Positions 1 through 30,663 of a DNA stretch of 30,663 bases are shown here, piece after piece. The DNA is from a virus. The stretch lies in IMG/VR virus record IMGVR_UViG_3300046167_000185, positions 1 through 30,663 of that record. One strand, 5' to 3'. The position numbers and the translations under genes were made by a program. A model generated the notes under the pieces. That model did no database searches and was not told where the DNA came from. It was given only the letters and a program-made list of their open reading frames with translations. Positions within the stretch are counted from its first letter, which is position 1. Every line of letters begins with the position of its first letter.

Positions 1-93
1 CTCGATCTCCTCGTCTAACGCCTTCTCCTGACGTGCTTCCAACGCCATCTCTCGAGCCTGTGGCTCTGGTTTCTTTGGTCTTAGTGCGCCCAT
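1..93 (-). CDS. N-terminal part of a small protein between terminase and portal (gene continues at 30663)
   Basis: The ATG at 93 opens 31 codons that run off the left edge (MGALRPKKPEPQ...LDEEIE). It is preceded by a GAGGTG ribosome site. The frame continues exactly into the right edge of the window, where 57 more codons lead to a stop at 30490. The joined protein would be 88 aa: a lysine, proline and acid-rich start, then an arginine-rich, Ala/Ser/Gly-rich tail. Small proteins of this make-up commonly sit between large terminase and portal in podoviruses; their function is unknown to me. The circular join is inferred from reading frame, not from overlapping sequence. Confidence 0.8.
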   Translation of the reverse strand, partial: MGALRPKKPEPQAREMALEARQEKALDEEIE

Positions 94-96
94 AAA

Positions 97-195
97 TCAC
101 CTCGTTAAGTGTTTGTACAATTGATACGGCGTGAGGATGAACGGGTTGCGTATCCCTATCGCCTGCTTGATATGCCCGACACATGTGTTGAGCAT
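97..195 (-). CDS. small hypothetical protein (32 aa)
   Basis: An ATG at 195 opens 32 codons (MLNTCVGHIKQAIG...) ending in TGA at 97-99, just before the ATG at 93. The stop region overlaps the GAGGTG ribosome site of the next gene, a usual sign of translational coupling. Its own ribosome site is weak (AGAAG). The middle contains RNPFILTPYQLY, which looks like a real folded segment rather than random frame. It fills an otherwise empty 118-nt gap in a very dense operon. I do not recognise a family; the ORF could be chance. Confidence 0.45.
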   Translation of the reverse strand: MLNTCVGHIKQAIGIRNPFILTPYQLYKHLTR

Positions 196-211
196 AAATA
201 AACTTCTATGA

Positions 212-433
212 TTATCGCGCACCTTGGCTTTGGCCACGATCACGTTTCCCTTCCGATGCGCTGAACTCATCCAACGTCATCAGATCCAGCCCCTCTGATG
301 TCTTGCCATACACAATCCACCGGCCTGCGTCAGCCTTCAACAAGTAACAATGTTGGTATAACGGATGCAATAGCGGTGACCACCAGTGGTGTCGTGCCGC
401 TGTGAACACAGCGTAAACGTTACCCGAAGACAT
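212..433 (-). CDS. conserved-looking phage hypothetical protein (73 aa)
   Basis: The start ATG at 433 lies 14 nt inside the end of the large terminase gene. The protein is rich in aromatic residues and histidine in its first half (HHWWSPLLHPLYQHCYLL) and ends in a charged Arg/Lys/Gly tail. The WW...HCYLL...WIVYGKT pattern suggests a small compact beta fold. It lies between large terminase and the small pre-portal gene in the late operon, so a role in DNA packaging or head assembly is plausible by position only. No function is claimed. Confidence 0.7.
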   Translation of the reverse strand: MSSGNVYAVFTAARHHWWSPLLHPLYQHCYLLKADAGRWIVYGKTSEGLDLMTLDEFSASEGKRDRGQSQGAR

Positions 434-1883
434 TGAACTGAACCTTCGCTGTTCGTGGTGCTCGGTGGATGTGCTGTGTGCTTATCGCCTGACGGCCCTC
501 ACCCTCGCCTTGTAGCGCGTACTCCAACGCCTCTACCGGGTGGCTGTACTCGTTCTTGTCCGGCTCATCAGTGTATTTGTCGCCCGACACTTGGATGCGA
601 CGGTAAGAGAAGCCGCCCTGCAAGCCCTTGCGTATCATCTTTGCCTTGGGACTGATCAGGAACCTAGGCTTGCCATCCATGCACAACTCTTTCATCGGCA
701 GTTCGAGCGCCGCTCTACGCAACGCGGGGTCATTCGTGAGGGTGGGAGTGCAGGGTATCCCAGCAGCACGCATGATCTTGAACGGTGTGTCAGCATTGGC
801 TTGGTTCTTGTTGTCACCGGACGGATCACCCCACCCACGGAACTTGAACTTCGGATAGTTGGCGTCGATGTATCGCTTCAGTGTTGGTGCGAAGTCCACC
901 GCCCCGCTGTCAGTCATGCAGAACTCATCGAAGCACACCCACCGACCGAGCGCATCACGCTGAACGAAGGCACACGCTGGTGTCCGCCCGAAGTCAAAGC
1001 CGAGCACAACGGGTGTATCGCTGTTCGGCTCGTAGCTATCGCCTGTGCAATGTATCGAGTCAGTGTACAGCGGATGCACTGGCTTGCCGCTTGAGACAAA
1101 GCCGTACTCGTTCGCCAAGTTAACCTTGATCCAATCATCTGTCTTACCCTGCAAGCCTCGACCATAGTAGTCCTCAGGCAGGTTGTGCAGGTTCTCCGCG
1201 CTCTCGTTCAGGTACCACCCGTCACCCTCTCGATACACACCACCCGGTTGCCGGTGAAACATCCAACCCTCTGGCCGGTCTTCTTCCGCCAGCTTGTAAT
1301 ACCAATGATCCTCGTCCGGTGCGTTGCTGTCACCGATCATGCCGTAGTGTGTAGGTCTCACACCCTCTTTCATTGAGGGATACCGGCCACATCGCAGGTC
1401 GAGCATGTCCACCACGCTCTTGCTGTGTTCCTTGGCTTCGTTCAGCCATGCCCAAGTTGTCTGAATGCCTCGTGCTTTCTTGACGTGATCAGGTCTGTCG
1501 AACGCGATGAAGATGACCTCGCTGCGTACCGTCGTTCCATCCTCCAACTTGAACTCAATCTTGTGGGTGGGCGGTTCCTTGTTGCCTTGCTTGAACTCAC
1601 CCAAGTCTCCATGCACCTCCAACCAATCCTTGATGGTGGTCGAGAACAACTCGCTATAGGTGTTCCGCGCAGCAATGATCCTACTTAACCTCACCCCGTG
1701 GTTTGGGTGCGCCTTCTGCGTCACCGGTGCCTGCTCGCACATCAACTCAAGAAACTTGAGGATGACTTGGACGGTCTTACCAGAACCCAACGGCCCCATG
1801 ATGAATGAGTTGCGTGACCGACAATCGGCAAACTCCTCCAGCACTCTCCCCTGCGGCTTCATGACGTACTCAATCGTCGCCAT
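420..1883 (-). CDS. terL: terminase large subunit (DNA packaging ATPase/nuclease)
   Basis: 487 aa from the ATG at 1883. A TTG at 1907 is in frame, but the ATG has a GAGAAAG ribosome site and gives a 14-nt overlap with the small subunit. The N-terminal half is an ATPase: Walker A GPLGSGKT at residues 30-37 and a Walker B-like WAWLNEAKE around 145-152, with Glu149 as the probable catalytic carboxylate. The C-terminal half looks like an RNase H-fold nuclease: GFDFGRT with Asp297, WGDPSGD with Asp353, and a late EYSHPVEALEYAL segment where a final metal ligand would lie. The protein cuts concatemeric DNA and drives it into the prohead through the portal. Length is normal for phage large terminases. 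The Walker A sequence has PLGSGKT rather than the commoner RGSGKS. Confidence 0.95.
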   Translation of the reverse strand: MATIEYVMKPQGRVLEEFADCRSRNSFIMGPLGSGKTVQVILKFLELMCEQAPVTQKAHPNHGVRLSRIIAARNTYSELFSTTIKDWLEVHGDLGEFKQGNKEPPTHKIEFKLEDGTTVRSEVIFIAFDRPDHVKKARGIQTTWAWLNEAKEHSKSVVDMLDLRCGRYPSMKEGVRPTHYGMIGDSNAPDEDHWYYKLAEEDRPEGWMFHRQPGGVYREGDGWYLNESAENLHNLPEDYYGRGLQGKTDDWIKVNLANEYGFVSSGKPVHPLYTDSIHCTGDSYEPNSDTPVVLGFDFGRTPACAFVQRDALGRWVCFDEFCMTDSGAVDFAPTLKRYIDANYPKFKFRGWGDPSGDNKNQANADTPFKIMRAAGIPCTPTLTNDPALRRAALELPMKELCMDGKPRFLISPKAKMIRKGLQGGFSYRRIQVSGDKYTDEPDKNEYSHPVEALEYALQGEGEGRQAISTQHIHRAPRTAKVQFNVFG

Positions 1884-2160
1884 CGAATCGCTTTCTCTGC
1901 ACTGCAATTACCAAGTCACCACCACCCTCACCCGTTACTTCAGTAGACTTTAGATCAGGAATAAACTTGGCCATCATCTTCAATGACAATGTAGCTGCGC
2001 TGTTCATGCGCTGTACTTCAACGGCGCTAAATTCCTGCCCCGGATCAAGCAAATTCCTAATAACATCATGCACATGCGCTTCGTACCCACTAGCCTCAAT
2101 CTTCTTACGCATCTCGTCTTGACGCAGTGCTCTGTTCAGTTGCGCTCTAGTCTTCGCCAA
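1870..2160 (-). CDS. terS: probable terminase small subunit
   Basis: 96 aa, directly upstream of large terminase with a 14-nt overlap, the standard position for the small subunit. It is mostly helical by composition, with a basic N-terminus (MAKTRAQLNRALRQDEMRKK) followed by helices suited to oligomerisation and a glycine-rich, charged C-terminal tail (GEGGGDLVIAVQRKRFDGDD). Small terminases bind the packaging start site and recruit the motor. Sequence identity in this family is always low, so the call rests mainly on position, size and helical make-up. Confidence 0.75.
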   Translation of the reverse strand: MAKTRAQLNRALRQDEMRKKIEASGYEAHVHDVIRNLLDPGQEFSAVEVQRMNSAATLSLKMMAKFIPDLKSTEVTGEGGGDLVIAVQRKRFDGDD

Positions 2161-2326
2161 GATTCCTCCTAAAGATCCTATCCCAGTTGTCTGCGAAATC
2201 AGATGGAGAGGTTTTGCCGCCCAGCCGGTTACGCGACCTTGGCCGATCCCCCTTTCCGCCGTGATCCCAATTCGGGAAGTGTTTTTCTTGATCCTTCTTG
2301 GGGATCTTGTGTCGATGGTCTGCCAT
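2147..2326 (-). CDS. small hydrophilic protein, first gene of the late operon (59 aa)
   Basis: The ATG at 2326 gives 59 aa starting MADHRHKIPKKDQEKHFP. The open frame extends further upstream to 2458, but that part runs through the intergenic promoter region and has no good start. The protein is very polar, with Lys/Arg/Asp/Gly patches (WDHGGKGDRPRSRNR) and a FADNWDRIF segment near the end. It overlaps small terminase by 14 nt. I recall short phage proteins with this DHGGKGD...NWDRIF outline near packaging or replication genes, but know no function. No strong ribosome site is visible in front of the ATG. Confidence 0.65.
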   Translation of the reverse strand: MADHRHKIPKKDQEKHFPNWDHGGKGDRPRSRNRLGGKTSPSDFADNWDRIFRRNLGED

Positions 2327-2366
2327 GTATCGCCAAATACCAGATTGATTAACGGATAGCAATGGA

Positions 2367-2372
2367 ATTATA
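2367..2372 (-). promoter_or_regulatory. possible -10 box for the leftward late operon
   Basis: On the minus strand a perfect TATAAT lies 41 nt before the ATG at 2326, in the divergent gap between the late operon and the 2440 operon. No good -35 box lies at 16-18 nt, so if it is used it may need an activator. It is the only consensus -10 box noticed ahead of the terminase genes. Confidence 0.4.
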
Positions 2373-2384
2373 CCTTGTTTTTTG

Positions 2385-2413
2385 TTGACACTGGTAAAAA
2401 TATAGTTTTTACT
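2385..2413 (+). promoter_or_regulatory. sigma70-type promoter for the 2440-3085 operon
   Basis: TTGACA at 2385-2390, a 17-nt spacer, then TTTACT at 2408-2413. The region from the -10 box to the start codon (TTTA..., then GCTTCAACAAC, a GGAG or GAGG ribosome site, and ATG) closely matches the region before the gene at 5976, which has its own TTGATA-17-TTTAAT. That internal repeat supports both calls. Between -10 and ATG there are only 26 nt, so the mRNA leader is short. Confidence 0.7.
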
Positions 2414-2439
2414 GGCTTCAACAACAACGGAGAACGGAT

Positions 2440-2667
2440 ATGGAACTGAACAACGCAATTGCAGAAATGGACTTGAGCAACCTCACCGACGAGCAGGTTA
2501 AAGTCATGATCCAACTGGCATGGTTTGCTGAGGATGGTTTTGATCAGGCAGCAGCAGTAGCAATTGGTCACGAACATCGCAAAGTACGCACCGCACTCGC
2601 TGGTCAGTGCATGGTGCTTCGCAACCGGCTAGGCCAAGAAAAACGAAACCGAGAGGAGGCCGCGTAA
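2440..2667 (+). CDS. hypothetical protein, first gene of the short rightward operon (75 aa)
   Basis: ATG at 2440 with a GGAG ribosome site 8 nt before it. The protein is helical and acidic in the first half (LSNLTDEQVKVMIQLAWFAEDGF) and basic at the end (RNRLGQEKRNREEAA). It has no membrane segment and no motif I can name. It is the first product of a promoter that resembles the main early promoter, so it is probably made early in infection. A regulatory or host-interacting role is possible but only guessed from position. Confidence 0.7.
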   Translation: MELNNAIAEMDLSNLTDEQVKVMIQLAWFAEDGFDQAAAVAIGHEHRKVRTALAGQCMVLRNRLGQEKRNREEAA

Positions 2668-2685
2668 GCGGCCCGGGGAGGAAGT

Positions 2686-2886
2686 ATGAAAGTACGAATA
2701 GACTTCACGATTGACGTTGACCCCAAGGTCATCCGCGCTTATATGGATGACATCGAAACCGACGAGACCATGAAAGAGTTTCTGGTGACGTGGTGCTCCG
2801 CCGCTGGCGCTGGGACGCTCGACGATAGTTTGCATAATGCCTTAAACGAATGGCACACCACAGGCATCGTGCGGCAAGACATATAG
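2686..2886 (+). CDS. hypothetical protein (66 aa)
   Basis: ATG at 2686, preceded by a strong GGGAGGA ribosome site, 18 nt after the previous stop. It begins MKVRIDFTIDVDPKVIRAYM, a beta strand then helix, and continues with an acidic helix (DDIETDETMKEFL) and a polar C-terminal half. Small phage proteins that start with this K-V-R-I-D-F-T-I-D-V-D outline are familiar to me, but I know no function. It is co-transcribed with the 2440 gene and the lipoprotein that follows. Confidence 0.7.
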   Translation: MKVRIDFTIDVDPKVIRAYMDDIETDETMKEFLVTWCSAAGAGTLDDSLHNALNEWHTTGIVRQDI

Positions 2887-2926
2887 GGGATCACATGAGT
2901 CATGTTGAATCAGTCAAGGAGAAAAA

Positions 2927-3085
2927 ATGAAACTACGATACCCCCTCGCCCTACTGCTGGTTGTTCTGATCTCTTGCGTCTCTGAGCAGGACTATCAGGA
3001 CGCGCTGCACGAAGAGGCAATCTACATTCAATCGGTCTGCGATGGTGTCCACGGGGACTACCTTAATCTGCGGCCTGCTTGCTGA
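2927..3085 (+). CDS. small predicted lipoprotein (52 aa)
   Basis: ATG at 2927 with an AAGGAG ribosome site. The start MKLRYPLALLLVVLISC is a typical lipoprotein signal: basic n-region, hydrophobic core and lipobox LISC, with Cys17 as the predicted lipidated residue. The mature part is only 36 aa, ends in Cys, and contains IYIQSVCDGVHGDYLNL. This Y..(S)VC.G....Y outline recalls short phage proteins of unknown function. It would sit at the inner or outer membrane. Superinfection exclusion is one known role for tiny phage lipoproteins, and an outer-membrane spanin is another, though it is far from the lysis genes and not proline-rich. Its 3' end overlaps the convergent gene ending at 3063 by 23 nt. 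Confidence 0.75.
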   Translation: MKLRYPLALLLVVLISCVSEQDYQDALHEEAIYIQSVCDGVHGDYLNLRPAC

Positions 3086-3221
3086 CCAGCCACACATTCT
3101 CTTTGTCCTGATCCTCCGGCTTCTCTGCCGGTGGGTTGGGATCGTCGATGTCCACCAGCTCAGTAATTATGACAGTCACTTGGGAATTATCGCTCAGATT
3201 CTCGATTGTGACGTTAGGCAT
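3063..3221 (-). CDS. small acidic hypothetical protein (52 aa)
   Basis: ATG at 3221 with a GAGGAG ribosome site 8 nt before it, overlapping the previous gene by 8 nt. The sequence begins MPNVTIENLSDNSQVTVIITEL, giving two probable beta strands, then a proline- and acid-rich linker (DIDDPNPPAEKPEDQDK) and ends WLVSKQAAD. It is the last gene of the leftward operon and converges head-on with the lipoprotein gene. Function unknown. The bases before its ATG (AGCGATTCGATG) are identical to those before the large terminase ATG. Confidence 0.7.
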   Translation of the reverse strand: MPNVTIENLSDNSQVTVIITELVDIDDPNPPAEKPEDQDKENVWLVSKQAAD

Positions 3222-3402
3222 CGAATCGCTCCTCTATGAATCTTTCCCTCGCTGTCAATGTGGCAAGGTCATTACAGGCTTCTTCCAACAGCTTGATGTC
3301 TTTGGTTCTAGCGTATTCCGTGAGCAACTGAACCACCCTCCCGCTCAGGAAGTTGAGTTGATTGGCTACGATGTAGGCCGATGGTTCTATCTCCTTCATC
3401 AT
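3214..3402 (-). CDS. hypothetical protein (62 aa)
   Basis: Start taken at 3402, where ATG overlaps the TGA of the phosphoesterase gene (ATGA). A further ATG follows directly at 3399, and the frame is open back to 3435. The protein is helical and amphipathic (AYIVANQLNFLSGRVVQLLTEYA, then KDIKLLEEACNDLATLTARERF). This suggests a helical hairpin. No family is recognised. It is translationally coupled to the metallophosphoesterase upstream and the 52-aa protein downstream. Confidence 0.7.
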   Translation of the reverse strand: MMKEIEPSAYIVANQLNFLSGRVVQLLTEYARTKDIKLLEEACNDLATLTARERFIEERFDA

Positions 3403-4379
3403 TCGTAGTCTACCCTGTGGATCTCCCCGCGCCACTCGTATTCACCGGCCTCGTGCTGGGAGTGAATTCGCACGAACTCAGGCTGTAACAACCAATTCTT
3501 TTTTATCGACAACAGCGCAAACCCGCTGCTCCAGTTGAGCGGAGCATCTTGAGTGTAATCGAACGACGGCTGGCTAGGCTCTGCCATCGTGCCCAACTGT
3601 ATGCCCAGTCTAGTGCCGGTGTAATCAGTGAACGCCTTAGCTTCTTGGTGATGGGTATGGCCGGTGACCGTGTGCGTGCCCGACATCAAAGTCGTTCTGT
3701 GTCCGCCGGTAATGCCCGCGCCGATTGGCTTGTGACGTATCATGATTGGCCGCTCCGCACCCTCAATCCATAGACTGATTGAGAATATCCACGCGGGGAA
3801 CTGCTCGCGTAGCGTGAATCCCGGCACCCCTTTGTACTGTGGCAAAGCGTCAGCCAGCTTCATGTCGAACCGAGAGTCGTGGTTACCCATCACCCAGTAG
3901 CGTTTTGAACTAGGCGAAGCCTTCTCGATCTCTTCCAGCCGTTGGTGGACAGCATTCAGTTCCTGCTCGACTGTCGGCCTCTCCTCCCACCCTAGTGGAG
4001 CGTGGCGACTAATGCTTGCGCCGTCCAGCAGGTCGCCATTCAGGACGATCACGTCAGGCTGTAGCTGTTTTGCCAACTCAACGAAGGCTAAGTGTGCGGT
4101 GGTGACTGTGTTGATTTCATAGTGCGCGTCTGATCCAACGAGGATCGTCATATCCTTCTCGACCTTCAAGGTCTGACGCACTGACGGGCGTGGTGTTTTG
4201 TCCCTCGACAGATGAGCGGGGACTGAGATGCTCCGGCCAAGCGCCTCTTCTGCCCTGCGCCGTCGATGGAATACGTTCCTGATACCTACATCATACCGGC
4301 TCGCCATGCCTTGAGCGCCGATTGATGAGAACTCGGTCGCAAACACTTCATTATCTTGCGGGAGCTTATTTTTGGCCAT
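3399..4379 (-). CDS. calcineurin-like metallophosphoesterase
   Basis: 326 aa from ATG 4379 (GGGGG-type ribosome site, 14-nt overlap with the gene before it). The canonical five-motif set of the two-metal phosphoesterase family is present in order: SDAH at 83-86, GDLLD at 115-119, GNHD at 165-168, a His in RHKP at 216, and GHTHH at 240-244. These residues hold the two metal ions that hydrolyse phosphoesters. The first 75 residues are a basic helical region (FHRRRRAEEALG) that may bind nucleic acid. The family covers nucleases, nucleotide phosphatases and phosphodiesterases; substrate cannot be told here. Lying just after NinG, it may act in recombination or host DNA/RNA processing (inference). 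Confidence 0.88.
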   Translation of the reverse strand: MAKNKLPQDNEVFATEFSSIGAQGMASRYDVGIRNVFHRRRRAEEALGRSISVPAHLSRDKTPRPSVRQTLKVEKDMTILVGSDAHYEINTVTTAHLAFVELAKQLQPDVIVLNGDLLDGASISRHAPLGWEERPTVEQELNAVHQRLEEIEKASPSSKRYWVMGNHDSRFDMKLADALPQYKGVPGFTLREQFPAWIFSISLWIEGAERPIMIRHKPIGAGITGGHRTTLMSGTHTVTGHTHHQEAKAFTDYTGTRLGIQLGTMAEPSQPSFDYTQDAPLNWSSGFALLSIKKNWLLQPEFVRIHSQHEAGEYEWRGEIHRVDYE

Positions 4380-4548
4380 CGAGTAATCCCCCACGCCTCG
4401 CGTAGTTGTTGGAGACGTGTGCAAAAACCTGCCGTTTTAATCCGTCGTCTCTCTCTCGCTTCGGCTCCGCATCCCACACCTCTTTCATCGCAGCGTCCAT
4501 TGCCTTGACCATGTCAGCAGCCACAGACCTTGGCGACCTCACCCGCAC
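4366..4548 (-). CDS. small hypothetical protein (60 aa), GTG start
   Basis: The start codon at 4548 is GTG and overlaps the NinG stop by 10 nt; the end overlaps the phosphoesterase start by 14 nt. It is a small charged helical protein (AADMVKAMDAAMKEVWDAEPKRERDDGLK) with an Arg/Gly-rich end (NNYARRGGLLDG). Nothing in it identifies a function. The tight overlaps on both sides and lack of another frame with better sense support it as a real gene. Confidence 0.6.
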   Translation of the reverse strand: MRVRSPRSVAADMVKAMDAAMKEVWDAEPKRERDDGLKRQVFAHVSNNYARRGGLLDGQK

Positions 4549-4961
4549 ACCCTGCGCTCATGCGCTTTAATCTGTTCTTCCCAGTCTGAAATCATCTCGC
4601 GGTAGTCCGAAACATAAAACTTTACCGAGTCTTTCTTCGTTGCCAGCATGTGCTCGACTGCGTCTTTGCCATACCAATCAATCATCCAGATCGTGTATTG
4701 CGCCTCTGCGCTCCCGTGCTTCATGCCGAACCCGTTACAGCCCCGGCACTGAGGATGCACATTCTGTTCCTCCAGCGCCCACCTCGATGACGAACCCTTG
4801 GGGATAAAGTGGCCGCCGTCTAGCTCTTTATAGTGTTGGATCTTGCCACACGACACGCAAGCCGCGAACCCTGAGTCATCGGCTGCACTGATTCTTGCAA
4901 GTTTTTGCAGGGTCTTCAATGCCTTGGCGCGGAGTGTTGCACTGGTTTGTTTCTTCGGCAT
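4539..4961 (-). CDS. ninG: NinG/Rap-type recombination endonuclease
   Basis: 140 aa from the ATG at 4961, which overlaps the previous stop as TAATG; the frame is open back to 5093 but that part overlaps the upstream gene. The N-terminus is basic (PKKQTSATLRAKALKTLQKLAR). A zinc-binding pair CVSCGK (Cys35, Cys38) and CRGCNG (Cys72, Cys75) flank DGGHFIPKGSSS, with His51 the likely catalytic residue. This is the HNH-like arrangement of lambda NinG (Rap), a structure-specific nuclease that aids recombination. It fits with the Rad52-type annealing protein in the other early operon. Length is slightly short compared with lambda NinG (about 200 aa). Confidence 0.85.
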   Translation of the reverse strand: MPKKQTSATLRAKALKTLQKLARISAADDSGFAACVSCGKIQHYKELDGGHFIPKGSSSRWALEEQNVHPQCRGCNGFGMKHGSAEAQYTIWMIDWYGKDAVEHMLATKKDSVKFYVSDYREMISDWEEQIKAHERRVCG

Positions 4962-5284
4962 TACACAATCCGGCGCTGGTTGGCTTGCTTTGTCTGCTCC
5001 GCTCGGAACTGTAGATCCAGCGCAGCCATCTGCTTCTTTGCCATCTCTACTCGGAGGTTTGATTCTGCAACTGCTTTGAAGTGTGCTGACCATTCGGGTG
5101 TGGCTTGGACTTCGACCTGTGCCTTAGCATGGCTACACCCCGCGTCCATGTGTGTCTTCGTTGATAAAGCCGTGTAAGACTTAAACGCTGTTTCATTGTC
5201 TATCGCTATTTGTGACCATTCCTCCCACTCCCCTAGCCTTTCACTGAGGCGATTGAGAATGCGATCTATCTTGTTTTCTTCCAT
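4961..5284 (-). CDS. hypothetical protein upstream of ninG (107 aa)
   Basis: ATG at 5284 with a GGGAG/GAGGG ribosome site. It is a fully helical, highly charged protein with probable coiled coil: ENKIDRILNRLSERLGEWEEW at the start, and NLRVEMAKKQMAALDLQFRAEQ near the end. The central AQVEVQATPEWSAHFKA segment looks conserved in phage proteins I recall beside single-strand DNA or recombination genes. Possible scaffold or DNA-binding partner of NinG; no firm function. First gene of the leftward operon. Confidence 0.7.
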   Translation of the reverse strand: MEENKIDRILNRLSERLGEWEEWSQIAIDNETAFKSYTALSTKTHMDAGCSHAKAQVEVQATPEWSAHFKAVAESNLRVEMAKKQMAALDLQFRAEQTKQANQRRIV

Positions 5285-5330
5285 TCCCTCACTCCCTTTT
5301 CTTTAGACATGCCGTGACATTTAGTGGGGT

Positions 5331-5356
5331 TTGGTGACCCACCAACAAAATTTATA
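5331..5356 (-). promoter_or_regulatory. possible -10 box and palindromic operator before the leftward operon
   Basis: On the minus strand TATAAA (5351-5356) is a good -10 box; the -35 hexamer at 17 nt is weak. Six bases further downstream is the perfect inverted repeat TTGGTG-ACC-CACCAA (5331-5345), which would overlap the transcription start. This is a typical place for a repressor site. The first start codon it would serve is at 5284. Confidence 0.45.
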
Positions 5357-5420
5357 TCGACAGACTGTATTTCCACTCGATCATTTCCCTGTATATGGAG
5401 GCTGACCCAGACCCGACCCA

Positions 5421-5451
5421 CTCCCCTGTCTATCTAAAAATAGAGGGGGAG
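5421..5451. other. strong hairpin in the intergenic gap
   Basis: Bases 5421-5433 pair with 5440-5451: five A/T-rich pairs next to a 6-nt loop, one bulged G, a T-G wobble and then six mostly G-C pairs. On the plus strand it is followed by GGTTTTG, a poor T tract, so it is only weakly terminator-like. No plus-strand gene ends here. It may be an RNA or protein-binding structure. Confidence 0.45.
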
Positions 5452-5590
5452 GTTTTGTCACCGTTTACGAGTGTTCCGTTTGGCGCTCCCACTAAAGCGC
5501 CCAGCTTTCTGTCAAATTGTCTTTGTTGGTCGTTTCGCTCAACGGGTCAACCACCCGCACGCTTTCGCGCCTCTGCCACCGAAGTGGAGC

Positions 5591-5610
5591 AAAAAAAAAG
5601 GGCCGACCCT
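5591..5610 (-). terminator. weak intrinsic terminator-like site after the YdaS-like gene
   Basis: In the minus-strand direction AGGG-TCGG-CCCT forms a 4-bp stem with a tetraloop, directly followed by a run of nine T. It lies 44 nt beyond the stop of the YdaS-like gene and would separate that transcript from the 5284 operon. The stem is short, so termination may be partial. Confidence 0.45.
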
Positions 5611-5653
5611 CTCACAACAGGGGAGGAGGAGAGGAAGAGGGCCGACCACAAAC

Positions 5654-5866
5654 TTAAACCGTCCAGCCTTCTAAAAAGATGTCCGGTCGCAAATCGTAAG
5701 GTTGCACTTCGCCATCAGACACTTGGCACAATTTAACCACGTGTATAGATGGTACCCCACTACGCCGCCAATGTTGAATCTGCTGTGGATATGTGTGCAT
5801 GGCCCGAGCCAACGCGCTCACACCGCCAGCCTTCACTCTTAACCTTTCAAATACTTCTGGATTCAT
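5654..5866 (-). CDS. Cro/YdaS-like DNA-binding regulator (70 aa)
   Basis: ATG at 5866 with an AGGAG ribosome site. The sequence reads as a compact helix-turn-helix: GGVSALARAMHTYPQQIQHWRRSGVPS at about residues 13-40, then a C-terminal YDLRPDIFLEGW. The last motif is characteristic of the YdaS/Cro-type family (YdaS_antitoxin), in which similar DLRPDIF endings occur. It should repress one or both promoters in the gap to its right (5879-5948). It stands alone, read away from the early operon, in the place where a lambda-type phage has its CI repressor. No second repressor, antitoxin partner or integrase is visible. Confidence 0.85.
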   Translation of the reverse strand: MNPEVFERLRVKAGGVSALARAMHTYPQQIQHWRRSGVPSIHVVKLCQVSDGEVQPYDLRPDIFLEGWTV

Positions 5867-5878
5867 TTCATTCTCCTG

Positions 5879-5948
5879 TTGACTGCCAACAGTACACTGA
5901 AAATAATTCGATTAAAAGCTTGATATGCTTAAAAGGTTCACGTTTAAT
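5879..5948 (+). promoter_or_regulatory. tandem early promoters
   Basis: Promoter 1: TTGACT (5879-5884), 17-nt spacer, AATAAT (5902-5907). Promoter 2: TTGATA (5920-5925), 17-nt spacer, TTTAAT (5943-5948). Both fit the sigma70 pattern. Promoter 2 and its leader match the promoter and leader at 2385-2440. Promoter 2 lies over the in-frame ATG at 5925, which argues for the downstream start at 5976. The segment AAGC-TTGATAT-GCTT (5917-5931) is a short imperfect dyad and may be part of an operator for the divergent YdaS-like protein. Confidence 0.7.
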
Positions 5949-5975
5949 AACGCTTCAACAACAGAGGAAAACGAT

Positions 5976-6350
5976 ATGTACGACGTACCAGATAGACCGA
6001 TTTCAGCCGACCCCAACTTCCAACGCATGTGGGGTGACGATGACCACGTTCACCAGATGGATGAAGTGGATGACAACGACACGCAGTTCAACCTGCATTG
6101 GTTCGGCATGGACGAGTACCTGTCGTTTGACAGCGGATTGATCGCCGACACCCGCGATGAGATGGATCGGCTTGTCGATCTGCTTCGCAACGAATGCGGT
6201 CTGGAGGTTAGTCAGCATCCCCATAACGGCGAAGAGTCAGACGTGCAGGGTGGGCTGGAAGATGCCGACGTTATTAACGGCAACCCAGCCGGTCAATACT
6301 TCATCATTGAACGCCGTCGAGTGATCGGTGTCGTGACGGAGGTACTGTGA
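5976..6350 (+). CDS. strongly acidic protein, first early gene (124 aa)
   Basis: Start chosen at 5976: a GAGGAAAA ribosome site precedes it and the earlier ATG at 5925 lies in the promoter. I count 29 Asp/Glu, 8 Arg and no Lys, a net charge near -21. The sequence has an acidic run (WGDDDHVHQMDEVDDND) and then a better ordered second half (DTRDEMDRLVDLLRNECGLEV ending in a beta segment, QYFIIERRRVIGVV). The stop overlaps the next start as GTGATG. Very acidic small early phage proteins sometimes mimic DNA and block restriction or other host DNA-binding proteins; that is a guess here. No family is recognised. Confidence 0.7.
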   Translation: MYDVPDRPISADPNFQRMWGDDDHVHQMDEVDDNDTQFNLHWFGMDEYLSFDSGLIADTRDEMDRLVDLLRNECGLEVSQHPHNGEESDVQGGLEDADVINGNPAGQYFIIERRRVIGVVTEVL

Positions 6351-6535
6351 TGGGCAGAGTAAAATCAGAAATGTTCCACGACGATCTTGGGCCGGACGAT
6401 GAGTTGGTACCTAAGCGCACCGGCGAAGACGTCCAAAAAGAAATAGAGGAATGCGACATCCCACGCGGCACGCAAGAACGACGAGAGTTTATGCATAAAA
6501 AGTTGAAGGAGTTGATTGAACATGTCAGCAAGTGA
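6350..6535 (+). CDS. small charged hypothetical protein (61 aa)
   Basis: ATG at 6350 overlaps the previous stop (TGATG), with GGAGG in front; a GTG at 6347 is an equal alternative. The protein is very hydrophilic (EMFHDDLGPDDELVPKRTGEDV, then RREFMHKKLKELIEHVSK), with a probable C-terminal helix. Its last 14 nt overlap the annealing-protein gene, so the two are probably coupled. Function unknown; it might act with the Rad52-type protein. Confidence 0.65.
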   Translation: MGRVKSEMFHDDLGPDDELVPKRTGEDVQKEIEECDIPRGTQERREFMHKKLKELIEHVSK

Positions 6536-7127
6536 AATCTACCACGCGCTCAGTAGGCCGTGGGCTAAAGGAGAAGTGAAAGAACGTAAAGGGCCGGGCG
6601 GTAAGATGCTGTCTTACGTTGATGCCCGCCAAGTCCAGAACCGATTGGACGAAGTCGTTGGTACGGAGAACTGGCAGACACATTTCTCGGAAGTCTGCGG
6701 TAATTACTGCTGCACCCTCTCTGTGAAAATAGATGGGGAGTGGATAGCCAAGTCAGATGGTGCCGGTGAGACCTCAATCGAAGGCGACAAAGGCGGTTTC
6801 AGTGACGCATTCAAACGCGCCGCTGTGTCCTTCGGTATCGCTCGGTACTTGTACTCAGACTCGGGCATGACACCCGAGCAATTCGACAAGCGCCGTGGCG
6901 TTATGGCTGACGTTCAGTCAGAAGATCCAGCCACCGTACCTAACGAAGCAGACAAGATGTTGGCAAACGAACTCGCGCAGGCAGTACAGAGCGAGAACAA
7001 AGAAAAAATCCTAGAGATCTGGGCCAGCCTTGTGACCGATCAGGAACGAACCGTGGCGACGTGGTCACTGATTGGAAGCCAGACCCGAACATACATAAAG
7101 AAAACTGTGAAGGAGAACCAGCAATGA
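6522..7127 (+). CDS. Rad52/22-type single-strand annealing protein
   Basis: 201 aa from ATG 6522, with AAGGAG 10 nt before it (a TTG at 6516 is also in frame). Family marks are clear: SYVDARQVQNRLDEVVG (about 31-47), a WQTHFSEV strand, DGEWIAKSDGAGE, and the signature KGGFSDAFKRAAVSFGIARYL at about 90-110, typical of the Rad52_Rad22 fold in phage annealing proteins. It would coat single strands and anneal them during recombination-dependent replication or repair. The C-terminal 70 residues are an acidic linker and helices (EADKMLANELAQAVQSENKEK) and may bind the SSB-like protein. It lies in an operon with the SSB-like gene; no exonuclease partner is seen beside it. Confidence 0.92.
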   Translation: MSASEIYHALSRPWAKGEVKERKGPGGKMLSYVDARQVQNRLDEVVGTENWQTHFSEVCGNYCCTLSVKIDGEWIAKSDGAGETSIEGDKGGFSDAFKRAAVSFGIARYLYSDSGMTPEQFDKRRGVMADVQSEDPATVPNEADKMLANELAQAVQSENKEKILEIWASLVTDQERTVATWSLIGSQTRTYIKKTVKENQQ

Positions 7128-7516
7128 AACCCAAACACGGATTCTCGAAAGAGATCTATACAATCGTGAAGGCGGACGGGCCACTCGCCTACAGCGGCAT
7201 TCACGCCCGATTGAGGCAGCGCAGTGTGCGGATGTCAAAAGACCAAGTGCTGAAAACCCTCAGCAACATGGTGCAGCGGAATCAGCTTGTGCGCTCAGAG
7301 CGCAACCCGAAGAAGTTTGTGGTCGTGGGGTTTGATGAGAACGTGATTGTCTCCGACCCTGTACCAACCCCTCCCGCTGTGGAGAAAACCCCTGAGATCG
7401 CAGAATTACCCCCTTCTGAGGGACTTACACAGTTAGATTCAACAGCGATCACGATGATCGCAGCCATCGCGGCAGGCACCGCCGCACTCACCACAATTAT
7501 TTTGAGGTATTTATGA
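7124..7516 (+). CDS. winged-helix protein with C-terminal membrane anchor (130 aa)
   Basis: ATG at 7124 overlaps the annealing-protein stop (ATGA) and has AAGGAG in front; the frame is open upstream to 7061 but that part overlaps the annealing gene. Residues 8-70 read as a winged helix: SKEIYTIVKADGPLAYSGI, a recognition-like helix (SKDQVLKTLSNMVQRNQLV), then a basic wing (RSERNPKKFVVVG). A Pro/Glu-rich linker (80-100) leads to a hydrophobic stretch at about 108-128 (TAITMIAAIAAGTAALTTII), which fits one membrane segment. A DNA-binding head tied to the membrane is unusual in a replication/recombination operon. It may anchor phage DNA or the recombination complex to the membrane (inference). 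Confidence 0.7.
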   Translation: MKPKHGFSKEIYTIVKADGPLAYSGIHARLRQRSVRMSKDQVLKTLSNMVQRNQLVRSERNPKKFVVVGFDENVIVSDPVPTPPAVEKTPEIAELPPSEGLTQLDSTAITMIAAIAAGTAALTTIILRYL

Positions 7517-7803
7517 GCGATAAAAAACGCGAATTCGCAAACGGCCTATACGTCAAGGAGCCTTGGCCTAATTCGCCGGATTGGGTGAAATTTCGTATTA
7601 ACATTAACAGGGAACAACTGATGCCTTGGCTGCAAAGCACAGAGACCGACAACGGCTGGATTAATTTAGAGGTGAAGCTCAACCAGAAAGGTGAATTATT
7701 TGCTGACGTGAATCGCGGCAAGAAAGGACAGCAGGCTCCGCAGCCAGCGCAGCCAGCCAAGTCGAATCCGTTTGAATCTCTGGACGAGGATATACCTTTC
7801 TGA
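7513..7803 (+). CDS. SSB-like single-stranded DNA-binding protein
   Basis: 96 aa, ATG at 7513 overlapping the previous stop (ATGA). The body contains alternating strands (WVKFRININREQLMPWL, NGWINLEVKLNQKGELFADV), followed by a Gln/Pro/Ala linker (GQQAPQPAQPAK) and the acidic tip SLDEDIPF. That tip is the hallmark by which bacterial SSB proteins bind replication and repair partners. The core is shorter than a full SSB OB fold and I do not see the usual aromatic set, so it may be a divergent phage SSB or a protein that only borrows the tail. Position next to the annealing protein supports a role on single-stranded DNA. Confidence 0.7.
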   Translation: MSDKKREFANGLYVKEPWPNSPDWVKFRININREQLMPWLQSTETDNGWINLEVKLNQKGELFADVNRGKKGQQAPQPAQPAKSNPFESLDEDIPF

Positions 7804-7921
7804 TTCTATTGTGTGGCGGGAAACTTTCCGGGCAGGCGAGCGCCAGCGTCAGCCTCCCGTAAGGGATATGAGAATCAGATGGTGTGCTTGTGCCCGCATT
7901 GATTCACACATCAACACCATC
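7801..7921 (+). promoter_or_regulatory. structured intergenic element (two closed inverted repeats, GNRA-capped hairpin)
   Basis: Bases 7801-7807 (TGATTCT, including the SSB-like stop codon) pair perfectly with 7871-7877. Inside this closing stem are GGAA-ACT-TTCC (about 7820-7830), a bulged hairpin AGGC...GCCT (7834-7855), and TCCC-GTAA-GGGA (7855-7866), a 4-bp stem with a GNRA tetraloop. Directly after comes GATGGTGT (7878-7885) pairing perfectly with ACACCATC (7914-7921). The next gene starts 28 nt later. It could be an mRNA leader that controls the helicase-loader-like gene, a processing or termination structure, or a replication origin. It matches no RNA family that I recognise. Confidence 0.55.
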
Positions 7922-7948
7922 AACTGGCGCACTTAACTAAGGAAAGAC

Positions 7949-8416
7949 ATGATTGAGAAAGAAGACTTCACGCGGCTGTATAAACCATTCTTCCAGCTTC
8001 ACCCGTTCAAGAAACGGGACTGGCCGGACGGGTTGGGCGAAGTACATTACAAAGCATTCTGCCGTGACAGCCCCGCCCTCATGCAAGAAGCGATGGGCTT
8101 GTTGGTCGAGAAGCTAGACCACTTCCCAACACCCAAGGACATACGGGCGCAGATCACCGCACTCAGTACATCAAAGAGTGAGGGCAACGAAGGCAAGACC
8201 AACGGCACCAGCATTAACGAAGAGATAGCTACGCGCTACCTCGAGCACAAGCATGGCGTGGAGTACAACGGTAAGCCAGTGCCGTGTCCTGACCCTCTTC
8301 CGTCGTGGATTAAACAAGAGGTTGACCGGGTTGATGACATGCTCGGCCCGCAGTTCCCCATTAAATCTAAGCTAGGAAACGTAGGCTTTGCCATTGTCCA
8401 AAAGGAAAACCGATGA
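7949..8416 (+). CDS. possible replication protein (helicase-loader-like), 155 aa
   Basis: ATG at 7949 with AGGAAAG in front. The N-terminal 75 residues have the outline of small phage helicase loaders: an aromatic start (YKPFFQLHPFKKRDW), a helix with regular spacing (ALMQEAMGLLVEKL), then DHFPTPKDIRAQI, a motif that I associate with loader/inhibitor proteins of the G39P type. A polar Ser/Gly/Thr/Asn linker follows (TSKSEGNEGKTNGTS) and a C-terminal helical part. The phage has no helicase or polymerase gene, so a loader that takes over the host helicase would make sense. This is an inference from pattern and position; an unrelated function is possible. Confidence 0.45.
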   Translation: MIEKEDFTRLYKPFFQLHPFKKRDWPDGLGEVHYKAFCRDSPALMQEAMGLLVEKLDHFPTPKDIRAQITALSTSKSEGNEGKTNGTSINEEIATRYLEHKHGVEYNGKPVPCPDPLPSWIKQEVDRVDDMLGPQFPIKSKLGNVGFAIVQKENR

Positions 8417-8604
8417 ACGACGCACTCAAAGAATTCTTAGCCAACGGTGGTGAGATTCAGCAGCTACCATCGAATGTGCCACGCGACTTGAACGTCTGCC
8501 TGAATTGTAAGAACCTATTCCCCACAGCGGAGATGACCAAGGGTAGCCAGCGCCGATGCAAGAAGTGCCACGAGAGACACACGAACTTCAAGACGAGCCG
8601 GTAG
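8413..8604 (+). CDS. small zinc-ribbon protein (63 aa)
   Basis: ATG at 8413 overlaps the previous stop (ATGA). The C-terminal half carries CLNCKNLF (Cys36-x2-Cys39 region) and RRCKKCHERH, two CxxC pairs about 20 residues apart, which should bind one zinc ion. The N-terminus (LKEFLANGGEIQQLPSNVPRDL) resembles the short regulators of many phages that carry a ...FLANGG.I..LP motif. A DNA- or RNA-binding role is likely; the exact partner is unknown. Basic residues around the second knuckle fit nucleic-acid contact. Confidence 0.7.
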   Translation: MNDALKEFLANGGEIQQLPSNVPRDLNVCLNCKNLFPTAEMTKGSQRRCKKCHERHTNFKTSR

Positions 8605-8837
8605 ACTTGTTTTACAAAGCCATCAAAGCGCAAGAAAGACTGCAGCGTGAGTATCTCGATTACAGGTTAGCCAACGTCAGCGCCCCGTTCAGTGAGGCAA
8701 CCAAGCGGCAGATATGGGAATGGCAACGTCAAAAAAAGACCACTCGGTGGATTGCGGACGAACTGAAGGTGACACGCTACAAGATTCACCTGCTAGTTAA
8801 GCGGACATCGTGGCCTGCGCCGACGAACCTAGCCTAA
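8556..8837 (+). CDS. helix-turn-helix protein, last early gene (93 aa)
   Basis: The frame starts with ATG at 8556, 49 nt inside the zinc-ribbon gene and without a good ribosome site. TTG at 8607, just after the previous stop, is an alternative that would give 76 aa. The C-terminal half reads as a homeodomain-like HTH: SEATKRQIWEWQRQKKT followed by RWIADELKVTRYKIHLLV. Last in the early operon, it may be a late-gene activator in the manner of lambda Q or other end-of-operon regulators; this is a guess from position. Its stop codon overlaps the convergent 29-aa late gene by 4 nt. Confidence 0.65.
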   Translation: MQEVPRETHELQDEPVDLFYKAIKAQERLQREYLDYRLANVSAPFSEATKRQIWEWQRQKKTTRWIADELKVTRYKIHLLVKRTSWPAPTNLA

Positions 8838-8923
8838 AACAATATCGAGGCGAACCAGACAGCCACGAAGATACCGGCGATCATAGCTGCCACGCAAACC
8901 ACACTCCCTAACAGCGGCTTCAT
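8834..8923 (-). CDS. single-span membrane micropeptide (29 aa)
   Basis: ATG at 8923 overlaps the TGA of the gene before it (ATGA), giving MKPLLGSVVCVAAMIAGIF... and ending in TAG at 8834. Almost the whole peptide is one hydrophobic helix with a short basic N-terminus. It is the last gene of the long late operon, next to the lysis cassette. Small single-span phage peptides can act as holin modulators or pinholin-like proteins; no such role is proven here. The length makes a chance frame possible, but the exact ATGA coupling supports it. Confidence 0.55.
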   Translation of the reverse strand: MKPLLGSVVCVAAMIAGIFVAVWFASILF

Positions 8924-9372
8924 ATCTGGAAGATCAGCCAGATAGCGAGCATGATAGCGATGGGGATGAGGCCAACAGAGACAGCGATGACAATGGCTAG
9001 CTGGGTTAGCTCTTTCTTCCTGCGCTTTCTAGCCAACTCCAACTGGCGGATCTCAGCAGCCCTAGCCTTGCGAGCCTCGGCCATTGCCTTCATCGCATCG
9101 TCCCACAACTGACCGTTGCCCGAATAAAGGAATGCCTCGCGCACTTGTGCTAACGCATCGTCAGCTTCCTTCTTCGCTAACTGCGCTTTGACAGCATCGG
9201 CTGCGCTGAGTGTCTTGGTGTTTTGTAGTCTTTGTAGATCGTGCTGACCCTCGGCTAGTGCGGATAGGTAGCCACTGATCTGGCTGAGGTCTTGAGTTGC
9301 TTGAGCCGTTTTGTTTAGAGCAGAGGCGGCCATGTTAAGGCCACTGATGATAGCCCCTAGCTCAAGAACCAT
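8920..9372 (-). CDS. hypothetical protein with C-terminal membrane helix (150 aa)
   Basis: ATG at 9372. The N-terminal 120 residues are helical and polar with Ala-rich stretches; the segment VREAFLYSGNGQLWDDAMKA is striking, and I recall similar segments in proteins of unknown function in marine phages. Residues about 100-120 are very basic (EIRQLELARKRRKKE), followed by a 25-residue hydrophobic helix (LAIVIAVSVGLIPIAIMLAI...). This is a tail-anchored topology. It follows the endolysin by 3 nt, so a role in lysis or membrane-associated assembly is possible. No catalytic motif. Confidence 0.7.
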   Translation of the reverse strand: MVLELGAIISGLNMAASALNKTAQATQDLSQISGYLSALAEGQHDLQRLQNTKTLSAADAVKAQLAKKEADDALAQVREAFLYSGNGQLWDDAMKAMAEARKARAAEIRQLELARKRRKKELTQLAIVIAVSVGLIPIAIMLAIWLIFQI

Positions 9373-9375
9373 TCC

Positions 9376-9723
9376 TTAGTAAACCCATAACACAGGTTCT
9401 GTCTCGCGCATATCAACGTGAACGAATGTCTTGGCTACGCCTATGCCTCGGAATCCAAGGTAAAACGCCTGTTTAACTAACTGCCTACGTTCCACGCCAT
9501 TAGCTACTGCGATGTCACAAGCAATACCCTGTGCATGGGTACCCGGCTTTGACTTCTTAGCCTCTAAACTATGACGGGGAGAGCGGTATCCAGACGTGAT
9601 GTACAGCGGTCTACCAACAGCAGAGCGTAGCTCATCGACCCTGCGTATAAACTCCGAGTCCATCTCATTCTCGCCGGTCTCTTGGCAGTCGAAGTCTTCA
9701 CGCTTGAAGTAGAGGTAGTCCAT
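9376..9723 (-). CDS. endolysin: M15-type zinc peptidase
   Basis: 115 aa from ATG 9723 (TGATG overlap with the holin); a GTG at 9726 would add one residue. The metal-site motifs of the M15 D-Ala-D-Ala carboxypeptidase/endopeptidase family are all present: SGYRSP at 44-49, GTHAQGIACDI with His63 and Asp70, and VHVDMRE with His102 and Asp104. Such enzymes cut peptide bonds in the peptidoglycan stem or cross-link. It has no signal peptide, so release needs the holin gene next to it. The short one-domain form is usual for phages of Gram-negative hosts. No cell-wall-binding domain is present. Confidence 0.92.
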   Translation of the reverse strand: MDYLYFKREDFDCQETGENEMDSEFIRRVDELRSAVGRPLYITSGYRSPRHSLEAKKSKPGTHAQGIACDIAVANGVERRQLVKQAFYLGFRGIGVAKTFVHVDMRETEPVLWVY

Positions 9724-10094
9724 CACTTCTTAACCTTGTTCATTATTCCTATCGCGCCCCTCACACCGAAGGATGCAGCGATGATCACGGACAACCCGTA
9801 CTGGTACCACTGCGGCATGGTCGCTAGAACTGCAAAGCCCTCACGGACATACGGTACAGCCGAGGGTACGAATGCTAGAACCAATGGGATGGAAAACAGA
9901 ATGGTGATCCACTCGTCTTTCCAGCTAGTATTGCTAGCCCTAGCCATAGCGGTTTCCCAATCAGCCGCGCTCTTCGATTGGTTGATCATAACCGCAGCTT
10001 CAGCCTCAGCCTTTGCTTTAGTCTTGGCAACCTTGCCTTCGATCCACGTTCTGCCCAGATCGGCAATCGGCCCTATGGCATTGAAGAAGCTCAC
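9723..10094 (-). CDS. holin of the 3-TM (gene-transfer-agent) type
   Basis: 123 aa. The N-terminal 55 residues are a charged Ala-rich helix (KVAKTKAKAEAEAAV), then TSWKDEWITILFSIPLVLAFVPSAV, GFAVLATMPQWYQYGLSVIIAASFGVRG: two clear membrane segments and a hydrophobic turn. The SWKDEW start, IPLVLAF.P and the MPQWYQYG motif match the GTA_holin_3TM family. It should form the inner-membrane lesion that lets the endolysin out. The gene overlaps the endolysin downstream and the 77-aa membrane protein upstream (4 nt), a lysis cassette. Confidence 0.85.
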   Translation of the reverse strand: MSFFNAIGPIADLGRTWIEGKVAKTKAKAEAEAAVMINQSKSAADWETAMARASNTSWKDEWITILFSIPLVLAFVPSAVPYVREGFAVLATMPQWYQYGLSVIIAASFGVRGAIGIMNKVKK

Positions 10095-10324
10095 TTGTCT
10101 GCCTTCTCGTCCAGCTTGAGCATGATTCGATTAAACATATCCCGTAGTTCAGCCATGTCTACCCGATAGTCATCGCGGCGTACATATGTCTCGGTCGATC
10201 TACGCTCCATGTCGTACAGTTCCCTGCGCGTACCTTGTAGCATGTCCCAGAAAATCTTCATAAAGAAACCAGCCAATAGCATCAGCCCACCAAGAACTAC
10301 ATCGAAGGCCGTGTTCATGTCCAT
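10091..10324 (-). CDS. small N-anchored coiled-coil protein of the lysis cassette (77 aa)
   Basis: ATG at 10324. Residues 7-25 form a membrane helix (FDVVLGGLMLLAGFFMKIF), followed by a charged helix (MLQGTRRELYDMERRS, YVRRDDYRVDMAELRDMFNRIM). One N-terminal anchor with a long helix outside is the layout of inner-membrane spanins and also of many small holin-associated phage proteins. The YVRRDDY...L..I...L..K.DK pattern is common next to phage holins. Overlaps holin by 4 nt. No matching outer-membrane lipoprotein is encoded beside it. Confidence 0.7.
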   Translation of the reverse strand: MDMNTAFDVVLGGLMLLAGFFMKIFWDMLQGTRRELYDMERRSTETYVRRDDYRVDMAELRDMFNRIMLKLDEKADK

Positions 10325-10482
10325 TAACTTCTCGCTGTCTTAGCCGAGTCCTTAAACGCTTTCGCCGTGGGCGCTCCAGCAGTGCCGGGTTTACGCATGC
10401 GCTCGCCAGACCCGCCAGCAATACGCTCACGCTTCTTCATAATGTTGTAGTACAAACCCTTCTTAGGTTTCTTCATGTCCAT
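10324..10482 (-). CDS. small very basic protein (52 aa)
   Basis: Start at 10482 (AGGA at a good distance) or 10476, whose ATG overlaps the previous stop as ATGA. The product is MDMKKPKKGLYYNIMKKRER and then a Gly/Ala/Pro/Lys-rich tail (GTAGAPTAKAFKDSAKT). I recall this KKGLYYNI...RK.GT.GAPTAKAF outline from many phage genomes, always small and of unknown role. It is strongly positively charged and could bind DNA in the head. Its stop overlaps the next start as TAATG. Confidence 0.7.
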   Translation of the reverse strand: MDMKKPKKGLYYNIMKKRERIAGGSGERMRKPGTAGAPTAKAFKDSAKTARS

Positions 10483-10754
10483 TTCGTCCTGTTAGCCCAG
10501 TATGCCGCAGACATCTTGCCCTTGCGGATGTTCCTTGCGTGTCTCGCCTTGAACGATGCACGCCTGTTTCTTGCCGATTCAGACTCACTCTTGCTGGGAG
10601 GGGAGCCGCTTACACCTTGCTGACCGTAACGGATGGTCTTGACCTTATCACCCTCTTTAGCCACAACGACGTGCGACTTGGTCGGATGCTTCGGTGTCCT
10701 CTTTGGTTTGTTGTAACCAGACACACCGATCCTATCAAGCAAGCTCTCACTCAT
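10473..10754 (-). CDS. small basic hypothetical protein (93 aa)
   Basis: ATG at 10754. The protein is Lys/Arg/Ser-rich throughout (GYNKPKRTPKHPTKSHVVV, SKSESESARNRRASFKARHARNI) and ends MSAAYWANRTKWT. The end FKARHARNI.KGKMSAAYWANR..W recalls small phage proteins found near structural or lysis genes; I know no function. Low complexity and positive charge fit DNA binding or virion packing. It overlaps the neighbours by 8 nt upstream and 4 to 10 nt downstream. Confidence 0.7.
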   Translation of the reverse strand: MSESLLDRIGVSGYNKPKRTPKHPTKSHVVVAKEGDKVKTIRYGQQGVSGSPPSKSESESARNRRASFKARHARNIRKGKMSAAYWANRTKWT

Positions 10755-10896
10755 TGTTGAACGCGATCTTGTTCAGGATCTTGTACGCCGTGATTGCCCA
10801 CGGCTTATCTTGTGGTGCAGTCGTGGTTGCACAGATGACCGATGCTATAGCTATAGCAGCCGTCACTATGTTAAAGGCCAGTATTATGTATTCCAT
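10747..10896 (-). CDS. small membrane protein (49 aa)
   Basis: ATG at 10896, TGA at 10747-10749, overlapping the basic protein by 8 nt. The first 30 residues are a membrane helix (IILAFNIVTAAIAIASVICA), followed by a short polar tail (PQDKPWAITAYKILNKI). It lies just upstream of the lysis cassette, between the fibre module and the holin. Similar short TM proteins with a ...P..KPW..K.YK....A tail are common in phages; role unknown, perhaps a holin partner. Confidence 0.7.
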   Translation of the reverse strand: MEYIILAFNIVTAAIAIASVICATTTAPQDKPWAITAYKILNKIAFNNE

Positions 10897-10897
10897 G

Positions 10898-11263
10898 TCA
10901 GTCTCCTATTTCTACCCATTGACCGTTATCTTCATCCCACTCATAAATACTATCGCTCGATTCGTCATCTGGATAAGGTACAGGAGGATTCCAACAGCAA
11001 GTGTCTTCATCCAATACCCAGCTAGGAAAGGGCTTGGGAGGGATAAATGCGTCACGCACTGGGTCGTATGTAAACCCAATACCAGCGTAGTTTTTGCGTA
11101 AAGCCACGCCGCCATCAGGCTCTAAGTCCTGACCCAGATGAACACCCTCGCGAGTATTGTAAGAGGTCTGCACCCAAGTCCCTTCCTGAGTGTCAACAAA
11201 CTCTTGCTCGGCAACAATCACGTTCTCAACAATACCATCAACTACTTTTGCAAAATGCGCCAT
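10898..11263 (-). CDS. fibre-module hypothetical protein, of a type recalled from marine phages (121 aa)
   Basis: 121 aa, acidic. The N-terminus MAHFAKVVDGIVENVIVAEQEF is a small beta-rich domain also echoed in the 14395 gene. The centre and end carry RKNYAGIGFTYDPVRDAFIPP, FPSWVLDEDTCCWNPPVPYP and a Glu/Trp-rich close (YEWDEDNGQWVEI). I recall this pattern clearly from many marine tailed phages beside tail fibre genes. Its exact role (virion part or assembly factor) is not known to me. CxxW-type repeated WDxD motifs suggest a folded beta unit. Confidence 0.75.
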   Translation of the reverse strand: MAHFAKVVDGIVENVIVAEQEFVDTQEGTWVQTSYNTREGVHLGQDLEPDGGVALRKNYAGIGFTYDPVRDAFIPPKPFPSWVLDEDTCCWNPPVPYPDDESSDSIYEWDEDNGQWVEIGD

Positions 11264-11271
11264 GACTTATC

Positions 11272-12186
11272 CTATGCCGTAGTAAACGTGCCACTAGAAG
11301 TGAACGTATGGTAGGTGTAACCCCCAGAGGATGTAATGGTTCCGCCTGTGCCCCGTTGCCCTCCTTGGTATCTAACAATCGCTACACCTGAAGCGCCGTT
11401 ACCCGGCATACCCACTACGCTGTAAGTGTTAAGGGTTCGACCTCCACCACCTCCACCAGATCCAGTATTCACCGTTGCGTTAGTTCCGTTAACTTTATAA
11501 GTCCAAGTTACCGATGCACCCTTACCGCCGCCGCCTGAACCACCAGCGCCAGCGTTATTCCCAGCTTCGACGTTAGATCTTTTTCCGGTAGCGCCACCGC
11601 CACCTCCACCACGGGTCACGCCGTCAAGCCATGTATACCCCGGCCCACCAGCAGCGCCAACTAGCTCCACATTCCCAGCATCTACGCCATCACCGCCTGT
11701 GCCAGCCCCGCCACCGCCATTGTATGCGCCGCCTAAATTTCCATCACCGCCATAGTAACCATTTGAATGCACCAACCCGGGCCACGCTGAGTTACCCCTA
11801 CCGCCACCACCACCGCCGCCGCCTGCGCCTGACGAGGAGGGCTGATTAATGGCGCCGCCGCCACCACCGAATGCATACAATTCAAGCGTAGAACCCCCAG
11901 AAGAGCGATAAAAATAAGTACCGCCTCCTGTGGCACCCTGATTATAGTTTGAGTTTTGTGCTGAAGAGCCACCGCCTATGTAGACGGTGTAATTCAAACC
12001 CGCCGGTGGTTCCGTTACTGTGCCTGTTAAGTATTGGCCAGCGGCACCGCCGCCAGAAGCATAATACCAAGTAGCCCCCACTCCACCGCCAGCTATGGCG
12101 TATACCTCTAAGACGTAAGGAACTGGGCCGCCCCCAGCACCTACAGCTTTACGCATAGAGAACGCGCTTACGTTAGCACTTAGCAT
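11272..12186 (-). CDS. glycine-rich tail fibre/receptor-binding protein (304 aa)
   Basis: 304 aa, more than one-third glycine, with runs such as GGGGGGGGRG and motifs GGGGAGTGGDGVD. The start (MLSANVSAFSMRKAVGAGGG) is followed by short strands (PYVLEVYAIAGGG, NYTVYIGGGSS) and ends in a less glycine-rich strand region (GYTYHTFTSSGTFTT). Glycine-rich beds of this kind form polyglycine-helix tips in adhesins of phages with fibre proteins, which vary fast and set host range. It is the second of two such genes here; the other is at 14702. Confidence 0.8.
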   Translation of the reverse strand: MLSANVSAFSMRKAVGAGGGPVPYVLEVYAIAGGGVGATWYYASGGGAAGQYLTGTVTEPPAGLNYTVYIGGGSSAQNSNYNQGATGGGTYFYRSSGGSTLELYAFGGGGGAINQPSSSGAGGGGGGGGRGNSAWPGLVHSNGYYGGDGNLGGAYNGGGGAGTGGDGVDAGNVELVGAAGGPGYTWLDGVTRGGGGGGATGKRSNVEAGNNAGAGGSGGGGKGASVTWTYKVNGTNATVNTGSGGGGGGRTLNTYSVVGMPGNGASGVAIVRYQGGQRGTGGTITSSGGYTYHTFTSSGTFTTA

Positions 12187-12459
12187 TTAGACCACCATTG
12201 CATGGATGCCGGTGGCAGTAGTCCCTGTACTGAGGACTCGCTTCACCGAGCAGATCAGATAGAAATTATCAGGTACAGCCACAGTCCGAGTCACACCGTC
12301 TTTAGTGTGGAACGAGACGTTACCCTCACCCGTAATGTATAGACCAATAGCAATGTTACCAGTGCCTACGTTGTCTGACCCGTTTGCCGGTGTAACCGGA
12401 ACCATGTCGTAGACGCTACCGTTTAACTGACCGTCTACACCTCTGAATGGATTACCCAT
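12187..12459 (-). CDS. small virion protein, spike-base-like (90 aa)
   Basis: ATG at 12459 with AGAGAGG in front. The outline VPVTPANGSD...NIAIGLYITGEGNVSFHTKDG...TVAVPDNFYLICSVKRVLSTGTTATGI matches small beta proteins that I recall as spike-base or head-decoration components: an acidic PxxPxDGxD start, an A.GLY...G.V strand, and the V.RV..TGTTAT ending. It stops directly before the 304-aa glycine-rich gene. Probably part of the virion near the tail spikes; not proven. Confidence 0.65.
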   Translation of the reverse strand: MGNPFRGVDGQLNGSVYDMVPVTPANGSDNVGTGNIAIGLYITGEGNVSFHTKDGVTRTVAVPDNFYLICSVKRVLSTGTTATGIHAMVV

Positions 12460-12470
12460 CTTGAACCTCT

Positions 12471-12725
12471 CTAAATTGTGATTTCTGCAACAGACCCAAG
12501 TTGAACTTGGTCACCGTCGCTTTGCGTTATAACCGCGCTCATACCGAGCGGTTGTCCTGACCTGATGAACAGCGTGTCACCTACCGACAGCAGGCTAGAT
12601 GCGGCACCGAAGTAGTTAGCCTCACTAGCCACCTCACTCGGGGTGCTATCAGTCGTGTATTCCCATGTGACCCTGCCGTCAGCAGAGCCACCAATAGGAC
12701 GTAGATCTTCCTGTGAAAAACTCAT
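12471..12725 (-). CDS. small virion protein, paralogue of the 26271 gene (84 aa)
   Basis: 84 aa. It aligns along its length with the 85-aa protein after the capsid gene: M.F....L..IGG..D at the start, a shared Y....D....V..ANYF block, L.V.D..F, and similar length and strand order. The two sit in different places, one beside the tailspike and one beside the capsid protein, so a duplicated beta-fold unit probably serves two sites on the virion. Ends in a beta strand (VQLGSVAEITI). Function unknown. Confidence 0.7.
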   Translation of the reverse strand: MSFSQEDLRPIGGSADGRVTWEYTTDSTPSEVASEANYFGAASSLLSVGDTLFIRSGQPLGMSAVITQSDGDQVQLGSVAEITI

Positions 12726-12734
12726 AGTCAGTCC

Positions 12735-14393
12735 TTATTCAAAAATGAAGTTGCCGCCGACCTTCTCTAGCGCGAACCAGAAGCTGCCAGCAGTAGAGCC
12801 AACGGGCGTAGCCACAAGATTCCCTGACGATACAGTAAATGTAAACGAGGGGTGGTTAGCGGCAGATCCTGACACCAATCCTAGCTTGGCAATCTCAACA
12901 ACTTGCTCACCAGCTACGGCAGTCTTGCTAATCAGCAGCTTGTAGATGGCCGAGCCGATAGACCCCGTCGTTCCGAATGCGCTGTTACAAGCAGTAATAA
13001 GTATCTCGCCTGAGAAGTCATTGCTTGTGCCCAACGAACTGTCTAGCGCAGTCAGTGTTTGTGCCCCAGATGCAGAGAACGCCTTGCTGTAAATCAGCTT
13101 GGGTGCAGTGTAGTTCGTCTGGATAAAGCCGTTATCAAACGCCCTCGCCCCTGAGTTTTGCATCAGCGGATCTTCGAGAACTAACTTAGCGCCTTGACCT
13201 GTAGCGATGAAGTCATAAGTGCCAGCAATGCCAGTAGAAAAGGATACAGGCTGCTTCTGAACAACAAAGTTTGTAGTAATGTCGGCTGCTTTAACGTGAG
13301 TGTGGTTTGCAAAACCGTTGTTCTGCTTGTTGTTACCACCACAGGTATTGCCTATACCAGAAACCCAGTTAGCTTCATAACTAGACCCAGACTCAAAAAA
13401 GAATCCTGACCGGGCATTGAACTCAGCACCGTTAGAAACAAACGACACACCACGATTGCCTAGTATGTGGTAGCCGTATCGGTTCTCATCCGCTGCGTTA
13501 GAGATGTAAGACGAGTAAACATTAAAGTCGCTCTTGAACCCAGCGTATGAGTAGAACTTCGTTGTTATCTTGTAGACGTGCCCAGCGGTAGCGCCAGACG
13601 TTAAGGTAATAGTGCCGCCAGACGCGCCCAAGGTAGTCACGTTGTAATCAGCGCCCTGCACCAACGGTGTGTCTAATGCCGGATTCAGCGTAGAGTTATA
13701 GACAGTAATGTCGCCATTCGCTGTAGTTGGGAACGTATAAGCGAAGACAGTCTGACCACCAGTAGCGGTGATTGTATCCGTCACATCACTAGGCGTACCG
13801 TTCAACCTGCCGTAGTTGTTGTCCAGCGTCCATGACGTGTGGATCTCGAAGTTATGATAGAACCCGTTTTGCGCGTTCTCCTCCGAGTTGCAGCCCGATA
13901 CCTTGCCTAAGTAGGATCGCTCAAACGCAAAGCCGTCAGTGCCGCTAGACTTCACCTGCACCTTGTCAAAGCTATTACGGTTGGAAGCAAACGAGTTGCC
14001 AACAGACTCTATGTTGATGCCAGATGTTGTAGCGTTTAATACCGTCAGGTCAGAGATGTTGTTGAAGATACCCTTAACCAACTCAATGCCCGGCCCTGAT
14101 GTAGCCGCAGCGGTGTCGATGACAGTGCTCTGCCGCCCCGCTCCCTTCAGGGTGATGTTGTCTACGTTGTACGTTTGACCGCTGTTGTTGACCTCTACAG
14201 TGGCACTAGTCTTAAACACACCGCGAGGGAGGTTCAAGGTATTACCAGTGCTTACCTCGTCACCGTAGGTAGACGTGATAGATGCCTGTATAGCAGTGGT
14301 GTCATCCGTACTGCCGTCACCAGTTGCACCGTAGTCAACGACGTTTTTCGTTGATCCAGATACAAGCCGGTTGTGTGCTTTTGTTAAAGCCAT
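12735..14393 (-). CDS. tailspike with pectate-lyase beta-helix fold (552 aa)
   Basis: ATG at 14393. Residues 16-60 have the start of the pectate-lyase superfamily: KNVVDYGATGDGSTDDTTAI and a PRGVFKTSATVEV strand; the rest repeats strand-turn units (NISDLTVLNATTSGINIES, FDKVQVKSSGTDGFAFERS). At about 205-280 an inserted beta domain (TATGGQTVFAYTFP ... SGATAGHVYKIT) copies the domain at the start of the 15526 fibre. After it the helix goes on (YGYHILGNRGVSFVS), then a C-terminal domain (ISKTAVAGEQVVEIAKL). Such spikes bind and may cut surface polysaccharide. No clear catalytic pair can be named. Confidence 0.85.
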   Translation of the reverse strand: MALTKAHNRLVSGSTKNVVDYGATGDGSTDDTTAIQASITSTYGDEVSTGNTLNLPRGVFKTSATVEVNNSGQTYNVDNITLKGAGRQSTVIDTAAATSGPGIELVKGIFNNISDLTVLNATTSGINIESVGNSFASNRNSFDKVQVKSSGTDGFAFERSYLGKVSGCNSEENAQNGFYHNFEIHTSWTLDNNYGRLNGTPSDVTDTITATGGQTVFAYTFPTTANGDITVYNSTLNPALDTPLVQGADYNVTTLGASGGTITLTSGATAGHVYKITTKFYSYAGFKSDFNVYSSYISNAADENRYGYHILGNRGVSFVSNGAEFNARSGFFFESGSSYEANWVSGIGNTCGGNNKQNNGFANHTHVKAADITTNFVVQKQPVSFSTGIAGTYDFIATGQGAKLVLEDPLMQNSGARAFDNGFIQTNYTAPKLIYSKAFSASGAQTLTALDSSLGTSNDFSGEILITACNSAFGTTGSIGSAIYKLLISKTAVAGEQVVEIAKLGLVSGSAANHPSFTFTVSSGNLVATPVGSTAGSFWFALEKVGGNFIFE

Positions 14394-14394
14394 T

Positions 14395-14691
14395 TTACGC
14401 TCCTAATTCTGGACGAGTGCTTGGGAAGTTTGACGTGCTAGGCCAATCCCGTAACGCGGTTCTGTACGTCATGTACGCTGCTCGTTGCGGATGGTCAGAC
14501 AGAGGTACGATGTAGTCTGTAGCCTCTAGCTCTCCATCACGCCACATCCTTGCGGCTTCTTCCGCCGTAGGAGTTGCGGGTGTAGGGGCTACCCACACTT
14601 CATAGTGGTCAAAGTTAGCCTCAACGAAGTCAGCGTCAGCAATGATGGTATTTGTGATGTTACCGTCAGCATCTTTAATATTGTATTTCAC
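14395..14691 (-). CDS. tail fibre assembly chaperone-like protein (98 aa)
   Basis: 98 aa. The first half (MKYNIKDADGNITNTIIADADFVEA) is a beta-rich unit like that starting the 10898 protein. The second half carries MWRDGELEATDYIVPL...AAYMTYRTALRDWPSTSNFPSTRP, which is the typical pattern of the phage tail-assembly chaperone family (APC): R.xEL..TD......YR.ALRDWP....FP..RP. It should help fold or load the fibre and spike proteins on either side of it. It starts 10 nt downstream of the 279-aa glycine-rich gene and stops 1 nt before the tailspike ATG. Confidence 0.75.
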   Translation of the reverse strand: MKYNIKDADGNITNTIIADADFVEANFDHYEVWVAPTPATPTAEEAARMWRDGELEATDYIVPLSDHPQRAAYMTYRTALRDWPSTSNFPSTRPELGA

Positions 14692-14701
14692 TTAAATCTC
14701 C

Positions 14702-15529
14702 TTACGGTATGTACTGGATGACAACAATACCTTCGCCGCCACGACCAGATCGAACATAAGTGTTTGAGGTTGGATTTCTAGCGCCACCACCACCACCGCC
14801 AATGCCTCCATGACCCCCCGTTGTAGACGTAACTAATCCTGAACCAGTCTGGGTCTGAGACGCAGATCCTCCGCCAGCTAGCGGCCCTCCGTTAATACGC
14901 ATATCAGAAAAAGTTGTGGTTGCATAATTATAACTTATACCAATACCACCAATCCCACCCGCCAACTGTCCTAATGTTGAAGACCAAAAATCTCCTACAA
15001 CGTCACAATCTCCACCATAAATGTTCATGTCAGTTGCAGTTTGTCCACCTGTGTTCCCTGTGCCTGTTATCCCTACAGCGCCGCCACCCTTGCCTTTGAC
15101 ACTGCCACCGCCAGTATTATTTACGTCGCCATTCGCGGCGGTGCCACCAGAAACGGCACCTGTACCTGCTTCCCCACCGACGCCTCCATTAGCTGTTAAT
15201 GTGCTGGATAAACCAGTTCCAGCAACAGTGCTATTGCCTCCATTATTACCCGCAGTTTCACCTGTAACCTGCGCTCCACCAGCGCCAACGACTACTGTAA
15301 AAGATCCAGAGGTTGTAACGGCTAAAGAGTTTTTTCTACAGTAACCCCCAGCACCCCCACCACTTACGCTCGCAGTATTACCACTAGAGCCACTACCGCC
15401 AGCGCCAATGACGTGGATCATTATGTTGCCGTCTTGAGGCGGAACCCAAGTCTGTGACTTACTTAAAAAGATTGTAGGGAATGACGCAGAGCCACCACCA
15501 CCGCTAATAAAATCTGTAAAGTTGCTCAT
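14702..15529 (-). CDS. glycine-rich tail fibre protein (275 aa)
   Basis: Start at 15529, where ATG overlaps the stop of the fibre gene (ATGA); the frame is open to a GTG at 15541. The sequence starts MSNFTDFISGGGGSAS, has LSKSQTWVPPQDGNIMIHVIGAGGSG (a beta strand entry seen in many Gly-rich phage adhesins), then a long low-complexity Gly/Thr/Asn region (GGTAANGDVNNTGGGSVKGKGGGA), and ends GGEGIVVIQYIP. Predicted to form a Gly-rich adhesin tip with the 15526 fibre as its base. It resembles the 11272 product in type, with little shared order. Confidence 0.8.
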   Translation of the reverse strand: MSNFTDFISGGGGSASFPTIFLSKSQTWVPPQDGNIMIHVIGAGGSGSSGNTASVSGGGAGGYCRKNSLAVTTSGSFTVVVGAGGAQVTGETAGNNGGNSTVAGTGLSSTLTANGGVGGEAGTGAVSGGTAANGDVNNTGGGSVKGKGGGAVGITGTGNTGGQTATDMNIYGGDCDVVGDFWSSTLGQLAGGIGGIGISYNYATTTFSDMRINGGPLAGGGSASQTQTGSGLVTSTTGGHGGIGGGGGGARNPTSNTYVRSGRGGEGIVVIQYIP

Positions 15530-16605
15530 GACATTACCCACCCTTGAGTTGCATCTGTGTATATGAATTGTATGGAGAGATACGCCGCGTTCATTGTGAA
15601 GTCAGACGCACTGCTCATTATCTTCGACCCGTTACGTCCTACCACCGTATTAGTGAAGTTACCTACCGTAATCAGGACTCGTTGACCTATAGTCGGTGAG
15701 GCGGGGAGTGTGATAGTTCGCCCAGCGGCACTAACGTAAACGTGCGTGTTAACCGTAGCCGTCATAGACGCTGCTGTAACTGTGGTAGTGATACCCACCG
15801 ATACAGGCACGGAGGCTAGGTTAAGCGTCACATCACCTTGAGTGCCACCGCCCGACAACCCTGTACCAGCAACGACTGCTGTGATGTCACCTATCACGTC
15901 AGAGTTGCGTATGAACTTACGCACCTCAATGGCTGCGTTGAACGGTGGTGCCTCAGAGAATGTAACCACTAGACCAGACAGCGTGTAGGAACTAATGGCC
16001 TGCATGATTCCGTCAATGGTTATCTGCAACAACCTACCTGTTACCGGCGCAGTGCTTAGGGTAAACGCTGTTGTAGTGCCGTCACCCGTGAACGTGTCTT
16101 CAGTCAGGATCGTTACTTCTTGAGCCTTCAGGTAATCAACAGCCTCAACAGCACCCGTAGAGTCAAAGCCTAGAAGCCTGTGAGAGCGCCCAGATGCTAC
16201 TGGTAGCTCCATGTTGATTGAACTCAGATCAGTGACCGGCTTTTTAACAGAGCGAGAATCGCTTGTAGCGTTCTGCTGGATAGCCAACCACAATCGGTCG
16301 AAGTCTTCGTTAACCTCCGAAGCTAGAAAGTCACCGCTATTCTGGTAGTCGGTGGTACGGTTTAGCGCCATGTCTCTATAGATGGTGATAACGTCACCGG
16401 CAGTAGCGCCAACAGCAAGCGTGATATTTCCACCGTTGTCATTCCCCACACCCGACACGGTGTAGTTAGAACCCTCTGATAGAGTCGTGCTGTTCTTTAG
16501 TACAACGAGGTCATCCTTGTCATACACCTCAAACGTGTACGCAAAGACAGTCTGCCCTGCTGTAGCAGTGTATTGGTTACGAGCAGTCGTATTCGTTACC
16601 GTCAT
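15526..16605 (-). CDS. tail fibre with T7-fibre-type N-terminal domain (359 aa)
   Basis: The first 115 residues (YTATAGQTVFAYTFEVYDKDDL, GGNITLAVGATAGDVITIYRD, NRTTDYQNSGDFLASEVNEDFDRLWLAIQQ) are the typical N-terminal fibre domain of T7-like phages that ties fibres to the tail tube. A second beta unit (DTFTGDGTTTAFTLSTAPVTGR...ITIDGIMQ...YTLSG.VVTFSEAPP) at about 168-230 is a related interaction domain. The C-terminal part (GITTTVTAASMTATVNTHVYV ... GWVMS) is a short beta region without a tip. It thus looks like a fibre base; the receptor-binding parts are probably the next genes. Confidence 0.88.
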   Translation of the reverse strand: MTVTNTTARNQYTATAGQTVFAYTFEVYDKDDLVVLKNSTTLSEGSNYTVSGVGNDNGGNITLAVGATAGDVITIYRDMALNRTTDYQNSGDFLASEVNEDFDRLWLAIQQNATSDSRSVKKPVTDLSSINMELPVASGRSHRLLGFDSTGAVEAVDYLKAQEVTILTEDTFTGDGTTTAFTLSTAPVTGRLLQITIDGIMQAISSYTLSGLVVTFSEAPPFNAAIEVRKFIRNSDVIGDITAVVAGTGLSGGGTQGDVTLNLASVPVSVGITTTVTAASMTATVNTHVYVSAAGRTITLPASPTIGQRVLITVGNFTNTVVGRNGSKIMSSASDFTMNAAYLSIQFIYTDATQGWVMS

Positions 16606-17819
16606 AGGTCACCTATTTCTTTTTCGACTTTATCAAGTCCGTTGCGGATAAATGTTAAGTTCTGTCCCGGCAAGAGCCGCCGCAACGCTCTTGTGTCTGA
16701 TTCCGTCCAATCATCCTCACCTAACCCAGCGTTTGCCACTCTAGCAACAAGGTCGATTCCTGACCCAAATGTTGGCCCCATAAGGCCATCCGCTATGCTT
16801 CTTGAGGCAAATCTGGCTGCGGGCAAATCAGCACCAAGGAGAGGTCTTAACCCAAAGTTATTGGAAGAAATCTTCTCCATTGTATTGTTGATTTCCATTA
16901 TACCGCCTAATGCGCCTGACCTATCTATTCCTTCAATAACTAACGCGATTGGATCGTCTGTTATCTCCCTGCCCGCATCCTTTTGCTTGAATGCGTAGGA
17001 CATCATTCCTAGCGTGGTGAGCATCAAGACACCACCCAAAGCGTTGTGGTCTTGTCCTTGCAGCGCGGCAATCGTCATCCGCTGCGTTGATGCAAACATG
17101 AACGACCGGAACTGGAGAATTGTTTTGCCCATTGGGGTAGACATAAACAAAGGCTTCTCTTGCCCCGGAACCACAATTACCCGATCAGATTCTTTCCTTA
17201 GGGCAGCGCCCCAAATCTGCTCAAGCTCTGGGTTGTCCCAGTTCTTAGCGTTAGACAGCCACACGCCATCAACCTTCTCTGCGTACTTCTTTAACTGTTC
17301 AGCAATAGCACTAGCGTTGCCGTCATCAATGCCTAGTCGGGACAACCTCTTGTCAACCTTGCCTTTTAACAAACCATCAACGACAGAGTTCTGCATGGTC
17401 ACTACATGGAGTTGCTTGACGGCAGTAGTCCAGTAGTCCATCAGGTTGATTCGACCAAAGTTGTCCGTTAGCGATTGCACCCCGCGCTCAAACTTTGTGC
17501 CGCCTTTAGTGTAGTCAGAAATGTCAGAGATAATCTGTGACCGGCCACCCATCAACGCATCAACACCTATGCCGTATCGCTTACCTTCGGCAGCAGACAC
17601 TTGAAAGGTTTTAAGGTTTTTAGCGAGAGGAACCAAGCCTTTAGAAAAGGTCTTACCTATTCCTTCAGCCATAAATATACGGGCTACATCAGGAACCGAT
17701 GAGGCAACAACGCCACCCATAAGCCTCAAGTAGTTTAGGTTTCTAGCCACCCGACCAGCTCTATGGAATATGTTATCGGGGTCTTCCATTGCATACACGC
17801 CGCGCATCCGATCCCGCAT
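16602..17819 (-). CDS. C-terminal part of large ejection/internal virion protein (405 aa)
   Basis: ATG at 17819 gives 405 aa, but the same frame is open and protein-like upstream (REKALLEKAKNSDIEDIAG) to about 17870, where it crosses the frame of the 734-aa gene. Removing one A from the run of five at 17868-17872 would fuse both into one protein of about 1150 aa. The ATG has no convincing ribosome site. The sequence is helical and basic with a hydrophobic stretch near 258-278 (HNALGGVLMLTTLGMMSYAF). Such large proteins are ejected with DNA and build a channel across the cell envelope. Either a broken gene or a separate product. Confidence 0.7.
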   Translation of the reverse strand: MRDRMRGVYAMEDPDNIFHRAGRVARNLNYLRLMGGVVASSVPDVARIFMAEGIGKTFSKGLVPLAKNLKTFQVSAAEGKRYGIGVDALMGGRSQIISDISDYTKGGTKFERGVQSLTDNFGRINLMDYWTTAVKQLHVVTMQNSVVDGLLKGKVDKRLSRLGIDDGNASAIAEQLKKYAEKVDGVWLSNAKNWDNPELEQIWGAALRKESDRVIVVPGQEKPLFMSTPMGKTILQFRSFMFASTQRMTIAALQGQDHNALGGVLMLTTLGMMSYAFKQKDAGREITDDPIALVIEGIDRSGALGGIMEINNTMEKISSNNFGLRPLLGADLPAARFASRSIADGLMGPTFGSGIDLVARVANAGLGEDDWTESDTRALRRLLPGQNLTFIRNGLDKVEKEIGDL

Positions 17820-17841
17820 CCCAGCTATATCTTCAATATCG

Positions 17842-20046
17842 CTATTCTTGGCCTTCTCTAAAAGAGCTTTTTCGCGCTTTAGTTTTAGCCATCTTCATGG
17901 CATCGCTATACCACTTCTCAATCTTGCCTATCTCTTGACTAAGCTCGATGTCATCGTCAGGAAACTGTCTTTTAATCTCAATGTCTGGCGCAATTTGGCG
18001 CAGATAGATCCGCCCTAAGTCTTCAATGTTGTTTTCCAAGAAGTCTTCAACAAGGTTGTCGGGTATCTGAAAAGTCCTAGAGCGGAGAGGGCCGCGCATT
18101 GGCGTACCGTTTAGTTTGTTACCGCTAGAGCCTTCGCCAATCTTCCAGTCATACGGAAGCCTTCCGTCTGGAGAACCTTTAATCCTTTGGGCAATCTGCC
18201 GGGCGATGTCCTCATACTCCATGTCCTCAAGGTCTAGCTGCTCCTTGAAGTCGGACTTTTCGATAATTGCTTGAAGCCTAGTTTTTTCTGCGCCGGTGGC
18301 GGACTCTACATCAAGCCTCGCCCTTTCTGCTTCTGCCCTTAGCTCAATGTCTTTGTCTTTCAGCCACTTACTAACAACAGACAAGAACTCATCATAATTA
18401 GCTACAATTTTGTCTTTGTTCCATCGTCTATTTAGATAGCCAACAGCCGTTGTTACATCAACGTCCTCGGGCAACAGCCCAACCTCAATGGCCTCGTTCT
18501 TTAGGGGATCGTATAAATTTGACCTCCAAGACCTAGCAGACTCTAGCGCCTCGGGTATGTCAGACGCATCGTTACGCAAAGCCCTTGCGACGGCTTCATT
18601 GAACTTTATCCTACTCAGATTTCCGCCAGCTTTTTTGTACGCTCTAAACTGGTCTAAGTGGTTAGCGAGGGCAGTGTTGTAACGGCCATCTTTTATCTTG
18701 ATTCGAGACTCTACGGCTGTAACCCCACCCCTATCCATAGCTATCGGGTTTTCAGCTAACAAATTTGCCAGCGTCCTAGTAAAAGGATTTGCGCTAGTTA
18801 TGGTTCTTGATAACGGGTCAAACGAAAGCGCCTTAACAAGAAACTTACCCACCTTACCCTTAACTTCCTCACCATTAGCGACTTGCATTGCGCCTGCACT
18901 CAAGTCTGCCGCAGATATACCTTCGTCTGCCGCTTGTTGCTGTAGGCTAGGGGTCTGCCCCGGCTTTGCTACAGCTAACTCATCCCCTGTGGGAACAAGG
19001 TATTCTTGAATTGAGTTAGGCTTATTAGCCGCAGCAGGCAGTCTTAAATGTGCCTCCCCGTCAAACAGATCATCCAAAAAAAGACGATCAGCGGGTATTT
19101 GCATTTCTATCACCTCATCCCCAAAACCTTCTGCTTGACCAGCCCTTGAGGTAGAAAAAAACAACCCGTCTTCCTTAGGAGTCATATGCCCGGAGCTACG
19201 GATTATTTCGGCCTTTTCCGCCGTTGTTCGATGATAAACCGTGACCAACCCATCTTCAGTTACTTGGCTAAATGCAGAAATTTCGCTAAGTAAATCATCA
19301 GCAGCATCAGTATCCACAACCTTTGCCGTAACCCCAATCTCTGGTGTGCTTAGAATTACAGAGTCTTCGCCAGCGAGGATACGAGTCTCAGGCTCCATTG
19401 ATTTAGCCATCTCTTTGATTTGGCGCTCATCTATGTATTGGGCGAGTTTGCCTACACCAAAGCCAAGAACCCCGCCTAAGAACGCACCCGCTCCCACGTT
19501 TACAGCAGACTCACCATAAGTCCTTTCTAGCTGTGTTGCGTGTAATGCAGCCTCTTGTATCGCCGTAGACGCAGCGGTAACGCTGCCTGTAACAGCCGCA
19601 GACTTGAGTATTGACCCGCCAGTTTTGTATGTCCTAGCAACAGCGCCTCCGATGGGAATGAAGTTGACCGGATCGGTAAACCCAACGCCAAGACCTAAAG
19701 CAACGGATATAGCGCCGCCGTTAGCAATAGTCTCTCTGTCTTTACGCTCCCTAGCTTGTTGCCTGCGGACAGCGTTCAATTCGTCTTCTGACTCAGCCAA
19801 GGCAGCATTAACAACAAACTGCTTGTCGCTTTTTTCTTCTTCAGACATAAAGTCGTAAGGGTTATACGACCTATCACCAACCTCGTCTGGCAGACCCTTT
19901 TCTTGGTTTAAGTAAGACCCTATTGTGTTTTCAGTGCGCCAAAGCGCCGCAGCAATATCAACTACCGATGGATCATCCCCCTGCAAATCGGCTGGGATGT
20001 ACTTTTTAATAGGCACTTGAGACTCTGGTGCAGGCTTAAATGGCAT
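17842..20046 (-). CDS. large ejection/internal virion protein with ADP-ribosyltransferase-like domain (734 aa)
   Basis: ATG at 20046 overlapping the previous stop by 1 nt. Residues 110-205 are Gly/Ala-rich and hydrophobic (GGAISVALGLGVGFTDPVNF, VNVGAGAFLGGVLGFGVGKL), suited to membrane insertion. Residues about 265-350 have an ART-like outline: VTVYHRTTAEKAEII, a GLFFSTSRAGQAEGFGD strand, VIEMQIPADRLFLDD, and SIQEYLVP with a candidate Glu at 348. After that comes a long helical region (RSRTFQIPDNLVEDFLENN). The final 10 residues (KSSFREGQE) are in the wrong frame compared with the natural continuation at 17819. Probably enters the cell during DNA ejection. The ART call is tentative. Confidence 0.75.
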   Translation of the reverse strand: MPFKPAPESQVPIKKYIPADLQGDDPSVVDIAAALWRTENTIGSYLNQEKGLPDEVGDRSYNPYDFMSEEEKSDKQFVVNAALAESEDELNAVRRQQARERKDRETIANGGAISVALGLGVGFTDPVNFIPIGGAVARTYKTGGSILKSAAVTGSVTAASTAIQEAALHATQLERTYGESAVNVGAGAFLGGVLGFGVGKLAQYIDERQIKEMAKSMEPETRILAGEDSVILSTPEIGVTAKVVDTDAADDLLSEISAFSQVTEDGLVTVYHRTTAEKAEIIRSSGHMTPKEDGLFFSTSRAGQAEGFGDEVIEMQIPADRLFLDDLFDGEAHLRLPAAANKPNSIQEYLVPTGDELAVAKPGQTPSLQQQAADEGISAADLSAGAMQVANGEEVKGKVGKFLVKALSFDPLSRTITSANPFTRTLANLLAENPIAMDRGGVTAVESRIKIKDGRYNTALANHLDQFRAYKKAGGNLSRIKFNEAVARALRNDASDIPEALESARSWRSNLYDPLKNEAIEVGLLPEDVDVTTAVGYLNRRWNKDKIVANYDEFLSVVSKWLKDKDIELRAEAERARLDVESATGAEKTRLQAIIEKSDFKEQLDLEDMEYEDIARQIAQRIKGSPDGRLPYDWKIGEGSSGNKLNGTPMRGPLRSRTFQIPDNLVEDFLENNIEDLGRIYLRQIAPDIEIKRQFPDDDIELSQEIGKIEKWYSDAMKMAKTKARKSSFREGQE

Positions 20047-22598
20047 TACTCACCGTCCACATAAAACACGCTCTTACCTGCGGCTAGACGTTTTTTGGCA
20101 TGAGCAATCGCCTTGTCCTTTATGCTTTTAGGAATGTTTTTAGCATTACCCTCAATCTGCATGTTTGCCAGCGTGTCTATTTCTTCTTGAGTGAGGGTGG
20201 GCACCATTGCGGGCACCTCCATTTCCTTGCCGTTTACCGGCACACCAATAGATACCTCAGTCATTGTGCCGCCTTCAACAAGATTCTTCACTGGGCCAAG
20301 GTATCCCCTAGCAGATTTCAACGAGCCGTCAGCCCTATACATGGTTGGATCTTCAGTTGATTGATCAGAGCTTGCAGAACCGGGGCCAAACCCTGAGCGC
20401 AACTGTTGACGCCCACGTTCTTGTCTTGCCTTTCGTGCTTCACCAACCTCTCGAGCCTCGTCGAAAGCCACTTTAGCCTCGCGCGTTTGCCTATTAAGTT
20501 CTGCGTCTTGGTCAGGAGTCCAGTAAACAGACCCTGTTTCTCTGTCTTGAAGCGTGACTAGCTCACCAGCAGCCGTCCTGACCATAACAATGTACTGAGG
20601 CTTTCCCTCTGATGCAGTCCTAGCTGTAACGTCATTAGAAACCAAAAACATATCGTCTCTAGCTATAGGTTCAGGGAACGCAAAATTTGTCCTAACTTCT
20701 TTTACTAGCTGGTCTTTTATATATGAAGTCTCACCATTAACAGCATAGAAGTCTTCTGGGCGATATTGCATAAACCCAAAATCTTCAGACTCACCCCAGT
20801 TGGCAACCATTGCTTTTTCTGTTTGCGTTCTAGCGTCTGACTCAGACATCCCGTTGATAAAGTATGTTTCGAATAAATCCTTGTATTGTCTAACAGCCCG
20901 AGCGCCATTTACATTAGGCATATCTCCTAAAGCGGCCTCAGTCCATGACTGGTACTTATCAGAAAAATCTTCATCGTTGATTGTTTCTTTAGCTCTCTCA
21001 ACTCGATCTCTGTTCAGTGGATCGGTCATCCTCATCGCTTGCTTAACAGCTTCATCCCCCGGCAGCACTTCAGCCAAAGACGCAAACGTAGACGCGAATG
21101 CTCGTTGATTAGCGTTAACCAACTGATCGAACATCCCGGGTATCGCATCAACCCTATCAATAAGGTCAACAACGTCATTCATGCGTTCTATGTCTCCAGA
21201 GATCAAAGCAGACTCCGCCTCACGCTTTATTCTTGTGGGAATCAACCGGGTAGAGCCAATGAACTCAGCTTGTTTTGCTGTTTTAACGGGAGACGTATCA
21301 AAGTCAGCTAGGCTCTGCTCGTAATACACATCAACGTCTTTCTGTGTAAGGAGAATGGAATCATCACCAGCTATGACTTCACTAACTTTTGACACAGACT
21401 CCGCATTGTTTATATCAGTCTGATTCGTGGCTATAACTGAGTTAATTATTGATGTTCTTTGCTTAACGGTAATCAGGTCTTTGTCAAACAAAGCGTTTGT
21501 TTTCTCGATAATTTCGGTAGCGGGAAGCAAGTTGTTTGTAGCAGCAATCTGTAGATCAGAAACTTGGCGTCCTATCTCCCTCTTAGTATTTGCCAGCTTT
21601 TCAGCTTGCGCTTTTTCCTCAACCTGTTCAGCCATTGACAGCATAGACACTGCATTAGCCTTGAACGCATCAAATTCATCAGGGGTAAACTCGCCGGGGT
21701 TTTCTAAGGTGCTTAGGCGCTCAAATGCAGCGGTCTCGCCCTCGCTCTCAAGCACGTTCATCAGGCCATGCTTTATTTCCTGCTCTGCTACCTCGCGGGC
21801 AATAACCCGGTACCGCTCCTCAGCCCCTTCTTTTGATTCACCCCTATCAGCGACCATTGAGTCTAAGACCGTTTTAATTTCTAGCAGTGCTAAATCGGCC
21901 TGCTCAGCGTCCCCATTCCTTGCAAAGCTAGCCGCGTTGTTTCCTAGCGTCTCAATATTCGACAGCCTAGACTCGTCAGCTAAAGCGCGACCCCTAGCCG
22001 CTTGATTAGCAAAAACCTTGGTCTCATACGACTGAATGACATTATCGAGTGTTGCGCCGACAACGCCTTGGTAGTTGGGATCTATGCTAGAAGTTATGCC
22101 TTTCCTTACTTCTGCGGCGGCTTTTCCAAAACCCTCAACATCATCTGGATATTGTGCGGCAATACGCGCCATCTGTTCTTGAGAATCGACAGAAACCTGA
22201 GAGAGGTAGGCAGACTCCAATGCGTCGTTGTAAGAGTTGTCCTTGATAGAAAAGGCGGACAGTATGCCCGCTCTTTTTTCTAACGGCTGACCTGCTACCG
22301 CAGCAGCTTGACTAGATGTTAAAGTTGATTGCCCTCCACTCCCCTCAACATCATTAAAATCTCTTAGGCTGTCAGCAACTTCCTTTGCTTGACGCTGACT
22401 CTCCGCATCTTGAGCTGCTTTTTGCCCAGCAATAGCGCCTTCACGCTCACCTTCACGCTGCGCCATTCTAGCGCCAGCTTGATAAGCAACATCTTGTACC
22501 TGATCGGCCAGACCAGCTATCGCTTGCAACCGCCTAGCGGCAGAGTCATCTACCCCAGTAGGACGTAGCTGGCCGTAATATTTTATTTCTTTAGCCAT
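20046..22598 (-). CDS. large internal virion/ejection protein (850 aa)
   Basis: 850 aa, almost wholly helical, rich in Ala/Gln/Glu/Arg (VQDVAYQAGARMAQREGEREG, EQVEEKAQAEKLANTKREIG). This matches the middle internal protein of T7-like core stacks in place and composition. The last 100 residues form a distinct domain: RADGSLKSARGYLGPVKNL, TMTEVSIGVPVNGKEMEVPA, MVPTLTQEEIDTLANMQ, AIAHAKKRLAAGKSVFYV. That domain occurs at the ends of phage structural proteins in my recollection; its job is unknown. No lytic transglycosylase motif was recognised in this protein. The gene starts 1 nt inside the 180-aa gene. Confidence 0.8.
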   Translation of the reverse strand: MAKEIKYYGQLRPTGVDDSAARRLQAIAGLADQVQDVAYQAGARMAQREGEREGAIAGQKAAQDAESQRQAKEVADSLRDFNDVEGSGGQSTLTSSQAAAVAGQPLEKRAGILSAFSIKDNSYNDALESAYLSQVSVDSQEQMARIAAQYPDDVEGFGKAAAEVRKGITSSIDPNYQGVVGATLDNVIQSYETKVFANQAARGRALADESRLSNIETLGNNAASFARNGDAEQADLALLEIKTVLDSMVADRGESKEGAEERYRVIAREVAEQEIKHGLMNVLESEGETAAFERLSTLENPGEFTPDEFDAFKANAVSMLSMAEQVEEKAQAEKLANTKREIGRQVSDLQIAATNNLLPATEIIEKTNALFDKDLITVKQRTSIINSVIATNQTDINNAESVSKVSEVIAGDDSILLTQKDVDVYYEQSLADFDTSPVKTAKQAEFIGSTRLIPTRIKREAESALISGDIERMNDVVDLIDRVDAIPGMFDQLVNANQRAFASTFASLAEVLPGDEAVKQAMRMTDPLNRDRVERAKETINDEDFSDKYQSWTEAALGDMPNVNGARAVRQYKDLFETYFINGMSESDARTQTEKAMVANWGESEDFGFMQYRPEDFYAVNGETSYIKDQLVKEVRTNFAFPEPIARDDMFLVSNDVTARTASEGKPQYIVMVRTAAGELVTLQDRETGSVYWTPDQDAELNRQTREAKVAFDEAREVGEARKARQERGRQQLRSGFGPGSASSDQSTEDPTMYRADGSLKSARGYLGPVKNLVEGGTMTEVSIGVPVNGKEMEVPAMVPTLTQEEIDTLANMQIEGNAKNIPKSIKDKAIAHAKKRLAAGKSVFYVDGE

Positions 22599-23140
22599 TA
22601 AGTAACTGCCGAGTTCGTAGTCTTTGCTTTGGGCGATTTAGCGGGATCGCTCATAAGTCCAAGAGCCTTTGCGCCAGTGTCCAACAGCGTAGATGCTGCC
22701 TGTATGTTGCCTGTTAAACGCGCATTTTTAGCCGCACGTTTAAGTTGCGCTTGTCTTAATTGATCGCTTAGGCTCTCCATCCCCTCACCCATACCAATCT
22801 TTTCAGCAGCGGAGAGGGCAATACTTTGAGGCGTACCCTCACCAGCAAGCCCAGACGTAGACAAAGCAAGAGACCTCGCGGAAAGCATACGGTTTAGTTC
22901 TTCACGACGCTGTAGCTCACGGCCTGTTGCCGCAATAGCTTCTTCCTTTATCTGACGCTCCAACTGATTCTCTCGATCCTTTCCAGCAGACCGAGAAGCC
23001 GCAGCAGAAAAGCCGCCAGATACTACAGTTGTACCAAGGGCAGCAGCAGCGAGAGGGTTTGCGACAGCGGCGGCAGCGGTGGCAATACCAGCGCCCTTTA
23101 TAGCGCCACCTATAGCCGCTAAAATTGTAAAAATTGCCAT
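22598..23140 (-). CDS. internal virion protein, T7 gp14-like (180 aa)
   Basis: 180 aa. The N-terminus is hydrophobic and Gly/Ala-rich (AAIGGAIKGAGIATAAAAVANPL), then a charged helical central part (DRENQLERQIKEEAIAATGRELQRREELNRMLSARSLALS), with GEGTPQSIALSAAEKI after. This is the layout of the small core protein that forms the first part of the DNA ejection channel in T7-type phages. It starts as TAATG at the stop of the tail tubular B-like C-terminal frame. The three internal proteins follow in the order small, middle, large. Confidence 0.8.
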   Translation of the reverse strand: MAIFTILAAIGGAIKGAGIATAAAAVANPLAAAALGTTVVSGGFSAAASRSAGKDRENQLERQIKEEAIAATGRELQRREELNRMLSARSLALSTSGLAGEGTPQSIALSAAEKIGMGEGMESLSDQLRQAQLKRAAKNARLTGNIQAASTLLDTGAKALGLMSDPAKSPKAKTTNSAVT

Positions 23141-23304
23141 TAGCTGCTCTCCACTTCAAATTCAATCATTTGTATATGGAACGGGGTGGGGTCAGGAACC
23201 GTAAACACCGGCACCTCCTCTCTCGTCCATCCGTCTGTACCGTATATATCGTCAATGATACCCGTTAACACGTCTGGCGGGTTATCCAATGGGGTGTCTG
23301 GTGC
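23140..23304 (-). pseudogene. displaced C-terminal end of tail tubular protein B
   Basis: After about 23306 the minus-strand frame that makes sense is one base away from that of the 793-aa gene: APDTPLDNPPDVLTGIIDDI...PTPFHIQMIEFEVESS, 54 residues to a stop at 23140. This looks like a genuine ending of a tail tubular B-like protein, with a Pro-rich turn and final strands. In the assembled frame the protein instead ends with CTRHPIG at 23282. There is no ribosome site for separate translation. One inserted base at 23306-23307 explains it; the alternative is a +1 ribosomal frameshift. Confidence 0.65.
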
Positions 23305-25663
23305 AGGCACCGAATGCCCTGATCGGCACCGCGTTACCGTTAACGTACACACCGGAAGACTCAAATACACGGCTGTTAATTCTTACCACACGCTTCAAGC
23401 GCATTTGGTTCTGACCGCTACCGACATTCGTGTTCAACGGCATCGGCTTCAGTTCGATTGGGAAGTTTAGACCCACTTCAACGCTTGTATAGCCTGTCTC
23501 GCTAGACTCTAGGGTTATAGACCCGCTTGAGACCGCCCTAGGCTGCAGTACAACGCCGTCAGCAACGATCTGTACCGTCTGCCCCTCTAAGTGATCCAGC
23601 CCTGTAAGGACAGTCTGAGAGCTTGTAGGGGCTATCTTGGTTGATGCGTCCATCTTGTAATCGAAGTTCCAACGCTCCAAGAACTTAACAGTCGCGCTGT
23701 TAACGGTTCGCTCAGTGATGAGGTACAGGTCTTCGTCTACAACACACACGCCCTTAATGCTGCCGGTGTTCTCCCATCGAGTGAACCCGGTAATGTCCTG
23801 AGCGCGGAGGGTGTTAAGGATCACGCCCTTGCCGTCATTGTTTACAAAGAACACCCAGTTAGCATCGTCGCTCTGCGTACCACTCAACAGAGCCATGTCT
23901 ACAGGCTGTGTAATTAGGTGAGAGGCGAGTACAGACAGGTCTTGTGTAACGTATGCGTCCTCATTAAACGAGAACACGAAGTCTCTAATGGACTTACCGT
24001 TACGATCCACAAAGATGGTGGAGCCGTCTACGTCCTGAGTCTCTACGTTTAGCGCACCGTGTGACGTTTGTGGTTTAACCTGCGCGTTTGATGGCGTGAC
24101 AGGACTGCTAGTAACAGCAAACTCCGCACCAGATGTGAATATCTGCAAGTTACGACCGGGGAACACGTCAACAATGTCGTTCAGTTTACGAGACGAGATG
24201 GTTACAAAGATGGCCTCATCGTCATCACCGTCATCAATATCGAAGTCGAAGAACGATCCAGACTTGGAGAAGAACAACGACTGTGGCTTAGACCGAGTAC
24301 CGCCAAGAACCAACCGTCCTTCATAGAAACATGCTGTCTTGGGGTAACCTCGGGTAGCTGACCAGATGTCCTCCTTGCGTGGAGAACCGTTTGTTGTCTT
24401 CGTAAACGTGATTGTCTTGTTTGCGGTGCCAGTAGAAGCAAATGCTGAGTACAGCTCGAAGTTTTTTGCAGACTCCCCGCCCACCGTGATGGTGTATTGA
24501 AACGCCCCAGTGGGAACGCGATCAACACTTACACCTGTCTCACCCATTACCGGCATTTCTTGGATATTGCGCTCGATGTTGAATTCCGTAGAAGATATCT
24601 CGTCCGCAGTAGAGTCACCGGCAAACGTAATGTTCTTAGACGTTACGCCCTCTATGTCGATCTGGAACTTATCACCGGGAACGAAGTGCGCGTGGTTCAG
24701 CGTCATTACCTGCACATCACTAACGGCTGCGGGACTTAGGTCATCGTTGTAATCGAACTGAGGCACGTTGCTAAACGGTATATCGTCGATAAACCACTCG
24801 GTGTCAGCGCCCAAGTTAATCAATCGCTTCGGTATCGTGTTCTCTTGGAACAACAGCATTACGTTCTCGACCTGCGTAGCGCGCACTTCGGGTACATCAG
24901 CGGACGCGATAGTGGTCTTGATGTCCGCTACATGGGTGTTTGGTGTGCGGAATACGCGAATGTTGTTCTCAGTCACGACTAACAGGTAGTGCCGAGCATC
25001 CTCTACGCTGAAATCCAGCATCTTGAAGTTAGATGCGGTAGCAGTCTGCTCAATCGGTGCAACTGTACCCACCGTAATAAAAACGCCGGGCAGATTATCA
25101 CTGCCTATCCTAGCCAAGCGCCAGTATCTAGCCGTCTTTCCTACAAACAATCGGAAGTCTTGTGCTGGTTTTGTTGGCGTAACGTCGGTGATTAAGGGCA
25201 CGCTAGCCGCGTCAACATAAGTTACGTCATCGGTCGAATACTGAATCTTGAAATCATCAGACCCTATGTTGGTTCCGCCAGTAAGAAACACGTTCCTAAC
25301 GTCGAAGAACTCTATCGCCTTGGCAGATCCTAGATCGAACTTACAAACCACATACGGGTTTGTCGTGGATATTGCTGCGGTAGTTGTAGATACCGTGGTG
25401 TCATCGTCATCGTTTATGTTCCCAGCAGTACCGCCAATACCCGATGGAATAGTGGCAGCAGTAGTATTGCGAGAGAGGGTGTTGATGACAGTCTGCACAT
25501 ACTCAGTACCGGGCCGACGCTTCATCCCACCTTGAGGGACAATGACCACGTTCTTAGCGGTCTGCACACCCTGATAATACTGAGCAAGGTCGATACGACC
25601 CTTCAATAAAGGACTAAGCTCGCCACTCACAAAGCTAGATTGGATGAATCGCGTCTTAGCCAC
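23282..25663 (-). CDS. tail tubular protein B-like (793 aa as read)
   Basis: GTG start at 25663, beginning VAKTRFIQSSFVSGELSPLLKGRIDLAQYYQGVQTAKN-type text, which is the usual opening of this podovirus tail protein, with a KNVVIVPQGGMKRRPGTEY motif soon after. The body is beta-rich; RGYPKTACFYEGRLVLGGTRSKPQ and SLFFSKSGSFFDFD are the recognisable family blocks near residue 440-475. It forms the end of the short tail tube with tail tubular A. The reading frame ends early compared with the natural C-terminus; see the fragment at 23140. Without the shift it would be about 840 aa. Confidence 0.88.
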   Translation of the reverse strand: MAKTRFIQSSFVSGELSPLLKGRIDLAQYYQGVQTAKNVVIVPQGGMKRRPGTEYVQTVINTLSRNTTAATIPSGIGGTAGNINDDDDTTVSTTTAAISTTNPYVVCKFDLGSAKAIEFFDVRNVFLTGGTNIGSDDFKIQYSTDDVTYVDAASVPLITDVTPTKPAQDFRLFVGKTARYWRLARIGSDNLPGVFITVGTVAPIEQTATASNFKMLDFSVEDARHYLLVVTENNIRVFRTPNTHVADIKTTIASADVPEVRATQVENVMLLFQENTIPKRLINLGADTEWFIDDIPFSNVPQFDYNDDLSPAAVSDVQVMTLNHAHFVPGDKFQIDIEGVTSKNITFAGDSTADEISSTEFNIERNIQEMPVMGETGVSVDRVPTGAFQYTITVGGESAKNFELYSAFASTGTANKTITFTKTTNGSPRKEDIWSATRGYPKTACFYEGRLVLGGTRSKPQSLFFSKSGSFFDFDIDDGDDDEAIFVTISSRKLNDIVDVFPGRNLQIFTSGAEFAVTSSPVTPSNAQVKPQTSHGALNVETQDVDGSTIFVDRNGKSIRDFVFSFNEDAYVTQDLSVLASHLITQPVDMALLSGTQSDDANWVFFVNNDGKGVILNTLRAQDITGFTRWENTGSIKGVCVVDEDLYLITERTVNSATVKFLERWNFDYKMDASTKIAPTSSQTVLTGLDHLEGQTVQIVADGVVLQPRAVSSGSITLESSETGYTSVEVGLNFPIELKPMPLNTNVGSGQNQMRLKRVVRINSRVFESSGVYVNGNAVPIRAFGACTRHPIG

Positions 25664-25665
25664 GA

Positions 25666-26223
25666 TTAGTACCTAACGTTCGTAAATGGATTACTTTGTA
25701 TCCTCGTCTGTGGATGCTGCTGAGAGTCCGTAAAACGCGCCATACGGGACGCATTCATATACTCCGCAGCCATCTCTCCCCTTGCCGTAGCACTGTCCCT
25801 GACGCTCGTAGCGAAGTCCTTGGCTAATGCGTACTCAATCATCTTGGAGAAGTAGATAGGCCACTCACTCTCAGGTACGTCATAGATGTAGTCGCAGTAC
25901 AGAGCGGACTTACCATTGGCGTATACCTTGTCGCCATACACTTGATAGCTGGTATTGGGGTATAGCTTGATAAGTACCAGAAGGTCGGTTGGCAACTGAT
26001 AGATAGACTGCCATTCGGGATCTGCAGGGACATCGGTCGTTAGTGAGATTTGCGCTTTCTTACGAGCGAACCCCCACCGATGTTTGGTCAGTTCAAACTT
26101 TACAATGTTGTCGTACAGGTTAGACCCAACCTGCTGGGCACGAGTGTTCCCGTCTAGCGTGTTGATAGGCGAATCACCAACGAGGATCAGCGCGTTACTT
26201 ACTAGGTCGATCTTACTCGCCAT
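25666..26223 (-). CDS. tail tubular protein A-like (185 aa)
   Basis: 185 aa, ATG at 26223 with GAGGGAAAG in front. It opens MASKIDLVSNALILVGDSPI, then NLYDNIVKFELTKHRWGFARKK, LPTDLLVLIKLYPNTSYQVYG, and a final helical section (MIEYALAKDFATSVRDSATAR). This is the known order of the tail tubular A/gp11-type adaptor, which sits between portal and tail nozzle. The upstream terminator at 26235-26265 lies just before its ribosome site and may reduce its expression relative to capsid. The next gene starts 3 nt after its stop. Confidence 0.85.
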   Translation of the reverse strand: MASKIDLVSNALILVGDSPINTLDGNTRAQQVGSNLYDNIVKFELTKHRWGFARKKAQISLTTDVPADPEWQSIYQLPTDLLVLIKLYPNTSYQVYGDKVYANGKSALYCDYIYDVPESEWPIYFSKMIEYALAKDFATSVRDSATARGEMAAEYMNASRMARFTDSQQHPQTRIQSNPFTNVRY

Positions 26224-26234
26224 ATCTTTCCCTC

Positions 26235-26265
26235 AAAAAAAGAGCGGGGGGCCGAAACCCCCCAC
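26235..26265 (-). terminator. strong intrinsic terminator after the decoration-like gene
   Basis: On the minus strand GTGGGGGG pairs with CCCCCCGC around a TTTCGG loop, followed after CTC by seven T. It lies 6 nt beyond the 85-aa gene and about 11 nt before the tail tubular A start. It should reduce read-through from the capsid genes to the tail genes. Confidence 0.85.
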
Positions 26266-26270
26266 CCAAA

Positions 26271-26528
26271 CTAGGAGTCGCCTAGCGCCGTACCAGATGC
26301 ACAGTCAATCGCTGTTCCGGTATTACTCTTCACAAACGTGACAGTAACCGCAGCAGCATCGCTATCACTTACGAAGATAACGTCGTTGACCTGCAACTCG
26401 TTGATTGCTGGCAAGAAGTAATTCGCGCCAGTAACCGTGGCGATAGAGTCAGAAGACGCATATGCGTATACCTTCTGAGCATCGCCCATCCCGCCAATGC
26501 GAGAAAGTTTGTCGTAATCAAAAGCCAT
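26271..26528 (-). CDS. small capsid-associated protein, possible decoration protein (85 aa)
   Basis: Start at 26528: a near-perfect AGGAGGG ribosome site lies 6 nt before it, although the frame stays open to 26579 through the capsid gene's end. The protein (MAFDYDKLSRIGGMGDAQ ... ATVTGANYFLPAINELQVNDVIFVSDS) is a small beta-strand protein ending in a Ser/Thr/Ala-rich tail. It directly follows the major capsid gene and comes before a strong terminator, which is where high-copy decoration proteins sit. It is paralogous to the 84-aa protein at 12471. Confidence 0.75.
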   Translation of the reverse strand: MAFDYDKLSRIGGMGDAQKVYAYASSDSIATVTGANYFLPAINELQVNDVIFVSDSDAAAVTVTFVKSNTGTAIDCASGTALGDS

Positions 26529-26541
26529 GAGAGACCCTCCT

Positions 26542-27375
26542 TTAAGCAGTCTTGTCGTATTGAACTTTAACCAGACCACCCTCGTCGCGTACGACAGAGC
26601 CAGCTTTCAGCATACCGTTGGTTAACCAAGCAGTACGTTCAGCAATCCAGTTGACTTCGGTCTTCATGTCGATACCAATGGCGAGGCCAATAGCAGGACG
26701 TTGGAAGAACCATGAATCCACGACGTTCCCCGCTTCAGTCAAACCACCCTCGGTACGAGTCTCTAGGATGATGAACTGGAAGCCTACAAGCGTGTTGATC
26801 TCACCAGACACCAAAGCCTTGATGTTCTGGTAGTCAGCGTTTGTAGCTTTCTCGTCGTTCAACAAACCACCCAGACCGCCAGCTTCGATAGCTGCGAACA
26901 ACTCAGTGTTCGGTACGCCCTGATCGCGCAGTTCTACCTGTGCATCAATGACCTTAGCCATCGTCAGGTTAGTACCGCCAGCAGCTACAGCCGTGGTGAG
27001 AGGGGTAGATGCGTCCATAGCGTCGATAACCAACTGGTCACAACGACGGCCCAAGGCACCTGCAATAGTGTTTGCAAGTTCTTGCTTCTCATCGAAGTTA
27101 ACTTCAGCGGCATCAAAGATGTCCGTGTACTCGGGAGCGTTCCAGTTAGCCAGCGTGGCAGTCTTGAACTCGTGAGACACGTCCATTGGCGTTACCAGAT
27201 CAGAAGTAGACTTCTGGTTGGCAAGTCCTTTGCCCATGCGACGGAATTTGTAGGTATCACCCACAACATTATTACGAACAGTAACACCGCCTTTCAGCAG
27301 GCCCATGCCTTGGTAGGCATGCTTGACCATACTGTCAAACTCGGTTACCGCAACAGCGGAAAGATTCTTTGACAT
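26542..27375 (-). CDS. major capsid protein
   Basis: 277 aa. The opening VAVTEFDSMVKHAYQGMGLLKGGVTVRNN, GDTYKFRRMGKGLA and the ELANTIAGALGRRCDQLVIDAM helix match the HK97-fold coat family of podoviruses related to P22-like and BPP-1-like heads (long N-arm, spine helix, beta strands such as GFQFIILETRTEG). It lies after the scaffold gene and before the decoration-like gene, as expected. The ATG at 27375 follows a GAGG ribosome site. A 175-nt untranslated stretch with a promoter-like site and hairpins precedes it. Confidence 0.9.
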   Translation of the reverse strand: MSKNLSAVAVTEFDSMVKHAYQGMGLLKGGVTVRNNVVGDTYKFRRMGKGLANQKSTSDLVTPMDVSHEFKTATLANWNAPEYTDIFDAAEVNFDEKQELANTIAGALGRRCDQLVIDAMDASTPLTTAVAAGGTNLTMAKVIDAQVELRDQGVPNTELFAAIEAGGLGGLLNDEKATNADYQNIKALVSGEINTLVGFQFIILETRTEGGLTEAGNVVDSWFFQRPAIGLAIGIDMKTEVNWIAERTAWLTNGMLKAGSVVRDEGGLVKVQYDKTA

Positions 27376-27404
27376 TACTAAGTCCTCAAAGTTGTCAAAA
27401 TTAA

Positions 27405-27542
27405 TTTAACGAGGCGTTATTGCCTCTCACTCTAAGGTCTTAAACTGAGTACCCGACAGATCGGTCAGTCTTTAACCTAAATCTGTCAGGCCCAAATGGG
27501 GTATCCGACGGGTGTAAGATACCACATTTTTCGGTTTGTCAA
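27405..27542 (-). promoter_or_regulatory. promoter-like site and hairpin leader before the capsid gene
   Basis: Minus strand: TTGACA (27537-27542), 15 nt, TATCTT (27516-27521), a slightly short spacing. The dyad GGTATC/GATACC (27500-27505 and 27518-27523) overlaps the -10 box and could be an operator. Downstream, GACAGAT (27455-27461) pairs with ATCTGTC (27481-27487) with two more G-C pairs outside, and GAGGC/GCCTC (27411-27426) makes a small hairpin 36 nt before the capsid ATG. It fits a capsid-specific promoter with a stable 5' leader, or an RNA processing/terminator site after the scaffold gene. Confidence 0.55.
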
Positions 27543-27550
27543 TAATAAAT

Positions 27551-28294
27551 TTAGCCAAATGTTTGCGAATATGGCTTATCACCACCAAATTCTTTCATCA
27601 TCCGCTGTATTTTGGCCTCATGGCTGCTGTCAATCGACCTCAGTAGCTGTCCGTTCTCATGCTTCCTGAACATCTCAGCCTCGATGTCATCCCATGTCAT
27701 ACCACCGGGTTCAATGTGCCCGTCGATAGGTAGCTTGGCCGGTGCAGTAGCGCCGATCAACGCCTCCACCAGTTCGATAGACTCCGCGCTGTTGACCGCA
27801 TAACGCACCTTCTCATAGGTTTCGTTGTCGAGGTTGTTCTTCATGAACTGTTCAACAGTCTTCACACGGTCGGTAGCGTTGTCCCCTAGGCGTTGCATCT
27901 CCATCTCGGCAGATACTTCCTCAACCGCCTCACCCTGAGCGATTAACAGTTCCCATGCCTCATTGAATGAGGACTGATTCATGTTGGTCTTCTCGGCAAA
28001 GCCTTTGAGCGCGTCCATTAGTTCGTCGCCTTGCTCCACTCCCTCCGGCATTGCGTAGCCATCCTTGGGTGCGCCAGTAAAGCCGCCAAACTTCTTCTCT
28101 AATTCTGTGTATGCCTTGGCTTGGTCAGCCACGGACTTGTATTTCTCAGCCTTGTACCACTCAGGCGTGTCACCAGTGCCCTTGATTCCTTCCGTTAAGA
28201 AGTATTCACCTTCTGAGAGGGTGGGCTCTGCTGCATCAACGAGTGATGTGGGTTCATTGCTTTCAAGGGTGTCGTTTTCAACGGCCTCTGACAT
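27551..28294 (-). CDS. capsid scaffolding protein (247 aa)
   Basis: Start at 28294 (GGAG 8 nt before it); the frame opens at 28306. The protein is acidic and helical: an N-terminal Glu-rich part (LESNEPTSLVDAAEPTLSEG), DTPEWYKAEKYKSVADQAKAY, GAPKDGYAMPEG, and a basic end (EAKIQRMMKEFG). The WYK..KYK....QAKAY.ELEKKFGGFTGAP.DGY block is typical of podovirus scaffolds. It would bind coat subunits and leave before or during packaging. It lies directly before the capsid gene, as normal. Confidence 0.85.
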   Translation of the reverse strand: MSEAVENDTLESNEPTSLVDAAEPTLSEGEYFLTEGIKGTGDTPEWYKAEKYKSVADQAKAYTELEKKFGGFTGAPKDGYAMPEGVEQGDELMDALKGFAEKTNMNQSSFNEAWELLIAQGEAVEEVSAEMEMQRLGDNATDRVKTVEQFMKNNLDNETYEKVRYAVNSAESIELVEALIGATAPAKLPIDGHIEPGGMTWDDIEAEMFRKHENGQLLRSIDSSHEAKIQRMMKEFGGDKPYSQTFG

Positions 28295-28296
28295 TC

Positions 28297-28638
28297 TTAT
28301 CTCCAAGGATAGTTTATTACAGCCCGCTTAGGGCTTACAGGTTGGTGCTTGAGAAGGATCTGTACCAATCTCCGCTCACCGTTTAACAGTGCGAGATCGT
28401 TTACGTCTATCCAATCAACGTGTTGACCAGACTTGTAGCAACGAAACGCCCTGAATTTGTGTATGTACTCGAACTTATCAATCCCGTACTGGGTGCCTAC
28501 CTTCTGCAGCCAGCCCATATCAAACTTGATCTTCTTCAGGTAGTCGGGTTCAGCGCATACCACCTCGATCTTGCTCTTGGTTGCCCGCTTCTTGGGCTTC
28601 ACTTCTTCCAGTTCTTCGACTTCTTCCACTTCGCTCAT
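28297..28638 (-). CDS. hypothetical protein before the scaffold gene (113 aa)
   Basis: ATG at 28638 overlaps the previous stop (ATGA). Very acidic N-terminus with Glu repeats (EVEEVEELEEVKPKKRATKSK), then a basic compact part (YLKKIKFDMGWLQKVGTQYGI, FRAFRCYKSGQHVDWIDVNDL). The acidic start followed by a K/R-rich linker may interact with the scaffold or the portal. No family recognised. It lies between the Bbp19-like and scaffold genes, so a head-assembly role is probable. Confidence 0.7.
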   Translation of the reverse strand: MSEVEEVEELEEVKPKKRATKSKIEVVCAEPDYLKKIKFDMGWLQKVGTQYGIDKFEYIHKFRAFRCYKSGQHVDWIDVNDLALLNGERRLVQILLKHQPVSPKRAVINYPWR

Positions 28639-28910
28639 ACTTTCTCCGCTTGTTGGATGTAGTGGACGATCATCCTAATGACCCCCGCCTCACCGTTGTG
28701 ATATGCAGCCTCGTACTCTACGTTCCGCGCCCCAAGGTCAGTGGAGTTGTCTAACAGGAACTTCCTAGTCAGATCCTCCACCACCTTTTGCCCGTCTTCG
28801 GTAGCGAAACACCGGCTGTACGCCTTCGTTAATTCAGAGAAACGCTCTCTGGCCTCCGCAGCGGCCTTGTGAGCGTCCTCATTGCTACCCTCTATGCTTT
28901 GCCAAGTCAT
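28635..28910 (-). CDS. Bbp19-like phage protein (91 aa)
   Basis: ATG at 28910 overlaps the portal stop (ATGA). It is an all-helical protein with the outline of the small protein family known from Bordetella phage BPP-1 (Bbp19): RFSELTKAYSRCFATEDGQKVVEDL, then EYEAAYHNGEAGVIRMIVHYI. The F...G..V..DL and E.....G...VI..I blocks are typical. Usually it lies just after portal. Function unknown, possibly a head-assembly factor. Confidence 0.7.
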   Translation of the reverse strand: MTWQSIEGSNEDAHKAAAEARERFSELTKAYSRCFATEDGQKVVEDLTRKFLLDNSTDLGARNVEYEAAYHNGEAGVIRMIVHYIQQAEKV

Positions 28911-30493
28911 TCAACCGCCTGCAACTGGGGCTGTTGTGGGGGCATCTGGGCCTGTTGTTGAGCCATTTCCTGCTGCGCTCCGGCTTCAATAGCCTGTTGC
29001 TTCTCCGTATCGCTACGAACTAACTGGGATGACATGCCGGTCTTCTCAGCAACGTAGCTGCCGAAGTCCTCAATCTTGAATGACGTAGCAATCAGGTCAG
29101 GCCCAGCGTTAGCAGCGACGAACTGCACCGCTTGTTGTAGCGATAACAAGTCCTCACCATCCTGAGCACGGGCGAGGGGGGATGTGAACTTTACTTCCAC
29201 GTCCTTGCCGTCCAACTCAATCGGCATAATCAGACCGCGACGGGTCAGGATCGACACCACCCTCTTGAGGATAGGTATCAACACCTCTGTCTGTAGCCGT
29301 CCGAATGCAGAACCGATGCGCTTCGCTAGTTCTCGACTCTCGATAGCGATCTCGGTGGCAGTACGGACAGGCCCAGCAGGGTCGCGCAGGTCGTTGAACA
29401 GCGCCAGTTTGATAGCATTCTGTAGCTCGGTGATCTCAAACTGTGCGAGTCCAAGGTTCGTTCCTGTGTCCAGACGCATGATCGACGGGTTGCTGGTGTT
29501 GTTCGATCCAACAGGGATGACAACGCCCGGCGCTATGGTCAGGTTGTACGGGTTGGTCACACCGTCATCGGTGGCTGTGTACATACCGGCCAAGTCGATA
29601 GCCGCCTTCTGCAAGACAAACTCTTTGGCCTTGTTCAGACTGCGTACATCGGGCAGACACTGCATTGCAGGCCCGCGACCACGCACTTCACCGGCTACCT
29701 TTGTGTAGCGACCAGTGACCCAAGGCGATGTCTCACCGAAGTCCTCGATCCATGAGAACCTATCTTCGTCGTTCACCCACAGACAGCCGTAGTACCGTTT
29801 CGCTTTCGGCTCGAATACCACACCCTCACACACTTTAAGGTCAGCATCGGGGGAGTTCTCGATGATTGCGCGTACAGTCTGCGACACTTCAACGCCACGC
29901 CACATTCGCTCAAGCAAACGAGCCTTCACACTGAACCTGCGCCAGTGCGTCTCAATGTTACCAAACGGCCCTTCCTCAAACGCGATACCCTTTTGAGGTA
30001 TGCAGTGGAAGACAACGGGGTTCATATCGTCATCGGTCTCGTCAATGCGGAGCGTTGCTGTACCGATCAGCAGATCCAGCGCAGCCTCATAGAACTGAGT
30101 GCCAAAGTTACTGCGATTGATGTAGTCAAAGACTATAGCGCCCTGCTTGTCGAGGTTCTCGCGCACCTGTTGCTCAGTGACACCCACGTCACCTTGCTCG
30201 AGTAGCTCCAAGACCTCGTTGCTGGGTTGGAATGCAGCCCATCTCGCTTGGATCGGTGCGATGTTTTCTTGCAACTTGCTAGCAGCCTGTTGAATGGCGG
30301 TGAGGGAGGTTGAATCGAATATGCGATCCATCTTCTTCTGACCCGTGTTCTGCGTCTCGAACAGGTTGCGCTGAGGTAGGAAGTATTCGTACACGTCGGA
30401 CATCTGGTCGTGCCACATGCCCTCGGTGTCAAACGCCCGCTTCTCTCTGCGCTTCATGTCCTTAACGGAGCCAAGGTACTTGGGCGACTTCAT
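28907..30493 (-). CDS. portal protein (head-to-tail connecting type)
   Basis: 528 aa. The opening KDMKRREKRAFDTEGMWHDQM, YFLPQRNLFETQNTGQKK and DRIFDSTSLTAIQQAASKLQ matches the podovirus head-tail connector family (T7 gp8-like). The body shows GTATLRIDETDDD, VRGRGPAMQCLPDVRSLNKAKEF and TATEIAIESRELAKRIGSAFGRLQTEVLIPIL, all usual blocks of that family. The C-terminus is Gln/Ala/Pro-rich (QQEMAQQQAQMPPQQPQLQ) and probably disordered. It forms the dodecameric ring through which DNA passes. The start overlaps the pre-portal gene by 4 nt (ATGA). Confidence 0.93.
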   Translation of the reverse strand: MKSPKYLGSVKDMKRREKRAFDTEGMWHDQMSDVYEYFLPQRNLFETQNTGQKKMDRIFDSTSLTAIQQAASKLQENIAPIQARWAAFQPSNEVLELLEQGDVGVTEQQVRENLDKQGAIVFDYINRSNFGTQFYEAALDLLIGTATLRIDETDDDMNPVVFHCIPQKGIAFEEGPFGNIETHWRRFSVKARLLERMWRGVEVSQTVRAIIENSPDADLKVCEGVVFEPKAKRYYGCLWVNDEDRFSWIEDFGETSPWVTGRYTKVAGEVRGRGPAMQCLPDVRSLNKAKEFVLQKAAIDLAGMYTATDDGVTNPYNLTIAPGVVIPVGSNNTSNPSIMRLDTGTNLGLAQFEITELQNAIKLALFNDLRDPAGPVRTATEIAIESRELAKRIGSAFGRLQTEVLIPILKRVVSILTRRGLIMPIELDGKDVEVKFTSPLARAQDGEDLLSLQQAVQFVAANAGPDLIATSFKIEDFGSYVAEKTGMSSQLVRSDTEKQQAIEAGAQQEMAQQQAQMPPQQPQLQAVE

Positions 30494-30663
30494 GCGATGC
30501 CCCGCACGTTGATGCCGCTCAGGATGCTTGCGCGTTGTGCTGCAGATGGCATTGATGCCTTGCTCGCCTTGCCTCTACCCATGCCCGAAGCCGCAGCCTT
30601 ACGACTTGCCGGTGCCCCTGCCAACAGTGAACGTGTGCCTAGTTGCCCACGTCGTTGTGCCCG
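30490..30663 (-). CDS. C-terminal part of the gene that starts at 93 (wraps around the window ends)
   Basis: The frame enters at the right edge and runs 57 codons (RAQRRGQLGTRSLLAGAPAS...ILSGINVRGIA) to TGA at 30490, which overlaps the portal ATG as ATGA. Joined with bases 1-93 the gene is 88 codons plus stop, with no break at the join. The protein part here is Arg/Ala/Gly/Ser-rich (SGMGRGKASKASMP), with a GTRSLLAGA segment that I recall in small podovirus proteins beside the portal gene. Confidence 0.8.
   Translation of the reverse strand, partial: RAQRRGQLGTRSLLAGAPASRKAAASGMGRGKASKASMPSAAQRASILSGINVRGIA

Follow-up and report, generated by a model that had tools for sequence, protein, structure and literature searches.

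Early transcription of phage lambda is controlled at OL/OR, where one small repressor gene has a divergent early promoter beside it and a second early promoter lies at a distance. Related palindromes are present at each of these promoters, including the repressor's own. There are three per promoter, and CI and Cro compete there. Repeats of early promoter sequences also occur in the promoter-early stem-loop (PeSL) cassettes of T4-type phages, reportedly described by Arbiol et al. in 2010 at sites of accessory-gene shuffling.

Divergent promoters in the cryptic prophage CP-933P contain inverted repeats to which YdaS binds, and the protein also regulates one promoter elsewhere (PMC8630535). The ydaS gene shares an operon with ydaT and faces the CI-like PaaR2, and the repeat is 18 bp with GTTTAGTAA half-sites (PMC8630535). 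In cluster K mycobacteriophages, the start-associated sequence (SAS) is a 13-mer (GGGATAGGAGCCC) located just upstream of the start codons of many genes per genome. About half of the SAS/ESAS copies have an added upstream inverted repeat, which differs by subcluster (PMC3203893). The locus described here has parts of these known kinds: lambda OL/OR, CP-933P YdaS, cluster K SAS, and T4-type PeSL.

The window, defined here as the whole stretch of DNA analysed, is IMG/VR virus record IMGVR_UViG_3300046167_000185. It is 30,663 bases in length and comes from an uncultivated small phage. Its terminase is closest to that of Burkholderia phage BcepC6B (51% identical) and is also close to contigs in gammaproteobacterial MAGs. 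A near-identity DNA search of isolated phages with the window gave no match, and a 38-nt leader query returned chance-level matches only. No integrase was recognised among the window ORFs, so the purpose of a repressor may be timing or lysogeny. Two rightward operons are separated by a leftward block containing a metallophosphoesterase, a NinG-like protein, and a 70-aa YdaS-like regulator. The operons and the regulator are as follows.

2440..3085, + strand, rightward early operon A; small genes 2440-2667, 2686-2886, and 2927-3085, the first gene exchangeable
5654..5866, - strand, 70-aa YdaS-like (Cro-type) regulator, the proposed repressor; Pfam and PHROG matches
5976..8837, + strand, rightward early operon B; 5976-6350, 6347-6535, Erf/Rad52-like 6516-7127, and further genes, from ORFs

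The operons are presumed early because of their gene content, namely the Erf/Rad52-like protein in the second block (PHROG 1097 Erf-like, E 6e-35; Pfam Rad52_Rad22, E 8e-17). The regulator falls within Pfam YdaS_toxin (PF15943, E 3.3e-11) at 43.3 bits, above the cut-off of 30, and matches PHROG 35, transcriptional repressor (E 1.5e-12). Below its gene, at 5596-5640, is a leftward terminator-like hairpin with a T run, adjoining a direct repeat, GGGCCGACC, and a leader-resembling string, CTCACAACAGGGGAGG.

Each rightward operon is preceded by a cassette, C1 for operon A and C2 for operon B, composed of these elements.

2385..2390, + strand, C1 -35 box TTGACA, from sequence; TTGAC[AT] kept in C1 haplotypes of the window's own group
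2408..2413, + strand, C1 -10 box TTTACT, from sequence; TATAAT or TTTAAT at the same place in relatives
2414..2439, + strand, C1 discriminator GGCTTC and predicted 5' UTR AACAACAACGGAGAACGGAT, kept across relatives; predicted start A2420
5920..5925, + strand, C2 -35 box TTGATA, from sequence; TTG core retained by most relatives within the group
5943..5948, + strand, C2 -10 box TTTAAT, near-invariant among C2 haplotypes of the window's group
5949..5975, + strand, C2 discriminator and predicted 5' UTR, kept across relatives; predicted start near A5957

The order at C1 is TTGACA, 17 nt, TTTACT, 1 nt, GCTTCAACAAC (2415-2425), GGAGAA, and the ATG at 2440. At C2 it is TTGATA, 17 nt, TTTAAT, 3 nt, GCTTCAACAAC (5952-5962), AGAGGAA, and the ATG at 5976. 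Direct reading agrees with the initial annotation on this order and on the positions. That annotation also described the distances as almost the same, which needs a small correction for the spacing from the -10 box to GCTTC, 1 nt at C1 versus 3 nt at C2; most relatives have the shorter of these two spacings at their C2. The C1 intergenic region (2327-2440) is shared with divergent leftward terminase genes. It contains a block, TGATTAACGGATAGCAA, that is kept among relatives and may be part of a late promoter or leader.

The exact 11-mer GCTTCAACAAC is present at two places only in the window, C1 and C2. An ungapped 22-nt match between the cassettes (GCTTCAACAACAACGGAGAACG and GCTTCAACAACAGAGGAAAACG) scores highest among 1,128 pairs of 55-nt upstream regions, at 29 against 23 for the next pair and a mean of 11.8 (sd 2.2). 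Only 1 of 20,000 shuffles of C1 reached this score, in keeping with the earlier statement that the leaders are more alike than chance. The accompanying suggestion of a duplicated unit does not extend to a fresh copy, as only the boxes, the palindrome, and the leader are alike in the window and the rest of the promoter cores differs. A simple promoter scan of the window did not list C1 or C2 because their -10 boxes (TTTACT and TTTAAT) are weak. An alternative promoter, TTGACT-17-AATAAT at 5879-5907, was rejected; its -10 box is not kept in L017, L018, L026, and L109.

Relatives were fetched using the Erf-like, terminase, 5976, and phosphoesterase proteins, with the leader left out of the query, plus one leader-pattern scan. 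The leader is present before each rightward early operon in at least 20 genomes, the opposite of the pattern named at the outset as damaging, in which relatives would keep only one cassette. C1 was not located in a few loci (L172 and L173), and some C1 leaders have diverged (example, CATCAGCAACGGAG in L165). Profiles built from C1 only and from C2 only, the latter with L115 in its training set, each find most sites of the other position. Inspection by eye gave no sign of within-genome concerted evolution of C1 and C2.

The constant leader, read from the -10 box, is composed of GGCTTC, then ACACAACA or AACAACA(AC), then GGAG or GAGG, then ATG. The transcription start is predicted at the A of TTCA because of the usual distance from the -10 box, which would make GGCTTC the discriminator and leave ~20 nt transcribed before the ATG. 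Between cassettes in which neither the first gene nor the promoter core is related, leader identity is 0.74 versus 0.47 for shuffled leaders, part of the 0.74 being built in because the search rule requires CAACA-like and Shine-Dalgarno strings. The promoter cores of those pairs are 0.30 identical. Other contigs, searched with a comparable rule, gave leaders 0.51 identical, and few of this kind. C2 leaders read next to the repressor gene, and so free of that selection rule, contain the same constant leader.

The leader is short and probably unstructured. The predicted 5' ends fold no better than shuffles (z-scores of -0.9 to 1.1), and Rfam gave no match in window positions 1-9000; the RNA element once proposed for the leader is not supported. 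The leader may act in translation, giving the mRNA a 5' end of about 20 nt that is free of structure and well translated. A coding role was considered, since several relatives have an open frame upstream at C2 (NASTTEEND before M), and was rejected because L006 and L115 have lost it. On the minus strand, the leader of the YdaS-like gene itself (5864-5885) is GTCAACAGGAGA; it is conserved and thus also has a CAACAGGAG start.

Three candidate operators can be placed in the window.

2395..2411, + strand, C1 candidate operator TAAAAAT-ATA-GTTTTTA, matching at 6 of 7 pairs and lying over the spacer and -10 box
5930..5946, + strand, C2 candidate operator TAAAAGG-TTC-ACGTTTA, matching at 5 of 7 pairs and lying over the spacer and -10 box
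5898..5914, no strand assigned, possible third site TGAAAATAATTCGATTA, weaker, in the repressor-proximal part of the intergenic region

The initial annotation had raised the possibility of a shared operator in the leader. A shared palindrome is present at both promoters, and its place is the spacer and -10 box, upstream of GCTTCAACAAC, rather than the leader. A symmetrised matrix made from C2-type sites only ranked C1 first of 61,326 window positions (18.1, next 10.8), and one made from C1-type sites only ranked C2 first of 61,326 by a small margin (10.2 versus 9.4); likeness of palindromes within the group is inflated because they are AT-rich and share the -10 box, which is 4 of the 17 palindrome positions. 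Across the window, L014, L018, and L141, the C2-trained matrix ranked C1 first in all four, and the C1-trained matrix put C2 at the top in three, L018 being the exception with C2 third. The C1 and C2 spacers agree in register, with 8.2 of 16 identities versus 4.9 under column permutation (p 0.0002), and dyad symmetry is highest at a single axis (p 0.003, uncorrected for the 11 axes). A free palindrome search of each region alone was not significant. The third site is the 4th-ranked window match for the C1+C2 matrix (score 8.0) and is 32 bp from the C2 site; a shuffle test per region was not significant for it. The C1 spacer is 18 nt long in L004 and L026, and the C1 palindrome of these two is poorer. 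At the DNA level, these comparisons leave the shared-operator idea well supported, and a palindrome common to both promoters fits joint control by the YdaS-like protein.

A sister group of genomes encodes a YdaS-like protein about 38-41% identical to that of the window. Its palindrome, TAMACY-N3-RGTKTR, was matched 70 times across 536 kb; almost every match is at one of three promoters, C1, C2, or that of the repressor itself, and genomes often have three. The pattern was drawn up after inspecting some promoters, so the presence of matches there is not independent, while their near-absence elsewhere is. The own-promoter site is 47-61 bp from the C2 site, and the C2 site of L197 is a perfect palindrome, TAAACT-CAA-AGTTTA. 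Three of the five other matches are C1 promoters with a diverged leader, and the remaining two, in L172 and L173, are at unassigned places. The usual leader does not stand behind the palindromes of these two genomes (L172 3018-3032, L173 2292-2306), which are of the TACACT-N3-GGTGTA type.

The place of the regulator is occupied by four types of YdaS-like protein. TAAAA-type palindromes occupy C1 and C2 in groups I (which includes the window) and II, and in group III the TAAACC type is found at all three promoters, C1, C2, and that of the repressor; palindrome type thus goes with repressor type in groups I-III. Group IV (L164, L168, L175, and L199) has another YdaS-like protein and keeps a TAAACC-type palindrome at C1, and its C2 has a different promoter without a full palindrome copy. 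Because C2 lacks that copy, control in group IV would not be matched unless its protein also reads the C1 site, and group IV is the main exception to joint control. A Fisher test of C1 type against C2 type gives p 0.0002, with counts tallied by hand and relatedness ignored. An additional strong group I palindrome match is located away from C1 and C2 in L018 (16021-16037, TAAAAACATTGTATTTA, score 15.5). Operator type changing with repressor type, with one mismatched group, amounts to a natural experiment on circuit exchange between phages.

The first genes behind the leader vary at C1 and C2 and can be sorted into 22 families. Four are found at both positions (MAI[TR]NN, MTSSKT, M[EK]TTSYY, and the 2440 family), the 2440 family being at C2 in L161 and L168. 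The window and L004 are identical in gene and leader and differ in a promoter core of roughly 35 bp. Averaged over pairs, leader identity tracks the promoter more closely than the gene: it is 0.83/0.79 when the promoter is shared and 0.55/0.69, equal to unrelated pairs, when the gene is shared. It is conceivable, though we hold it doubtful, that C1 and C2 are two matching sockets of operator, promoter, and constant leader, with genes shuttling between sockets or phages via leader homology, possibly helped by the Erf/Rad52-like protein. If so, an accessory early gene landing behind either leader would at once be repressor-controlled and translated alike.

C1 and C2 are quite likely host sigma70-type early promoters under one phage regulator, with shared palindromes and a constant leader. 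The sequence evidence consists of both copies in relatives, leader constancy, the palindrome at both promoters, its near-restriction to three promoters in the sister group, and gene exchange; protein binding, repression, transcript starts, timing, and a role of the leader in translation are what we infer. Upon infection, host RNA polymerase would fire both promoters, each of which has an imperfect 15-17 bp palindrome over the spacer and -10 box. The YdaS/Cro-like protein (5654-5866, leftward) would be made from its own promoter and accumulate. It would then most likely bind both palindromes and the weaker site at its own promoter, blocking RNA polymerase at the two early operons together and at its own promoter too. 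Joint repression and joint release of C1 and C2 are predicted from the sequence. The leader (GGCTTC, a start in CAACAAC, a Shine-Dalgarno sequence, and ATG) would give both operons the same transcript and translation start, staying constant while promoter types and first genes change.

The likeness could also arise without a common regulator, if these are ordinary strong promoters whose discriminator, A/C-rich start, and Shine-Dalgarno sequence are alike because of host sigma70 and ribosome preferences. The leader does stay alike when promoter and gene differ, and in L114, a phage contig that is AT-rich and unrelated, two promoters start similarly (TATAATGGCTTCAACAACATAGG and TATAATAGGACTCAACAACACAGGAG). 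We regard this as unlikely, since few such leaders occur in other contigs and it leaves unexplained the register match of the spacers, the palindrome cross-ranking, and the near-exclusive three-promoter palindrome of the sister group. The L114 promoters (1360-1390 and 6175-6207) have TCAACAACA starts, which suggests that such starts are favoured more widely.

Somewhat less probable still is a leader that serves mainly as a recombination joint for swapping promoter blocks or first genes between phages and loci, perhaps through Erf/Rad52-like annealing. The 22 first-gene families, with four at both positions, and the gene and leader common to the window and L004 across differing promoter cores fit such a joint. 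Breakpoints, however, are not concentrated in the leader, because the leader goes with the promoter and a shared gene adds nothing, and the 20-nt identity is short. Control after transcription, by a phage factor or small RNA binding the leader RNA (GCUUCAACAAC) of both operons, appears very improbable: GGCTTC..CAAC is strongly conserved in the window's group, but GGCTTC is not transcribed under the predicted start, the segment before CAAC changes in relatives L147, L170, and L191, and neither a structure nor an Rfam match was found.

Joint control by the YdaS-like protein would offer a testable circuit, with named operator positions and a named regulator, for a phage group represented here by metagenome sequences only. 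Reading on from the leader at either locus would allow a systematic harvest of early accessory genes, which are often the place of anti-host and anti-defence functions.

As in lambda OL/OR, the YdaS-like gene (start at 5866, leftward) is divergent from an early operon (C2 ATG at 5976, rightward). A palindrome common to two early promoters and the repressor's promoter is present in sister-group genomes; the window has it at C1 and C2, and the third site is weak. Unlike lambda, the two early promoters of the window have the same direction, and one palindrome per promoter and one regulator gene, of Cro/YdaS size, were found in place of several operators and a CI and Cro pair. No CI was recognised in the window.

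CP-933P and the window both have a YdaS-family HTH protein, divergent promoters with inverted repeats (in a region of roughly 100 bp in CP-933P), and a further promoter elsewhere. The YdaS-like gene of the window, unlike ydaS, stands alone and opposite an early operon. CP-933P YdaS is the nearest tested precedent. SAS/ESAS and the window leader are both conserved sequences just before the start codons of different gene families, but the leader differs from GGGATAGGAGCCC and has two copies only, each tied to a promoter, and it is not a SAS. Unlike PeSL, the window has no stem-loop, its two loci are fixed, and the palindrome is within the promoter. A limited literature search did not find described a same-direction early promoter pair with one operator type, a constant leader, and exchangeable first genes. 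The best reading of the sequence is a layout like that of lambda OL/OR with an interchangeable gene slot added, in which two same-direction early promoters would be under one YdaS/Cro-like protein.
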